Translations under genes and position numbers: made by a program
Shown: one piece after another, positions 1 through 64,000 of the stretch
Layout: each line of letters begins with the position of its first letter
How positions within the stretch are numbered: position 1 is the stretch's first letter
Assembly (NCBI RefSeq): GCF_000092305.1
Contig: NC_014122.1
Coordinates: 682,001 to 746,000 of the forward strand
DNA: 64,000 nucleotides
Direction: 5' to 3'
Origin: Methanocaldococcus infernus ME
GTDB lineage: Archaea > AGJL01 > Methanococci > Methanococcales > Methanocaldococcaceae
The notes under the pieces: generated by a model
The model's database searches: none
Told to the model about the DNA's origin: nothing
Seen by the model: the letters and a program-made list of their open reading frames with translations, nothing else

Positions 1-881
1 AACCTAACAATTGATGACATAGGGATAATTTCAGTTGGAATATCTTTCTCAACAAATGGAGCTATTGGAGATAGGCCACCAATCATAACTATTCCTATAT
101 GCTCTTCACCAACATCCAAGCCTAAGACATTCTCAGAGCCATAAGAAATAATTCCATCCAACTTTTTAATGATTCTCTCAAACCTCTCCCTATAGTTGGC
201 TCCAATAACCCTAAAGTTTGCTGGTAGGTAGCCTTCACCATTCTCAATAATCCCTAAGACATCAGTTTTTTTCCTTTCTATAAATGCCAGTAGAGGATCA
301 ATTGAGGTAGCCTTATACTTTATGATCTCTTTAAACTCAACTGGCTCATAGTTTTCATATTTAACAATTCCTCCACAGATGTGATAAACTGGAATTCCAT
401 TTTTAACTAAGAGACCATCAAGGTTTAGTGAGCATAAAGTATAGAGCTCTATATACTTCTCCCTATCTACTATCCCAACTCTATCTCCAATAGCTAACCC
501 ATTTTCATAAACCTTCTTTATTAAGGAAAGAGCCTTTTCATAATCTGTATAAACTATTGATCTATTCACAACCACTAAACCAGCTTGATAGTCTGAGAGG
601 ATAACCTTCTCTAAGATATTTGAGTAAATATTTCCTAATCTATATGAGATATTAGCCTTCTCTAACTCCTCTAACCCTTTTTCAGTTATAATTCTTCCTA
701 AATAGCCTACTTTTTTAGTTAAGCCCATGCTGTCTAAGAGCTTTAAATGATATCTTACAGCCCTCTCTCCTATCTTATATCCTCTCTTGCTAAGCTCTTT
801 AGCTATTATCTTTGCTCCCACTGGTTCATTATACTTAGACAATATATCCAAGATTTCAATTAACTTCCTATCTAAATCCAT
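1..881 (-). CDS. nrpR: Nitrogen regulator NrpR, N-terminal part (cut by window edge)
   Basis: About 293 residues are present and the gene runs off the left edge with no stop. NrpR is the methanogen repressor of nitrogen-assimilation genes and is released from its operator by 2-oxoglutarate. The first ~70 residues form a winged helix (starts MDLDRKLIEILDILSKYNEP, then GERAVRYHLKLLDSMGL), as in the ribonuclease-R-type HTH of this family. The rest matches the start of the NrpR effector domain (old DUF128), with IGDRVGIVDREKYIELYT and a later GSENVLGLDVGEEHIGIVMI. The start is the ATG at 881, preceded by GGATGGT. It overlaps the stop of the upstream permease by 10 bases, so the two are probably one transcript. 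Identification is by remembered family pattern. Confidence 0.85.
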   Translation of the reverse strand, partial: MDLDRKLIEILDILSKYNEPVGAKIIAKELSKRGYKIGERAVRYHLKLLDSMGLTKKVGYLGRIITEKGLEELEKANISYRLGNIYSNILEKVILSDYQAGLVVVNRSIVYTDYEKALSLIKKVYENGLAIGDRVGIVDREKYIELYTLCSLNLDGLLVKNGIPVYHICGGIVKYENYEPVEFKEIIKYKATSIDPLLAFIERKKTDVLGIIENGEGYLPANFRVIGANYRERFERIIKKLDGIISYGSENVLGLDVGEEHIGIVMIGGLSPIAPFVEKDIPTEIIPMSSIVR

Positions 882-1954
882 ACTACCATCCTTAAAAGAA
901 TTAATGAGCCTGTCACAATTAAGGAAAGAAAGGTTAAGAACTTAATTTTTTTAGTTCCTACTTTAAATACTGATAAGTAGAGAATAAAGTATGCCACTAA
1001 GGTTAAGAACATACTTATATCCACTAATACTTTAACATTAAGGGTTATTAAAACTATTGTCAGAAGGGCATTTAAAAGAACTCCATAAATAGGAACTCCT
1101 CTATAGAGGGTTTCAAAGAACTTAGGAAAAATCTTATCCTTTGAAAAGCCATAGGGCATATATGAGAGTGTGAAGAGGACACTGAAGGCACAGCTTCCTA
1201 TAATAGTAAGGATACAAATATACAAAAAGATATTTTCTCCAATTAAAGCCTTTAAAATTTCCTCTATACTGTTACTCTTTAAATTTAGTGAAACCACTGT
1301 TAGAGCAAAGAGAAGATAAAGAATTCCAATTATTAGAGTTCCTATAATTAAGCCTAAAGATATAGCCCTTTGATCCTTAAAAGCTGAGAGGGGCATGGTA
1401 ACCCCTTCCCAGCCTGTAGTTGACCACAGGGAATAATAAACTGAAAAGATAGCCTCTTTTAAATTAAATTTATAGAGCTCTAAGTTAAATCCATTTTTGA
1501 AGCATATATATAAGATGGTTAAAATAGTTGTTAAACCTAAGATCCTTACAGCTAAGCCAACAATTCTTAAGCCTGAAAGAATTAGGAGAGTTATCAAAAT
1601 TACCAAAAAATACTTAATTGGAAAGCTAAAATAGATGTTAAAAACTATATTAAAGAATGAAACTACTCCAGAGAGTGCAAAAACACAAGAAAGCCACATA
1701 ATAATGCCTGAAGCTATCCCAATCCTTTTACCAAGAGTGTCATTAATAAATTTATATACTCCACCACTCTCAGAAATTTTTAGTGTTGCATAGGAGAAGG
1801 GTAGAGCCATAACTAAGGCAGTTGGGATTAAGAGGATCCAGCCATATATGGAAGAGGAGCCAAACATTAAGTATGTTAGAGGGGCTAAGATAAATATCCC
1901 TCCTCCAACAATTGAAGTTATAGTTAAAAAGATAGCATCTTTTAATGTTAGCAC
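872..1954 (-). CDS. Amino-acid permease, APC superfamily
   Basis: A 360-residue polytopic membrane protein with about ten to eleven hydrophobic helices. The first helix carries the APC-family signature TSIVGGGIFILAP, the glycine-rich unwound region that contacts the substrate's backbone amine and carboxylate. A second family mark is the SESGGVYKFINDTLG loop. It is shorter than typical 430-residue members, with the shortfall at the C-terminus. The start is GTG at 1954, with GGTGA four bases upstream. The gene is followed at once by nrpR, overlapping it by 10 bases, which suggests a role in nitrogen supply (amino-acid uptake), but substrate specificity cannot be read from the sequence. Confidence 0.8.
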   Translation of the reverse strand: MLTLKDAIFLTITSIVGGGIFILAPLTYLMFGSSSIYGWILLIPTALVMALPFSYATLKISESGGVYKFINDTLGKRIGIASGIIMWLSCVFALSGVVSFFNIVFNIYFSFPIKYFLVILITLLILSGLRIVGLAVRILGLTTILTILYICFKNGFNLELYKFNLKEAIFSVYYSLWSTTGWEGVTMPLSAFKDQRAISLGLIIGTLIIGILYLLFALTVVSLNLKSNSIEEILKALIGENIFLYICILTIIGSCAFSVLFTLSYMPYGFSKDKIFPKFFETLYRGVPIYGVLLNALLTIVLITLNVKVLVDISMFLTLVAYFILYLSVFKVGTKKIKFLTFLSLIVTGSLILLRMVVWI

Positions 1955-2000
1955 ACTCTCACCAACTAATTTAGATATAAAAATTTAGTGAAAAGTAAAA

Positions 2001-2009
2001 TTTATATAA
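2001..2009 (+). promoter_or_regulatory. TATA box for tRNA-Trp
   Basis: TTTATATAA lies 45 bases upstream of the tRNA-Trp 5' end and is preceded by an A-rich stretch that fits a BRE. With the usual ~25-base spacing, transcription would begin near 2027 and leave a short 5' leader for RNase P to remove. Confidence 0.6.
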
Positions 2010-2045
2010 CACCAAATAACTTTTTATCCTTTAGCCTCTTCTTGT

Positions 2046-2156
2046 GGGGGTGTGGTGTAGCCTGGCCTATCATCAGGGACTCCAGTTGCCTATAGGGCAC
2101 TGGACCAAGGCAGGAGAAATCCCTGGACCTGGGTTCAAATCCCAGCACCCCCACCA
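2046..2156 (+). tRNA. tRNA-Trp (CCA anticodon) with a 33-base intron
   Basis: The acceptor arm GGGGGTG pairs with CACCCCC (2146-2152), followed by discriminator A and an encoded CCA (2154-2156). The anticodon stem AGGGA (2075-2079) pairs with TCCCT (2120-2124). The anticodon loop is CTCCAGA once the intron at 2086-2118 is removed, with anticodon CCA at 2082-2084. The T arm is CTGGG/CCCAG around TTCAAAT. The intron sits at the canonical 37/38 position. Archaeal tRNA-Trp often carries an intron here, and its removal by the EndA splicing endonuclease is required for function. The tRNA has its own TATA box upstream. Confidence 0.97.
2086..2118 (+). other. tRNA-Trp intron with bulge-helix-bulge splice motif
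   Basis: The exon-intron junctions fold into a perfect bulge-helix-bulge. The four-base-pair central helix is CTCC (2080-2083) with GGAG (2113-2116). The 5' bulge is AG^T, cut after 2085. The 3' bulge is AA^A, cut after 2118. The intron's own helix is TGCC with GGCA. This is the substrate shape of the archaeal splicing endonuclease. I see no C/D box motif inside this short intron, unlike the long box C/D introns of haloarchaeal tRNA-Trp. Confidence 0.93.
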
Positions 2157-2179
2157 TTTTTTAAACCTTTGGGATTGTT

Positions 2180-2677
2180 ATGGAACTTAATATTATTTTA
2201 AACAATATAAAAAATTTGGAGAATCTTGATGAGGAAATTACTTTTTTATCCAATAAAATCCTAAATGCTAAGAGGGTTTTTATTTTTGGTGTTGGCAGAA
2301 GTGGCTATATAGGAAGATGTTTTCATATAAGATTATTACATTTGAATATAGATTCATATTTTTTAACAGATGCTCCAGCATTTAAAAGAGGAGATCTTTT
2401 AATAGTTATCTCTGGGAGTGGAGAAACTGAGAGTGTTGTTAATGTTGCTAAGAAGGCTAAGGAGATAGGGGAAGTTATAGGAGTGGTTTGTAAGTGTGGA
2501 AATTTAAAAGATATTAAGTTAATAAAGCTTCCTGTGGAGAAGAATAGTTTCCTTCCAATGGGGACAGCCTTTGAGGAACTTGCCTTAATATTCTTTGATT
2601 TGGTTATAGCTAAACTCATGAGAAAACTAAATTTAAGGGAAGAGGATATAATAAAGAATCATAACAATCTTCTATAG
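2180..2677 (+). CDS. hxlB: 6-phospho-3-hexuloisomerase (SIS domain)
   Basis: A 165-residue single SIS-domain protein closely resembling the M. jannaschii 6-phospho-3-hexuloisomerase as I remember it. Shared stretches include FIFGVGRSGYIGRCF, ISGSGETESV, the LPMGT-FEE motif, LALIFFDLVIA and the NHNNLL tail. The enzyme interconverts fructose 6-phosphate and 3-hexulose 6-phosphate. In methanogens this feeds the reverse ribulose-monophosphate route, which supplies pentose phosphates and formaldehyde for cofactor chemistry. The start is ATG at 2180 with only a weak upstream purine tract. The next gene follows seven bases after the stop, so the two probably share a transcript. The partner hexulose-phosphate synthase is not in the window. 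Confidence 0.85.
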   Translation: MELNIILNNIKNLENLDEEITFLSNKILNAKRVFIFGVGRSGYIGRCFHIRLLHLNIDSYFLTDAPAFKRGDLLIVISGSGETESVVNVAKKAKEIGEVIGVVCKCGNLKDIKLIKLPVEKNSFLPMGTAFEELALIFFDLVIAKLMRKLNLREEDIIKNHNNLL

Positions 2678-2684
2678 TGAGAGT

Positions 2685-3653
2685 ATGAAAACTCTTATAT
2701 TAACATGTAAAGATATAAGGAAATTTTTGAACATGAGAGAAACCATAGATAAGATGGAAGAGGCTTTTAAGCTACATGCCCTTGGAAAGGTTCAGATGCC
2801 ACCTAAATCTTACTTAATCTTTGATAAAGGAGATTTAAGAGCTATGCCAGCTTGTTTAGGAAAGTATGCAGGAATCAAGTGGGTTAATTCTCACCCAGAA
2901 AATTATAAGTTTGGCTTACCAACAGTTATGGCTGTTTATATACTAAATGATGTAAAAACTGGCTTCCCCTTGGCAATTATGGAAGCTTCTGAGCTAACCA
3001 ACTATAGAACAGGAGCTACAGGAGGTTTAGCTGCTAAGTATTTGGCAAGGAAAGATAGTGAAGTTATTGGCTTTATAGGTTGTGGTAGGCAAGCATATAC
3101 TCAATTCTTAGCATTGAAGGAAGAGTTTGAGATTAAAGAAGTTAAAGCCTATGACATAAATGAAAGCTCTGCTAAAAAATTTGTTGAGTTTGTTAAATCT
3201 CATGGCATTGAAGGAAAAGTTATGAGTGCTAAAGAAACTTGCCAGTGTGATATTCTTGTAACAACAACTCCATCAAGGAAGCCAGTGGTTAAAGATGAGT
3301 GGATAAAAGAGGGAATGCATATAAATGCTATTGGTGCTGATGGCCCTGGAAAGCAGGAGTTGGATGAGAAAATATTATTGAGAGCTAAGATAGTTGTTGA
3401 TGACATTGAGCAAGCTGTACATGGTGGAGAGATTAATGTAGCTATATCTAAAGGACTTTTGAGGAGAGAAGATATTTATGCTACTCTTGGTGAAGTTATC
3501 TTAGGAAAGAAAGTTAGGGAGAGTGAGAAAGATATAACTATCTTTGACTCCACAGGCTTAGCTATACAGGATGTAGCCTTAGCATCTTTAATTTATGAGA
3601 AGGCTAAAAGGGAAAATGTTGGTTTAGAGATAGATCTATTTAACTTAGAATAA
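2685..3653 (+). CDS. Alanine dehydrogenase / ornithine cyclodeaminase family
   Basis: A 322-residue cytosolic oxidoreductase of the ornithine cyclodeaminase/mu-crystallin family. The N-terminal half carries MPPKSYLIFDKGDLRAMPAC and GIKWVNSHPENYKFGLPTV. The Rossmann half has the nucleotide-binding turn GFIGCGRQAYTQF (near residue 129), followed by the INAIGADGPGKQELD segment. Archaeal members include NAD-dependent L-alanine dehydrogenases, and methanogens use this route to make or degrade alanine. Ornithine cyclodeaminase or another imino-acid reductase activity cannot be excluded from sequence alone. GTGAGAGT precedes the ATG, and the gene is coupled to hxlB by a seven-base gap. Confidence 0.8.
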   Translation: MKTLILTCKDIRKFLNMRETIDKMEEAFKLHALGKVQMPPKSYLIFDKGDLRAMPACLGKYAGIKWVNSHPENYKFGLPTVMAVYILNDVKTGFPLAIMEASELTNYRTGATGGLAAKYLARKDSEVIGFIGCGRQAYTQFLALKEEFEIKEVKAYDINESSAKKFVEFVKSHGIEGKVMSAKETCQCDILVTTTPSRKPVVKDEWIKEGMHINAIGADGPGKQELDEKILLRAKIVVDDIEQAVHGGEINVAISKGLLRREDIYATLGEVILGKKVRESEKDITIFDSTGLAIQDVALASLIYEKAKRENVGLEIDLFNLE

Positions 3654-3700
3654 GGTTTATATATCTTGAGAGAGCCAAGTTTATAGTGTAGGTGAGCATA

Positions 3701-4033
3701 ATGTTATCAGCAGTAGAAGATTTTTATGAAGAATCTACATTTAATGAACCTTTTGAGGATTTTTTATCATTTGTAGAGATAGATAAAGGTATATTTGATA
3801 GTATAGATAGAAATATAAAAAATTTTGTTAAAAAATATTTTTCTAATGTGAAGTGTAAAGTTAAATATGATGTTGAGCTTGGAGAAAATATTCCTAAGGT
3901 AACTATTTTAATCAATAAAAATTTATCAATCTCAGAAAAAACTAAATTTATAAAAGATCTTTGGAAATACTTAAGAGATAGGGGATATAAGAAATTTTTA
4001 AAAGATGTTGATATAATAGTGCTTACTTTTTAA
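3701..4033 (+). CDS. Small acidic protein of unknown function, possible partner of the HEPN-like gene
   Basis: An in-frame GTG exists at 3692, but the ATG at 3701 is preferred because GGTGA (3691-3695) sits just upstream at normal spacing and would be coding otherwise. This gives 110 residues, acidic at the N-terminus (SAVEDFYEESTFNEPFEDF), then an alternating pattern CKVKYDVELGENIPKVTILI and a C-terminal KFLKDVDIIVLTF. I do not recognise the family. TTTATATATC at about 3656-3665 is a plausible promoter box. The frameshifted HEPN-like gene begins 20 bases after the stop with its own GAGGTGA, so the pair looks like a two-gene module; an antitoxin role is inference from position only. Confidence 0.6.
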   Translation: MLSAVEDFYEESTFNEPFEDFLSFVEIDKGIFDSIDRNIKNFVKKYFSNVKCKVKYDVELGENIPKVTILINKNLSISEKTKFIKDLWKYLRDRGYKKFLKDVDIIVLTF

Positions 4034-4053
4034 AGGCTATTTTGAGGTGAAAG

Positions 4054-4547
4054 TTGTTTAAGAAACATTATTTTGACATTGGTGAGTTTAAAAAATTAGG
4101 AGATAAGTTATCTAATGAAGATAAAGAAGGTTGTTATAGAACTACTATAAGTAGATACTATTACTATGTTTATCTAAAAATAAGGGACACTATATTAAAA
4201 TATGATGAAAAGAATTTTAAATATTTTTAAAAATTCATCATCTCATAGGCTACTTACATCTTACTTAAAAGCTTTAGATGACATACTTAACTTAGATGGT
4301 GAGCTTGAAGTTATTGTAAATTATCTTTCAAATTTAAGAGAGCTTAGAAATATAGCTGACTATGAAACCTCTGAGCGAGTTAGAGCATGTTAATGAAGCT
4401 AAAGAGTTGGCTAATATTATTATAAGAGAGTTGGAGAACTTGAAATACAATAGATATAGAGGGCTTGAATCAATATTAGATAGTTTAAAGATATCAAACA
4501 ACTTCCCAAAATTTAAAAGAAAAAACAATAAATACTATTTTGAGTAA
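4054..4547 (+). pseudogene. HEPN-like gene broken by two single-base frameshifts
   Basis: Three overlapping frames join into one protein of about 160 residues. Frame 1 starts at TTG 4054, five bases after GAGGTGA, and reads FKKHYFDIGEFKKLGDKL then SRYYYYVYLKIRDTI, stopping at 4228-4230. Dropping one base in the T5A5 run near 4224-4233 carries it into the next frame (NSSSHRLLTSYLKALDDI, LRELRNIADYETSE). Dropping one base near 4376 carries it into the third (ELEHVNEAKELANIIIREL to the stop at 4547). The S-R-Y-Y-Y-x-V-Y-L motif and the later RNxADY resemble HEPN proteins, many of which are toxin RNases. Both lesions are +1. Decay is the simplest reading; sequencing error or recoding remains possible. 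Confidence 0.7.
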
Positions 4548-4591
4548 ATTTATTTTCATAAATTTTTTATTTTAAATGTTAGGGGATAATT

Positions 4592-5278
4592 ATGAGATAT
4601 GAGATAAAAATAGATGAGTATGGATATAAAATTATTAGATATTCAAAGGTTATCACTGATGAAGGAGAGGAAGAGATAGAGGAGATTTACTTAGAGAGGA
4701 CAGCTGATGATTATGAAAGTATCTTAGGAGTTTATGAGCCCTTTCCTAAGGATATGAGTTTAAGATATGTTGGAAACCTTGATGATCTAAAGATAGCTAA
4801 AGGAACTGAGATGAGAACCTCTGTTCCTATCCCCCTATCAATATGTAAAGCCAAATATTTAAAAAAGTTGGAATATGAAGATGAAAGAATTGTTTATTTA
4901 GACATAAATGGAGCCCCAATACAGAGGGGAATAATAGTAGGGATTGTTGTAGGAGTTCAACATAGGAAGACAAGTACAGGGAAAGACTATACAATATTTA
5001 GAGTCTTTGATGGCTATGACTGGGGAAGGTTAAGGCTATTTGGAATTAAGGCTGATCCTGAACTCTATACAGGTCTCTTTATTAGAGGGTTTGTTAGATT
5101 TGGCTATTTAGAATATGGAGATGAGGAAGAGAAAGTAGGGGTTAGTATAACTCTAAATGACATCCCTGTTATCATACAACCAAAGGAATACTTTGTCCAT
5201 AAAAACTTTATAGACTCTTCCATCATACCAAGAATTAAAGAGGATACTGATGATAATAATAGTCTCTCCAGAGGCTAA
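4592..5278 (+). CDS. Conserved archaeal protein with a predicted OB-fold
   Basis: A 228-residue soluble protein that I do not recognise by name. The N-terminal ~90 residues are acidic (DEGEEEIEEIYLERTADDY). The centre, roughly residues 105-190, reads like an OB-fold: IIVGIVVGVQHRKTSTGKDY, TIFRVFDGYDWGRLRLFG, then FIRGFVRFGYLEYG, the beta-strand order seen in RPA-type nucleic-acid-binding domains. Its last 29 bases overlap the start of the following ATP-grasp gene, so the two are translationally coupled. A nucleic-acid or tRNA-binding role is possible but is only inference from the fold pattern. Confidence 0.65.
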   Translation: MRYEIKIDEYGYKIIRYSKVITDEGEEEIEEIYLERTADDYESILGVYEPFPKDMSLRYVGNLDDLKIAKGTEMRTSVPIPLSICKAKYLKKLEYEDERIVYLDINGAPIQRGIIVGIVVGVQHRKTSTGKDYTIFRVFDGYDWGRLRLFGIKADPELYTGLFIRGFVRFGYLEYGDEEEKVGVSITLNDIPVIIQPKEYFVHKNFIDSSIIPRIKEDTDDNNSLSRG

Positions 5279-6110
5279 GAGTGAGACAGTCTATAGAATA
5301 AAGAGAGAGATAGAAAATTTTAGGAAGGACTGTAAAATCTTAAAATTAGCTTCTTCAAACTTTTTTATGGATGATTCCTTTTTTTTAGAAAATGTTGAGC
5401 TGATACATTCAAGATGCTCCATAGGGTTTTATGAAAATAACTTAACCCTATTCTCCTGGCAAGTTCTTCAGGCTCTTGAGGTTCATGGCTATAAATTTAT
5501 TAACTCCTTGGACACAGTATATTTAACTTCAGATAAATTTAAAACTATAAAGCTTTTGAAAAAAAATAATATCTTAGCTCCAAAAACAGCTTTAATTAGA
5601 GACTATGAAGATGCCTTAAAATTTATGGAGAAAAATAATTTAGAGTTTCCCATTATTATTAAGTGTTGCTTTTCAAAGTGTGGGGAAACAGTTTTTAAGG
5701 TTAATAATTTAAAAGAGCTAAGAGAGAGGACAGAAAAAGCTTTATGGAAGAGCTTGATAGCTCAGGAGTATATAGACTTTAAGGTTGGTGAGCTTTACAA
5801 AGATATTAGATTATTGGTTATAGATGATGAAATCTTTGGCTATAGTAGAGTTTCAAAAAATTTTAAAACTAATCTATACTGTGGAAATAAGGTTGAGCCT
5901 ATAAAAATAAATGATGAGCTAAAAGAGATAGCATTTAAGTGTAAAGAGGTTAGTGGAGCTAAGATTTTAGGCATTGACATCCTTCCTTATAAAGATAAGT
6001 ATTATGTGATTGAGCTAAACTCTGCTCCTGGGACTAAGGGATTTTTAAAGTTAGGGATGAATGTTGATAAAAAGATAGCTGAACTCTTTGTTAGGGAAGC
6101 TAAAAGTTAA
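5250..6110 (+). CDS. RimK-like ATP-grasp ligase (MptN/CofF type candidate)
   Basis: 286 residues with the RimK-type ATP-grasp layout. An N-terminal pre-ATP domain ends at NSLDTVYLTSDKFKTIKLLK. The ATP-binding lid follows (FPIIIKCCFSKCGETVFKV, then LIAQEYIDF), then the metal site DIRLLVIDDEIFGYSRVSK and GIDILPYKDKYYVIELNSAP. In methanogens this family adds glutamate to tetrahydrosarcinapterin (MptN) or coenzyme F420 (CofF), or modifies ribosomal protein. The pieces seen do not decide which. GAGGAT upstream supports the ATG at 5250, and the gene begins inside the preceding OB-fold gene. It converges on the next minus-strand gene with a four-base overlap. Confidence 0.7.
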   Translation: MIIIVSPEAKSETVYRIKREIENFRKDCKILKLASSNFFMDDSFFLENVELIHSRCSIGFYENNLTLFSWQVLQALEVHGYKFINSLDTVYLTSDKFKTIKLLKKNNILAPKTALIRDYEDALKFMEKNNLEFPIIIKCCFSKCGETVFKVNNLKELRERTEKALWKSLIAQEYIDFKVGELYKDIRLLVIDDEIFGYSRVSKNFKTNLYCGNKVEPIKINDELKEIAFKCKEVSGAKILGIDILPYKDKYYVIELNSAPGTKGFLKLGMNVDKKIAELFVREAKS

Positions 6111-6655
6111 GAACTTTCAAGCCTCTCTTTAAGTTTTAAAGCCTCTTCTATCTCATGCTCTTTTAATGGCCTCTCAGAGGCTATGATAACTATAGCATTG
6201 TCTATAAAACTCCTCTTTATCCTCATCCCCTCAGGGAAGACTCTAAATGAGAAATCCATAATTTTGTCTAAGAAGTCTTTACTTGTATCATAAATGTCCA
6301 TATCTAAGTCTATCTCAGAGTCTGTTACAATCTCAAACCTTGAGGGTTGGTCAAGGACATGAATCTTTTTTAGTAGATAGGGGAGATAGGTTTCATCAGT
6401 TATCTTTAACTTATAAATTACTTTATCCCCCTCTTTCTTCTGCTCAACAATCTCAGCCATATCCCTTAACTTGATCATCTTCCTGGTTGCCTTTGGCAAT
6501 ATTCCCAATATAAAATATGGCTCCTTCTCCTTGCAAATAAAGTCAACTCTTATTATAGACTTACCCAAAATTAAATCTTCTAAGGCTGTTTGTATAACCT
6601 TTGTATATATTCTCTTACTATCCTCTTCCTCACAATAAACATATATTTCAGCCAT
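6107..6655 (-). CDS. Methanogenesis marker protein 17 (probable)
   Basis: A 182-residue soluble protein. The pattern of an N-terminal IYVYCEEEDSKRIYTKVIQ, a central ILGILPKATRKMIKLRDMAE and a C-terminal FPEGMRIKRSFIDNAIVIIA is what I associate with methanogenesis marker protein 17, a family found almost only in methanogens and with no assigned activity. It follows purP by eight bases on the same strand and so is probably cotranscribed with it. The 3' end overlaps the convergent ATP-grasp gene by four bases. The family assignment is from memory and could be wrong, but a real coding gene is clear. Confidence 0.55.
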   Translation of the reverse strand: MAEIYVYCEEEDSKRIYTKVIQTALEDLILGKSIIRVDFICKEKEPYFILGILPKATRKMIKLRDMAEIVEQKKEGDKVIYKLKITDETYLPYLLKKIHVLDQPSRFEIVTDSEIDLDMDIYDTSKDFLDKIMDFSFRVFPEGMRIKRSFIDNAIVIIASERPLKEHEIEEALKLKERLESS

Positions 6656-6663
6656 TTTATCCC

Positions 6664-7749
6664 TTAGCTAATAATTTTATTTAGCATATCAAGCTTTAAA
6701 GCTAACTTTATCTCCTTAGCTATTCTCTGTCCCATACTTAATGGCTCTCCTGAATATAGGAAAGAGTAAGGTGAGCCATTCATAAAGCTATTTGTTCCTC
6801 CATCAATTCTGGCACTCATCTCAAAGGCCACTAACTCTAAATTCTCAGTACATAAAGTTTGTAAGCAGAATGGTCCTATTATTCCTGGAGGCACTATCTT
6901 CTTTGTAGCTTCAACTAAGTTATCTCCCATATTAAATACTTCTACCAATAAGCTCTCTCTTATAACCACTGGAATATTCCCAGTGATAACATAGCTTGGA
7001 TTTGCTTTAATATCTAACTGATCCTTAGCTGGAATTCTTACTAAGCCATCTATATTACTCTCATATCTCCTATCTATTCCTAATAGCTCAGTTTCTTTAG
7101 TTATTGGAGAGTAGAAGAAGTGTAAGCAGAAGTTTGTTCCTATAACATACTCTTCTATATGTGCCTTCTCAACATCTTCATCATCTATTAAATTCTTACT
7201 CTTTAACATTTCAATTTTTTTATAAAACTCTTCCTTAGAGCTTGCTATGAAATAGCCCCTACCTCCCCTTGCTCCTGGGAATTTGACTATAACAGTCCTA
7301 TCTATCTCCTCTGGAGAATTGAACTTCTTAGGAACTCTTATATTTGCCTCTTCCAAAATCTTCCTCTCAAGCTCTCTCTCAGCTTCCCATCTTAATATCT
7401 TCCTATTCCCAAACATTGGCACTAAGAAGTTATTCTCTATATTATCTAAGCCACAATAGGCTATAAATGAGCCATGCGGGATAACTATAGAGTTTAGATC
7501 CCTAAGCTTCTCTTGAACCTCTTCTTTTGCAACATCCTTAAAATTATCAACATAGATAAATTTATCAGCTACCTTAAACCTCTTGTAAGGAACATCTCTT
7601 CCTTTCACAGTTATACAGACTGTAGAAAATCCTTCTAATTTAGCCCCTTTTAATATATGTAAAGCTGTATGGCTTCCAAGTGTAGCTATTGTTATCTCCT
7701 CCTTCTTATAGTTTTCAACTATCTCCATAACTTCCTCTTTTTTTATCAA
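6664..7749 (-). CDS. purP: FAICAR synthetase PurP (formate-dependent)
   Basis: 361 residues, the same length I remember for M. jannaschii PurP. The ATP-grasp enzyme makes FAICAR from AICAR, formate and ATP in archaeal purine synthesis, replacing the folate-dependent PurH transformylase step. Recognisable segments are ITIATLGSHTALHILKGAKL, IVPHGSFIAYCGLD, the ATP-grasp stretch VIVKFPGARGGRGYFIASS, AHIEEYVIGTNFCLHFFYSP, and the C-terminal FEMSARIDGGTNSFMNGSPY. The start at 7749 is supported by a GAGGTGG-like site just upstream. tRNA-Arg ends 24 bases before the start codon and mfnB lies beyond it on the same strand, so purP may be processed out of a longer transcript. Confidence 0.95.
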   Translation of the reverse strand: MIKKEEVMEIVENYKKEEITIATLGSHTALHILKGAKLEGFSTVCITVKGRDVPYKRFKVADKFIYVDNFKDVAKEEVQEKLRDLNSIVIPHGSFIAYCGLDNIENNFLVPMFGNRKILRWEAERELERKILEEANIRVPKKFNSPEEIDRTVIVKFPGARGGRGYFIASSKEEFYKKIEMLKSKNLIDDEDVEKAHIEEYVIGTNFCLHFFYSPITKETELLGIDRRYESNIDGLVRIPAKDQLDIKANPSYVITGNIPVVIRESLLVEVFNMGDNLVEATKKIVPPGIIGPFCLQTLCTENLELVAFEMSARIDGGTNSFMNGSPYSFLYSGEPLSMGQRIAKEIKLALKLDMLNKIIS

Positions 7750-7773
7750 CTTCCCACCTCTAAAAATAATTAG

Positions 7774-7848
7774 CGCCCCGGGGGGGATTTGAACCCCCGA
7801 TCTCCGGATCCGCAGTCCGGCGTTTTGTCCAGACTAAACTACCGGGGC
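7774..7848 (-). tRNA. tRNA-Arg (GCG anticodon)
   Basis: Reading the minus strand, GCCCCGG pairs with CCGGGGC as acceptor arm, discriminator G follows, and CCA is not encoded. The anticodon stem is CCGGA/TCCGG around loop CTGCGGA, giving anticodon GCG, which reads CGC and CGU arginine codons. The T arm is GGGGG/CCCCC around TTCAAAT. It lies 12 bases after the mfnB stop and 24 bases before purP, all on the same strand, with no room for a separate promoter between mfnB and the tRNA. Confidence 0.97.
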
Positions 7849-7860
7849 AAAAGAAAAAGA

Positions 7861-8565
7861 TTAGCAGAGCTCTTTTAATTCTCTAACTAAATTCCTGTCA
7901 ATTCTTCCCTTATTTCTATCTCCTCCCTTACAAGCAGCTCCTCTTACTCCAACTATATCAGTTCCTATCTCTTTTAATATAGGGATGTGGTCCTTCTTTA
8001 TAGTGCCTGCTAAGGCACACTTTAAGCCATAATCATGAACTTCAGAAACAAACTCTTCCAAAATCTCTTTACTTAAAAAGTCAAATAATGTTTTCCCATC
8101 CTTTATAGCTGTGTCTAACATAGCTACATCTGCTCCAGAGTCTCTGGCTATCTTTGGGATGACTAAAGGATCAACAGCTCCAACTCTGTAGGCATCTGCA
8201 TAACCAGCAGCTACAACTATCTTGTTATCATCAAAATCTTTAACAGCTTTAACCACACTCTTCATTAGCTCAACAGCTTGATTGTAATTTTTAACTCCAT
8301 AGAGTCCAACCTTTATATAGTCAGCCCCACTCATCCCAGCCCCTAAGGCTGCTAAGGAAACAGTTCCTGGCTTGTAAGGAACATCTCCAACAGTAGCACT
8401 AACCAATAGAGATTTAGGGGTTATCTTTCTAACCTCCCTAATAACCCAGGGAAAGTTTGCTCCTAAAGAGCCTTCTTTAGGATTTTTCACATCTATTATA
8501 TCAGCTCCTCCCTCTATAGCTTCTTTAGCCTCTTCTACATCAATTGGGCTAACTAAGAGTAGCAT
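7861..8565 (-). CDS. mfnB: (5-formylfuran-3-yl)methyl phosphate synthase MfnB
   Basis: A 234-residue TIM-barrel protein. MfnB condenses two glyceraldehyde 3-phosphates to make the furan precursor of methanofuran, the first C1 carrier of methanogenesis. The Schiff-base lysine is expected at K27 in [18 protein letters not shown], and further active-site residues lie in IKVGLYG and [10 protein letters not shown]. The C-terminal phosphate-binding segment is [18 protein letters not shown]. Length and motifs agree with the M. jannaschii enzyme. A TTTATAAAC-type box on the minus strand near 8612-8620 could be its promoter. tRNA-Arg and purP follow on the same strand. Confidence 0.93.
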
Positions 8566-8713
8566 AAGAGAATCACCACAAATTTTATAAGAGAAGATAT
8601 TTAAGCCTAAGTTTATAAATTTTAGCTAGGACTATTTTATTAAAAATATCAATATCTTTTATTTTTTATTTTGATAGTTCATATTTTGTGAAAATTTGTT
8701 CAAAATAGTAAAA

Positions 8714-8723
8714 GTTATATACT
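8714..8723 (+). promoter_or_regulatory. TATA box for the secreted phosphoesterase gene
   Basis: GTTATATACT lies in the 203-base gap between mfnB and the next gene, 46 bases before its ATG. A start of transcription near 8745 would leave a short leader carrying GGAGGTGA at 8757-8764, an unusually strong ribosome-binding site. Confidence 0.5.
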
Positions 8724-8768
8724 TAATTTGGTTAAGAATAAGTTCAGAATAAAATTGGAGGTGAATTT

Positions 8769-11303
8769 ATGCATATTAAATATTTAATATACATAATATT
8801 TTCAATTATTCTCCTTTCTCCAGCTTTTGCTGAAGAAAATTCCATATTTTTCGTTCATATGGCAGATATTCACTTATGTAATGATAGTGAAGTAAATAAG
8901 ATATTTGGAGGATCAATTCCACCAGTAACTACAATGAAGAGTATGGTAAAAGAGATTCTTGCTTTTCATCCTGATACTGTAGTTCAAACTGGAGACATTG
9001 TAGCATTAGCTGATAGATACGATTTAGATACTGATCAGAGATGGTATGAGTTGGTTAATAAAACTGTAGTAGCACCAATAAAAAATGCAGGAATTCCATT
9101 TATATTTGCCCCAGGAAATCATGACCCAGCAGCATATAAGTTAAATGTAAATAAGTCTGATTGGAGATATTATAACGGACTATTATTAAAATACGTAGAT
9201 TGGGGACTTGGAGCAAATAATACTGATCATCATACATATTACTCATATACAATTGGAAACTATCACTTTGTAGTTATTGATCCTTATGAAACTCCTGAAA
9301 GTGGTTACAGAGCTGTTATGCTACCAAAGGATCAAGTAAATTGGCTAAAGTCAGATTTAGAAAATAACTCTAATAAGTTTATAATCATTTGTTATCACCA
9401 ACCATTAGGATCATGGTATAATGATAGCATAAATGAATTTTTAGGAATAATATCTAAATACAAAGGTCATATAATCCTACTTGCAGGACATACTCATGAT
9501 GTCAGAACTTTGTATTGGAATGGAATTCCAGAGTATCAGGATGGAGCTGCTTGCGGAGATTGGTGGCAGACTGGAAAAACCCCAGATGGAAAACCTATGG
9601 GTTATGCAATATACTACATTAAAAAATTGGATAACGGAAGTTACTGCATATATAGATTTTATAAAGGATTTAATTTATCTGAACAAATTAATTTAGTTTC
9701 TCCAGAGGATGTTGTATTAAACGAATCTAAACCTTTAATATTGGACATATATACTGGAAATAAACAAATTGCCAGTGTAACTTACAAAACAGACAACGGC
9801 AAAGAAAGTTCTTTAAACTTTACATTAATTAATGCAACAAAAGTTTATTGGTACCATGTTAAAGGAATAATTAAACCTTCAACTTTTGACAATAAAAACC
9901 ACAATATTACAATAATAGTCCATTGCAAGGATGGAACTTCATTTAATAAAACAATAGTTTATAAATTTTCAAAGCACGTAATAATGCCTATAAAAGAAAT
10001 TATTGATGATACCAACTTCAAAAACTATTATGGAAGATTTGTTGTGATAAATGGAACCATAATTAATGTAGCTTACTCAGGAAACTTGTTACAGATTTCA
10101 GATGATACAGGAGAAATTGTTGTATGGGCAGGAGATTGTCACCATAAAGAGTTTAAAATTGGAGATGAAGTAATATTAAGAGGACAAATTACACAATTCA
10201 AAGGTACTAAAGAGTTAAAGTTAGTAAGAGATGAGGATGCAATTATTTATGGCTATAAAAATATTACCTCTAAAGTTATAAAAGTACCAAATATTCAAAC
10301 TCTCTATGATAATTTTACTCAGTTAGAAAATAAGTATGTAGAGGTTTCTGGAGTAGCTACTGCAGTGTTTGGTGATGAAGTAGTAATTCAAGATACTACA
10401 AGAGGGATACAGCTTTGGCTTGGAGAAATTAAACATCCTGAAGTCAAAATTGGAGATAAAATTGTAGTTAGAGGGTTATTATCTAAATACAAAAATATGC
10501 CAGAAATCGTAGTTGGTTTAGATAAAGACTTTATAATAAATGGTACTGGAAAGGTTCCTGAACCAAAGGTAATAACAATAAATGAGATCCCCGAAAATAT
10601 CGGTAATTTAGTAACAATCAAAAACTTAAAGGTTATTTCAGTAGATGATTATAAGATTATAGTTAGTGATGGTAAAAATACAACAGTTATTTACTGTAAA
10701 AAAGCTAACATTAATCCAAAAACCATTGTGAAAGTAGGAGACAAAATAGATGTTATAGGAATAGCTTATATTTATGAAAGTATATATGAAATTTGTCCAA
10801 GATTTACAAGTGATATCACTGTATTAGAAAACAATGAAGGAATTGTATATTTAAAAAGAGGGTGGAACGCTATATCTATTCCACATAATGGTAATGTATC
10901 TTATGAAGATCCTAATGCAGTAATAACTATAATAACATATTATAATAATACTTGGCATCAAGTTACTAAATTAAAAACATTATATGGATACTTTATTTAT
11001 TGTAACAAATCCACAATCATGCATATAATATTCGTTAATATTTCAAATCCAATAGCTCCACCAAAAAGACCTATAACCAAAGGATGGAACTTAGTAGGAG
11101 TTAATCCAGCAAAGAATGATGTAGATGGAGTCTTATTAAAATCATTTGTAATTCCAATTGAAGATATATGGGCTTATCTAATAGATATGGATGGAAACTG
11201 TTACGATAAATATAACTGTGATGATGTTAAGTTAAAGCCTTACGAGGCTTATTGGTTATACTCAAAAGGGTATGGAGAACTTTGTGGGAGATCTTTAAAT
11301 TAA
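8769..11303 (+). CDS. Secreted metallophosphoesterase with three OB-fold repeats
   Basis: 844 residues. Residues 1-21 form a Sec signal peptide ending SPAFA. A calcineurin-type phosphoesterase follows with all metal ligands: D33-x-H35, G75-D76, GNHD (116-119), H210 and GHTH (240-243). Three related OB-like repeats of about 85-90 residues follow, near 414-500, 507-600 and 601-690. Each has a vEVSGvat/iVVRG strand pair and an IQDTTRGIQLWLG-like strand, as in extracellular nuclease-associated OB domains. The C-terminal ~150 residues hold two GWNxxxIP/GWNLVGVN-type motifs, seen in archaeal surface proteins. Natural substrates are probably phosphomonoesters or nucleotides outside the cell. Many N-x-S/T sites allow N-glycosylation. 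The neighbour is an S-layer-type protein. C-ending codons are more common than in most neighbours. Confidence 0.85.
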   Translation: MHIKYLIYIIFSIILLSPAFAEENSIFFVHMADIHLCNDSEVNKIFGGSIPPVTTMKSMVKEILAFHPDTVVQTGDIVALADRYDLDTDQRWYELVNKTVVAPIKNAGIPFIFAPGNHDPAAYKLNVNKSDWRYYNGLLLKYVDWGLGANNTDHHTYYSYTIGNYHFVVIDPYETPESGYRAVMLPKDQVNWLKSDLENNSNKFIIICYHQPLGSWYNDSINEFLGIISKYKGHIILLAGHTHDVRTLYWNGIPEYQDGAACGDWWQTGKTPDGKPMGYAIYYIKKLDNGSYCIYRFYKGFNLSEQINLVSPEDVVLNESKPLILDIYTGNKQIASVTYKTDNGKESSLNFTLINATKVYWYHVKGIIKPSTFDNKNHNITIIVHCKDGTSFNKTIVYKFSKHVIMPIKEIIDDTNFKNYYGRFVVINGTIINVAYSGNLLQISDDTGEIVVWAGDCHHKEFKIGDEVILRGQITQFKGTKELKLVRDEDAIIYGYKNITSKVIKVPNIQTLYDNFTQLENKYVEVSGVATAVFGDEVVIQDTTRGIQLWLGEIKHPEVKIGDKIVVRGLLSKYKNMPEIVVGLDKDFIINGTGKVPEPKVITINEIPENIGNLVTIKNLKVISVDDYKIIVSDGKNTTVIYCKKANINPKTIVKVGDKIDVIGIAYIYESIYEICPRFTSDITVLENNEGIVYLKRGWNAISIPHNGNVSYEDPNAVITIITYYNNTWHQVTKLKTLYGYFIYCNKSTIMHIIFVNISNPIAPPKRPITKGWNLVGVNPAKNDVDGVLLKSFVIPIEDIWAYLIDMDGNCYDKYNCDDVKLKPYEAYWLYSKGYGELCGRSLN

Positions 11304-11312
11304 TCTTCTAAA

Positions 11313-11340
11313 TTTTTTATTCTTTATTTTTTATTAAATT
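11313..11340 (+). terminator. T-rich stretch after the phosphoesterase gene
   Basis: Three T runs separated by single A or C residues lie between the two surface-protein genes, the usual look of an archaeal intrinsic terminator without a hairpin. It may only attenuate, since the next gene has no well-spaced TATA box of its own downstream of it. Confidence 0.35.
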
Positions 11341-11366
11341 TAAATATATATTTTTGGTGATAAATA

Positions 11367-12728
11367 ATGAAAAAATATGTAGGAATTATACTATTATTAT
11401 TTATTTCAAGTGTGTTTGCCATAACTCCCCCATCATTACCAGCAGTATATTATGGAGAGATAGTTTCTATCACTCCAGTAAATGGATATTTAATAGCAAA
11501 AATAGACAACAAAGTTGTTGGTAACATTACAGTAAAAAATGGAAAATTTGGTAATTCAACATACAAAATGTTAATATATTCTCCATCTGATGTTGGTAAG
11601 ACTATTAAATTCTATCTTAATGGCTCTACACTTTTACATCCAACACTAAAATATATCCCAGGAGATGTTAGAGAATTAAAACTCTATTATAACATAAAAA
11701 CTATTAAGAAAAAGAACATAAATGTTTCAATTATTCCATTAAAAGAAATTCCTGTAAATATAACTATTCCTTTAGTTAATGTATCTTTAGATAAAGTATT
11801 AGAAAAAATTAACGAATCTGCTATCGAAAAAGTGATAAATGTTGTAAAAGTTGTTGATGTAGATGTTGAAAATATTTCTGAGTATATTAAGCCTGTAGCT
11901 GTAGCTTCAGAAGGGTTTAATATAACAAAGACTGATACAAATGTTAATGAAACAATAGTTAATAACAAAAAAATCGTCAAAGGAAAAATAACAATGAATG
12001 TTGTAAATACTTCAAAGAAAGGGTTCATAACCATAATAATTCCAATAGGAAACGTTGTTAGCCTAAATGTTACCGTAGATAATAAAGAGTTAAAAGAATT
12101 CAACGATCCAGAGGTTAATACTTCCTTAGGATGGTATGTCTATCAAGAGGGAATCTTAGAGATAACATTAGTTAAGGATCCTATCTTAGAAGTTGAATTT
12201 GTTAAGGAGATAAATATAACTAAAGAAGAAACCTATGAAAGAAGAAACACTTGGAAAACTTCTCCAGCTATAAGATATCATGATGTAGCCGAAGATGTTA
12301 AGTCATACATATTAAAAACATTTATTCAAGTCTCTAACGTTTATGCTGGAAATGATATAGACTTAAACTTCGCTAAAGAGTTAAAGAAAAATCCAGCCTT
12401 AACTACAAATGAAAAGATAACTAAAGACACTATCCTAATCGGAGGGCCTGTAGCTAATCCATTAACCAAGAAGTTAATGGATAAGTTCCCGATTAAAGTA
12501 ACTAATGAATATCCAGGAAAGAATAAGGGAGTTATTGAAATGATCAAGTTGAATGTTAAGATCTCCGATCATCTCTACAAAGAGGTTAAAGTTCTACTCT
12601 TAGCTGGTTCAGACAGATGGGGAACTAAAGCTGCCGTAGAGTACTTTAAAACCCTTGATAATATTCCAGAGGAACCAATCTTCGTAGAATGGAAAGACGG
12701 AAAGGCCGTTAGAATAGAGAAGCCTTAA
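11367..12728 (+). CDS. S-layer-type surface protein
   Basis: 453 residues with a Sec signal peptide ending SSVFA at residue 18. The C-terminal 150 residues match the Methanococcales S-layer outer domain: DTILIGGPVANPLTKKLM, then VLLLAGSDRWGTKAAVEYF and the FVEWKDGKAVRIEKP ending. Between them lie about 280 residues of beta-rich sequence with many N-x-S/T sites. It is shorter than the main S-layer protein (about 550 residues), so a minor surface protein or S-layer paralogue is the best reading. The middle has the repeat-like motif VxxVVKVVDVDVENISEYI. GGTGATAA precedes the ATG. It follows the secreted phosphoesterase by 63 bases and shares its codon use. Confidence 0.85.
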   Translation: MKKYVGIILLLFISSVFAITPPSLPAVYYGEIVSITPVNGYLIAKIDNKVVGNITVKNGKFGNSTYKMLIYSPSDVGKTIKFYLNGSTLLHPTLKYIPGDVRELKLYYNIKTIKKKNINVSIIPLKEIPVNITIPLVNVSLDKVLEKINESAIEKVINVVKVVDVDVENISEYIKPVAVASEGFNITKTDTNVNETIVNNKKIVKGKITMNVVNTSKKGFITIIIPIGNVVSLNVTVDNKELKEFNDPEVNTSLGWYVYQEGILEITLVKDPILEVEFVKEINITKEETYERRNTWKTSPAIRYHDVAEDVKSYILKTFIQVSNVYAGNDIDLNFAKELKKNPALTTNEKITKDTILIGGPVANPLTKKLMDKFPIKVTNEYPGKNKGVIEMIKLNVKISDHLYKEVKVLLLAGSDRWGTKAAVEYFKTLDNIPEEPIFVEWKDGKAVRIEKP

Positions 12729-12745
12729 GGCTTTTTTATTTTTTA
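12720..12745 (+). terminator. Hairpin plus T-run terminator overlapping a stop codon
   Basis: AAGCCTTAAGGCTT (12720-12733) is a perfect palindrome that can fold as a five-pair stem with a TTAA loop, immediately followed by TTTT and further T runs. The TAA stop codon of the S-layer-type gene is the loop itself. This resembles a bacterial intrinsic terminator and is unusual for an archaeon. Confidence 0.6.
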
Positions 12746-12913
12746 TTCTATTTTTTTATTAATAGTTTATTTTAATTTTTGTATAATAAAATTTTTAATA
12801 TAACAAAATAAAAAAGAACTTTTGAAACCAAGTGCTCTATTTTTAGTAAATTATTTATCTTTGTAAAAATAAATGGAAATTATAGTTATTTTTTATTCCA
12901 TATGGTGGAAGTT

Positions 12914-13606
12914 ATGAGGGTTATAGGAATAGTGGGATATAAAGATAGTGGAAAAACTTCTCTTATAGAAGAGATTATTAAAAACTCCAATAAAAAATTT
13001 GGAGTTATTAAGCATGTTCATGAAGAGATTGATATTAAAGACAAGGATAGCTATAGATTTAAAGAGGCTGGAGCTAAGATAGTGGCTTTAACCTCTGATA
13101 AAGAAGAAGTTATATTTGAAAACCCCAAAGGTTTGGAAGAAATTCTTTCATATTTCTATATGAAAGAGCTTGACTTTGTTTTAATAGAGGGATTCAAGAA
13201 GGAGCTTAATAAGTTAAATATTCCTAAAATAGTTCTCTTAAGGGATAGGGAAGAAGGAGAGCTAATAGATGATTATACAGCCTTAGTTATTGAGAATAAC
13301 TATAATATTGATGAAGTCTTAAAAGTTATTGAGGAGAAAGCCATTATTCCAACAATGAACTTAAACTGTAAGCACTGTGGCTACAATTGTAAGGGATTTG
13401 TTAAAGCTCTTATCAAAGGAGAGGCTAAATGGGATGACTGTGTCTTAGCCAAGGGAAGGGTTAAGTTAGTAGTAGATGATAAAATCATTCCATTATCCCC
13501 CTTTGTTGATGACATAGTTGGGAATACAATAATAGCTATGATAAAAACCTTAAAAGGAGTGAAGGATCCTAAAAAAATAAATATTTCAATTAATGTGAAG
13601 GGGTGA
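12914..13606 (+). CDS. mobB: MobB-like GTPase with a C-terminal iron-sulfur-type domain
   Basis: 230 residues. The N-terminal part is a P-loop protein of the MobB family (VIGIVGYKDSGKTSLIEEII, then KHVHEEIDIKDKDSYRFKEA and LIEGFKKE), which helps attach GMP to molybdopterin for tungsten/molybdenum enzymes such as formylmethanofuran dehydrogenase. The C-terminal part adds NCKHCGYNCKGFVKALIKGE with a further Cys, the CxxCxxxC-x16-C layout of a small 4Fe-4S domain. An ATG at 12902 is in frame, but GGTGG at 12904-12908 is the right distance from the ATG at 12914, so 12914 is chosen. cheW follows seven bases after the stop, a coupling without obvious functional meaning. Confidence 0.85.
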   Translation: MRVIGIVGYKDSGKTSLIEEIIKNSNKKFGVIKHVHEEIDIKDKDSYRFKEAGAKIVALTSDKEEVIFENPKGLEEILSYFYMKELDFVLIEGFKKELNKLNIPKIVLLRDREEGELIDDYTALVIENNYNIDEVLKVIEEKAIIPTMNLNCKHCGYNCKGFVKALIKGEAKWDDCVLAKGRVKLVVDDKIIPLSPFVDDIVGNTIIAMIKTLKGVKDPKKINISINVKG

Positions 13607-13613
13607 ATTTGTT

Positions 13614-14078
13614 ATGAGTAATGAAGATACTATGAAAATTGTAGTTTTTAAATTAGGAAAAAATGAGTATGGGTTGGAGGTTGAAGAAGTTAGAGAAGTG
13701 CTAAAATTAAAAAAATCTGATATAACTCCTTTACCAAATGCTCCAAGTTATGTGGTTGGAGTTACAAATATTAGAGGAGAGATAACCCCAATAATTGACT
13801 TAAAGGGAAAGCTTGGAATTTATAATGACTATGGTGAAGAGGAAGGAAAGAAGGATGAAATCTTAATTATGGTTGTTGAGATAGAAGGGCAAACCTTTGG
13901 AATTATTGTTGATGGGGTTAATGATGTTATGCAAATAACTAAAGATCAGATAACACCAATCTCAGCTATAAAAAGAGCTGCAGGAGGAGATTATATAGAA
14001 GGAATCATTAAAATAGATGACAGATTAATAATTTTACTTAATATATCAAGCTTATTAAACCTTGAAGAACAATATTAA
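13614..14078 (+). CDS. cheW: Chemotaxis coupling protein CheW
   Basis: A 154-residue single CheW domain that links chemoreceptors to the CheA kinase. Typical features are the opening IVVFKLGKNEYGLEVEEVRE, the hydrophobic core PLPNAPSYVVGVTNIRGEIT, PIIDLKGKLG and GIIVDGVNDVMQI. GGGGTGA sits just upstream of the ATG. It comes directly after mobB and 77 bases before cheB, and with cheB and cheA forms the only chemotaxis cluster in the window; a chemoreceptor lies at 46.5 kb. Confidence 0.95.
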   Translation: MSNEDTMKIVVFKLGKNEYGLEVEEVREVLKLKKSDITPLPNAPSYVVGVTNIRGEITPIIDLKGKLGIYNDYGEEEGKKDEILIMVVEIEGQTFGIIVDGVNDVMQITKDQITPISAIKRAAGGDYIEGIIKIDDRLIILLNISSLLNLEEQY

Positions 14079-14155
14079 AGATAAAATAAACTTTAAATAA
14101 TATAAGAGGTAATTTTAAAATTAAAATTTTAATTTAAAAGATAAGGAGGGGTAGA

Positions 14156-15265
14156 TTGGCTAACAAGAAAATTAGAGTTTTGGTAGTTGATGACTCTGCA
14201 TTTATGAGAAAGGTTTTATCTGATATCTTAAACTCTGATCCTGAAATAGAGGTTATTGGAACAGCTAAGGATGGAGTTGAGGCTGTAGAGCTTGTCCAGA
14301 AGCTCGAGCCTGATGTTGTAACAATGGATGTAGAAATGCCCAGAATGAATGGTATTGAAGCTGTTAAGAAAATAATGGAGATAAGACCAACTCCAATAGT
14401 AATGGTTTCTGCTTTAACAAGAGAAGGGTCAAGGGCTACATTTGAAGCCCTTGAAGCTGGAGCTGTTGATTTTGTTCCAAAGCCTTCAGGTAGTATCTCC
14501 CTTGACATTAGGAAGATAGGAGAAGAAATCATTAGAAAAGTTAAAGCTGCAGCCAGAGCTAAGGTTTTAGTTAGAAGGAGAATTTCAAGGCCAACTACAA
14601 CAACAGAAACTATAGCAAAGCCTGAGGAGAAGAGAGAGGTAGTTTCAGAGGTTGAGCCACTACCATATCCTGATGAAGTGCTAAAAAGGATGTGTGTCAT
14701 TATAGGTTCTTCAACAGGAGGGCCACCAGTAGTTACTGAGATTATTTCCAAGCTTCCTGGAAGAATGCCTCCTATCTTTGTGGTTCAGCACATGCCTCCA
14801 GGATTTACAAAGTTATTTGCTGAAAGAATAGATGCAGTATCCAAGTTGAAAGTTAAAGAGGCTGAGCATGGGGAGAGAGTAGAGGCTAACACAGTCTACA
14901 TAGCTCCAGGAGATTACCACATGCTAATTAAGAAAAGAGGAAGTAATGTTTATATCCACTTAGATAACCAAATGCCTAAGGTAAATGGTACAAGGCCAGC
15001 TGTTGATGTTACTGCTGAAACTGTAGCTGAGGTCTATGGTGGAAAAACTGTTGGAGTAATTTTAACTGGAATTGGTAAGGATGGAGCCTATGGATTTAAG
15101 AAAATTAAGGAGAAAGGAGGAAAAATAATAGCTCAAAGTAAAGAGACTTGTGTAGTCTTTGGAATGCCTAAGGCTGTTATAGAGTTGGGAATAGCTGACG
15201 CTATCCTACCCCCATCTGAGATTCCTAAGGCTATTGTGAAGTTCTGTAAAGAAATATTAGGATAA
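14156..15265 (+). CDS. cheB: Protein-glutamate methylesterase CheB
   Basis: 369 residues. The receiver domain (1-125) has the acidic pair VVDDSAF, phospho-acceptor D58 in TMDVEMPRMNG, and conserved T/K residues. A basic, Thr-rich linker (140-165) leads to the methylesterase domain with catalytic S186 (IIGSSTGGP), H212 (VVQHMPPGF) and D309 (GKDGAYG). It removes methyl groups or deamidates glutamines on chemoreceptors, resetting sensitivity when phosphorylated by CheA. Translation starts at TTG 14156, five bases after the strong site GGAGGGG; no ATG fits. cheA follows after eight bases. Confidence 0.95.
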   Translation: MANKKIRVLVVDDSAFMRKVLSDILNSDPEIEVIGTAKDGVEAVELVQKLEPDVVTMDVEMPRMNGIEAVKKIMEIRPTPIVMVSALTREGSRATFEALEAGAVDFVPKPSGSISLDIRKIGEEIIRKVKAAARAKVLVRRRISRPTTTTETIAKPEEKREVVSEVEPLPYPDEVLKRMCVIIGSSTGGPPVVTEIISKLPGRMPPIFVVQHMPPGFTKLFAERIDAVSKLKVKEAEHGERVEANTVYIAPGDYHMLIKKRGSNVYIHLDNQMPKVNGTRPAVDVTAETVAEVYGGKTVGVILTGIGKDGAYGFKKIKEKGGKIIAQSKETCVVFGMPKAVIELGIADAILPPSEIPKAIVKFCKEILG

Positions 15266-15273
15266 GGGGTAGT

Positions 15274-18171
15274 ATGTCAGAGGTTGCAATGGAGTATTTA
15301 GATTTATTTATTTCTGAGGCTGAGGAGCATATACAAAATATTAATGAGTGTTTGCTGGAGCTTGAGAAGGATCCTAATAACCTTGAACTCATTAATCAAA
15401 TTTTTAGATCAGCCCATACTATAAAAGGAGCAGCAAGAACTGTAGGTTTAGCTCATGTTTCTGATCTAACTCACCATATGGAAGATATCTTAGACTATAT
15501 AAGAAATGGACAAATCCCAGTTACTGAGGAAATTATAGACCTTCTTTTTAAATGTATGGATGCTCTTGAACAAATTTTAGAGGAGGTTAAAGAGGGAATA
15601 GTTGAAACTGAGGTAGATGTTCAGTCAATTATTGAGGAAATAGAAAGGTTAAAAAAGAAATATTTGGAGGGTAAGGTAGAAGTTAAAGAAGAGAAGAAAG
15701 AGGAGAAGAAAGAGGAAGAGAAAAAAGAAGAGCCTAAAGAGGAGAAGAAGAAAGAGGAAAAAGTAGTTAAAAAAGTTATAAAAAAATTGATTGCTAAATT
15801 TAAGAATCCTAAGAGTAAGGTTAAGGTTAAGAAGGTAACTAAAGAGAAGATTGAGATTAGTGCTGAAGTCTATGATGAGGAGATAGATGAAAAGATAGAA
15901 ACCATAAAAAAATCAATAACTGTTTTTGAGTCTTTAGCTTCTGCCTTAAATGACAATACTTTAAAGGAATTTGTTGAGATTGTTAAAGACTATTTGAAAA
16001 AGATTGAAGAAAGAGATTTAACTGGAAAAATTAGAGAGGCTATAGATTATTTAACCTCAACCATTGAAAAGATAACTTCAGCCATTGAAGAAGGGAAGAG
16101 CTTAGAGGAAATTATAAACTTAGAAGAACTTAAAAATAAGTTAGAAGATTCCTTAAAGGAGGAAGAAGGAGGAGAAGTAAAAGAAATTGAGAAAATTGTT
16201 GAAGAAGAGATAGAGATAGATCATGAAATCTTTGATCTCTCTGAATATGCAGAATTGTTAAAAGAGAAGTTAGAGAGTGGCTATAAACTCTACCATATTA
16301 GAGTTAAAGTTGAAGATGCCTGTGAGTTAAAGTCTGCAAGGTTAGCTATAGTACTAACAAGGTTAAAGAATCTTGGAGAAATTGTAATTTCAAAACCCAC
16401 TGAGGGGGAACTTAAAGAGAAAAGTTTTGATGTGTTAGATGTTCTCTTTTTATCAGAGAAAGATGCTGAAGAAATTGAAAAAGAGTTAAGATTACCTGAA
16501 ATAGAATATGTTGCTGTTGTTCCTGTAGAGGTTGAGTTTGAAGAGGTTGAGGAAGTTATAGAGGAAAAAGTAACTGTTGAAAAAGAGGAAGAGGAAGAAG
16601 AAGTTTTAGATGAAGATGTTTATAAGGTTGAAGTTATTTTAGATGATGAATGCCTTCTAAGGGCTGTTAGGGCTTATATGGTTATTAAAGAGCTTCAGGA
16701 AATTGCTGAGATTGTTAAGACTAAGCCTCCACTTGAGGTTATCCAAGAGGGAACATTTAATGATTTAAGATTTACTATTTACCTAAAGCTTAAGGAAGGA
16801 TATGAAGAGGATGACATTAGGGAGAAGATAAAGAGCATCCCTGAAATTAAAGATGTAATCATTGAAAAACCTGGTGAAAAGGCAGAAACTAAGGAGGAGA
16901 AGAAAGAGGAGAAGAAGGAAGAAAAGGTAGAAGAGAAAAAAGAAGAGCCTAAAGAGGAGAAGAAGGAAGAAAAGCCTGTTCAAAAACAGCCTCCTAAGGC
17001 TCAGCCTAAGAAAGAGGAGAAGAAGAGTTCTCAAACAATTAGAATTAACATTGAAAAATTAGATAAATTAATGAACTTAGTAGGAGAGTTAGTTATTACA
17101 AGAGCTAATTTTGCCCAGATAGCCAATAAATACCAAATAAAAGAGCTCCAAAATGCAATAAATAGGCTAAGTATGCTTATTAATGAGTTGCAAGAAGAAG
17201 TTATGGCTATGAGAATGATGCCTGTTGCCTATGTCTTTAACAGATTCCCAAGGATGGTTAGGGATCTTGCTAAAGCCTTAGGGAAGGAAGTTGAGTTTAT
17301 CATGGAAGGTACTGATATTGAACTTGATAGAACTGTCTTAGATGAAATATTTGAGCCATTGGTTCACTTAATTAGGAATGCCCTTGATCATGGAATTGAG
17401 CCTCCTGAAGAGAGGGAAAAGTTAGGTAAGCCAAGAAAGGGTACTTTAAAGTTAATTGCTAAAAGAGAGAGGGATCATGTTATTATCATAGTTGAGGATG
17501 ATGGTAGAGGAATAGATCCTGAGAAAATCAAGAAAAAAGCTATTGAAAGGGGGTTAATTACTCCAGAAGAAGCTGAAAAGATGAGTGATCATGAAATTAT
17601 TAACCTAATATTCCTACCAGGATTCAGTACAGCTGAAAAGGTTTCAGATGTTTCTGGTAGAGGAGTAGGAATGGATGTTGTTAAAACAAAGATTGAATCC
17701 TTAGGAGGTTCAGTTGTTGTCTACTCTGAAAAAGGAAAAGGGACAAGAGTGGTTTTAAAGCTGCCATTGACAATGGCTATTATTACAGCCTTGTTAATGA
17801 GCTTAGGAGATCAGATATATGCCATCCCTATAACAAGTGTCTTAGATGTTATTAGAATAAGACCTGAGGATATTAAGAATATTGAGGGAATGAAGGCTGT
17901 TCTCTACAGAGATGAGATTGTCCCAGTAATTAAGTTAAAAGATTTCTTAGGCATGTCCCACTTACCAGATAAGGAAGATGAGGATATTATTGTAGTAATA
18001 GTAGAGAGAAGTGATGGAAAACTTGGAGTTATTGTAGATGACGTTATAGGAAGAGATGATATAGTTGTTAAGTCATTAACTGGAATTCTTAAAAACATCC
18101 CAGGACTTGCTGGAGCTACAATACTTGGAGATGGTAGGGTAGCTTTAATATTAGACCTAAGTAATGCATAA
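15274..18171 (+). CDS. cheA: Chemotaxis histidine kinase CheA, enlarged with two P2 domains
   Basis: 965 residues, about 300 more than a standard CheA. The HPt domain carries phospho-acceptor H48 (FRSAHTIKGAART). A Lys/Glu linker (about 128-170) follows, then a helical stretch. Two tandem P2-like domains lie near 338-413 and 449-532 (YHIRVKVEDACELKSARLAI and YKVEVILDDECLLRAVRAYM). A second Lys/Glu/Pro linker runs about 538-585. The dimerisation helices (KLDKLMNLVGELVITRANF), the ATPase with N box HLIRNALDHGIEPPEER, G1 DDGRGIDPEKI and G2 GRGVGMDVVK, and a C-terminal CheW-like domain complete it. It phosphorylates CheY and CheB in response to receptors. The extra P2 domain may bind more than one receiver protein. 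Confidence 0.95.
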   Translation: MSEVAMEYLDLFISEAEEHIQNINECLLELEKDPNNLELINQIFRSAHTIKGAARTVGLAHVSDLTHHMEDILDYIRNGQIPVTEEIIDLLFKCMDALEQILEEVKEGIVETEVDVQSIIEEIERLKKKYLEGKVEVKEEKKEEKKEEEKKEEPKEEKKKEEKVVKKVIKKLIAKFKNPKSKVKVKKVTKEKIEISAEVYDEEIDEKIETIKKSITVFESLASALNDNTLKEFVEIVKDYLKKIEERDLTGKIREAIDYLTSTIEKITSAIEEGKSLEEIINLEELKNKLEDSLKEEEGGEVKEIEKIVEEEIEIDHEIFDLSEYAELLKEKLESGYKLYHIRVKVEDACELKSARLAIVLTRLKNLGEIVISKPTEGELKEKSFDVLDVLFLSEKDAEEIEKELRLPEIEYVAVVPVEVEFEEVEEVIEEKVTVEKEEEEEEVLDEDVYKVEVILDDECLLRAVRAYMVIKELQEIAEIVKTKPPLEVIQEGTFNDLRFTIYLKLKEGYEEDDIREKIKSIPEIKDVIIEKPGEKAETKEEKKEEKKEEKVEEKKEEPKEEKKEEKPVQKQPPKAQPKKEEKKSSQTIRINIEKLDKLMNLVGELVITRANFAQIANKYQIKELQNAINRLSMLINELQEEVMAMRMMPVAYVFNRFPRMVRDLAKALGKEVEFIMEGTDIELDRTVLDEIFEPLVHLIRNALDHGIEPPEEREKLGKPRKGTLKLIAKRERDHVIIIVEDDGRGIDPEKIKKKAIERGLITPEEAEKMSDHEIINLIFLPGFSTAEKVSDVSGRGVGMDVVKTKIESLGGSVVVYSEKGKGTRVVLKLPLTMAIITALLMSLGDQIYAIPITSVLDVIRIRPEDIKNIEGMKAVLYRDEIVPVIKLKDFLGMSHLPDKEDEDIIVVIVERSDGKLGVIVDDVIGRDDIVVKSLTGILKNIPGLAGATILGDGRVALILDLSNA

Positions 18172-18184
18172 AAAAAAGAAAAAT

Positions 18185-18373
18185 TTATTCTAAAACCTCT
18201 ATTATTTTAGCCATTATTTTCCCTTTTCCTCCTCTTGGCTCAGCTAAAACCTTTCCACAGGCTAAGCACTTAACAATAGTTGCAGGCCTATCAAAGATGA
18301 TCTGTTCATTGTTACACTCAGGACACTGAACCTTTAAAAACTTAGATCTTGGTTTTGGGATTATATCTTCCAA
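18185..18373 (-). CDS. rps27e: 30S ribosomal protein S27e
   Basis: A 62-residue zinc-ribbon ribosomal protein with VQCPECNNEQIIF and VKCLACGKVLAEP, the two CxxC knuckles of S27e, followed by the GGKGKIMAKIIEVLE tail. The start is TTG at 18373: GAGGTGA lies at normal spacing upstream and no ATG or GTG is in frame there. It is the last gene of the run pcna-gins51-rpl44e-rps27e on the minus strand, 21 bases after rpl44e. The cheA stop is only 13 bases away on the other strand. Confidence 0.93.
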   Translation of the reverse strand: MEDIIPKPRSKFLKVQCPECNNEQIIFDRPATIVKCLACGKVLAEPRGGKGKIMAKIIEVLE

Positions 18374-18394
18374 AGATTCTCACCTCACAAAAAA

Positions 18395-18682
18395 TTATTT
18401 TTCTACAAACTCAAACCTTCCTGATCTAAAGCATCCACTTGCCTTAGTATGCATCTTTCCACAGACTGTACATTTAAATCTTAAGTCTATTTTCTTCACT
18501 GGCTTACTTCTCCCCTCTGGCTTAGGTCTTGGGAAACCTCCATAACCAGCTGTTACCCTTCTGAACTGTCTTTGACCCCAGGTTAACTCACTTGGCTTCC
18601 CTTTCTTAGCCTTCTCAACTGTATGTATAGTATGTTTCTTACAGTATGGACAGTATCTCCTAACCTTCTTAGGAAACTTCAT
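18395..18682 (-). CDS. rpl44e: 50S ribosomal protein L44e
   Basis: A 95-residue basic ribosomal protein of the archaeal/eukaryotic L44e (L42/L36a) family. It begins [20 protein letters not shown] and has the [18 protein letters not shown] core and the second knuckle [20 protein letters not shown]. The four cysteines bind zinc. Its ATG overlaps the TGA of gins51 (ATGA), with AAGGTGG in the gins51 tail acting as ribosome-binding site, so the two are translationally coupled. Confidence 0.96.
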
Positions 18683-19134
18683 GGTTCCACCTTAAACCTC
18701 TTAACTATTGAGTGTTTTTCTAAAATCTTAGCTATTTTTTCATCAATTGATAAAATATCATTTTTTTCTAAGTTATATATTCTCTTACCATCAGTAAAAG
18801 AAGGGAAATTTAAAAGAACTCTCACAAGTTCAATATTGTTTAAAGTATATATATCTTTTGGTTCCTCCTTTTTCTCTTCTTCATGGATTTTTTCAATACT
18901 TTCCAAAATTTTAACTTCTTCTTCAACTAAATTATCCCTATCTCCATAAAAAGCTTTGTAAAGCCTTAACTTTCTAAGCTCCCTATAAAAATATAAAGCC
19001 CTCTCCTTCTCTTCTCCCTGGAGAGTTTTAACATAGTCCCTAACTTCCTCATAAAAATTATTCTCTAACTCTAATAGCTTATCTTCTTTAATTTCCATTA
19101 TAAAGGCTTTAACTAATTTCTCATACATAGCCAT
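18679..19134 (-). CDS. gins51: GINS complex subunit Gins51
   Basis: A 151-residue mostly helical protein in the position where M. jannaschii carries its Gins51 (GINS15) gene, directly after pcna. GINS joins MCM and the GAN/RecJ-like protein in the archaeal replicative CMG-like helicase. The A domain is helical ([20 protein letters not shown]), and the C-terminal beta-rich B domain is [19 protein letters not shown] followed by [14 protein letters not shown]. The start ATG overlaps the pcna stop (TAATG). GAGGAATA in the end of pcna serves as ribosome-binding site. Identification rests on length, pattern and gene order. Confidence 0.85.
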
Positions 19135-19877
19135 TATTCCTCTATTCTTGGTGCTAATAGGAACATCAATTCACATCCAGCTAAGCTATACTCCATCTTT
19201 AGAGGCATGTCATTACCAAGGTAGAGCTTTACTATATCCCCTTTACTCACTCCTTTAACCATATCTAACAAGTATTCTAAGTTAAAGGCACTCTTAACCT
19301 CTTCCTCTCCCTCTATGCTTATGATAGCATCATCTTCAGAGGAAAACTCAGCTGTGAAGTCATTTAAGTCTCCCTTAGCCTCTATCTTAAACTCATATGG
19401 GGAGGCTCTCATGATAACATGGTCTGAGATGAGATCAGCATCTTTCAAAGCCTCTTTTAGGGCATCTCCTTTAATGGTTATTACATTATGATACTCAAGC
19501 TCTGGCACTTTTGTAGTGGCTCCAGAGAGATCTAATAGGGATAAGGAGAATTTCCTCTTCCCTTGGTTTTCAAAGATTACATTTAGCCTATTCCTCTCCT
19601 CATCAAGCTCTAAAATTAGCTTATCCTTAGCCTTGGCTCTATTCATGATCTTCTTGAATGCCTCTAACTCTATCCCTATCTCATGCTCATCAGCTTGATA
19701 GTCTTCAAAGGCTATCCTTGGGATGTTTAATGAGAGGAGAGCTACATGGCTGGGATCCATTGCTGCTGCTCTAACTCCTTCCTCATTAACCTGTAAGCAG
19801 ATCTCATCTAACAGAGTAGCCATAGTATCTACAACTTTCTTAAACTCCTTGGCACTTTCTAACTTTGCCTTGAACAT
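19134..19877 (-). CDS. pcna: DNA sliding clamp PCNA
   Basis: 247 residues from the ATG at 19877 ([20 protein letters not shown]). An in-frame TTG at 19889 would add four residues but would consume the GGGGAT ribosome-binding site. PCNA forms a homotrimeric ring that tethers polymerase, ligase and FEN1. Recognisable parts are [19 protein letters not shown], the long connector segment, and the C-terminal [20 protein letters not shown]. It heads the operon pcna-gins51-rpl44e-rps27e. A C/D box sRNA lies 28 bases upstream of the ATG on the same strand, so it would be in the operon's leader if they share a promoter. Confidence 0.97.
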
Positions 19878-19904
19878 GGTTATCCCCAAAATTTATTTAT
19901 TTTT

Positions 19905-19961
19905 GGCTCAGATCGGGTAAGTTTCATCATCAAGTCAGATAACCCTCTTCTCATCATTGCC
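19905..19961 (-). ncRNA. C/D box guide RNA upstream of pcna
   Basis: On the minus strand the order is GGC, box C ATGATGA (19957-19951), a 12-base guide GAAGAGGGTTAT, box D' CTGA (19938-19935), four bases, box C' ATGATGA (19930-19924), a 12-base guide AACTTACCCGAT, box D CTGA (19911-19908), GCC. The terminal GGC/GCC stem, two exact 12-base guides and short D'-C' spacer are the archaeal standard. The D guide is complementary to ATCGGGTAAGTT; TCGGGTAAGTT is a conserved segment of 23S rRNA (large-subunit domain IV, from memory). The N+5 rule puts the 2'-O-methyl on the second G of GGG. The D' target is not identified. Confidence 0.92.
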
Positions 19962-19983
19962 CTATTTTTATATGATAAAATGA

Positions 19984-19992
19984 TATTTAAAT
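19984..19992. promoter_or_regulatory. Palindromic TATA element between pcna leader and dnaG
   Basis: TATTTAAAT contains the palindrome ATTTAAAT centred at about 19988. About 26 bases leftward is the 5' end of the C/D sRNA (19961), and about 26 bases rightward would start a short dnaG leader (ATG at 20033). One symmetric element could therefore serve both directions. This is inferred from spacing only. Confidence 0.4.
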
Positions 19993-20032
19993 TATTTTGT
20001 AGCTTTGATAATTTTAAGTTGATGGTGATCAC

Positions 20033-21142
20033 ATGGATTTAGGGACAGCTAAGTATATTATTCATGCTGAACTTATAGCTGATGGCTATATTGAAAAGAA
20101 TGATATCATTGGAGCAATATTTGGACAGACAGAAGGGTTATTAGGAGATGAGTTAGACTTAAGAGAATTACAAAAAAGTGGAAGGATTGGAAGGATAGAT
20201 GTTGAGCTAACCAACATTAATGGGAAGTCAATAGCTAAAATATCTATTCCCTCAAGTTTAGATAGGGTTGAAACCTCTCTAATAGCTGCTGCCTTAGAAA
20301 CAGTTGATAAGGTTGGACCATGTAATGCCAAAATAAAAATTATTGATATTGAAGACATAAGGAAGAGAAAGAGGAAGTATATAGTTGAGAGGGCTAAAGA
20401 GATCTTGTCTGAGATGATGGAAGATATTGACATAAATGCTATAATTGAGGAGATAAGGAATAGTGTCAGAGCTAAGGAAATTGTTGAGTATGGTGAGGAC
20501 AAACTTCCAGCTGGTCCAAATGTTGATAAGGATGAGGAAATTATCATAGTTGAGGGAAAGGCTGATGTCTTAAACCTTCTTAAGTATGGAATAAAGAATG
20601 CTATAGCAGTTAATGGCTCTTCAGTGCCTAAAACTATTATAGATCTCTGTAAGAAGAAAATAGTTACAGTCTTTACAGATGGAGATAGAGGGGGAGAGCT
20701 TATATTAAAAGAGCTTTTACAAACCTGTGATATTGACTATGTAGCAAGGGCTCCAAATGGGAGGGAGGTTGAAGAGCTAACCAAGAAAGAGATAATAAAG
20801 TGCTTAAGAAATAGAATTCCTTCCTACCACTACATAATAAAGGAGGAAGTGAAAGAACCTAAAAAGATAAATAAGTTCTCTAACTATTATGAGAAGTACC
20901 TTAAGCTAAATGAGGGAGAACTCTTAGTTATTGGAGATGAAGAAAAGCTTATGAAGTTAGAAGAGTATTTAAAAGAGCCTTGTGAAGCTGAGGCTTTGAT
21001 AGTTAAGGGAGATATAACACAGAGCTTAGTTGATGCAAGCTATGACAAGGTTAAATTTATTTTTGGAAAAAGTATTAAGGTGGCTAAAAAACCTTTAAAC
21101 CTCTCTCTCATCCCTTTTGGTGGTTTAGATGAACAAAGATGA
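20033..21142 (+). CDS. dnaG: DnaG-type primase (archaeal, exosome-associated)
   Basis: 369 residues, somewhat shorter than the ~400-residue M. jannaschii protein. The N-terminal domain begins DLGTAKYIIHAELIADGYIE with the GAIFGQTEGLLGDELDLREL segment typical of archaeal DnaG. The Toprim domain has EEIIIVEGKADVLNLLKYG with catalytic Glu, and VTVFTDGDRGGELI with the DxD motif. Archaeal DnaG can make short primers and is also a stable subunit of the RNA exosome that helps recognise A-rich tails. GGTGATCAC before the ATG gives good spacing. UPF0058 starts 14 bases before its stop and hisG follows. Confidence 0.95.
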   Translation: MDLGTAKYIIHAELIADGYIEKNDIIGAIFGQTEGLLGDELDLRELQKSGRIGRIDVELTNINGKSIAKISIPSSLDRVETSLIAAALETVDKVGPCNAKIKIIDIEDIRKRKRKYIVERAKEILSEMMEDIDINAIIEEIRNSVRAKEIVEYGEDKLPAGPNVDKDEEIIIVEGKADVLNLLKYGIKNAIAVNGSSVPKTIIDLCKKKIVTVFTDGDRGGELILKELLQTCDIDYVARAPNGREVEELTKKEIIKCLRNRIPSYHYIIKEEVKEPKKINKFSNYYEKYLKLNEGELLVIGDEEKLMKLEEYLKEPCEAEALIVKGDITQSLVDASYDKVKFIFGKSIKVAKKPLNLSLIPFGGLDEQR

Positions 21143-21425
21143 GCTGATACAATTACATCAGCTACTAATTTACATAAGAAAATACATTCAAAAAAAATAT
21201 AATGTGAGTGATGAAAAATTTGAGGAATATGACAATTTACACATCTATCCACATCATATACACAAAACAAAGATAGAGCATATATATGCTATCTTTATTT
21301 TGTCCTCAATTATCTCAAGGATATTATCTGAGCATGAGAAAGTTCCTAAGAGTATATCCAACTTACTAATGAACTGTAGCCTAAAAATTAGCAAGGAGAT
21401 AACAAGAAAGAGGAGGATGAGATGA
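21129..21425 (+). CDS. UPF0058 family protein
   Basis: A 98-residue small helical protein of the archaeal UPF0058 family, recognised from [20 protein letters not shown] and [20 protein letters not shown] and from its place between dnaG and hisG, the same order as in M. jannaschii. It starts inside the end of dnaG (14-base overlap) and ends by overlapping the hisG start by four bases, so translation of all three is coupled. Function is unknown; tight linkage to DnaG hints at nucleic-acid metabolism, but this is weak. Confidence 0.85.
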
Positions 21426-22288
21426 TACTATTTGCCCTACCAAATAAAGGAAGAATCTCTGAGCCAGTAATGAAAATCTTGGAAAAGGCTGGGTTAAAGA
21501 TAACGGCCCAAGGAAGAAGTTTGTTTGCCAACACTGTTGATAAGGATGTAAAAATTATGTTTGCCAGGGCTAAGGACATTCCTGAATTTGTAGCTGATGG
21601 TGTAGCTGATATAGGGATCACTGGCTATGACTTAGTCTTAGAGAGAGGAGTTGAAGATAAGGTAGATTTTCTATTAGACTTTAACTTTGGATTTGCAAGA
21701 TTAGTTTTAGCTGCTCCAGAGAACTCTGAGATAAAGAGCTTAGAAGATATTAAAGATGGAGTTAGGGTAGCTACAGAGTTTCCAAACCTAACAAGGAAGT
21801 TTTTTGAGAAGCTTGGGAAGAGAGTTGAGATTATAGAGCTAAGTGGAGCCACTGAGATAGCTCCATTTATTGGAGTAGCTGATATAATATCAGATTTAAC
21901 ATCAACAGGAACAACTTTAAGGTTAAATAAGCTTAGAGAGATAGCTGAGATAGTTAGGAGTACAACAAGATTAATAGGGAACAAGGAGAGCTTAAAAGAT
22001 GAAAGGAAAAGGAGGAAAATAGAGCAGTTAGTTTTAGCTATAAAAAGTGCTTTATTTGCTGAAACTAAGAAGTTAATAATGATGAATGCTCCAAAGGATA
22101 AGGTTGAGGAGATAAAGAAACTAATCCCTGGGATGTGTGGGCCTACTGTAGCTAAGGTTTTAAGTAATGATGAATATGTAGCTATCCATGCTGTGGTTAA
22201 TGAAGATGACATCTATAACTTAGTGCCAAAACTTCATGAGTTGGGAGCAAGAGACATTTTAATTGTGCCAATTGAGAGAATTCTTTAA
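21422..22288 (+). CDS. hisG: ATP phosphoribosyltransferase HisG (long form)
   Basis: 288 residues. It catalyses the first and feedback-controlled step of histidine synthesis, joining ATP and PRPP. The catalytic part has [51 protein letters not shown] and the PRPP loop [14 protein letters not shown]. The C-terminal ~75 residues ([20 protein letters not shown] onward) form the ACT-like regulatory domain that marks the long, HisZ-independent form inhibited by histidine. ATGA overlap with UPF0058 shows coupling. hisH lies 36 kb away with tbp, so the pathway genes are scattered as usual in this group. Confidence 0.95.
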
Positions 22289-22300
22289 TAGGGTTGTCTT

Positions 22301-23359
22301 ATGAATAAGGTTTATTTTGACTATGTTGATAGCTATGATAAACTAAACAATAAAATTTTAGACTTAATTTTTAAAGATATTGATGACAAGGAGTTAATTG
22401 TTGTCAAGCCAAATATTTTAAGGCCAAGTAAGCCAGAGAGTGGGGTAGTTACTCACTACAAATTTGTAGATTGGGTTCTAAAATATTTGAAAAAGGAATT
22501 CTCTGGGAAAATAGTAGTTGGAGAATCTTCTGGCTTCTCAACCAATAAGGCTTTTGAAGTCTCAAAAATAAAAGATGTCTGCTTAAAAAATGATGTTGAA
22601 TTTCTAAACTTTGAAAAGGATGAGCATGAGCTTTACAATATAGAGGGTTATAAAATAGCTCTACCAAAGACTGTTTTAGAGAGTGATCTAATTGTCAATT
22701 TGCCAAAGCTTAAAACTCATGTCTTAATGAAATATACTGGGGGAGTTAAAAACCTATATGGCTGTGTCCCTGGAGGTTTGAAGCCTAAGCTACATGGAGC
22801 CTTTCCAAAAGAGGAGGAGTTTGCAAGGCTGTTAATTGAACTTTATAAAATTATAGCTAAGGATAGGGAAATAATTAGTATTATGGATGGCATTGTTGGA
22901 ATGGAAGGAAATGGCCCATCTAATGGTAGGGTTAAGAAGGCTAATATAGTTATAGCCTCAGACAATCCAGTGGCATTGGATAAGTTTGCCTCTTACTATA
23001 TAGGTTATAAACCAGAGGAAATTTTAACTAATAATTTAATTGATATAAAATATAAGTTGTATCACTTAGATAGAGAGATTGATCTTAAAGATGTGAGAAG
23101 GGTTAAGTTCAAAAAGCCAGACACCATATTTTTAAATAAAGTTCTTCCATCTTTTATAGTTAGGCTAATCTTTAAATTCTTCACATTAAAGCCAGAGATT
23201 GATAAAAGAAGATGTGTTAAGTGTGGAATCTGTGAAAAAATTTGTCCAGTTAAGGCTATAAAAGATTTAAAAGTGGATAAGAAGAAGTGCATCTCTTGCT
23301 ATTGCTGTCATGAGCTGTGTAAGTACAATGCAATAAAACTTAAGAGAGGGATATTTTGA
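22301..23359 (+). CDS. DUF362 protein with two C-terminal 4Fe-4S motifs
   Basis: 352 residues. The N-terminal ~270 residues are a DUF362 domain: VVKPNILRPSKPESGVVTHY, VVGESSGFSTNKAFEVSKI, SDLIVNLPKLKTHVLMKYTG and IMDGIVGMEGNGPSNG. The C-terminus has two ferredoxin-type clusters, RRCVKCGICEKICPVKAI and KKCISCYCCHELCKYNAIKL. Such proteins are common in methanogens; some act in redox or cofactor assembly, but no activity is certain. It starts 12 bases after hisG with a weak ribosome-binding site, and the next gene begins within its last codons. Confidence 0.85.
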   Translation: MNKVYFDYVDSYDKLNNKILDLIFKDIDDKELIVVKPNILRPSKPESGVVTHYKFVDWVLKYLKKEFSGKIVVGESSGFSTNKAFEVSKIKDVCLKNDVEFLNFEKDEHELYNIEGYKIALPKTVLESDLIVNLPKLKTHVLMKYTGGVKNLYGCVPGGLKPKLHGAFPKEEEFARLLIELYKIIAKDREIISIMDGIVGMEGNGPSNGRVKKANIVIASDNPVALDKFASYYIGYKPEEILTNNLIDIKYKLYHLDREIDLKDVRRVKFKKPDTIFLNKVLPSFIVRLIFKFFTLKPEIDKRRCVKCGICEKICPVKAIKDLKVDKKKCISCYCCHELCKYNAIKLKRGIF

Positions 23360-23817
23360 AAAAAACCAAGGTTATAGTGCTTGCAGATAATGCTAAAACC
23401 TCTCCAAGTAGATTATTAAGATATATAGCTTCTTTAAAAATTCCTGGGATTATAGCAAAAGAAACCTGCTTTGGTGGCTATATAGAGGGGGAAGCTGAGT
23501 TAGTGGATGAGTTGGCTAAGAAAATTAGAGAGTTTGAGAGAAATAGAATATTCTGCAGAGATAGGGGTTATCCAATCTGGGATAAAAGAAGATGTAGAGC
23601 CTTCAGAGGAGGGGGACCAAGAGAAGGGTTCCATCAACTGGAAGCTGAGCAGAAGGTTTTAGATAAGATAGGCTTAGCTTTGGATAAGATTGATAAATAT
23701 GGAGTTATGCCAATGGATGAAGTTTTAAAAAAGGAGGAGAAGTTATTAAAGAAGGAAAAACCTTTAAGTGTTGAGAAGTTTAAGGAAATTGTGGAGAGGG
23801 CATTAAAGAATGTATAA
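23356..23817 (+). CDS. Methanogenesis marker protein (probably marker 6)
   Basis: A 153-residue soluble protein. The central block SPSRLLRYIASLKIPGIIAK, ETCFGGYIEGE, then RRCRAFRGGGPREGFHQLEA is a distinctive pattern I connect with a methanogenesis marker family of about this length; marker 6 is my best guess, marker 5 is possible. Members are restricted to methanogens and have no published activity that I can name. The start is TTG at 23356, overlapping the TGA of the preceding DUF362 gene, and the end overlaps the start of hjc by eight bases. This tight packing implies one transcript. Confidence 0.6.
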   Translation: MKKTKVIVLADNAKTSPSRLLRYIASLKIPGIIAKETCFGGYIEGEAELVDELAKKIREFERNRIFCRDRGYPIWDKRRCRAFRGGGPREGFHQLEAEQKVLDKIGLALDKIDKYGVMPMDEVLKKEEKLLKKEKPLSVEKFKEIVERALKNV

Positions 23818-24160
23818 GAGAGGATATAGGTTTGAGATAAAGCTTAAGGAAATGTTGGAAAGGGAGGGATATTTAGTTATAAGGAGTGCTGGAAGTAAGG
23901 GAGTTGATCTAATAGCTGGGAAGGGAAGTAGGTTAATGATCTTTGAATGTAAGGCTACAAAGAAAGAAATGCTCTACATTGATAAAGAAGATGTCTTTAA
24001 GTTGTTGGAATACTCAAGAGCCTTTAAAGCTGTTCCTTACATAGCTGTGAAATTTGGTAAAGATATTTTATTTTTTAGCCCATACAATATAGAGGAGAAG
24101 GGAAAAAGCTTTTTAGTTAGAGTTGAGGAAGGCTTAAAATTTGAGGATATTGTGAGATGA
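23810..24160 (+). CDS. hjc: Holliday junction resolvase Hjc
   Basis: A 116-residue archaeal resolvase of the PD-(D/E)xK fold. It has the opening YKRGYRFEIKLKEMLEREGY, the RSAGSKGVDLIAGKGSRLM segment with catalytic Asp, and FECKATKK with the catalytic E-x-K. Hjc cuts four-way junctions symmetrically during recombinational repair and fork restart. It overlaps the genes on both sides (8 bases upstream, 4 downstream). The Mre11-Rad50-HerA-NurA genes that supply recombination substrates are at 49-56 kb. Confidence 0.95.
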   Translation: MYKRGYRFEIKLKEMLEREGYLVIRSAGSKGVDLIAGKGSRLMIFECKATKKEMLYIDKEDVFKLLEYSRAFKAVPYIAVKFGKDILFFSPYNIEEKGKSFLVRVEEGLKFEDIVR

Positions 24161-24399
24161 TGGATTACTCTATAGTGAGAGTTGATGTTGAAGAGAAAGA
24201 GATTATTATAGATAAAGGCTCATTAAAAACTAAAAGGAAGTTCTCTTTTTTGTTGGAGGAGGGAGAGTTAATATTAGAGAAAGGAGAGTTTTGGGCAAAT
24301 GATGAGGTTGAAGTTGTTGTAAGCTATAGCCATTCAGATGATAAAAGGCCAAAGGAGAAGATAAAAGTTTATAAAATTAAAAAAATAGAGAGGTTCTAA
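24157..24399 (+). CDS. Small conserved protein of unknown function
   Basis: An 80-residue acidic, beta-rich protein beginning MMDYSIVRVDVEEKEIIIDK and ending KIKVYKIKKIERF. It has no signal peptide, membrane segment or metal-binding cysteines. The ATG overlaps the hjc stop (ATGA), and the following EMC6-like gene starts two bases after its stop, so it is firmly inside the hjc-to-flaK transcript. I do not recognise the family. Either of the two adjacent ATGs could be used. Confidence 0.65.
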   Translation: MMDYSIVRVDVEEKEIIIDKGSLKTKRKFSFLLEEGELILEKGEFWANDEVEVVVSYSHSDDKRPKEKIKVYKIKKIERF

Positions 24400-24401
24400 A
24401 G

Positions 24402-24677
24402 ATGGATGTTGAAGGAAAGTGCTGTCTAATTCATACTATTGGAGGGCTAATATTTGGATACTTTGCCAACTATGTCTATACTTTGGGCTTAGGTTTCTTC
24501 AGTGGCTTGGCAACACTAATATTTATCTTTATTGGCTCAGTAATCTTTGGCCACATATCAGCAAGAATCTTAGGGGAGAATAGCATAGATCAAAAGCAAT
24601 GGTTTGGCTGTGGAGTTTTACCATTTTTCTTAGTGGCTATATTAGTTTGGATATTAAAATATAATGGTGTTATTTAG
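24402..24677 (+). CDS. EMC6-like archaeal membrane protein
   Basis: A 91-residue protein with three hydrophobic helices. The opening CCLIHTIGGLIFGYFANYVY, the central LATLIFIFIGSVIFGHISAR and the ending QWFGCGVLPFFLVAILVWIL match the pattern of archaeal relatives of EMC6, a subunit of the eukaryotic ER membrane-protein insertase. That suggests a role in membrane-protein biogenesis, but activity in archaea is not established to my knowledge. It sits between a small unknown gene and flaK, and its TAG shares a base with the GTG start of flaK. Confidence 0.65.
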   Translation: MDVEGKCCLIHTIGGLIFGYFANYVYTLGLGFFSGLATLIFIFIGSVIFGHISARILGENSIDQKQWFGCGVLPFFLVAILVWILKYNGVI

Positions 24678-25378
24678 TGATCAACTACATCATTGGCCTT
24701 CTCTGTCTAATTTTAGGGAGTATTCAAGATATAAAAAAGAGGGAGGTTGAAGATTATATTTGGTTAGCTATGGTTGGCTTTGGCTTTCTCTACCATCTAT
24801 TTTTAACCTTAAAATTTGGTAATATCTCTTTTTTAATTCTCTTTTTTGAGTCTCTCTTTATCTCTTTTATTTTAGGCTATTTTATGTTCCTCTTAGGCTC
24901 AGGTGGAGCTGATGGAAAGGCTTTAATTGGGATAGGAGCATTAGTTCCAAGTATGAAAATGCCTATCTATTCCTCTATTTTTAAAGTTTTAAGCTTACTT
25001 AACTTCCCAACCTTTCCAATTCTTGTTTTTATTAACTCTCTCTTCTTAATTATTTTTTATCCAATAGTTATATTTTTAAGGAATTTGAGGAGAGGAAAAC
25101 CAAGAAACTTAAAAGAGTTATTATTAATGTTTGTTGCTGAAAAAATGAGATATGAAGAGATAAAAAAAGAGAAGAGAATTATTTTAGGGAAAGATGAAGA
25201 AGTTGAGATTTTTAAGCATGGAGAAGAGGCTTTAAACTATAATGGATATAAAGATGATGATCTACTATGGGCATCTCCAGCAATTCCTTTTATATTTATT
25301 ATTTTACTTTCTTATATTCTAACCCCTTATATGGGTGACATAATTATAGCTAAGCTACTGGAGTTTTTAGGAATTTAG
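24677..25378 (+). CDS. flaK: Preflagellin peptidase FlaK
   Basis: 233 residues with six predicted membrane helices. It is an aspartic GxGD-type protease that removes class III signal peptides from archaellins. The first catalytic Asp is in LGSIQDIKKREVEDYIW (about D18) and the second in the GxGD-like GSGGADGKALIGIGALVPSM (about D79). The soluble loop LLLMFVAEKMRYEEIKKEKR and the ending PFIFIILLSYILTPYMGD agree with the Methanococcus FlaK sequence I remember. The start is GTG at 24677, with GGTG eight bases upstream. The archaellin operon itself is not in the window. The pilin-like protein at 27.8 kb would be a substrate of the related EppA type or of this enzyme. Confidence 0.92.
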   Translation: MINYIIGLLCLILGSIQDIKKREVEDYIWLAMVGFGFLYHLFLTLKFGNISFLILFFESLFISFILGYFMFLLGSGGADGKALIGIGALVPSMKMPIYSSIFKVLSLLNFPTFPILVFINSLFLIIFYPIVIFLRNLRRGKPRNLKELLLMFVAEKMRYEEIKKEKRIILGKDEEVEIFKHGEEALNYNGYKDDDLLWASPAIPFIFIILLSYILTPYMGDIIIAKLLEFLGI

Positions 25379-25394
25379 GTTTTTGGTGAAGCTT

Positions 25395-25689
25395 ATGAAA
25401 ACTCTTAATGAAATTAAAAAGATTCTTTTAGAGCATAAGCAAGAGCTTAAGGAGAAGTATAAAGTTAAGTCTATTGCTATATTTGGTAGTTATGCAAGAG
25501 GAGAACAGACAGAAAAAAGTGATATAGATATTTTAGTTGAATTCTATGAGCCAATTGGCTTAAAAATTGCCAGATTTGAAAGAGTACTTGGAAGAGCTTC
25601 TAAATATTAAAGTAGATTTGATAACAAAAAACTCAATTAAAAATCCATATATTAAAAAATCTATTGAGGAGGATTTAGTTTATGTCTAA
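25395..25689 (+). pseudogene. MNT-type minimal nucleotidyltransferase, frameshifted
   Basis: The first ~60 codons from ATG 25395 (GGTGA upstream) encode a clear minimal nucleotidyltransferase with IAIFGSYARGEQTEKSDIDI, including both metal-binding aspartates. After GLK the frame is lost and stops at 25610. Removing one A from the run at 25562-25566 restores LPDLKEYLEELLNIKVDLIT and a further 28 codons ending in EEDLVYV at 25689, the expected family C-terminus. MNT proteins are antitoxins of HEPN toxins; recent work on this group shows they AMPylate the toxin. The intact length would be about 98 residues. A partner remnant follows. Confidence 0.85.
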
Positions 25690-25711
25690 GAGGGATGCTA
25701 AAAGAACTTAA
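25682..25711 (+). pseudogene. Remnant start of the HEPN toxin partner
   Basis: ATG at 25682 overlaps the restored end of the MNT gene, as in intact MNT-HEPN pairs. It reads MSKRDAKRT and then stops at 25711. M-S-K-R-D is a typical opening of HEPN partners, whose bodies are about 110-130 residues, and nothing HEPN-like follows in any frame before the idsA leader. The module has lost nearly all of its toxin. Confidence 0.55.
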
Positions 25712-25758
25712 ATAACTTAAATAGAAGTTTAATTAAAAAAGTTAAAGGAGGGTAAAGA

Positions 25759-26712
<954 letters not shown>

Positions 26713-26723
26713 AAGGTGAGAGG

Positions 26724-27197
26724 TTGAGAATTCCTAAGCTTTATGTTGAAGGTGAAGAGGGAGAAGAAAAGGTGGTTATAGAGAAGGATGGAAAAATAAT
26801 AAGATTTTTAGACAAGGGAGAGAGTTATGAAGGAGAAGGAAAGGTTTTAGGGAAGGTTATTTATGATGACTTCCCTAACTATATCCTAATGGGAGAGGCT
26901 ACAAGAGATATGTTAATAGTCTATGAAGTGGGAGGATTAAAAAAGATCATGTATTTAAAGAAGGGAACCAAGCTTTTAGAGGTTCCAGCTGAAGGTTATA
27001 AGGTTTATCCTATAGTTGACCATGGCTGTAGAATCCTTGAAGGGCATAGATTAGCAGCCCTCCAGAGTAGAAAAGGAGATATAAGGTTTGTAAATACTCC
27101 AGTTAATGGGATAGTTGTATTCTTAAGGGAAGTTCCTTGTAAAAGAGAAAATTATGTCTTCTACATCTTACCAGATGAAGAGATAAAATTTGAGTAA
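26724..27197 (+). CDS. DUF2118 family protein
   Basis: 157 residues. IPKLYVEGEEGEEKVVIEKD and a later biotinyl/lipoyl-like stretch, VPAEGYKVYPIVDHGCRILE then GDIRFVNTPVNGIVVFLREV, are what I associate with DUF2118 of methanogens. Such a hammerhead-like fold lacks an obvious modified lysine here. The function is unknown. The start is TTG at 26724, supported by GGTGAGAGG at 26715-26723; no ATG is available. It follows idsA by 11 bases and converges on nikR with three bases between stops. Confidence 0.65.
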   Translation: MRIPKLYVEGEEGEEKVVIEKDGKIIRFLDKGESYEGEGKVLGKVIYDDFPNYILMGEATRDMLIVYEVGGLKKIMYLKKGTKLLEVPAEGYKVYPIVDHGCRILEGHRLAALQSRKGDIRFVNTPVNGIVVFLREVPCKRENYVFYILPDEEIKFE

Positions 27198-27200
27198 ATT

Positions 27201-27638
27201 TTATTCAGGAACATTCCCTCCAGGAGACATAACACTAACTCTTACTAACTTAACTCCCTTAGTGGCACTTAACTTATTTGCCATCTCTCTAATTTTTTTA
27301 GCATCTCCTTTAACTAAGATGGTTTCTAAGCAGTGGTCTTTATCTAAGTGTATGTGAAGGGTAGCAACAATAATATCTGAAAATTCATGTTGAATATCTA
27401 TAACCTTTCCCATCACATCAGGAGAATTATGGTCATAGATGACACTAACACTCCCAGCCCTCTCTCCTTCCATACTCTGAAGCCACTTATATTTAGTAAT
27501 ATAGTCTCTTATAGCATCCCTTATAGCTTCACTTCTACTTGCATAACCCTTTTCTGAAATAACTTCATCAAATTCTTTTAATAACTTAGCAGGAATACTT
27601 ATAGAAATTCTTTCCATACTTCTATCATTCTCAGCCAT
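27201..27638 (-). CDS. nikR: Nickel-responsive regulator NikR
   Basis: 145 residues from the ATG at 27638. An in-frame ATG at 27650 exists, but GGTGA lies between the two at the right distance from 27638. The ribbon-helix-helix DNA-binding part is ERISISIPAKLLKEFDEVIS. The ACT-like nickel domain holds the expected ligands: His in IDIQHEF, HIH in VATLHIHLD and Cys in KDHCLETILVKGD. NikR represses nickel-uptake genes when nickel is bound, relevant to a methanogen with nickel hydrogenases and F430. Palindromic AT-rich motifs lie upstream. Confidence 0.95.
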   Translation of the reverse strand: MAENDRSMERISISIPAKLLKEFDEVISEKGYASRSEAIRDAIRDYITKYKWLQSMEGERAGSVSVIYDHNSPDVMGKVIDIQHEFSDIIVATLHIHLDKDHCLETILVKGDAKKIREMANKLSATKGVKLVRVSVMSPGGNVPE

Positions 27639-27653
27639 CACTGTCACCATTTA

Positions 27654-27695
27654 TAATATTTAGCTTAGGTGAAAATATTACTTTATAATATTATA
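27654..27695. promoter_or_regulatory. Palindromic motifs upstream of nikR (possible operator)
   Basis: TAATATT (27654), AATATTA (27674) and TAATATT (27686) form inverted pairs with 13- and 5-base spacers, and TATAATATTATA (27684-27695) is a perfect 12-base palindrome. They lie 16-57 bases upstream of the nikR ATG, where an autoregulatory operator would be. In AT-rich DNA this could be chance or simply the promoter. Confidence 0.25.
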
Positions 27696-27762
27696 GTTGC
27701 TAAAGTTATATAAAAATAGTTATATTAATTTTGTAAATTTTTGATGAAAAGAGAAAAAGAGG

Positions 27763-29568
27763 TTATGGGTTACTACTGTTTATTATTTTTTCAGCTACTG
27801 AATTGGTTATATTAACATCTGAATTGTCTTCTATTATAATTTTTGCTCCACCATCATATTTGTTAATTATTAAGTTGTAAATATTTGAATTGTCAATTAT
27901 TTCAATCCTTGCATTGCTATTTACATTACCTTTAATGTACAATAGTGTTATGAGACTTCTATTAATTATTACCTTCCCATCTAAATTTCCATAAATTTCT
28001 AAACATTTAATTTTTGAATTATTACTTAATATAAGCTTTCCTTTAATACTCTCATTAATAATTAGTGTGTCAATAGTAGATCCATCTTTAATAGTTATCT
28101 TTGAATCTAAATTGTTAATATTTATACAGTTATAGACATTTGATTTAGATATGATAAGTTCTGAATTTTGGTTATTAATATTTTTAATGTTTATATTACC
28201 TATATTAGAATTATTAATTAACAATTTAGCAGTACTATCTATACATTCAATTTGTATATTTTTAACTTCCGAATTAATGATGTCTACTTTTGAGTTTTCA
28301 CTATTAAGATTGCTTATCTTTAGTTCGTCTATATTAGTGCTGTCAAATAAAACTTCTGCATTGTTATCTATGTTATTATTAATTGACACATTATGGATAA
28401 TATTTCCTATAAATTCTGTATGACTATAGGGGTGTATATAACTAAAATACACATTTTTTATATAGTATAAATTACCAAAGTATAATTCTGCTTTGTTATT
28501 TTTATCACCATCATCAGTTTTTATATCTCCCCAGATCGTTCCGTTTGCATTATACTTACCGATATTGTTTTTATTCACCACAATGTTAATATTACCAGAT
28601 TTGTATGTTCCATTAGGTATTATATCTTTTTTTAAGGAGATAAATGAATACTTACCAACACTAATACTTAAATATGACGAGTTTCCTGGTATTATTTCAG
28701 AATTGTTGTCATCATTAGAATCGTTATTGTTAGTAGTATTAACATATTTTAAAATTACATAATCAATGTTATTAGATTCGTTGCTTTCTTTGACTATATT
28801 GTTGTAATCAACATATGCTATTATACTATATTCATTTCCTAACATGCTTATACTACACCCATTTCCATAACAATTTCTATATCCATCTCCATATCCATAT
28901 CTATATCTATATCTATGACAGTAACACTTACCACATTTTAATCCGTCTTTTGTTACATTTACTGTAAAGTTAAATGCTACAGTTTCATTTACTTTTGATC
29001 CATTAATAGGAAATGTTGCAATTGTTCTATTACTTGTTCCTTCATAAATTCTAACCCAAAATGTCTTATTAACGTCAGCTGAACCGATATTTGATACTTT
29101 TATTTTAATAATAATTTTATCTCCAACTTTAATTTTTCCATGTCTAAATCTATTCTGTAGTTGTTGATTCTCACCCCTATTTCTAACTCTATGTTTTCCA
29201 TGACAGCATAAAGAGCCGTTTTCATAATATGCAGAAATACTTACAGTTAGATCTGGTAGTTTAGTGATATTATCCTCTTGTTCTCCATTATTCTGTTCAG
29301 TTGAGTTTTGATTAGTCTCGTTATTTGTATTGTCACTATTATTATTTTCTTGCTGCTCATTTATTATACTACCATTTTCCTGTCCAGTTCCAGAATTTGA
29401 TGTTAAAGAACCTGGACCTAAAAATACTCCTATAATATCTTTTTTAGCTGGTTCAGAGGATAAATTTAAATCTTTAGCTGGCTGTACAAGTTGAGTAGTT
29501 ACAATAGCTCCTCCTAAGATAGCCAATAACATTAAAATTACAAATTCTAAAGATAGCTGTCCTCTCAT
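27763..29568 (-). CDS. Pilin-like protein with class III signal peptide and beta-helix tail
   Basis: 601 residues from the ATG at 29568; GGTGA at the right distance favours it over the in-frame ATGs at 29580 and 29574. It starts MRGQLSLEFVILMLLAILGG, a class III signal peptide (QLSLEF, cut before Q by EppA-type peptidases). An Asn/Gln-rich linker of about 40 residues follows, then a CARDB-like domain (residues 105-290) ending IAYVDYNNIVKESNESNNID. It carries two odd inserts: CCHGKHRVRNRGENQQLQNR and a Cys/Tyr/Arg/Gly stretch CGKCYCHRYRYRYGYGDGY. The last ~300 residues alternate Asn/Ile/Asp-rich strands, reading like a beta-helix (NLDSKITIKDGSTIDTLIIN). It is probably an adhesin displayed through a pilin anchor. 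Confidence 0.8.
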   Translation of the reverse strand: MRGQLSLEFVILMLLAILGGAIVTTQLVQPAKDLNLSSEPAKKDIIGVFLGPGSLTSNSGTGQENGSIINEQQENNNSDNTNNETNQNSTEQNNGEQEDNITKLPDLTVSISAYYENGSLCCHGKHRVRNRGENQQLQNRFRHGKIKVGDKIIIKIKVSNIGSADVNKTFWVRIYEGTSNRTIATFPINGSKVNETVAFNFTVNVTKDGLKCGKCYCHRYRYRYGYGDGYRNCYGNGCSISMLGNEYSIIAYVDYNNIVKESNESNNIDYVILKYVNTTNNNDSNDDNNSEIIPGNSSYLSISVGKYSFISLKKDIIPNGTYKSGNINIVVNKNNIGKYNANGTIWGDIKTDDGDKNNKAELYFGNLYYIKNVYFSYIHPYSHTEFIGNIIHNVSINNNIDNNAEVLFDSTNIDELKISNLNSENSKVDIINSEVKNIQIECIDSTAKLLINNSNIGNINIKNINNQNSELIISKSNVYNCININNLDSKITIKDGSTIDTLIINESIKGKLILSNNSKIKCLEIYGNLDGKVIINRSLITLLYIKGNVNSNARIEIIDNSNIYNLIINKYDGGAKIIIEDNSDVNITNSVAEKIINSSNP

Positions 29569-29648
29569 AGGCATCACCATAAATTATATATACTACTATA
29601 AATCAATAGTTTATAAAAAGAGGTATATAAAAATATTTATCACTAAAT

Positions 29649-30995
29649 TTAAATATCTTTAAACATTAATTGCCTTAATATTTGTCCTAAAGGTCCTCCA
29701 ACTCTTAACATCTTCCCCTTTCTCAACTTTTCTATAGCATTCTTTGTAGTTTCATAGTATCTTAAAACTTCCTTAACTTCACTCTCAGAAGAGCCTGAGC
29801 CTCTTGCTATTCTTCTGATCCTTGAGGCTTTAATTATCTTAGGATTTTCTCTCTCCTCCATTGTCATAGAGTCAATAATAACCTTATATCTCTTTATCTT
29901 AGCCTCTGTTAGATGTGAGAGCTCTTTAGGCATTCCACTTAAGCCAGGGATCATACTTAAGATTTTTTTCATTGAGCCCATATTTTCAATAGCTTCCAAC
30001 TGAGCCTTAAGCTCATTCAATGTAAACTTACCCCTCATTATAGCTTCTACACTCTCCTCAGCCTTCTCATCTATAATTTCATCAGCTTTTTTGAGTAAAG
30101 TGTCTAAGTCTCCTAAGCCTAAGAGTCTTGAAATAAACTTCTTAGGGTCAAACTCTTCAAAGTCATCTATCTTCTCTCCAGTACCAATAAACTTTATTGG
30201 AGCCTTAGTTTCAGCAACAGCACTTAATGCTCCTCCCCCTTTAGCTGAACCATCTAACTTAGTAACTATTATACTTCCAATCTCTCCAACAGCATCTTTA
30301 AAAGCTTTGGCCTGAACCCTTGCCTGTTGTCCAATGGTTCCATCAATAACTAACATGATTTCATCAGGGTTAGAGATCTCTTTAATTCTTTTCATCTCCT
30401 CTAATAACCCCTTCTCCTCCTTATGCCTTCCAGCTGTATCAATAATTACTACATCAACATTTTTAAATTTATTTAGTCCTTCTTTAACTATATCTTCTGG
30501 CTTCTTACTTAGATCTCCATATATTGGCACATCTATCTTTTCAGCAAGTTGCTTTAATTGTTCATAAGCTGCTGGTCTATAAGTGTCAGCTGCTATTAGC
30601 CCAACTCTATAACCTTTCTTTTTTAAATATTTAGCCAACTTAGCTGCTGTTGTAGTCTTTCCACTCCCCTGAATACCAACAAGCATAATAACATTTCTCC
30701 TACCAGGCTCTATCTTTAATGGCTTAGCCTCTTCTCCTAAAAGTTTGACAAGCTCTTCATAGACTATCTTAATAATATGCTCTTTCTTTGAGAAGCCTTT
30801 AGGAGGCTCTTCCTCTAAGGCTCTCCTCTCTATCTCTTTGGTTATTTTTAGAACCAACTTGACATTAACATCAGCCTGTATTAAGGCTCTTTGGATATCT
30901 TTAACAACCTCCTTTATTAGCTTTTTATCCACAAACATGGCATTTTTTATTTTATTTATTGCCTTGTTTAAGTTCTCACTAAGTTTTTCTAACAT
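29649..30995 (-). CDS. srp54: Signal recognition particle protein SRP54
   Basis: A 448-residue GTPase that binds signal sequences and 7S RNA and delivers ribosomes to FtsY. The N domain covers residues 1-95. The G domain has [20 protein letters not shown] (P-loop), [13 protein letters not shown] and [18 protein letters not shown]. The M domain begins near 300, with [18 protein letters not shown] and the RNA-binding stretch [18 protein letters not shown]. It is divergent from the ehbM gene, and the 106-base gap between them holds AT-rich promoter sequence. GGGGGAGA precedes the ATG. Confidence 0.97.
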
Positions 30996-31101
30996 GCTCT
31001 CCCCCTTCCTTATTGTTAAGACTATTTAATTGTTAAGCCTCTAAAATATTTATATAATACATTTGTCATTATTATTAATGATAAATTACTTAGTGATCCT
31101 C

Positions 31102-31542
31102 ATGAAAAAGATTTCAAGGAAGAAGTGTATTCATGTCATGCTTGTCTATACTGGAGGTTGTAATGGTTGTGATATTGAAGCTGTTAATGCTGTTTTCTCT
31201 CCTTACTATGATGCTGAGCAATATAATGTTTTTTTAACCTTCAATCCAAGGGAAACAGATATCTTAATAGTTAGTGGTTGTGTAACAAAATTTGTTAAGG
31301 AAAGCTTAAGGAAAATTTATGAGAAGATTCCTGAGCCTAAGGCTGTTGTAGCCATTGGAAGCTGTGCCTTAACTGGAGGAGTATATAAAAATATAGGTGG
31401 AGACTTAGGAACCTCTGACTTTGTTGCTGGGCCTGTTGAAAATATTATTCCTGTTGATGTTAAAGTTCCTGGCTGTGCTCCAAGGCCAGAGGATATAATA
31501 AGTGGGATAGTTAAAGCTATTCCCTTGGTGGTGGAAAGATGA
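31102..31542 (+). CDS. ehbM: Energy-converting hydrogenase B small subunit EhbM
   Basis: 146 residues from the ATG at 31102; an in-frame ATG at 31063 would swallow GTGAT (31093-31097), the likely ribosome-binding site. It is the NuoB-like small subunit that holds the proximal 4Fe-4S cluster: [30 protein letters not shown] and [10 protein letters not shown] carry the four cysteines. Ehb uses the ion gradient to reduce ferredoxin with H2 for CO2 fixation. Only ehbM and ehbO are here, split by cutA; the remaining subunits, including the NiFe large subunit, must be elsewhere. Confidence 0.88.
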
Positions 31543-31841
31543 TCATTATATATACAACATTTCCAAATATGGAGAAGGCTAAAGAGGTTTGTAAAGCTCT
31601 ATTGGAGAAAAAATTAGTTGGTTGTGTAAACTTAAGAGAGCATCTTGCCTTATATTGGTGGGAGGGAAAGATAGAGGAAGATGAAGAAATAGGAGCTATT
31701 TTAAAAACAAGGGATGAGCTGAAAGATAAGGTTATAGAGGAGTTAAAAAAGCTTCATCCCTATTCAGTGCCAGCCATTATTTGGTTTAAAGTTAATGCCA
31801 ATGATGAATACTTAGATTGGTTAAAGAAGGTGACTGAATGA
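31539..31841 (+). CDS. cutA: CutA1 divalent-cation tolerance protein
   Basis: A 100-residue ferredoxin-fold protein that forms trimers. It has [40 protein letters not shown] and [20 protein letters not shown], the standard CutA1 blocks. CutA1 is linked to copper tolerance in bacteria, though its molecular role remains unclear. It overlaps both ehbM and ehbO by four bases, so it is locked into the hydrogenase transcript. This placement is not one I recall from other Methanocaldococcus genomes. Confidence 0.93.
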
Positions 31842-32785
31842 TAAAGTTCTTAGCTCCAATAATTGCCTTTGCCCTCTCTACCTATCTCCCAGGAATTCAG
31901 AGAAAGATTGAGGCAAGAATTCAACAGAGGATAGGACCAAGTATCTTAGCCCCAGGATTTTGGGCATTTTTTAAATTTCTATTTAAGGAGTGTAGAAATC
32001 CAGATAGTAAGTTGCCTAAGCTTTATAACTATCTTCCAATCCTCTCTATTTTAGTCCTTATAGTTATTATTTACTCATGCTCCTTCTACAATATCAAAGT
32101 GTTATCAAATATTATTGTTATCTTAGGTCTTCTAAAGATAGAGGAGATGATGTACATCATCTTAGGCTCTCTTTCCTGTTCCATTATGGGTTATAGAATG
32201 CCATATATTGATGAGTGCTTAGGAGCTAAGGTTTATGAAGTAACTAAGTTGTCCCTTGAACAACTTGGAGCAATAAGGAGCTTTAAGATGATAACTATAA
32301 CATCCTTCCCACTATACTTAGCTATCTTCCTACCATTTGTGAATGAGAAAACCATATTCTTAGACAGCATTATAGGGAAACCTTTTATCCTCTCCTTAGC
32401 TGGCATTTTTGGAGCCATAACCTTCTTTATTGGGTATATTATAGCTTTAAGAGAATATCCTTTCTCTATAACCCATGCTAAAGTAGATATTATAGAAGGC
32501 CCTACTATGGAGTTGATGGGAAAGTTTAGAACCTTCTACTTAGCTCTAAAGGAGTTACTTCTAATAACCTTAGGAATTTTATTTACAACCTTATACCTTG
32601 GCATTCCACCAGATTCTTTAATTAACCTTGCTATTAACTTTGCCATAGCCTTAACTTTCCCAATTATGGCTGCTGTAGTTAGGGCATTCTCTCCAATGCT
32701 GTTATTTAAACATCTTTACCATATATCATTTATAGCCACACTTCTTGGCTCAGTTGGGTTTCTCTTAGCACTACTCTGGCAATGA
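31838..32785 (+). CDS. ehbO: Energy-converting hydrogenase B membrane subunit EhbO
   Basis: A 315-residue NuoH-like membrane protein with about eight helices, part of the ion-translocating arm that connects the hydrogenase module to the membrane. Diagnostic segments are LPGIQRKIEARIQQRIGPS (the conserved R-x-G-P entry motif), FKFLFKE, REYPFSITHAKVDIIEGPTM and the later MGKFRTFYLALKEL. The TGA stop at 32783-32785 is part of box C of the downstream C/D sRNA, so message and guide RNA overlap. It starts inside cutA. Confidence 0.88.
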   Translation: MIKFLAPIIAFALSTYLPGIQRKIEARIQQRIGPSILAPGFWAFFKFLFKECRNPDSKLPKLYNYLPILSILVLIVIIYSCSFYNIKVLSNIIVILGLLKIEEMMYIILGSLSCSIMGYRMPYIDECLGAKVYEVTKLSLEQLGAIRSFKMITITSFPLYLAIFLPFVNEKTIFLDSIIGKPFILSLAGIFGAITFFIGYIIALREYPFSITHAKVDIIEGPTMELMGKFRTFYLALKELLLITLGILFTTLYLGIPPDSLINLAINFAIALTFPIMAAVVRAFSPMLLFKHLYHISFIATLLGSVGFLLALLWQ

Positions 32786-32833
32786 TGAAAACTTTTAACT
32801 CTGACTGATGATGAAGCCTGGGACAGCTGAGCC
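32778..32833 (+). ncRNA. C/D box guide RNA overlapping the end of ehbO
   Basis: Order on the plus strand: GGC, box C ATGATGA (32782-32788), 12-base guide AAACTTTTAACT, box D' CTGA (32801-32804), three bases, box C' ATGATGA (32808-32814), 12-base guide AGCCTGGGACAG, box D CTGA (32827-32830), GCC. The terminal GGC/GCC stem closes the kink-turn. Both guides are exactly 12 bases. Predicted targets are AGTTAAAAGTTT and CTGTCCCAGGCT, each methylated at the fifth base from the 5' end; I cannot place them with confidence. Box C contains the stop codon of ehbO, and the RNA ends 25 bases before AMMECR1. Confidence 0.92.
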
Positions 32834-32858
32834 AACCTAAAATTTTTTTGGTGAGAGA

Positions 32859-33470
32859 ATGAGACTTCTAACCTTAGAAGAAGGAGAATTTGCAGTTAGA
32901 TATGCAAGGGCTGTTATAGAATCTCATTTATCTGGAAAAGAGCTTATTTTAGAAAGCTATCCTGAAATTTTCAATGAAAAAAGAGGGTGCTTTTGTACTC
33001 TCCACACATATCCAGAGAGGGAGTTAAGAGGCTGTATCGGAATTCCTGAGCCAATTATGCCACTGATTGAAGCTTTAAGAGAAGCAGCCTTAGGGTCAAT
33101 AAGGGATCCAAGATTTCCACCAGTTACCTTAGAGGAGATGGATCATATTGTAATAGAGGTTAGTATCTTAACCCCTCCACAGCTTATAGAGGTTAGTAAT
33201 CCAAAAGAATACTTAGAAAAAATAAAGATTGGAGAGGATGGGCTAATTATTGAGTATGGCCCTTACAGAGGCTTACTCCTCCCACAGGTTCCTGTTGAGT
33301 ATGGCTGGGATGTTGAAGAATTTTTAGCCCATCTCTGCTTAAAAGCAGGCTTACCTCCAGATATGTGGTTAGTAGAAGGAGTTAAAATTTACAAATTCCA
33401 AGCTCAAATTTTTGAAGAGCTTGAACCAAGAGGAAAAATAGTTGAAAAGAAGCTAACCGGTCCTCATTAG
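32859..33470 (+). CDS. AMMECR1 family protein
   Basis: 203 residues of the AMMECR1 family, conserved from archaea to humans. The near-invariant LRGCIG is in the stretch RELRGCIGIPEP; other marks are EGEFAVRYARAVIE, ALGSIRDPRFPPVTLEE and IEVSILTPPQ. The molecular function is unresolved; radical-SAM and MEMO genes are common neighbours in archaea but neither is here. GGTGAGAGA precedes the ATG. The last codons and the TAG stop (33468-33470) lie inside the SECIS hairpin of the gene on the opposite strand, so two constraints act on these bases. Confidence 0.95.
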   Translation: MRLLTLEEGEFAVRYARAVIESHLSGKELILESYPEIFNEKRGCFCTLHTYPERELRGCIGIPEPIMPLIEALREAALGSIRDPRFPPVTLEEMDHIVIEVSILTPPQLIEVSNPKEYLEKIKIGEDGLIIEYGPYRGLLLPQVPVEYGWDVEEFLAHLCLKAGLPPDMWLVEGVKIYKFQAQIFEELEPRGKIVEKKLTGPH

Positions 33471-33485
33471 AGGTTCCCGGTTAGC
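33452..33485 (-). promoter_or_regulatory. Archaeal SECIS element
   Basis: On the minus strand: GCTAACCGG (33485-33477), GAA (33476-33474), CCTC (33473-33470), loop TAAT, GAGG (33465-33462), A (33461), CCGGTTAGC (33460-33452). All thirteen pairs are Watson-Crick. The asymmetric internal loop GAA opposite a single A, capped by a short GC-rich stem, is the archaeal SECIS consensus. It follows the in-frame TGA of the HesB-like gene by about 180 bases. The gene's TAA stop (33483-33481) is within the lower stem, and the opposite strand is the end of AMMECR1. Confidence 0.93.
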
Positions 33486-33765
33486 AATCTCTACTGTTAC
33501 CAACTTTTAAGTACTTACCAAATAAGCTTCTTTTAAGCTCTATCTTTACACTACTAAGCCATTGCTGAGCCACTTTATCTAAGAAGATTTTAAATTCATT
33601 GTCATAAATTAACTTATCATCTTCCTTAGGCTCAGCAATGGCTACCCCAAACCTTGGGCCACATCATCCAAAGCCATCAAAGTAAATTATTACACTATCT
33701 GAACCTTTTTTCTTTAACTTCTCCAAGATGAAATTTTTAGCATCATTACTTATCTCAACCTTCAT
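33481..33765 (-). CDS. HesB-like selenoprotein (in-frame TGA read as Sec)
   Basis: 94 residues from ATG 33765 (GAGGTGG upstream) to TAA 33481, with one in-frame TGA at 33666-33664 (residue 34). The protein begins MKVEISNDAKNFILEKLKKK and continues VIIYFDGFG-Sec-CGPRFGVAIAEPKEDDKLIY, with no other stop. The FxGxGCxGPxFG motif is the hallmark of a HesB-like family, and Sec replaces its first Cys. A complete SECIS follows. HesB/IscA relatives carry or deliver iron-sulfur clusters; the Sec form is a known archaeal selenoprotein class from memory. A pseudogene is unlikely because the frame is open on both sides and the motif is intact. TTAATATATAAG near 33799-33810 is a likely promoter. Confidence 0.92.
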
Positions 33766-33925
33766 CTTTTACCACCTCTACGTATTAACTTAGCATTTCT
33801 TATATATTAAGTTTATGGTTGTGGCAATATTATGAACATATATTAAGAAAATTAATAATTATGGACATTGATGTGGTTTTTATTTGAGTTTATTAATTTA
33901 TATGTTAGAGTGTAACTTTCAGATT

Positions 33926-34368
33926 GTTTCCATCCCCTTAGGGGCGTTATTTTACTTTTGTTAGAGCATTTAAAGGAGACATACTATTACGATGTTTCCA
34001 TCCCCTTAGGGGCGTTATTTTACTAATGTAATATTGGATTTGTCAGTTGTTGAGAAGCTAAAATTTGTTTCCATCCCCTTAGGGGCGTTATTTTACTATT
34101 TAAATTTTTCAATTGATAACTTTTGAATAAATCCAAAGTTTCCATCCCCTTAGGGGCGTTATTTTACTTACCACCCATTTATTGTTTTGTCGGTTAATTA
34201 CTTAGGTTTCCATCCCCTTAGGGGCGTTATTTTACCTTTATAAGTTAAAAAATAAAGAATACTACTTTATGTTTCCATCCCCTTAGAGGCGTTATTTTAC
34301 AAGTTCATTAAAAACCATAGAAATTAGAATATTTAATTGTTTCCATCCCCTTAGGGGCGTTATTTTAC
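33926..34368 (-). CRISPR. CRISPR array, seven repeats and six spacers
   Basis: Seven 30-base repeats start at 33926, 33994, 34067, 34138, 34206, 34271 and 34339. Plus-strand repeats begin GTTTCCATCCCC and end CGTTATTTTAC; they contain the palindrome CCCCTTAGGGG. Spacers are 38, 43, 41, 38, 35 and 38 bases. On the minus strand the repeat ends GGGGATGGAAAC, the usual orientation for Methanocaldococcus crRNA with an ATGGAAAC handle, so transcription should run leftward from the AT-rich region at 34369-34852. Repeat six has one change (TTAGAGG for TTAGGGG). No cas gene is in the window. No spacer matches another part of the window by eye. Confidence 0.98.
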
Positions 34369-34852
34369 AAGGCAAAATTTTGCTTGTTTATATCATTTGC
34401 TCTTATAGTATATAAGCTTTATCCCTAATCAACAGACTGAAGGTTAGGTTCTTCTATTTATCTAAAAAGATCCGAAGTTTGATAAAAACCTTTACTTTCC
34501 TTAATACTAAAATAAAACCAAACCTCTAAACCAAAAACGAAATTTCCAAAGGGAAAATAAAATTCTAAAAATAAATAACCCAAAAAACTAAAAAAGCCCA
34601 ATAATTCACAAAAACCGAATATTCAAATTAATAACATTAAGCTACCCTCCGAAGCCAACTAAAAACCAAATAAAAACCAACAAAATCATCTAAAAACAAC
34701 AAAAACCTAAAAACAAAAACTTTAAACAAGATAAAACTCTAAAATAACCTAAAATAAATTATAAACATTCACACCTAAAAGAGTAAAAAAAATCTGAATA
34801 AAATTAGTTAAAAAAAATATAGAATAGAACTTACCCAAACATTCAAAAAAAC
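34369..34852 (-). other. CRISPR leader region, no gene
   Basis: 484 bases without a plausible gene in any frame. On the minus strand it is T-rich and nearly devoid of C; I counted roughly 14 G on the plus strand over the 340 bases from about 34500. A TATA-like CTTATATACT (34416-34407) would start transcription near 34385, about 17 bases before the first repeat in the reading direction. Low-complexity leaders of this length are known for CRISPR loci of this genus. The far end adjoins the hfq-like gene's stop. Confidence 0.7.
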
Positions 34853-35086
<234 letters not shown>

Positions 35087-35138
35087 TTAACTTAAATTAA
35101 AAATTAGCTTCTTAAAATTTATGAAGTGATATATAAAC

Positions 35139-37976
35139 TTAACCTTTAACCACTCCCATAGGTTTCATTCTTGCAACCTTTAAAGAAATTCCAGCCTTAT
35201 GACAGGTGTCAGCTACTAAGTCTATACTTTTATAAGCCTCAGGGGCTTCTTCAGCTAAGACAGCCTTAGAGTCACTTAACGCTATAATTCCCATCTCTTC
35301 CAGCCTTCTTTTTATCTCTGAGCCTCTCCATAACTTTAATGCCTTTGCTCTACTCAACTTCCTCCCAGCCCCATGGGCAGTTGATCCAAAGGTTTCTTCC
35401 ATAGCCTTCTCTGTCCCTTTCATAACATAGGAAGCTGTTCCCATGTCTCCTGGTAAGAGGACAGGCTGGCCAATATCTTTATAGTCTTTTGGTAAAACCT
35501 CATGCCCAGGAGGGAAGGCTCTTGTAGCTCCTTTTCTATGGACTACAACTTTAACTTTTTTCTTCTCAATTCTATGCTCTTCCTTCTTAGCTATGTTGTG
35601 GGCTACATCATAAACTATTTCCATCTCCAAGTCTTCAGCATGTATCTTAAACACTTCTTCAAAGCTTTCCCTAACCCAGTGAGTTATCATCTGCCTATTA
35701 GCCCATGCATAGTTTGCAGAGCAACACATAGCCTTATAGTAAGCTTGTCCCTCTTCAGATTCAAATGGAGCACAGGCTAACTGTCTATCTGGGATAGAGA
35801 TGTTATACTTCTTATAAGCCTTCTCCAAGATTTTTAAATAGTCAGTACAAACCTGATGTCCTAACCCCCTTGATCCAGTATGGACAAGGATAACAACCTG
35901 ATCTTTAAATAACCCATAAGCTTCAGCTGCCTCTTCATCAAATATTTGTTCAACATACTGAACCTCTAAGAAGTGGTTTCCACTTCCTAAGGATCCAAGC
36001 TGAGCTCTTCCTCTATCTTTAGCCTTTTCAGACACATAGGAAGAGTCAGCATCTTCCATACAACCATTTTCTTCAATATATTTTATATCCTCTTTCCAAC
36101 CAAAGCCCTCTTTAACAGCCCACTTAGCCCCTTCCTCTAAAACATCATCCATAACATCCTTACTAAACTTTATAATTCCTTTACTACCTAAACCTGAAGG
36201 AACATTCCTGAATAGTGTTTTAACCAACTCCTTTATTTTTGGTTCAACCTCTTCTCTTGTTAAATTAGTTCTTATTAGTCTAACTCCACAGTTATGAACA
36301 ACAATTCCATTAGCTATGAAGTTATGGGCTTTATCTACTATAGAGATGTCATACAACTTAGAGTTATATGGGATTACTTCTATCTTCTCAACTTCATCTA
36401 AAACAAATCCTCCCATAACTCCATACTCTTTTACAAACTCTTTATATGTTAAAAAGTTCTTTGGTACTCTAACATTTTCTACTTTTTCATAAATTACCCT
36501 CTCTATAAATCTTCTATTTACCCACGTATTCTTAATAGAGGAATAAACATTAGAAAGACTTTTATGTTCATAAAGCTCTATAGCCTTTTTTATAGCCTTC
36601 TTTCTTATGGCTTTAACATATTCTTTATATTTTAGATATGCATAAGCTAACAATCCTTCCTCTTTCTTGTCTTTTGAGTATTCATAACCTACTTTCCCTA
36701 AGAATTGCTTTATACTTTCTTCATTCACAATAGATAGCCTATAAGAAACTCTATTTTCCAGAGCCTTAATTTCATAAATTATACTCTCAACTCCAAACTC
36801 TAAGAGAATCTCTCTAATGTCTTCTAAGTAGGATAGGAGATTTTCTTTAAGGGAACTTATCTTAGACTGTGTAAGTGAGATTGGTAGAGGAGTGTATCTT
36901 TTAAAGAAAATCTTGCTACCATCAGCTCCAAACAATCCTGCTAAGAAATTTCTTTTAATCCAAAGTGGAGCCTCCTTTATCCACTCAGGAACTTTATAAG
37001 AAACTTCAGTCTTTTTTCCTATTGGCATTCCAAGCTTATGCATGAATAAGGCAAAAGCCTTAGATGATACCTTTATAAAGTTATCTTCTTTCTTATTGTA
37101 TATTTTTGAAGCTTTTATTCCTAACTTTTCTAAATCTTTTTTAACCTCTAATAACTCCTCTTTCTTCCCATAGAATGCCAAATACAACTTTCCAGTTTTT
37201 TCTCTAACAATAATTCCATCTCCTAAGGCAAACCCTAACAATCTTGCAATTATTCCTATCTTCTCATGATTCATTCTTAGAGGGATCAATCCCCTATCCT
37301 TTAGATATTTAATTATTTGCTTATCACAATCTTTAAAGTCTTCTTCATCCAATATTATTTTATCAGAAGGCTCTTCATACTCAACCCCTTCAAAAGGATA
37401 AACCACTACTTTATCTCCCTCTCTTATCATTCCCATTGGAACATATCCATTAATTGTTAAAATTGGATGATCAGGACTTCCCTTTAAAACCTTTCCACTC
37501 CTTGTTTTTATCATAATTATTTTACCATCTCCCTCTCTCTCAGAAATAAAGAGAATATTAGAAAAGCTTTCTCTACCTTCTTCTATATTATATATCTTAA
37601 GCCTCTCTCTAAGATTTTCTTTAAGCTCCTTAATTTTTATCCAATATCCCTCCTCTGTTAGAACTTTACTATCCTCAGATAGGCAGTTGATATCAAATCC
37701 AACTCCACCAGGGCTTATAATTCCATTTTTTTGATCAAAGGCAGCAACCCCTCCAATACAGAAGCCATAGCCATAATGAACATCTGGCATAGCTATAGAA
37801 TATTTATAAATTCCAGGTAGGCAAGAGACATTAGCTATTTGCTCTAAAACTTCACTCTCAAGCTCATCCAATAAAATCTCATTTAAGTAAATTCTCCCTG
37901 GAACTCTCATACATTCTTTATAATCCTTAGGCAATTCCCAAACAACCTCACCCACTCTCTTTAAAATCTCTTTCAT
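35139..37976 (-). CDS. rtcB: RNA ligase RtcB, interrupted by an intein
   Basis: 945 residues, of which 98-562 are an intein; the mature ligase is 480 residues (97 + 383), the normal RtcB length. RtcB joins 2',3'-cyclic phosphate and 5'-OH RNA ends with GTP and Mn2+, and seals tRNA halves after intron removal, such as that of the tRNA-Trp at 2 kb. Mature motifs include [29 protein letters not shown] (intein insertion at a metal-site Cys), [36 protein letters not shown] with the guanylylated His, and the MGIIALSDS segment. The start ATG at 37976 has a GGGTGG-type site. It is 14 bases from the ligase gene upstream. Confidence 0.96.
36291..37685 (-). mobile_element. RtcB intein with LAGLIDADG homing endonuclease
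   Basis: 465 residues, C98 to N562 of the precursor. The N-terminal splice block is [20 protein letters not shown] with nucleophile Cys. Block B is around [17 protein letters not shown]. The two LAGLIDADG-type motifs are [13 protein letters not shown] and [14 protein letters not shown]. The C-terminal block is [10 protein letters not shown] followed by Cys, so the His-Asn pair and the +1 nucleophile are all present. All required splicing residues are intact, and both aspartates of the endonuclease motifs are present, so it may still home. M. jannaschii has an intein in its rtcB gene as I remember. Confidence 0.95.
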
Positions 37977-37990
37977 CCTTAACCACCCTT

Positions 37991-39688
37991 TTACTTTCTC
38001 TGAAGCTTGTAAATTCTCTCAACATCTTCAAGTGTATTTATATCCTCTATACTCTTATCAAACCTAAACCTAACAATTCTTGGAAATCTGAGAGCATAGC
38101 CACAGGGGTATTTATCAGATTTCTGAATCTCTTCATAAGCCACTTCAACAACAATCTCTGGCTTAACTATAACCTCATCTCCAAGGTCTTTAACAACTAT
38201 CTTATCAATCATCTCCTTAAGCATCTGTAAATCCTCTTCAGTTAAGCCAGTTCCCACATAACCTATAGGCTGTAAATTCCCATCTTTATCTTTAACACAA
38301 ATCTCAAAAGAGCCATACCAATCCTTTCTCTTTCCCATTCCTCTCTTAGCCTTTGTTATGACAACATCTAAGTTTTCTAAGGTAGGTTTAAATTTATACA
38401 TAGTTCTTACTCTACTCCCTGGAGTGTAAGGAGCATTTAAATTTTTGATCATAACTCCCTCATGTCCTATAGATAGAGACCACTTATAAAACTCTTTAGC
38501 CTCTCTTGGGTCATTAGTTACCAACTTATAAGAGATATCTATCTTCTTATCCTCCTTTAATTCCCTCTCTATCCTCTCCCTCTCTTTCCTCCAATCATTC
38601 TCATATCCTACAAGCTCTTCTAAAGCTTTCCTTCTCTCTTTAAAAGGTTTATCTATGTAAGATTCTCCATCCTTATATAGTAAGTCAAATAGATAAGCCC
38701 TTAAGTTAATCTTTTTCATAGCCTTTCCAATATCATGTTTCCTTCTAAATCTCCTTAGTATGTCTTGAAAAGGCCTTGGTCTTCCTTCCTCTATGGCTAC
38801 ACACTCACCTTCAACAATTAAGTCATGTTTAAACTTCTTTATCTCATTAACAATCTCTGGCAAGGCATGGGTAACATCTTCCAACTTTCTACTGTAAATT
38901 TTAACCTTATCTCCCTTCTTATGTATCTGGATCCTTGCTCCATCATACTTGGTTTCAAACTGAGGATGTCCCATCTCTATAATAGCTTCCTCTATTGAAG
39001 GAGCCAGCTGAGCAAGCATAGGTTTTATTGGTCTAAATAACTTAATGTTAAGTTCTTTATCATCAAGCTCATTCTTCATTAACTTCTCAGCCAATAAACC
39101 AATGTCATTAGTTACAGCATAAATTTTTTCTAACTTCTCTTTAGGGACATTGAAATAAATGGAAAGAGCTTCTAAAACTGTGGGAATGTTCATTCCTATC
39201 CTCATGTCTCCTAAAATAAGCCTTGCTAAGTATCTCCTCTCTATTGGGCTTGCTCTTAAAAATAGGCTTGATATAAGCCTCATCTTCTTTTTCTGGCTAC
39301 CCTCTCCTTCAGTCTCAGCAACCTTCCTTAATGTCTCAAAAACCTCCTTAACTGTCAGTGGAGAGAAGAGAAGAGTTTTAACCTTCCCTTCTTCCTTAGC
39401 CTTCTCAGCAGCTAAGCCAATATCTCCAGTCTCTTTAATCTTCTCATAGAGCTTATCCTTATTAATTCCTGAGGAGATGATAGCATTAATCAATAACTTC
39501 TCCCCAACACCAAGCTCTCTCTCATCATACTCTGGGAAAACTCTTCCTATGGCTATATAGCAAATTCTTTTTAAATCCTCAGGATCTTTAACCTTCTCAA
39601 GCAATTTTATAAAGTAAGCTCTCTTATCTAACCTCTTAGTTGTATTCTCTATCTTGTTAAAAATTTCACAAACTTCTTTCCACAACAT
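37991..39688 (-). CDS. lig: ATP-dependent DNA ligase
   Basis: 565 residues, the usual archaeal ligase length. The N-terminal DNA-binding domain spans about 1-220. The adenylation domain has the active lysine in [16 protein letters not shown] (near residue 247), [19 protein letters not shown], and [16 protein letters not shown]. The C-terminal OB-fold has [20 protein letters not shown], then [17 protein letters not shown] and [12 protein letters not shown]. It seals nicks during lagging-strand synthesis and repair, docking on PCNA. It lies between the MinD gene (one base away) and rtcB (14 bases), all on the minus strand. Confidence 0.97.
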
Positions 39689-39689
39689 A

Positions 39690-40466
39690 CTATAATCCCA
39701 GCCATCTTTTTATTCTGTCAAATAAGCTTTCCTCCTTTTTAATGGTTGGCACTTCAATATTTATAGGTTCTCCTGAGATTAGAGAGGCTAACTTTAAATA
39801 GGCTAAGGATGCTGGAGCATTCTTTTTATACTCAATAACTGTCATCTTCTTTAAGGCAGCATCTCTAACATACCTATCTTCAGGAACTTCAACAAGAACC
39901 CTTCCTTTAATAAGCATCTCAATCTCTTCCTTCCCAAGCTCTCCAAAGTCTCTCCCAACCCTATTTAAGACAATCCCTAAAAGAGGGGTTCCAACAGATT
40001 CAGCACTCTCCTTTAACCTTGAGGCATCAACAATAGAAAACATCTCTGGAGTTACAACCAATAAGAGTTTATCAGCTGTAGCCAAGTGTACAGTCATCTC
40101 CCTATTTAACCCAGCTGGAGCATCTATTAAGATGTAGTCAAACTCATCCCCAACCTCTTCTAAAACCTCTGGTAAAAGCTCTATCTCAGCCTTTTTATAG
40201 CCCTCTAAACTTAAACTTGTTGGAACTACATAAACTCCAGTCTTATGCTTATAGATAGCTTCTCTAATATCTGCTTCTCCACTTAAAACCTCATGTAAGC
40301 TTGGCTTTTTCTTATCTAAGTTAAATAATATGGCTAAGTTAGCCATAGATAAGTCTCCATCAATAACTAAAGTTTTTTTCCCTAACTTAGCTAAAGCCAC
40401 AGCTAAAGAGGCTGTTGTAGTTGTTTTTCCAACCCCTCCCTTTCCTGAAGCTATGGTAATAATCAT
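39690..40466 (-). CDS. minD: MinD/ParA family ATPase
   Basis: 258 residues from the ATG at 40466; an in-frame TTG at 40481 is part of the GAGGTT ribosome-binding region. The deviant Walker A is IASGKGGVGKTTTTASLAVA with the signature lysine. Switch/Walker B are LVIDGDLSMANLAILFNLD and YILIDAPAGLNREM. The C-terminal region ends FDRIKRWLGL, a short amphipathic helix like the membrane-targeting sequence of MinD. Archaeal members may position proteins or act in cell division, but roles vary. It is divergent from thsA. Confidence 0.9.
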   Translation of the reverse strand: MIITIASGKGGVGKTTTTASLAVALAKLGKKTLVIDGDLSMANLAILFNLDKKKPSLHEVLSGEADIREAIYKHKTGVYVVPTSLSLEGYKKAEIELLPEVLEEVGDEFDYILIDAPAGLNREMTVHLATADKLLLVVTPEMFSIVDASRLKESAESVGTPLLGIVLNRVGRDFGELGKEEIEMLIKGRVLVEVPEDRYVRDAALKKMTVIEYKKNAPASLAYLKLASLISGEPINIEVPTIKKEESLFDRIKRWLGL

Positions 40467-40566
40467 AACAAAGAACCTCAAACTTTTTATTTTTAGTTAT
40501 TTTTAGTTTAAAGTGTTCTCCTATTTAATTCTTTATTGATATACTTAAAACAACAAAACCAAAACC

Positions 40567-40575
40567 TTTATATAC
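40567..40575 (+). promoter_or_regulatory. TATA box of the thermosome gene
   Basis: TTTATATAC preceded by the purine-rich AACCAAAACC lies 62 bases before the thsA ATG. Transcription would start near 40598, giving a ~30-base leader with GGTGAT. It is among the best promoter matches in the window, fitting a highly expressed chaperonin. Confidence 0.75.
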
Positions 40576-40628
40576 TACTACAATAACATATACATACCGA
40601 AGTAAGAACCAAGTGAAAGGTGATAGGG

Positions 40629-42251
40629 ATGGCAATGAACGCTCCAATAGTAGTTTTACCAGAGAATGTTAAGAGATACGTTGGAAGAGATGCTCAAAGA
40701 ATGAACATCTTGGCAGGGAGAATAATAGCTGAGACTGTAAGAACTACCTTAGGACCAAAGGGAATGGACAAGATGTTAGTTGATGAGTTAGGAGATATAA
40801 TAGTTACTAACGACGGAGTTACCATATTAAAAGAGATGAGTGTTGAACATCCAGCTGCTAAGATGTTAATTGAAGTCGCTAAGACTCAAGAGAAAGAGGT
40901 TGGAGATGGAACTACAACAGCTGTTGTTATCGCTGGAGAGTTATTAAGAAAGGCTGAAGAGTTGTTAGATCAGAATATACACCCAAGTGTTATAATAAAC
41001 GGTTATGAGTTAGCAAGAAATAAGGCTATAGAGGAGTTAAAGAACATAGCTAAGGAAGTTAAGCCAGAAGACACTGAAATGTTAAAGAAAATCGCAATGA
41101 CTTCAATAACTGGAAAAGGAGCTGAGAAGGCAAGAGAGAAGTTAGCTGAAATAGTCGTTGAAGCTGTTAGATCTGTCGTTGATGAAGAGACTGGAAAAGT
41201 TGATAAAGATTTAATAAAAGTTGAGAAGAAGGAAGGAGCTCCAATAGAAGAAACAACCTTAATAAAAGGAGTTGTTATTGACAAGGAGAGAGTTAACCCA
41301 CAAATGCCAAAGAAAGTAGAAAACGCTAAGATAGCATTATTAAACTGCCCAATTGAAGTTAAAGAAACTGAAACTGACGCTGAGATAAGAATAACTGACC
41401 CAAGTAAGTTAATTGAGTTCATCGAGCAAGAAGAGAAAATGATTAAGGATATGGTTGATAAGATAGCTGCTACTGGAGCTAACGTAGTGTTCTGTCAGAA
41501 GGGAATTGACGACTTAGCTCAGCACTACTTAGCTAAGAAGGGAATCTTAGCAGTTAGAAGAGTTAAGAAGTCAGATATGGAGAAATTAGCTAAGGCTACT
41601 GGAGCAAGAATCGTTACTAAGATAGATGACTTAACCCCAGAAGACCTTGGAGAGGCTGGATTAGTTGAAGAGAGAAAGGTTGCTGGAGACGCAATGATCT
41701 TCGTTGAAAACTGCAAGCATCCAAAGGCAGTTACAATATTAGCAAGAGGTTCAACCGAGCACGTTGTTGAAGAGGTTGCAAGAGCTTTAGAAGATGCTAT
41801 AGGCGTTGTTAAGTGCGCCTTAGAGGATGGAAGAATTGTAGCCGGTGGAGGAGCTGCTGAGATAGAGTTAGCTAAGAGATTAAGAAAATACTCTGAAAGT
41901 ATAGAAGGAAGAGAGCAACTCGCTGTTAGAGCTTTCGCAGATGCATTAGAGGTAATTCCAAGAACCTTAGCCGAGAACTCAGGATTAGATCCAATTGACA
42001 TGTTAGTCAAGTTAAGAGCTGCTCACGAGAAAGAAGGAGGAGAAGTTTACGGATTAGATGTCTTTGAAGGAGAAGTCGTTAACATGTTAGAGAAAGGAGT
42101 TGTTGAGCCATTAAAGGTTAAGACTCAAGCTATAGACTCAGCTACTGAAGCGTCAGTTATGCTCTTAAGAATTGATGATGTCATAGCTGCAGAGAAATCC
42201 AAGGGAGAAGAGAAAGGCGGAGGAATGGGAGGAGAAGATGAGGAGTTCTAA
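40629..42251 (+). CDS. thsA: Thermosome subunit (group II chaperonin)
   Basis: 540 residues from ATG 40629; the in-frame GTG at 40620 is part of the GGTGAT ribosome-binding site. It begins [20 protein letters not shown], then [20 protein letters not shown], and the ATP site [19 protein letters not shown]; the second catalytic Asp is in the [10 protein letters not shown] to [11 protein letters not shown] region. The tail is a Gly/Glu-rich stretch ending GEDEEF, shorter than the GGMPGM tail of M. jannaschii. Codon use is strongly C-ending and richer in CpG than its neighbours, the mark of a highly expressed gene here. It stands alone with its own promoter. Confidence 0.98.
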
Positions 42252-42285
42252 ACTTCTCTAACTAATTTTTTATTTTATTTTTTTA

Positions 42286-43032
42286 TTAGAGTAGATTGGT
42301 TAATTTAAATGAATAAATAAAAGTTAATAGGAGATATAAAAAAGCTCTACCAACCTGGTTAGAGAATCCTAATACATCTCCATTAATGCCTCCAAACTCT
42401 TTTTTTCCAAGATAGCTTACAAAAATTCCTATAATAATGGATGATAAAATAAGAATAGCTACTATTCTACCATTAGCTAAAAATAAAAGTGGGAAAGTTA
42501 GTATAAGCCCTAAGGTTAAATGCTTTATATCACTCTTCTTAATAAAGAGTTTTGCTGAACTCTCCTTCATTGGAGCTCCAAACACTGCAGTTGTGAGGAG
42601 AGACAATCTTGAAAGAACTTCAACAATTAGGATATAGAAGATATTTATTTTTAGAATATAAGATAGAGAAAATATTGAAAAGGCTAAGTAAAAAAATCCA
42701 TATATAAAGGCTCCAGTCCCTAACCTTGTATCCTTTAAGATCTTTATTTTTTCCTCTTTACTTTTACATGCCATTAGAGCATCTCCAACATCTAAGAGAC
42801 CATCTAAGTGCTGAAATCCATTTAAATATTCAACTAAAAAAATTATTAAGGTTGCTAAAAGAATTGGTGGAAGGAAAGAGAAGAGAAGAGAGATAAATAA
42901 TCCTAAGATCCCAAATATATAGCCAACAAGAACAACAAGATAAAAATGCTTAGCCAATAATTCAATATCAAAACTCTCAGTAGAGATTGGGATCCTTGTA
43001 AAGAATATAAGAGCTAATTTAAAAGCCTTCAT
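42286..43032 (-). CDS. cobS: Adenosylcobinamide-GDP ribazoletransferase CobS
   Basis: A 248-residue membrane enzyme with six to seven helices. It joins alpha-ribazole to adenosylcobinamide-GDP, the last or second-last step of cobamide synthesis, needed for methyl transfer by Mtr. Recognisable parts are LIFFTRIPIS near the start, NGFQHLDGLLDVGDALMAC with conserved D-G-x-x-D, and KIKILKDTRLGTGAFIYGF. The GINGDVLGFSNQVGRAFLYL segment near the C-terminus is also conserved. It overlaps the HAD phosphatase gene upstream by four bases. Confidence 0.93.
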   Translation of the reverse strand: MKAFKLALIFFTRIPISTESFDIELLAKHFYLVVLVGYIFGILGLFISLLFSFLPPILLATLIIFLVEYLNGFQHLDGLLDVGDALMACKSKEEKIKILKDTRLGTGAFIYGFFYLAFSIFSLSYILKINIFYILIVEVLSRLSLLTTAVFGAPMKESSAKLFIKKSDIKHLTLGLILTFPLLFLANGRIVAILILSSIIIGIFVSYLGKKEFGGINGDVLGFSNQVGRAFLYLLLTFIYSFKLTNLL

Positions 43033-43715
43033 TGTCCTCCTTCTCTCAATTTTTTAACAATTTCTATTAGCTCCCAAAGATCCTTAATAGTGTAATCAGC
43101 TTTTCCTTCCATATCCTTATACTTCCCCCTTAAAATCCTTACTGTTATCATTCCAACCTTCTTAGCTGGCTCTATATCTCTATCTATCCTATCTCCAACA
43201 TATATAACCTCTTCTCCCTTTAAGCCAAATCTCTTTAAACCATATTTAAAAAATTCTAAGTGAGGCTTCCCCAGCCCAAACTCTTCTGAGGTTATAACCT
43301 CATCAAAAAAAGTATGTATTCCTAACCTAATTAACTTCTCCCACTGCTTTATTGTTAGCCCATCAGTTAGAACCCCTAACTTTAAACTCATCTTCTTCAG
43401 CTCTATTAAAGTCTTTATTGTATTTGGATAAGGTCTTAAGAGGGCCACTTTAACATTGTGATAGGTTATAATTCCTGTGGCTATGATCATTGGATCATAT
43501 CTACCAAGTACAGACTTAACAAGGTCATCAAAGTGCTTCCCATAGTTAGAGCCTTTATCCTTTATTATCTTATTTAGTATTTCCATAGCCTCATCTAAGC
43601 TAACATTAAGCCCAGCATCTATCATAGACTTTACAGCTTCCCTTCTTGCTATAGAGACAAACTCTGAAGAGTTATAGAGAGTGTCATCTAAGTCAAATAA
43701 GATCCCTTTTATCAT
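43029..43715 (-). CDS. HAD-superfamily hydrolase
   Basis: 228 residues. The HAD catalytic pair is in GILFDLDDTLYNS, motif II is LGVLTDGLTIKQWEK, and motifs III/IV are FGLGKPHLEFF and VIYVGDRIDRDIEPAKKVG. A helical cap of the phosphoglycolate/haloacid type lies between motifs I and II. The gene overlaps cobS on one side and a 91-residue gene on the other by four bases each. In cobS context a role as alpha-ribazole-phosphate phosphatase (CobZ/CobC-like) is an attractive inference, since such an activity is needed, but the sequence does not prove it. Confidence 0.85.
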   Translation of the reverse strand: MIKGILFDLDDTLYNSSEFVSIARREAVKSMIDAGLNVSLDEAMEILNKIIKDKGSNYGKHFDDLVKSVLGRYDPMIIATGIITYHNVKVALLRPYPNTIKTLIELKKMSLKLGVLTDGLTIKQWEKLIRLGIHTFFDEVITSEEFGLGKPHLEFFKYGLKRFGLKGEEVIYVGDRIDRDIEPAKKVGMITVRILRGKYKDMEGKADYTIKDLWELIEIVKKLREGGQ

Positions 43716-43987
43716 GCTCTTAACCTTATTTTCTCTTTAACCATATTAAAGAGGCCAACAAAGTCATCATCCTCTTTAACTGGCACTATTATTAAACCAA
43801 GTTTCTCATGCTTCTCTATCCAAGAGATGTCATAGACAGGTACATCTATCTTTACAGGCTCATCCTTAGGATTGCCAACTATTATATTCCTATATGGGAA
43901 TTTATAATCTCCATAAGGTAGAGTTCTCTCCCTAATATAGCCTCCAAGAGCCATAACATGCTTAGGTAAGATTAACATCTTAGGCAT
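43712..43987 (-). CDS. Small conserved protein of unknown function
   Basis: 91 residues with no signal or membrane segment. It begins MPKMLILPKHVMALGGYIRE and has the motif PYGDYKFPYRNIIVGNPKDE, then IDVPVYDISWIEKHEKLGLI. I recall a protein of this kind beside the cobS/HAD pair in M. jannaschii but no function. The ATG at 43987 has a weak upstream GTTGAT; the inner ATG at codon 4 is possible. It is the first gene of a three-gene overlapping run ending with cobS. Confidence 0.65.
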   Translation of the reverse strand: MPKMLILPKHVMALGGYIRERTLPYGDYKFPYRNIIVGNPKDEPVKIDVPVYDISWIEKHEKLGLIIVPVKEDDDFVGLFNMVKEKIRLRA

Positions 43988-44069
43988 AATATCAACCCAT
44001 AAATTTTATTAACTTAGTTTATCTAATTAAATTCTTAACATTGCCCTATATTTATTTGGTGATCTTAAC

Positions 44070-45584
44070 ATGGAATCTTATAGATTTTGTGGTATAATAA
44101 GTAATCCTTATGCAGATGGGATAAGGATAGGGAGTGAAATTAAAAATAAACTTAGTGGCTCATCCTTAATTTTAGTGTTCTCAAACATTGATGAGGAGAA
44201 GACTAAAGAGTTCTTATCCGGGTTAGGAAAGCATGTTCCTCTTGACAATGTTATAGGCTGTTCTGTAAGAGGAACATTTTTTTCAAATAATAAATATTAT
44301 AGTGACAGTATCTTAATTTATGCATTCCCTCCTCATCTTAAATCAGCCATCACCTTTGGGAACTCTGGAGAGGAGTTACATGAAAATATTAGAGAGGAGT
44401 TAATTAGAAAATATTCAACAATCTCTGAGGCTGGTTATAAATACTTGGGAATTATGCTTTTAGATTGGGATGAAGATCCTAATGTAGGCTGTAAAATACT
44501 AAATGACTTTTGTAAGGCTTCAAGTATCCCTACAATTGGGGGAGTGGCTTCAGATGACTTCTCATTTAATAAAACCTTTTTAATTTATAAAGGTGAGATT
44601 TTAAAAAATACCTGTGTCCTTGGAGTTGTTGGAGGAAAGTTTAGATTTGACCTCTTCCAGATTCATGGTTATGAAGCAACTAACATTTACATGAAAGTTA
44701 CAAGGTCTGAAAAAAATATAATTTATGAACTTGATGGCAAGCCAGCTTATGAAAGATATGTTGAAGGAATAGCTGAATACTTAGGATTATCAAAGAGCTA
44801 TGTTGAAGAAAACTTATGTATTGGCTTCTCTACTTTAGATGAGGATAAGCTATTCCTCTCTATCTTCCATCCTGTTGGGTATATAAGCCTTGATGGTAAG
44901 ATAGCCCCACTTTACATTATTGAGTCTGATGGAAAATACTTGAAGATTACAAGAGAGGTTAATGAAGGAATCTATTTATCCTTATTATCCTTTAATTTAA
45001 GCCTATTTTTAAGAAAGTTAAAGGATAAGCTTGAATACTACACAATGAACTTTAAAAGTCCCTCCATCTTACTATTTGAGTGTGCTGGAATTAACTTTAT
45101 AAAAGAGAAGCTTTTGAATAGTCAAGTCCCTTACTTTAGGAGATATTCTCCAACAACTTTAGACTTTGAAAAGTACAAAAATGTATATGGATGGCTAACT
45201 TATGGAGAACTTCTTTCTAAGGATTTGGTTAGATGCTTTACTCACTTAACACTCTCTGGCTTGGTGGTTGAGAATTCAAGTATAGAATTTAATATAATTG
45301 AAGGCTTGAAAGCTTTTGAATTTAATGAGCTTGAGATTAAAATTATTCTTTTACTTTTAGGCTCTCCTCTATTCTTAGAAGATATTGCCAAAAAATTGAA
45401 TATAAGTAAGTATGAGGCTGATCTTATATTAAAAAAGCTTATTAATAAAGGAATAGTTTCAAAGATTGGAGAGAAATATAGAATTGAGAACTTAAAAGAA
45501 TCCTTAGAAAAGATTGATCAAGAGCTTGACCTTAAATATGTGGAGAACAAGCTAAAAAGATATTTGCTATTAAAACTACTCTGA
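44070..45584 (+). CDS. FIST-domain sensor protein with C-terminal winged helix
   Basis: 504 residues without membrane segments. The N-terminal FIST-N part includes [55 protein letters not shown] and [18 protein letters not shown]. The FIST-C part follows ([36 protein letters not shown]). Residues about 415-485 look like a winged helix: [58 protein letters not shown] domains are thought to sense small ligands, often amino acids. This one joined to a DNA-binding-type domain would be a one-component regulator. GGTGATCTTAAC precedes the ATG. The stop overlaps the convergent NYN gene. Confidence 0.8.
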
Positions 45585-46097
45585 TTCCTCTTTTTTCTCC
45601 TCTTTCTTCTCTTCAAATTTAAACTCTTCATTAATTTTTATTACATAATCAGCTATTTTCTGTAAAGCCTTAGAAAAGCCTGGCTCTGCTCCTATGACAA
45701 TTATCTTTTTCCCTTTTTCTTTAGCCTTTCTTATTGCTGGTAGAAAGTCAGCATCTCTTGTTACATAGGCTATAGTATCTATGTTGGGATTAAAAACCAA
45801 CTCAGTGGCATCAACAGCCATCTCTACATCTACATCACCAGCTGAAATTTTTGGTTCAAATCCTTGGTTAATGACAGCCTCAATTAGCTTCTCAGAGGCA
45901 TATTGGTTTAAGTAAACTCTCCCTATAACTATGTCACCAAATTCACTTAAGATTTCCCTAATTTTGTCAAGGTCAATATTAAATTCCTTCCTAAGCATGT
46001 TAGGACCATCTATTAACAGTGCTATCTTATGCCCTCCCTTTCTTTTAATAGTCTTTTCATAAATTTTACTTGTGATACTTTCCAACTTTTTCCACAT
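45576..46097 (-). CDS. NYN-domain (PIN-like) protein
   Basis: 173 residues from the ATG at 46097; in-frame TTG (46112) and ATG (46106) lie before or on the GGTGA. The core is [60 protein letters not shown] and [20 protein letters not shown], the NYN layout with conserved acidic residues for metal-dependent RNA cleavage. The C-terminus is a charged tail [15 protein letters not shown]. Archaeal members of this family (TIGR00288 type) are widespread but uncharacterised. It converges on the FIST gene with a nine-base overlap. Confidence 0.8.
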
Positions 46098-46228
46098 GTC
46101 CCTCATCACCAAAAAAATTATAAAGAGAAAAAAATTAAAAACAGTAGGAAGTAAAATTAATATGGAATTTCACAATTAAAATTATTATTCTTTATCCTCT
46201 CTTATACTTAAATCTACTTGGTGGTTGA

Positions 46229-46537
46229 ATGAAATGTCCCTACTGTGGAGGAAGCTGTATAAATGAAGAAGTGGCTAAGCTGTATTTAGAATCTGTTAAG
46301 GTGTTCTTTGAATTTGAGATTAGTAGGGCTGATAAAGAGTTGGAAGAGCTTGACACAAGAAAGTATCCTCCAGTTGGAGATGTTGGAGAGTGTAAAAAAA
46401 CTCATGGGAGAATTTACTTATGCCCTTTTTGTAAAGAACCTTTTAAAGCTACTTATGAGCAGGGGAAAATAACTATTACTTGCCCAAACTGTAAGAAAGT
46501 TCTATGTCTCCCAGCAACAAATAGAACAATTTGTTAA
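46229..46537 (+). CDS. Small zinc-ribbon protein
   Basis: 102 residues with three CxxC-type knuckles: KCPYCGGSC at the start, IYLCPFCKEPF in the middle and ITCPNCKKVLCLP near the end. The first and last pairs could each bind zinc. A helical segment EEVAKLYLESVKVFFEFEIS separates them. I do not recognise the family; zinc-ribbon proteins of this size often bind nucleic acid or act as assembly factors. GGTGG lies four bases before the ATG. The chemoreceptor gene follows after nine bases, so the two are likely cotranscribed. Confidence 0.75.
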   Translation: MKCPYCGGSCINEEVAKLYLESVKVFFEFEISRADKELEELDTRKYPPVGDVGECKKTHGRIYLCPFCKEPFKATYEQGKITITCPNCKKVLCLPATNRTIC

Positions 46538-46546
46538 GGTGATATT

Positions 46547-48811
46547 GTGAAGATAAAACTTAAAAGTATTGTTCATAAAATAGCTCTAACCTCAATAATA
46601 TCAATTTTATTAACAATAATAATTGTTGGAGCTTTAACCTATACAACTACCTCTGGTAAAGTTGATGAGATATTATTTAAAAATTTAGAAGAAAGGGGAA
46701 AAGTAGTAGAAAAAGAATTATACTATATAAATCATGAATTTCTTTTATCATCTCACTATATTTCAGAGAATCCTAAAGTAATTTCAGCTATTGAGAATAA
46801 AAATGAAAAGCTTTTACATGATTTTGGGAAGGAAATAAAAGAAAAATTGGGCTGTGAGTTAGTCTTATTTTATGATAAAAATGGAAATTTAGTGGCAAGT
46901 TCCAATAGATTAAATGCTCTTGGAGATAAAGAGTTAGAGGATTTAATTAGTAAAGCTGGAGACTCTGCACTAATGGGATACTATGTTATTAACAAAGATG
47001 TTATGGAGAAAGAGAACTTAAAAAATTTATGGGTTGATGTAATTCCAACTGAGAATGGAGTTTCTGTAGATCCAGACATTGGAAAAAATGGACTTTCTTT
47101 AATAGCCCTACATCCAGTTAAAGAAAATAATAAAGTTATAGGTTATGTTTTAATTGCTGACGTATTAAACAAAAACTTAGACTTAGTTGAAAAACTAAAG
47201 CAAACCTCTGGAGCAGATATAACTATATTCTTAGATGGATTAAGAATAGCTACTACCATTAAAATAAATGGAAAGCCTGCCATTGGAACTACAATTTCTC
47301 CTAAAGTCTATGAAACTGTAATTAAAGAGGGGAAAATTTATAGAGGATTTGCTGATGTTGTTGGTAAAAAGTGTGCTGTTGAATATGTCCCTATAAAAGA
47401 TGTTGATGGAAAAGTTGTAGGAGCCTATGCTGTAGCTGTTCCTGTAGAAACATTTGCCTCAGCCTTAACAGATATTAGGAATTCAGTGCTATTTGCTGGA
47501 TTTATTGGCTTAATTATTGGAGCTGGAATATCTGTATACTTTGGAAGGAGATTAATTAAGCCAATATTCAGCCTTATGGAAGGGGTTGAGAAGGTTATTA
47601 AAGGAGACTACAATGCTAAAGTTGAAGTAGATTCTGATGATGAACTTGGAAAGCTTGCAGAGATGTTTAATAAATTGGTAGATACATTAAAAGAGAAAGA
47701 AGAAGAGATAAAAAGAAGAGGGTTGCTAACCAAGTGGTTAATTGAAGATTTAAAGAGAGTTATGACAAGAGTAGCTGAAGGGGACTTCTCTGTAAGGATG
47801 GATACAACAGAGGTTAAAGAAGGAATAAAAAGAGATGTAAGAATTCAGAAGTTAATAAATAAAGCTTTAGACATGATCTCAGAACTTATTAAAAAATTAA
47901 AAGAAGACGTTGATAGGCTACATGAAAAGCTTAAAACCTTGGAAGAAGAGGCAGATAGAGTTAAGGAAGTTTCTGATCAAGTTGCCGATGCTGCTAACCA
48001 AGTTGCTGTAGCTGCAACAGATCAGTCTAATAAGTTACAAGATATAACTCAAGAGTTAGAAGATGTTAATAAGTTAGCCAACGATGCTTACAACTCAGCG
48101 TTAGAAGGAGTTGAAGCTGTTAAATCTGTAGAAGAAGCTTCTCAGGTTGGAGTTGAGAAGGTTGAAAACGCTATAGAAACAATGCAAAGAATAGCTAACG
48201 TTATTGATGAGTTAGGAAGAGCGTTAGAAGAGCTTGGTAAGAAGAGTCAGAAGATTAATGAGATTACAGCTTTAATTAAAGATATCGCCGAGCAAACAGG
48301 TTTATTAGCTTTAAACGCTTCTATTGAAGCAGCAAGGGCTGGAGAGGCTGGAAGAGGTTTCGCTGTAGTTGCAAGTGAAATTAAAGGCTTAGCCGAAGAG
48401 ATTGGAAAGTCTGTAGACGACATCAATAAGACGGTTGAAGAGATAAGAGAGGCTATAGAGAAAACTATAGACTTAGGATTAACTGGAAAGAATGAAGTTG
48501 ATAATGGAGTTGTTGCTATAGATGAGGTTAATAACGCATTCTTAAAGATAAAAGAGGCTGTTGATAAAGCTCATGAGAAAATGGAAGTTATTAAACAAGC
48601 TGTCCAAAACGTAACTGAGAATGTTGAAAAAGCTCTAAGAGATGTCCAAGATGTTGCTTCAATCTCAGAGGAGTTCGCTGCCACCGCTGAGGAATTAACA
48701 GCTTCAACTGAAGAGTTGAACGGAGCTATTGAGCAAATAGATAATGCTGTAAAAGAGTTAGAACAGATAGTTGATGATATTAAGAAATCTTCAGATAGAT
48801 TTAAGGTTTAA
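46547..48811 (+). CDS. Methyl-accepting chemotaxis protein
   Basis: 754 residues. A first membrane helix (about 10-32) is followed by an extracytoplasmic Cache-type sensor (35-305) with [20 protein letters not shown] and [21 protein letters not shown] second helix spans about 308-330, then a HAMP domain (332-385), a HAMP-like second segment (395-450) and the signalling coiled coil. Its tip is [20 protein letters not shown] followed by [20 protein letters not shown], which contacts CheA/CheW. The start is GTG at 46547, six bases after AAGGTGA. It belongs functionally with cheW-cheB-cheA at 13.6-18.2 kb. Its signalling half uses markedly more CpG-containing codons than its sensor half. Confidence 0.93.
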
Positions 48812-49274
48812 ATCTCTTTTTAATCTTTTCAACCAATATCTTTAAATCTTCTATATTTGAGGTTCTTATATCTCTATTTTGAGGAAATTTTAATATGATG
48901 TCCTCAAAAATTGAGGTGTTTATGGGCTTTTTTATTAGATAGTAGTATCTTGCTAAGATATTCATCCTGTAGGTTATAATTTGACTTAAATATTTTAAAG
49001 CTGTCTCTTCAGTTGTTACTCCATACACATCTTCTCTTAAAAGAGCTAACCCAACTAAAACCTTTACTATATCAAATTTAATAAATTCTGTACTTTCCCT
49101 CTGAGTTCTAAGAACTTCATATAAGTAGATAGTTAGTTCTCTCAAAGACTTCCATGGAAGGTTTAGATCTTCAACCTCTTCTAAGCTCTTACACTTCCAT
49201 AGAGGAATTTTTTTATCTTTAACCTTAACTTCATGCTCTAAACAGAGGTTATAGAGTGTTTCATAAACATCCAT
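48801..49274 (-). CDS. Unknown protein ending the HerA-NurA operon
   Basis: 157 residues from ATG 49274; GTGAT (49283-49279), which overlaps the nurA stop, is its ribosome-binding site. It is largely helical: [20 protein letters not shown], then [20 protein letters not shown] and [21 protein letters not shown] do not recognise the family. It follows nurA with no gap and so is part of the herA-mre11-rad50-nurA transcript, which suggests a role in DNA end processing. It ends with an 11-base convergent overlap with the chemoreceptor gene. Confidence 0.7.
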
Positions 49275-49279
49275 TAGTA

Positions 49280-50431
49280 TCACTCTAAGATATATCTACC
49301 ATACTTTATATAAGCCCCTAACCCCTCTTTTTTTAGTTTAAATGTAAGTTCTCTAACCAACTCATCAAACCATCTTTTCTCAATTTTAACCCCTTCATGA
49401 GCTTTCTTTAAGGGATAGATGTAGCCAGAGACCACATGAGATAGAATATTACTTATTAACTCCTCATCAATGTCAAGATTTGACTGAATGTTAAATATAT
49501 AACCTCCTTTCATAGCCCTAATGAAGGCTAAGGGAACCCCTAAATTTATATATTTATTTATATTTGGGAAATACTTCTCTATAGCCTCAGGCAATCTATG
49601 AGAAACCTTAGCCCTCTCCTTTGGTATGAAATATCCTTCTTTTTCCTCATTAAAGTTCTTCAATATATAGAGCTCTATTAAAGGAATATCTAACTTCTCA
49701 GATATTACTCTTGAGTAAAAGCTTTTAGCCACATAAACCAATTTTTTATTTAAAACTTTATCTAAGGAGTAGAGATACTCTAAATAGTTTAGAACTACAT
49801 GAATAATTTCCCTACTCTCCTCTAAGTTAAAGCTCATCTCTCTATAGTATTCTTCAAAGTTCTCTAATATATTGTCAGATAAAATTGTATTCTCTCTAAC
49901 CTTTTTATTTTCCTTTATTTTATCTTCTAACTCAAGATAATGACTATCTAAAAGCTCTATAAACTCTTTTATCATCTCCTTTAACTTACTTTCTCCTAAC
50001 TCCTTATTTATAGTCTTTATTCCCTCAATACATTCAGGATAAACTGGAGGTCTTGTTAATGATCCTGTTAAGGTTCCATCCATAAAGATTAGATAATTAG
50101 AGTCTCCAACAAAGTAAGCTAACTTATTCTCTAAGGTTTCCATCTGTAACCTTATAATTTGGTCAGAAATTCTATAGTTGTAAATTAAAGCATTTGTATG
50201 GCTTAAATATTTACTCTTCCCACAGCCAAAGGCATATGAGGCTACAGAGTAAAGGATGGTTCCACTTAATCTTTCTCTTCCTAAGCTTCCATCTACAGCA
50301 TAGCACTTACACTCCTTTTTTTGAGGAAGCTCATTCCACTCTATTTTTTTATGCTTAAGCTCTTCCTCATATCTCCTTAAATCCTCCTTTAACACCTTAA
50401 CTATTCTCTCTATATTTTCCTTAGATATCAT
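49280..50431 (-). CDS. nurA: 5'-3' nuclease NurA
   Basis: 383 residues. The NurA domain shows its first metal-binding aspartate in CKCYAVDGSLGRERLSGTIL (near residue 48) and a second in YLIFMDGTLTGSLTRPPVYP. A third lies in the C-terminal part. NurA works with the HerA ATPase to resect DNA ends to 3' overhangs for RadA. The ATG overlaps the rad50 stop (ATGA), with GAGGTAGA as ribosome-binding site. The two C-terminal blocks RLPEAIEKYFPNINKY and PLKKAHEGVKIEKRWFDEL are also NurA-like. Confidence 0.92.
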   Translation of the reverse strand: MISKENIERIVKVLKEDLRRYEEELKHKKIEWNELPQKKECKCYAVDGSLGRERLSGTILYSVASYAFGCGKSKYLSHTNALIYNYRISDQIIRLQMETLENKLAYFVGDSNYLIFMDGTLTGSLTRPPVYPECIEGIKTINKELGESKLKEMIKEFIELLDSHYLELEDKIKENKKVRENTILSDNILENFEEYYREMSFNLEESREIIHVVLNYLEYLYSLDKVLNKKLVYVAKSFYSRVISEKLDIPLIELYILKNFNEEKEGYFIPKERAKVSHRLPEAIEKYFPNINKYINLGVPLAFIRAMKGGYIFNIQSNLDIDEELISNILSHVVSGYIYPLKKAHEGVKIEKRWFDELVRELTFKLKKEGLGAYIKYGRYILE

Positions 50432-53049
50432 TCTACCTCAACCTTAGACACTCCATTATTTAGTGAAACTCTTATAACCCTATCAGCAGCATCTTTTAAC
50501 TCTTCATCATGGGAAACAATAATAACCTGTGGGATCCTCTTTAAGTATCTCTCAATAATGTCAACTAATCTTCTTCTTCTCTCTTCATCTAAGTAAGGAG
50601 TAGGCTCATCCATAATTAGAAGTGGAATATTTCCAGCTAAGTATAGTGAGAGAGCCAACCTAAAGGCTAAACCTAAAGCTACTTTCTCTCCTCCACTTAG
50701 GAAGTTTAAATTTCTCTCCTTTCCTTCATAAATAATATTTACTATTAACTTGTTTCCCTTCTCTTTAATGGCTACTCCAGAATACTTTTCCTCTGTCAAT
50801 TCTTCAAAAATTTCACTTGCTATCTCACTAACCTTTTGGAAGGCATGACACTTAAGTTTATTTTTAAATTCCTTCACCTTCTTTCTCAACTCTTCAACAA
50901 ACTCTAAAGCTTTTTCTAAGCTTTTAATCTCTTCCCTATACTTACTTATCTCATCAAGGTCTCTCTTTAGGTTATCTAAGTCCTTTATTATCTCCTCTAA
51001 CTGGCTATTTAGTTGTTTAAACTCCTCATCCTTCCTTGAATACTCTCTTTCCAACTCTAAAAATTTATTTTCTAAGTTCTTATGCTCCTCTTCACTGTAA
51101 TTCTTATTTAGCTCTTCCAATCTCTCTTTAAGTTCTCTTAAGGCTTTATCTTTTACATCAATATATTTAGAAATCTTTTCTACCTCATTAGCTAACTTCT
51201 TAATCTCTTCCTCTTTCTCCTCCTTCTCTTTAACACTATCTTTTAACTTTATATACTCTTCATAGATAGGCTTTAATCTCTCTATCTCCTCTTTAACCTC
51301 TTCCTCACAGCTGAATCCTAAATTTTCTAACTCTTTTATTAGTTTTTTAAGTTCTTCCTCTTTCTCCTCTTTCTTATTTTTGAGTTCCTCTAATCTCTTA
51401 ATTAATTCTTCTTTCCTCTCAATCTCTTTTTTTAATGTGCTTATCTTTGATCCTATCTCAATACTTTTCCTTTTTAAGGTTTCAAGTTCCCTATACTTTT
51501 CCTCAACTTCTTCCTTATTTATCTTACCTAACTCCTCTTCCAAGCTCTTTAGTTGGTCATATAAACTTTCATTTTTTCTAATTTCAGGCTCTTTAAGTAA
51601 AAAAGTCTCAATATTCTTAGCCTCTTTCTTTAACTCACTAATTTTCTCTTCAATTTCTTTCTTTCTTTTTAATAGATCTTTAATCTCCTCTTTATACTCA
51701 TTTATTAATCTCTCCTTATGCTCCTCTGTTAGCTCAGCCCCACAGACTGGACATTTCCCCTTAGCTTCCTTCAGTTCATTGATAGCTTTCTTTTTTTCTT
51801 TAATTTCCTTTTCAATATTTCTAATTTCAGCCTCTAACTTAGAGATCTCTAAGGTAACTTCTTCCTTTCTTTTTTTAGCCTCTTCTAATTTTCTCTTAGC
51901 TTCCTCTATATTGTTGATTGTTATCCTTTTTTTAATGTTGTTTAGCTCATTCTCCTTAGCTCTTACTTTATTAAATAGCTCTTCCCACTCCTTTAATTCT
52001 TCAACTCTTCTCTTTAACTCTTTAAATTCTTCAGAGAGCTTCTTAACCTCTTCCTCCTTACTACTGATTTCACTTAACTTCTCTTCAACCCCTTCTATTA
52101 ATTGTGAGTATTTTTCTAACTCCTTACTTATTTTATAGCTTCTCTCTTTATAGTCTTCATAGAACTTACTTATCTTAACATATGTTAAGGCTTCTTCTTC
52201 AATCTCTTTAACCCTCTCAATGTTCTTCTCCAACTTTTTTATTTCTTCTTCTTTCTCTTTTATTCTCTCCTCAATTTCTCCAAGTTTTATTTTTAAAGCT
52301 TCAATCTCCTTCTCTAACTTTAAATTTTTCTCCTTCTTCTCATTTATCTCCTCCCTTAATTTATCATACTTCTCCTTCTCTCTTCTAACCTTCTCTCTCT
52401 CCTCTTCTAATTGCCTAATTTCATCATTTAAGAGCTTAACTCTCTTCTCTATCTCTTCCTTCTTCTCCTCCTTCTCCTTTAACCTCTTTTTTATCTCTTC
52501 CTCCCTACTTAAGAACTTCTCAATATTGTCCATTTTAAAGTTTATAAGTTTTTTAATATTTTTTAGCCTTTCATCAGCCTTCTCATACTTATCTAAACCT
52601 AAGATTTGCTTAACAACTTTCTCTCTCTCCTCATCACTCTCAATTAGCTTATTTATTTCCCCCTGCCTTATATAGATGGCTCCTAAGAATATCTCATAAG
52701 GAATGAAGCTTTCAATTTCCTCAGTGGTTTTCCTATGTCCATCTCTCTCATTGAGATAGCTGTCACTGTATCTTAGGTAAGCTGTATTCCTTGGAAAGCT
52801 TCTTAATAGCTTACAACTTCTATTGTTAAGCTTTAACTTCATCTCAATCTCAGCCTTCTTTCCATCTCTATGAAAATCCTTTATCTTATTCCTTGGCTTA
52901 TCCCAGTATAAGCCAACTAATATAGCCTCTAAGATAGAGCTTTTCCCACTACCATTAGGACCAACAATTAAATTTATTCCATCTGTAAATTCCAATACTG
53001 AACTCTTATGACTTCTGAAATTTATAATTTTTAATTCCTCTATCTTCAT
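50428..53049 (-). CDS. rad50: DNA repair ATPase Rad50
   Basis: 873 residues from ATG 53049; the in-frame TTG at 53061 lies upstream of GGGAT, which serves the ATG. It is an ABC-type ATPase split by a long coiled coil. The N-terminal Walker A is LIVGPNGSGKSSILEAILVG. The coiled coil runs about residues 175-690 and is almost all Lys, Glu, Ile and Leu. The zinc hook KGKCPVCGAELTEEHKERL is near residue 430. The C-terminal signature NFLSGGEKVALGLAFRLALS precedes Walker B LLIMDEPTPYLDEERRR and the D-loop/His switch IIVSHDEELKD. It pairs with Mre11, encoded 21 bases upstream. Confidence 0.97.
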   Translation of the reverse strand: MKIEELKIINFRSHKSSVLEFTDGINLIVGPNGSGKSSILEAILVGLYWDKPRNKIKDFHRDGKKAEIEMKLKLNNRSCKLLRSFPRNTAYLRYSDSYLNERDGHRKTTEEIESFIPYEIFLGAIYIRQGEINKLIESDEEREKVVKQILGLDKYEKADERLKNIKKLINFKMDNIEKFLSREEEIKKRLKEKEEKKEEIEKRVKLLNDEIRQLEEEREKVRREKEKYDKLREEINEKKEKNLKLEKEIEALKIKLGEIEERIKEKEEEIKKLEKNIERVKEIEEEALTYVKISKFYEDYKERSYKISKELEKYSQLIEGVEEKLSEISSKEEEVKKLSEEFKELKRRVEELKEWEELFNKVRAKENELNNIKKRITINNIEEAKRKLEEAKKRKEEVTLEISKLEAEIRNIEKEIKEKKKAINELKEAKGKCPVCGAELTEEHKERLINEYKEEIKDLLKRKKEIEEKISELKKEAKNIETFLLKEPEIRKNESLYDQLKSLEEELGKINKEEVEEKYRELETLKRKSIEIGSKISTLKKEIERKEELIKRLEELKNKKEEKEEELKKLIKELENLGFSCEEEVKEEIERLKPIYEEYIKLKDSVKEKEEKEEEIKKLANEVEKISKYIDVKDKALRELKERLEELNKNYSEEEHKNLENKFLELEREYSRKDEEFKQLNSQLEEIIKDLDNLKRDLDEISKYREEIKSLEKALEFVEELRKKVKEFKNKLKCHAFQKVSEIASEIFEELTEEKYSGVAIKEKGNKLIVNIIYEGKERNLNFLSGGEKVALGLAFRLALSLYLAGNIPLLIMDEPTPYLDEERRRRLVDIIERYLKRIPQVIIVSHDEELKDAADRVIRVSLNNGVSKVEVE

Positions 53050-53070
53050 AGTTGATCCCAAAAATAATTT

Positions 53071-54264
53071 TTAGCTTAAGTAGACATCAAGGGTTCCACC
53101 TTTTACTTTCACCTTCTTACTCTCCTTATATCCAAAGTTCTCCAAGATTAGTTTTAAAATTTCATCATCACTCCAATCTTGGCTTATCTTTTCAATAACT
53201 TTCTTTTCAAAGTCTTCAAAATATTCATCTTCATTAATTTTTTCATCTTTCTCCTCTAAATCAGAGCTTTGCATCTTAACCCTTGTAACTATATGCTCAG
53301 CCTTAAAATAACTCTTAATAGCTTCTAACTTTTTAATTATTGTTGAATCTCCAATAACAGAGATTCTTAAAAAAGCCTCTTTTGGAACTCTCTTAGTTAA
53401 AGTTATCAACTTATCAATATTCTCCTTATCTACATGGATATCTATGAAGGGTCTGACATCTAACTTAACAAACCTTGGTTCAAAGTCTTCAACTATGAAG
53501 AAGCCTTTTTCACTTCCCTTAGTTTCATGTAACTTTCCATCTTCTAATCTGTACCTCACTGAGTAATCTCCAAAGTCCCATCTCTCTAAGGAGCCAGGAT
53601 AAGCAACTTTCCCATAGCCTTTAGAGTCTATATAGCTCTTATGTATGTGCCCAAGAGCATAGTATAGAAAGTTTTCAGGCAAGTCTCCAAGGGATAGCTC
53701 ATAGCCAATATTTGGGCTTAACTCCTTAATCCCTTGGTGGAGCATTAATACACTCTCTCCCTCTGGTTTGAAATAGTCACTTAACTTATTCCTCTCAAAC
53801 CATGCACTACTCATATACTTCATTCCATAAATCACTACTTCATCATTCCCCTTACTAAAGATTCCTCTACAGATAAGCCTATTTTTGATTTCAATGGTTT
53901 CTAAGTATTCACTTTCCTTTTTCTCTTCAGTGAAGCCTATTAAATTTAATAAGCCTAAGTCCTCAAGCAACTTATGGATAGAAACCTTCCTTAGAGTTCT
54001 ATCATGGTTCCCTTCTATTGAAAAGATTGGAATGTCATGTTCCTTAGGAATCGAAAGAACTTCTATAGCATCTCTTATAGTTTGAGGGCTTGGCTTTGAA
54101 CTATGAAAGAGATCTCCAGAGATTAGGATAAAGTCAACCTTTTCTTCTACAGCTTTCTCTATAGCCTTTTTAAAAGTCTCTTTAAATTCCTCAGCTCTAA
54201 AGGGAAGCTTATATTGCTCAAAGCCTAAGTGTATGTCTGCAAGATGAGCAAATTTAAAGCTCAT
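53071..54264 (-). CDS. mre11: DNA double-strand break nuclease Mre11
   Basis: 397 residues. The calcineurin-type phosphoesterase motifs are all present: FAHLADIHLGFEQYKLP (D-x-H), ILISGDLFHSSKPS, SIEGNHDRTLRKVS, LMLHQGIKELSP and YALGHIHKSYIDS. A capping domain and a C-terminal helical region that binds the Rad50 coiled coil follow (DWSDDEILKLILENFGYKES). It supplies the Mn2+-dependent exo- and endonuclease activity of the Mre11-Rad50 complex. The start overlaps the herA 3' end by 11 bases. Confidence 0.97.
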   Translation of the reverse strand: MSFKFAHLADIHLGFEQYKLPFRAEEFKETFKKAIEKAVEEKVDFILISGDLFHSSKPSPQTIRDAIEVLSIPKEHDIPIFSIEGNHDRTLRKVSIHKLLEDLGLLNLIGFTEEKKESEYLETIEIKNRLICRGIFSKGNDEVVIYGMKYMSSAWFERNKLSDYFKPEGESVLMLHQGIKELSPNIGYELSLGDLPENFLYYALGHIHKSYIDSKGYGKVAYPGSLERWDFGDYSVRYRLEDGKLHETKGSEKGFFIVEDFEPRFVKLDVRPFIDIHVDKENIDKLITLTKRVPKEAFLRISVIGDSTIIKKLEAIKSYFKAEHIVTRVKMQSSDLEEKDEKINEDEYFEDFEKKVIEKISQDWSDDEILKLILENFGYKESKKVKVKGGTLDVYLS

Positions 54265-55897
54265 CTATCTCAACCCCTTCCTCCTCTTCCTCTCCCCATC
54301 TCTCTATTATATCTATATCTCCTCCTCCATAGTCTCCTCCAAGCTCTTTAAAGTTGTAAATCTTAACCAATGCTGGCAAGGAGATAGCTTGACCAACTAT
54401 AACAGCCTCTCCCTTCCCTAAGGATGGAATATCCCTTAGAAGATCTTCACTCAACTGCTCACTTGCCTCTAAGACATATCTCTGATCCCTTGGATTGACA
54501 ATTCTTAAAATAATCTTTGTATTTGTTTGGCTTAAGATATCTTCATTTAACTTATTTGGCCTCTGTGAAACTATCCCCAACCCAACTCCAAACTTTCTCC
54601 CTTCTCTTGCAATCTTACTTAATATTAAGGAAGCATCATTCTCCTCATCCCTTGGAGCAAAGATATGGGCTTCTTCAACAATAATCAAGATAGGTTTAGT
54701 TAAAGCCTTACTTCTCTCTCTTATTCTCTCCAACTCCTTCTCCATCTCCTCTCTTATAGGAACCTTTGTAAATTTAAATCTCTCAAGATTTTTTAATATC
54801 TTCTCATAACTCACTCTCTCCTCAAAGATCTCCTTTAATAACCTTCCTCCCACTATTCTCATCTGTTCCTCATTTAAAGCTCCTAAGTCAATAACATTAA
54901 CCTTTCCTTCCTCAATTTTTCCTATTAAGTCCTCACCACTCAAGAGAGAGCCATAGTTTCTTAAAAACCTCTTTATTCTCATTACAGCCCTTCTTATGGT
55001 TTCAGCATCATTTGCTGAAATCTCTTCATCCTTCATTATCTTCTTGTTTGGGTCATAGTAGTTAATTGTCCTTATATTAACCCAATCCTCTAACTTCTCC
55101 ATAACCTTCTCTATTAACTCTCTCCCTCCAACACTTCTCTCATACTTCACAGTTTCCAAGGCTTTAGCTAAGAAACCTCTCTGAATACTTGCCTCTTTCT
55201 TTATTCCTATTAGATCAGCCAATTCTTCATAATCCATATCATTTGGGTTAATTTTAGCCTCAATAATATTTACTTTCTCATATCCTGTCTTAGGAAGCTT
55301 TAACTTTATGTAATCTCCATGAGGGTCTAAGATAACAACAGTTCCATTGTAGTTTTCAACCAACTTACTAACTATAACTGAGATGGCATTTGACTTACCA
55401 GCTCCAGTAACAGCTAAGACAGAGAAGTGTCTTGATATTAGATCATTTACTTTTAATCCAACAGGAACCTCTTCTCTATTAATTAATGTTCCTATATCTA
55501 TACAGCCCTCAGCATTGTACAACTTTTTTAAAATCTCACTGTCTAAGAAATAAACCCTCTCTCCTGGAGGGATTGGAACTCTATTAGGTAGGATATCTAT
55601 CTTTTCCCCATTCTCCCTTAACTTTCCTAAAACCTTAACAGTGGCTATAAGCTCTTCACACTCTTTTAAGCTTTCTCCATACTGCTTTATATCCATCTCT
55701 AAAGAGAGATAGTTATCCCTACTTGACTGAAGTAAAAAGTTTCTTTCCATAATATCTCTAACTGTTCCTATAACCATCTCTCCCTTCTTATTCCTTGTAA
55801 CTACATACTCTCCAAATTCCACTATCTCCTCAGGATTAATTGAAAATTCAAAATAGTTAATGTTAGATTCTCCTCTGACAATTCCTATATGGCTCAT
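54254..55897 (-). CDS. herA: DNA translocase HerA
   Basis: 547 residues from the ATG at 55897; an in-frame ATG two codons earlier directly abuts AAAGGG and leaves no spacing. An N-terminal HAS-barrel (1-110) carries VEFGEYVVTRNKKGEMVIGT. The FtsK-like RecA domain has Walker A LAVTGAGKSNAISVIVSKL, DPHGDY, Walker B KPILIIVEEAHIFAPRDEEN, and the arginine-finger region GIVSQRPNKLNEDILSQTNT. It is a hexameric ATPase that threads DNA through NurA. It follows gatE by about ten bases and is followed by mre11, rad50 and nurA, the standard archaeal resection set. Confidence 0.95.
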   Translation of the reverse strand: MSHIGIVRGESNINYFEFSINPEEIVEFGEYVVTRNKKGEMVIGTVRDIMERNFLLQSSRDNYLSLEMDIKQYGESLKECEELIATVKVLGKLRENGEKIDILPNRVPIPPGERVYFLDSEILKKLYNAEGCIDIGTLINREEVPVGLKVNDLISRHFSVLAVTGAGKSNAISVIVSKLVENYNGTVVILDPHGDYIKLKLPKTGYEKVNIIEAKINPNDMDYEELADLIGIKKEASIQRGFLAKALETVKYERSVGGRELIEKVMEKLEDWVNIRTINYYDPNKKIMKDEEISANDAETIRRAVMRIKRFLRNYGSLLSGEDLIGKIEEGKVNVIDLGALNEEQMRIVGGRLLKEIFEERVSYEKILKNLERFKFTKVPIREEMEKELERIRERSKALTKPILIIVEEAHIFAPRDEENDASLILSKIAREGRKFGVGLGIVSQRPNKLNEDILSQTNTKIILRIVNPRDQRYVLEASEQLSEDLLRDIPSLGKGEAVIVGQAISLPALVKIYNFKELGGDYGGGDIDIIERWGEEEEEGVEIDEL

Positions 55898-55907
55898 AGA
55901 CATCCCT

Positions 55908-57794
55908 TTAAATAAATTCTTTTATCTTACTTCTTAAAATTTCATTTACCATCTTACCATCAGCCTTTCCTCTAAGCTTAGCCATAGCTCTACCCATAAG
56001 CATGCCAAGAGCCTTTTCTTTCTTTTCTTTAACAACCTCAATATTTTCTTTAATAATTTCCTCAATGATTTTTTCAACTTCTTCCCTTGAAAGTCCTTTT
56101 AATCCTTTAATTTCTAAGATCTCATCTATTTCCTTCTCAGGCATCTCACAGAATCCTTTTAAAACCTCTGGAATTCCTTCCTTAGCTAACTTCCCTTCAG
56201 AGAGAGCTTTAAATAACTCTCTTAAGTGGCTCTCTTTGATGTTCTCTATATTATAGCCCTCTCTCCTAATCTCTTTTAATGTTTCTTCTAAGGTTTTAGC
56301 TATTAAGGTTGGCTTTATATTTTTAAACTCCTTACATAGCTCTTCAAAAAGGTCAACATAGTAGCTTAAAACCATCTTCTTAGCAAGCTCTTCACTCAAC
56401 TTATACTCCTTTATAAACCTCTCAACCTTTTCCTCAGGAAGTTCTGGCAAATTACTTTTAATTTCATTTATTAGCTCTTCAGTAATGTAAATTGGAGGAA
56501 TGTCTGTTTCAGGATACATCCTTGCAGCTCCTGGGAGGGGTCTTAAGTAAGAGGTTGTTCCATCATCTAAAGCTCTTCTTGTTTCTTCAGGAACTCCCTC
56601 TATAGCTTCCTTAGCCCTCTCAATTACTGCTTCTAATGCCTTTATAGCCTTCTCTTCTTCATCAGCAACTATAATTATTGTGTCTTCTTCCTCAGCCTTT
56701 AACCTCTCTCTCAGCTTTTTAACATCTTCATCAGTTATCCCATAATTTGGAAGCTCATCAGTGTGGAATATTCCACCAACTCCAGCTATAACTTTAGCCC
56801 TATCAGAGAACTCTGTCCCTAACCTTCTTCCAGGTTGTATTTCCTTCCCAACCAAGCCTGAAAATTTCTTTAAGATAATAGCTTTAACCTTCCCTCCTCT
56901 CTCTATAGCTCTCTTTATAATCCTTGATTTACACTCTTTAAAGAGATCAGTGACATCATAAATTTCCTCTATGACATAAGCTCCTCTACTTTTAAGCTCA
57001 TCCCTAATCTTTAGTAAATTAACCTGTCTTAGTACTTCATACTCAACAACCTTATCTATTAAGTTTAGCTCAGAAACCCCTTTTATCTCAACCCTTGCCC
57101 CATCCTTTATAGAGATATTGATATCCTGCCTTATTGTCCCTATTCCTCTCTTAACCTTCCCAGTAGCTCTTAAGATTTCTCCAATTCTCTTAGCTACATC
57201 CTTAGCCATCTTTGGACTCTTTATATCAGGAGCTGTTGATATCTCAACTAATGGAATTCCTAACCTGTCTAAGTTATAAACCACTATTCCCTCTCTCTCC
57301 TCCACTTTCCTGGCAGCATCTTCTTCTAAACATAAACTCTCTATTCTAACTTTCCCATCCTCAGTTTCAACATATCCATCTCTTGCTAAAAAGATAGTTC
57401 TCTGAAATCCTGAAGTGTTTGACCCATCAATAACTATCTTTCTCATTACATAGGCTAAATCAACAGGTTTCATGTTCATTAAAAGAGCCACTTCTAAAGC
57501 TATTTTTAAAGCCTCTTCACTTGGCTCATGTGGTGGCTCCTCATCAAGCTCAACTAAGCAAGTGCTGTCATTATAGTATTGATATAAAAATTTCTTCCCC
57601 TTCCTTGCCTCTAAAAGAGCTGCTCTATCTATCTCTCCAACTTCACTAAGTGTAGGTCTTAAAATTCTTAAAATCTCTCCATCTGGCTCATCATCTCTTA
57701 AAATTGTAGGACAGTGGCAAAAGAGTTTTCTTTCAGTATTTAACTGCTGATGTATTTCCAAACCAACCTTTAAGCCTAATTTTTCATAGTCCAT
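55908..57794 (-). CDS. gatE: Glu-tRNA(Gln) amidotransferase subunit E
   Basis: 628 residues, normal for archaeal GatE. With GatD it converts Glu-tRNA(Gln) to Gln-tRNA(Gln), required because archaea lack GlnRS; the gltX at the right edge supplies the misacylated tRNA. The kinase-like core begins LGLKVGLEIHQQLNTERKLF and CHCPTILRDDEPDGE, then GSNTSGFQRTIFLARDGYVE and VEISTAPDIKSPKMAKDVAK. The AspRS-like insertion (about 300-400) and the C-terminal helical YqeY-like tail (LGMLMGRAMAKLRGKADGKM) are present. It has its own promoter facing tbp, and herA follows without a real gap. Confidence 0.97.
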   Translation of the reverse strand: MDYEKLGLKVGLEIHQQLNTERKLFCHCPTILRDDEPDGEILRILRPTLSEVGEIDRAALLEARKGKKFLYQYYNDSTCLVELDEEPPHEPSEEALKIALEVALLMNMKPVDLAYVMRKIVIDGSNTSGFQRTIFLARDGYVETEDGKVRIESLCLEEDAARKVEEREGIVVYNLDRLGIPLVEISTAPDIKSPKMAKDVAKRIGEILRATGKVKRGIGTIRQDINISIKDGARVEIKGVSELNLIDKVVEYEVLRQVNLLKIRDELKSRGAYVIEEIYDVTDLFKECKSRIIKRAIERGGKVKAIILKKFSGLVGKEIQPGRRLGTEFSDRAKVIAGVGGIFHTDELPNYGITDEDVKKLRERLKAEEEDTIIIVADEEEKAIKALEAVIERAKEAIEGVPEETRRALDDGTTSYLRPLPGAARMYPETDIPPIYITEELINEIKSNLPELPEEKVERFIKEYKLSEELAKKMVLSYYVDLFEELCKEFKNIKPTLIAKTLEETLKEIRREGYNIENIKESHLRELFKALSEGKLAKEGIPEVLKGFCEMPEKEIDEILEIKGLKGLSREEVEKIIEEIIKENIEVVKEKKEKALGMLMGRAMAKLRGKADGKMVNEILRSKIKEFI

Positions 57795-57882
57795 CCTTTC
57801 ACCCTTTATATACTTTTATATATATCTAAGTTCATACTATAAATAGAGCCCCATATAAATAAAGTTAATTAGGTGCATTATT
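57795..57882. promoter_or_regulatory. Divergent promoter region between gatE and tbp
   Basis: 88 bases between two divergent starts contain several overlapping TTTATATA-like boxes (around 57804-57823) and ACTATAAATAG (57837-57847). The latter is near the tbp side with GGTGCATTATT before its ATG at 57883. Which box serves which gene cannot be told by eye; TBP may bind its own promoter here. Confidence 0.45.
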
Positions 57883-58446
57883 ATGTGTGAGATAAAAATA
57901 GTTAATGTTGTAGTCTCCACAAAGATAGCTGATAGCATAGACTTGGAAGAAGTTGCCTTAGTCTTAGAAAATGCTGAATATGAGCCTGAACAATTCCCAG
58001 GGTTGGTTTGTAGGTTAAATGATCCTAAGGTTGCTCTACTAATGTTTAGAAGTGGTAAGGTTAACTGTACTGGAGCCAAGAGTAAGGAAGAGGCTGAGAG
58101 AGCTATAAAGAAGATTATTAAAGAGCTTAAAGATGCTGGCTTTGATGTCAATGAAAATCCAGAAATTAAAGTTCAGAACATGGTGGCTACAGCTGATTTA
58201 GGCTTTGAGCCAGACTTGAATGAGATAGCTATTTATGTGGATGAAACAGAGTATGAGCCTGAACAATTCCCAGGGTTGGTTTATAGGCTAAATGACCCTA
58301 AGGTTGTTGTTCTCATCTTTGGTAGTGGTAAAGTTGTTATCACTGGGCTAAAGAGTGAGGAAGATGCTAAGAAAGCTTTAGAGAAGATAAAAGAAACAAT
58401 TAGAGAGATTCAGGAGATGGAGGATGATTGGGATAATAGACTATAA
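57883..58446 (+). CDS. tbp: TATA-box-binding protein TBP
   Basis: A 187-residue general transcription factor made of two ~90-residue saddle repeats. The motif EYEPEQFPGLV(C/Y)RLNDPK occurs once in each, along with LMFRSGKVNCTGAKSKEEAE and LIFGSGKVVITGLKSEEDAK. Phenylalanines that intercalate into the TATA box are visible in FPGLV and MFRSG. The acidic tail IQEMEDDWDNRL is typical of archaea. GGTGCATTATT precedes the ATG. hisH starts 23 bases before its stop in another frame. Confidence 0.98.
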   Translation: MCEIKIVNVVVSTKIADSIDLEEVALVLENAEYEPEQFPGLVCRLNDPKVALLMFRSGKVNCTGAKSKEEAERAIKKIIKELKDAGFDVNENPEIKVQNMVATADLGFEPDLNEIAIYVDETEYEPEQFPGLVYRLNDPKVVVLIFGSGKVVITGLKSEEDAKKALEKIKETIREIQEMEDDWDNRL

Positions 58447-59008
58447 TGCAGGGAACTTAAGAAGTATCTTGAAGGCTGTTGAACTCTTTGATAAGGCTAA
58501 GATTATAAAAAGTGAGGAGGAAATTTTAAGCTCAGATAAATTGATCCTTCCAGGGGTTGGGAACTTTGGAAGTGCTATAAAAAACTTGTCTCCTGTTAAG
58601 GAAGCTATAGTTAAGGCTATTGATGAAGGGGTTCCTTTCTTAGGCATCTGTTTAGGGTTACAGATACTATTTGAGTGGAGTGAAGAGGCTAATGAAGAAG
58701 GGTTAAAGATTATTAAGGGAGAGGTTTTAAGATTTAGGAAGGGAAAGGTTCCACATATGGGATGGAATACAGTTAAAATTTTAAAAGACTCACCTATCTT
58801 TGAGGGAATAAAGGATGAAGAATATTTTTACTTTGTTCATTCCTATTATGTTGTCCCAAGGGAAGACTGTGTTGTTGGAGAAACTAACTACTATATAAAT
58901 TTCCCATCAGTTATACAGAGAGATAATTTATTGGCTACTCAATTCCATCCTGAGAAGAGTGGTAAGATTGGGCTAAGGTTGTTAGAAAACTTTATAGAGC
59001 TATTTTAA
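58424..59008 (+). CDS. hisH: Imidazole glycerol phosphate synthase glutaminase HisH
   Basis: 194 residues. It provides ammonia to HisF in histidine synthesis. The class I amidotransferase triad is visible as Cys in PFLGICLGLQILFE and His/Glu in LLATQFHPEKSGKIG. The oxyanion region is LILPGVGNFGSA. The start ATG at 58424 lies inside the end of tbp, with GGAGATGGAGG from the tbp tail as ribosome-binding site, giving a 23-base overlap and translational coupling to a general transcription factor. The yjbQ-like gene follows in nine bases. Confidence 0.96.
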   Translation: MIGIIDYNAGNLRSILKAVELFDKAKIIKSEEEILSSDKLILPGVGNFGSAIKNLSPVKEAIVKAIDEGVPFLGICLGLQILFEWSEEANEEGLKIIKGEVLRFRKGKVPHMGWNTVKILKDSPIFEGIKDEEYFYFVHSYYVVPREDCVVGETNYYINFPSVIQRDNLLATQFHPEKSGKIGLRLLENFIELF

Positions 59009-59017
59009 GTGATCCTT

Positions 59018-59416
59018 ATGCTATTTGTATATGAAGTTAAAACAAAAAAGAGAGAGGAGTTAGTTGATATAACTAATTATCTCTTAGATGCTGTAGAGAA
59101 GAGTAGAGTTAGAGATGGAATAGCCATTATTTACTGCCCTCACACAACAGCAGCTATAACAATTAATGAAAATGCTGACCCAACAGTTAAAGAGGATATA
59201 ATAAACTTTTTATCCCACCTAATTCCTAAAAATTTTAACTATAGACATTTGGAGGGAAACTCTGATGCACATATAAAAAGCTCTTTAATAGGCTCATCTG
59301 AAACCATCATTATTAAGGATGGTAAGCCACTATTAGGAACTTGGCAAGGCCTATTCTTTGCAGAATTTGATGGACCAAGGACAAGGAAGGTTTATATAAA
59401 AATTATTGAGGGATAG
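59018..59416 (+). CDS. YjbQ family protein (UPF0047)
   Basis: 132 residues from ATG 59018; the in-frame GTG at 59009 is part of the ribosome-binding stretch AGTGATCC. Family blocks are IAIIYCPHTTAAITINENAD, RHLEGNSDAHIKSSLIGSSE and GTWQGLFFAEFDGPRTRKVY. The conserved His/Asp/Glu residues cluster as a metal site. Some YjbQ proteins have weak thiamine phosphate synthase activity in complementation tests; the true role is uncertain. It lies between hisH and an iron-sulfur flavoprotein gene with gaps of nine and two bases. Confidence 0.9.
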   Translation: MLFVYEVKTKKREELVDITNYLLDAVEKSRVRDGIAIIYCPHTTAAITINENADPTVKEDIINFLSHLIPKNFNYRHLEGNSDAHIKSSLIGSSETIIIKDGKPLLGTWQGLFFAEFDGPRTRKVYIKIIEG

Positions 59417-59418
59417 AC

Positions 59419-60003
59419 ATGAAGATCTTAGGCATCAGTGGAAGCCCAAGGGCTGAGGGAAATACAACATACTTGGTTAAGTTAGCCTTAGAAGAGGCTA
59501 AGAAGTTAGGAGCTGAAGTAGAATTCATAAGCTTAGCTGGAAAGGAGCTGAATCCTTGTATAGCCTGTAATAAGTGTAAAGAGACTGGAAAGTGTATAAT
59601 TGAGGATGATGTTGAAGACATCTTAAAGAAGATGTTAGAAGCTGATGGAATCATCTTAGGCTCTCCTGTCTATTTTGGTGGAGTTACCGCTCAGCTAAAG
59701 ATGATTATGGATAGAAGTAGGCCACTGAGATCAGGGTTTCAGTTAAAAAATAAGGTTGGTGGAGCCATCTCAGTAGGAGGAAGTAGAAATGGTGGCCAGG
59801 AAACAACAATAGAGCAAATACATAACTTTTTCTTAATTCACTCTATGATTGTTGTAGGAGATGCTGAACCAACAGCTCACTATGGAGGAACAGGCTTTGG
59901 CAGAGCTCCAGGAGATTGTGAGAAGGATGAGGTTGGAATAGAAACAGCTAAGAATGTAGGTAGAAAAGTGGCTGAGATTGTTAAGCTCATAAAGGGAGAA
60001 TAA
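59419..60003 (+). CDS. Iron-sulfur flavoprotein
   Basis: A 194-residue flavodoxin-fold protein. The FMN phosphate loop is ILGISGSPRAEGNTTYLVK. The cluster motif NPCIACNKCKETGKC has the compact CxxCxxCxxxxxC layout of methanogen iron-sulfur flavoproteins. GSPVYFGGVTAQLKMIMDRS and GAISVGGSRNGGQETTI complete the flavin site. Such proteins pass electrons from ferredoxin and may detoxify oxygen or peroxide. It starts two bases after the YjbQ stop and ends directly against ade. M. jannaschii has a similar pairing of YjbQ and this flavoprotein in nearby loci, as I recall. Confidence 0.92.
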   Translation: MKILGISGSPRAEGNTTYLVKLALEEAKKLGAEVEFISLAGKELNPCIACNKCKETGKCIIEDDVEDILKKMLEADGIILGSPVYFGGVTAQLKMIMDRSRPLRSGFQLKNKVGGAISVGGSRNGGQETTIEQIHNFFLIHSMIVVGDAEPTAHYGGTGFGRAPGDCEKDEVGIETAKNVGRKVAEIVKLIKGE

Positions 60004-61605
60004 ATGATAACTCTAAAGAACTCTAAGATAGTGAATATTTTTAGTGGTGAAATCTTAGAGGGAAATGTTATTTTCTCCAACAATAAAATAATTTTTGTTG
60101 ATTACAACTCTCTTTTAGAGAAGGGGAAGGTTATAGATTTAAAGGGAAAGTATTTAGCTCCAACATTCATAGATGGGCATATTCATATAGAGAGTTCTCA
60201 CCTAATCCCTTCAGAGTTTGAAAAATTAGCCTTAAAGTTTGGGATCTCTAAGGTTGTTGAGGATCCTCATGAAATAGCCAATGTCTTAGGCTTAGAGGGA
60301 ATAAAGTTCTTAATAAACAATCCAAAATATTTAGATTTGTATATAATGGCTCCCTCCTGTGTGCCAGCAACTGAGTTGGAGAGTAGTGGAGCCAAGTTAG
60401 GGGTTAAAGAGATTGAAGAGCTTTTAAAGTTAGATAAGTGCTTAGGCTTAGGAGAAGTTATGGACTACCTTGGAGTTATAAATGAAAAAGAAGAGCTTTT
60501 AAAGAAGATAGAGTTGGCTAAGAAGTATAAAAAGGCTGTAGATGGACACTCTCCTGGGCTGAGAGGAGAGGATTTAGAGCTTTACCTCTCCAAGGGAATT
60601 ATGAGTGACCATGAAGTGTTAGATGGAGAAGAGGCTTTAGAGAAGTTAAGACTTGGAGTTAAGGTTATGTTAAGATATGGAAGTGTCTCAAAAACAATTA
60701 ACTTATTAGATGGCATTAAAGAGAGGGACTTAAGGAATGTAATCTTAGTTAGTGATGACATAAACTTAGAAGATTTAAAAAGAGGCTACTTAATAAATGC
60801 TCTAAAAGAAGCTGTTAAGTATGTTGATCCAGTAAAGGCTATTCAGATGGTGACAATAAACCCAGCTGAGTACTTTGGCTTAGACATTGGAATAAAGCCA
60901 GGAGGGGAAGCAAGCTTTATAATTTTTGAAGACTTGGAGAGCTTTAAGATAGATAGGGTTATTATTAAAGGTAAGTTTTATGAAGAGTTGAACTTTGAGA
61001 GGAGAGACTTTAAAGTTAAGAAGTCAGTAAATATAAGCTATAAAAAAGAGGATTTAAAGATTGAACTTAAAGGAAGGGTTAGGGTTATAAAGCCAATAAA
61101 AGGCTCTCTTTTAACTGAAGAGCTAATTTTAACAGCTGAGGAAGCTAAGGCCCTATTGGAAAAAAATAAGATTAACAAAATTTATGTCTTAGAAAGGCAT
61201 AAGGGTTTAGGGAATGTTGGGAAAGGCTTAATTTATAACTTTTTAAAGAAGGGAGTTTTAGCTTCAACCTATGCACATGATTCTCACAACTTAATAGTTG
61301 TTGGGAATGATGAGAGAGATATAGAATTAGCTATAAAAACAATAAAAGAGATTAATGGAGGGTTTGTAGCTGTCCATAATGGGGAGGTTAAGGCTATTAA
61401 ATTGGAGGTTGCTGGACTTATGAGCTCTTCCTTAGAGAGATTTGAAAAAGAGAGAGAAGAGCTTTATAATTTTATTGAGGGATGGTCAGACTTTGAAGAT
61501 CCCTTCTTATCCCTATCTTTCTTCTCCCTTCCAGTGATTCCAAAGTTAAAGATAACTGATAAGGGGTTAGTTAAAGATATGGAGTTAGTTAGCCTATATC
61601 TTTAA
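60004..61605 (+). CDS. ade: Adenine deaminase
   Basis: A 533-residue amidohydrolase that converts adenine to hypoxanthine and ammonia in purine salvage. The metal ligands are in PTFIDGHIHIESSHLIPSEF. GISKVVEDPHEIANVLG, AVDGHSPGLRGEDLELYLSK and MSDHEVLDGEEALEKLRLGV carry further His/Glu residues. The C-terminal part FVAVHNGEVKAIKLEVAGLM and MSSSLERFEKE is typical of Ade. The start follows the flavoprotein stop directly (TAAATG). It ends with a 12-base convergent overlap with the fumarate hydratase gene. Confidence 0.93.
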   Translation: MITLKNSKIVNIFSGEILEGNVIFSNNKIIFVDYNSLLEKGKVIDLKGKYLAPTFIDGHIHIESSHLIPSEFEKLALKFGISKVVEDPHEIANVLGLEGIKFLINNPKYLDLYIMAPSCVPATELESSGAKLGVKEIEELLKLDKCLGLGEVMDYLGVINEKEELLKKIELAKKYKKAVDGHSPGLRGEDLELYLSKGIMSDHEVLDGEEALEKLRLGVKVMLRYGSVSKTINLLDGIKERDLRNVILVSDDINLEDLKRGYLINALKEAVKYVDPVKAIQMVTINPAEYFGLDIGIKPGGEASFIIFEDLESFKIDRVIIKGKFYEELNFERRDFKVKKSVNISYKKEDLKIELKGRVRVIKPIKGSLLTEELILTAEEAKALLEKNKINKIYVLERHKGLGNVGKGLIYNFLKKGVLASTYAHDSHNLIVVGNDERDIELAIKTIKEINGGFVAVHNGEVKAIKLEVAGLMSSSLERFEKEREELYNFIEGWSDFEDPFLSLSFFSLPVIPKLKITDKGLVKDMELVSLYL

Positions 61606-62433
61606 TCTTCTTGTTGCTCTTCTATGTGCCCAGCAGTTTATACAAATTCCAACTGGTAAGGAAGCTGTATGAGTTCCAGCAACCTCTATAAAGACATCTA
61701 AGGCTGTTATCTCTCCACCTAATCCCATAGCTCCAATTCCTAAGCTATTTATCTTCTTTAAAAGCTCTTCCTCTAACTTAGCTATCTCCTCATCTCTATG
61801 CCTCTCTCCAATCTTCCTTAATAGTGCCTTTTTAGCCAGCTTTAAAGCTAAGTCTGAACTTCCTCCTATCCCTATGCCAACCACTATAGGAGGACATGGC
61901 TTTCCAGAGGCATTAACAACAGTTTCTAAAACAAACTTTTTTATCCCACTAACTCCCTCAGCAGGAGTTAGCATTTTTAAAGCACTCATATTTTCACTAC
62001 CAGCTCCCTTAGGGAAGACAGTAATCTCTATCTCTTTTTCAAGGGAGTGGTCAAATTCATAGCTTATATAAGGAATATCTAAACCAACATTTCCTAAGTT
62101 TTCTCTACTTATTGGATGGACAACATTAGGCCTTAATGGAATCTCTTCAGTTGCTCTCTTCACTCCCTCTCTTATCTCATTGACAATTTTTAATACTTCT
62201 TCTCCTTTTACACCTCTGCCAATCTTTAAAAAAACTATTGGTAATCCAGTATCTTGGCATAAGGGAATATTCTCTCTCTCAGCAATCTCAATATTTTTCA
62301 ATATTGCCTTTAATGTTTCCTTTGCCAACTTACTACTCTCTTTTTCATAACTCTCTTTTAGAGCTTTTTTAACATCCTCTGGTAATTTAACAACAGCCTC
62401 TCTAAAAAGCTCTATTACAGTTTCTTGAATCAT
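61594..62433 (-). CDS. Fumarate hydratase class I, alpha subunit
   Basis: 279 residues, the N-terminal half of a class I (4Fe-4S) hydro-lyase. Cluster cysteines are likely in [38 protein letters not shown] and [34 protein letters not shown] is conserved. In methanogens this enzyme hydrates fumarate in the incomplete reductive TCA path; L(+)-tartrate dehydratase is the close alternative. The beta subunit is not here, as in M. jannaschii where the two are apart. It follows gltX by 20 bases with no promoter space. Confidence 0.9.
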
Positions 62434-62453
62434 GAAGAATCACTTAAATATTT

Positions 62454-64000
62454 TTATCTATGAGCATAGCAACAAGTTATTACATCTCCAACATCATCAA
62501 CTCTACAAAATCCAAATCTTTCAAATTGTATAATCTCTCCAACCTCTGGGTTGAAGTTGATCTCAGCTAACCCCTCTTTAACTTCTCCATCAGGCATTAG
62601 TACTTTAACTCTCTTAGTTTCTTCAGTTGGGATCCAGTGAATAATCTTAGCCTTATTTTTTCTTGCCTCTTTAAAGTCATCTGAGTGGTACTTAGCTTTA
62701 ACAATGTCTCCAACCTCTTCAACTACAACATTAAACAGCTCCATCAGCCTGTAAAATCTACCCTCTTCCATCTCATCCCTAACTACATAGGCTGAGCCTT
62801 TAAATTTTAACACTCTATAGCCATAATCTACCTCAGGATGTAACCTTATCTTAACCTCTCTCTCCTCGGAACCTTCAACCAACATCTTAACAGGATTCCA
62901 GACAAAGAAGAATCTCTTAGCCTCTTTATCTATCAACTCCTTGTTAATAGCATAGAGATTTTTCCATGAGAAGGTTATGTCAGCTTGTTTAATCCCAATG
63001 TCTAACATAATCCTATAAATGGCTTCTGGCTTAATTCCTCTTCTTCTTAAAGCTCTTAAGGTTCCTAATCTAACATCATCCCATCCTTCATAGATCCCCT
63101 CTTTAATACCTTCATAAATCTTAGAGGTTGAGAGGACAGTATCTTCTATCTTCAAAATTCCATAGTGTATAAACTTAGGCATCTCCCAATTGAAATATTT
63201 ATAAATATATTTTTGTTTCTCAGTATTTACTAAATGGTCTTTCCCTCTTAAGACATGAGTTATTTCCAAAAGATGGTCATCTACAGCAACAGATAGATTC
63301 ATTAGAGGATAGACAAAGGCTTCAACCCTTGGATGTTTCTCTTTCTCAACCCTGAATATTGGAAAGTCTCTTATAGAAGGATTCTTATGCTTAATATCTG
63401 TCTTTAACCTAACAACAACATTCTCTAACTCACCATTCAGCATTTTTTCCCAAAGCTCTAAGTTTTCCTCTACTTCTCTGTCTCTACATGGACAAGCTAT
63501 TCCCTTATTTCTTAGCTCTCTAAACTCCTCAGGAGGACATTCACAGACATAAGCTTTACCCATCTTTATTAGCTCTTCTCCATGCTTGTAATAAATCTTT
63601 AACCTATCTGACTGTATAACCTCTTCATCAATCTTCACATTTAGCCAATCTAAATCCTCTCTTATCATGTCATAAGCTTCAGACAAAACTCTTTTAGGAT
63701 CAGTATCTTCAAACCTCAAAATAAACTTCCCACCATATTTTTTAGCAAAGTAGTCATTGAGTACTGCAACCCTTGCATGCCCTATATGTAATGGGCCAGA
63801 GGGATTAGGAGCAAATCTTAAGATAACTTTATCTTCAACCTCTGGTAACTCTAACTCTCTCCCTCTCCTCTTTCCTTTAAAGCTCTTATTCACTTCCTCA
63901 ACAATCTTCTCAACAATTGGCTTTATCTCATTAACCTTCTCTCTATACTCCTTATTTTGAGATAGGAACATTCCTAAGACAGCTTTAACTTGAGCCTTCC
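62454..64000 (-). CDS. gltX: Glutamyl-tRNA synthetase, N-terminus cut by window edge
   Basis: The C-terminal 514 codons or so of an archaeal GluRS. An internal ATG at 63971 looks like a start, but the frame stays open to the edge and reads KAQVKAVLG before it, which fits the family, so the true start is outside. The class I HIGH motif is in [20 protein letters not shown], and the KMSKS equivalent is [34 protein letters not shown] holds zinc-type cysteines. The C-terminal beta-barrels read the anticodon and end [11 protein letters not shown]. It charges both tRNA-Glu and, for GatDE, tRNA-Gln. About 40-50 residues are missing, judged from the M. jannaschii length. Confidence 0.96.

Follow-up and report, generated by a model that had tools for sequence, protein, structure and literature searches.

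HesB-like proteins belong to the recognised archaeal selenoproteins (PMC2933860, PMC8211752, and PMC13188914), and PMC13188914 gives TIGR01911 and the UxGP motif for them. The family member from M. maripaludis was identified by mutagenesis and 75Se labelling, as cited in PMC11097638. M. infernus ME appears with aSelB and SelD in PMC3037878, and PMC11227280 refers to the SECIS of its selD; the methanogen SECIS motif with a GAA/A bulge is used here as defined in PMC11881835. Because HesB-like selenoproteins are tabulated for methanogens, 75Se-labelled in M. maripaludis, and accompanied by published aSelB and SelD entries for M. infernus, the hesB selenoprotein described below is a correct but already known and ordinary finding. 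The novelty implied by the preliminary description of this DNA does not stand: published work already covers the family, its Sec residue, and the use of Sec by these methanogens, and a curated family model exists; the gene is a further instance of a family already in the literature. It does illustrate that a recoded gene and its SECIS are detectable from raw sequence by a first-pass reader. The elements of the locus, situated in a 64-kb stretch of M. infernus DNA (hereafter the window), are as follows:

33481..33765, minus strand: coding sequence of the HesB-like selenoprotein, 94 codons, ATG to TAA
33664..33666, minus strand: TGA codon 34, the predicted selenocysteine (U34), aligned to the first of the Cys residues conserved in IscA-type proteins
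33484..33486, minus strand: final codon, Cys94; nearly all family members have Cys at the C-terminus
33452..33485, minus strand: archaeal SECIS with a 9-bp basal stem, GAA/A bulge, 4-bp apical stem, and 4-nt loop
33772..33779, minus strand: Shine-Dalgarno-like GAGGTGGT, 6 nt ahead of the ATG, as read from the sequence
33795..33830 (approximate limits), minus strand: conserved upstream block around TATTGCCACAACCATAAACTTAATATATAAG, aligned in 6 genomes
32859..33470, plus strand: convergent neighbour, its 3' end reaching into the SECIS, which is on the other strand

The frame 33765-33481 of the minus strand contains one in-frame TGA, at codon 34 (33666-33664), and its translated product reads MKVEISNDAKNFILEKLKKKGSDSVIIYFDGFG-U-CGPRFGVAIAEP...GNSRDC, with the Sec motif GFG-U-CGPRFG. 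Re-reading of the sequence thus returns the TGA codon, strand, coordinates, length (94 aa), and motif exactly as the preliminary description gave them. Its statements that the stretch would be blank to standard gene callers and that a ribosome-binding site precedes the frame also hold: standard ORF calling over 33481-33765 yields no ORF of at least 60 codons, and the Shine-Dalgarno-like site is present, its GGTG being kept in relatives. Within the window, hesB is the only TGA-interrupted ATG frame of at least 80 codons lying wholly outside ORFs of at least 100 codons. Another TGA-interrupted candidate, at 21129-21470, was rejected: with its TGA at codon 99, it resembles a normal ORF of 98 codons.

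The HesB-like assignment proposed earlier is confirmed by the match of the read-through protein to NCBIfam TIGR01911 (HesB_rel_seleno), which scores 101 bits (cut-off 66.35) and is continuous over residues 2-88; Pfam PF01521 (Fe-S_biosyn) is likewise above its cut-off. A hesB homologue is encoded in 33 of 36 Methanococcales genomes (M. infernus included), each copy with one internal TGA, and these TGA-bearing homologues span six genera. Among the 30 copies read, the TGA occupies the identical codon in all, with the downstream frame intact, and the C-terminal Cys is present in 29 (Tyr in the exception, L012). Preservation of the TGA and the following frame in 33 of 36 genomes shows that neither chance nor sequencing error produced it. 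Residues invariant past the TGA in a nine-sequence alignment are G36, P37, F39, D50, Y54, D55, D63, L70, S80, G83, and C94. More distant archaea encode homologues without the stop; in the one read, the non-Sec relative P0002, Cys is aligned to U34 and the tail is CSCG. The alternation of Cys and Sec at residue 34 that the preliminary description expected of the family is therefore seen, with Cys in the non-Sec homologue and TGA in the 30 Methanococcales copies read.

A SECIS had been announced after the gene without coordinates; it lies at 33485-33452 of the minus strand and reads GCTAACCGG-GAA-CCTC-TAAT-GAGG-A-CCGGTTAGC, with a GAA/A bulge, a covarying basal stem, and a folding energy of -20.9 kcal/mol alone. 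Its 5' end is two bases ahead of the hesB stop codon, which it overlaps; on the opposite side it takes in the final 19 bases of the convergent neighbour at 32859-33470. We take this neighbour to be AMMECR1-like. The surrounding 90 nt fold more strongly than shuffles (z = -3.2), and the element has the top score among the few such structures in 64 kb. Compensatory changes occur at all seven basal pairs tested, with 98% of cells paired across 20 distinct sequences; pairing falls to 49-61% when the partner is slid by one column in the same 20-sequence set. The scan accepted a SECIS at 26 of 30 homologous loci, while the L023 structure needs a mismatch. A covariance model built from the hesB SECIS elements, this one included, ranks the site first in its own genome among the 150 of 537 candidates scored. 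The eukaryote-type Rfam model SECIS_1 matches neither the hesB site nor the controls, and other Rfam matches near hesB were dismissed as CRISPR repeats and chance miRNA matches. The hesB SECIS elements thereby form a well-supported, covarying set.

The host genome, a single contig of 1,328,194 bp, encodes a tRNA-Sec with a UCA anticodon, PSTK, SepSecS, SelB, and SPS, the set by which a Sec-decoding archaeon is recognised. In-frame TGA codons are found in its SPS gene (LHGUACK) and its HdrA gene (CALU). The Sec machinery that the hesB gene was said to imply, and the further selenoproteins that were given as a possibility, are accordingly present in the organism.

As the frame is broken by a single TGA, it might be a Cys-type IscA gene hit by a nonsense mutation or misread in sequencing. 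Such a pseudogene is refuted by the identical TGA across six genera with conserved frame and residues past it, and the covarying SECIS downstream and the complete Sec machinery leave it a negligible probability. The standard code would alternatively give two small separate genes, or a peptide cut off after 33 residues at the TGA; this reading leaves the SECIS unexplained, whereas the full-frame model forms one IscA-type domain across the TGA and the TIGR01911 match is unbroken, so that it, too, is extremely improbable. The locus is almost certainly a functional HesB-like/IscA-type (TIGR01911) selenoprotein gene of a Methanocaldococcus, most likely M. infernus, and sequence evidence indicates that the UGA at codon 34 would be decoded as Sec. 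We know of no SECIS-binding factor in archaea. Insertion would most likely follow the archaeal route reviewed in PMC2933860.

A third possibility accepts Sec insertion and concerns function: the protein could be a selenium or thiol redox/transfer protein and not an Fe-S cluster carrier. The AlphaFold2 model (pLDDT 90.6, with the last three residues low) has IscA and SufA (1r94, 1x0g, and 2d2a; E about 1e-5, and 5e-6 for IscA 1r94) as top Foldseek matches, and Sec34 aligns with the first Cys that IscA-type proteins conserve. A classical IscA has three Cys (one Cys plus a C-terminal Cys-x-Cys); this protein has Sec34 and the single Cys94, and is IscA-like, not a classical IscA. The reduction of the C-terminal ligand pair to one Cys favours the redox/transfer protein, as does the M. 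maripaludis hesB disruption mutant, in which nitrogen fixation is normal (PMC11097638), a result that leaves a role in Fe-S assembly unproven. The fold and the position of Sec34 agree with the IscA metal-binding site, and make a pure redox/transfer function rather doubtful, if far from negligible. For the IscA-like selenoprotein, the predicted structure is that of IscA, Sec34 standing in for the first conserved Cys and Cys94 for the Cys-x-Cys tail. Its likeliest role would be that of an Fe-S (or Fe/Se) carrier or a redox protein acting through the Sec34/Cys94 pair; because one C-terminal Cys replaces Cys-x-Cys, either a metal site or a redox pair formed by these residues is plausible in the model.

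The upstream block reads TTGTGTT-AGTATTG-CATAACCATAAATTATATATA, contains TGGTTGTG...CATAACCA as an imperfect inverted repeat, and has counterparts in L002-L008. It is probably a TATA-type promoter, possibly with a putative regulator site beside the TATA box. A CRISPR array at 33925-34398, with seven repeats of about 30 nt of the GTTTCCATCCCCTTAGGGGCGTTATTTTAC type, begins roughly 160 bases ahead of the hesB ATG. Further along, the minus-strand ORF 35139-37976 (945 residues) looks by eye like an RtcB-type RNA ligase with an intein.

Three congeneric genomes, G001 (L005), G011 (L006), and G004 (L011), all Methanocaldococcus, keep the UGA and the frame, but no canonical SECIS lies close to their stop codons. 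In G001, GCTAACTGGAAAGTTAGC resembles a SECIS that has lost its apical part. Since a recognisable SECIS is missing from these three, Sec insertion may be of no importance in some species. Around the UGA of L006 and L011, a GAA bulge within the coding sequence might have served in place of the SECIS; it was discarded because the RNAfold structure has no A opposite it and because L004, whose SECIS is normal, folds similarly. Another genome, G023, encodes SepSecS, SelD with TGA, and hesB with TGA and SECIS; a search of it for tRNA-Sec gave nothing above the Rfam cut-off (best 36.9 bits).

According to PMC11227280, Sec use had been established for no archaea besides Methanococcales, Methanopyrus, and the Asgard group, and the paper leaves open whether others use it. 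G057, the sole member of its phylum among the archaeal genomes compared, contains two relevant genes:

L043:3194-3520, minus strand: HesB-like gene, its TGA falling precisely on the Sec codon and its product ending in Cys
L093:1-1230: SelD gene with TGA at the exact Sec codon (LHGUACK)

The sequence past the HesB stop is TATGAC-(10 bp)-AAAGTTTTAA-(10 bp)-AGAG, and that past the SelD stop is ATGA-AAAACTAGT-AAA-CCT-TTT-AGG-A-ACTAGTTTT-GA. Both hairpins carry the AUGA/GA motif of eukaryote-type SECIS elements; the SelD hairpin additionally has a methanogen-type AAA/A bulge. Hairpins with such features score similarly or higher elsewhere in the same G057 DNA, so the argument for these as SECIS elements is their position, not their score. 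Searches of this 92%-complete genome gave no SepSecS and no tRNA-Sec above cut-off. The contigs correlate at 0.96-0.98 with the other G057 contigs in tetranucleotide usage, a composition that by itself leaves contamination possible. Sec decoding, including a HesB-like selenoprotein, in an archaeal lineage beyond Methanococcales, Methanopyrales, and Asgard is quite possible on these grounds, if still tentative. The relatives lacking a SECIS and the G057 lead are more likely to yield something new than the M. infernus gene itself.

Compared with known systems, the gene most closely resembles M. maripaludis MMJJ_08070 (HesB-like, TIGR01911), with which it shares family, size, UxGP motif, 3' archaeal SECIS, and order; the M. 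infernus protein has Cys directly after Sec (UCGP) where MMJJ_08070 and TIGR01911 have Gly, Ala, or Arg, which is no difference in kind. The A-type Fe-S carriers IscA and SufA (1r94, 1x0g, and 2d2a) have the same fold as that predicted here, and Sec34 takes the position of their first conserved Cys, whereas the M. infernus protein differs by Sec for Cys, one C-terminal Cys for Cys-x-Cys, and a sequence identity of ~20%. The methanogen GAA_A SECIS elements of fruA, sps, and hdrA have the same two stems around a GAA/A bulge and the same G-C clamps; in contrast to these, the basal stem of the hesB element includes the stop codon and the end of the convergent gene.
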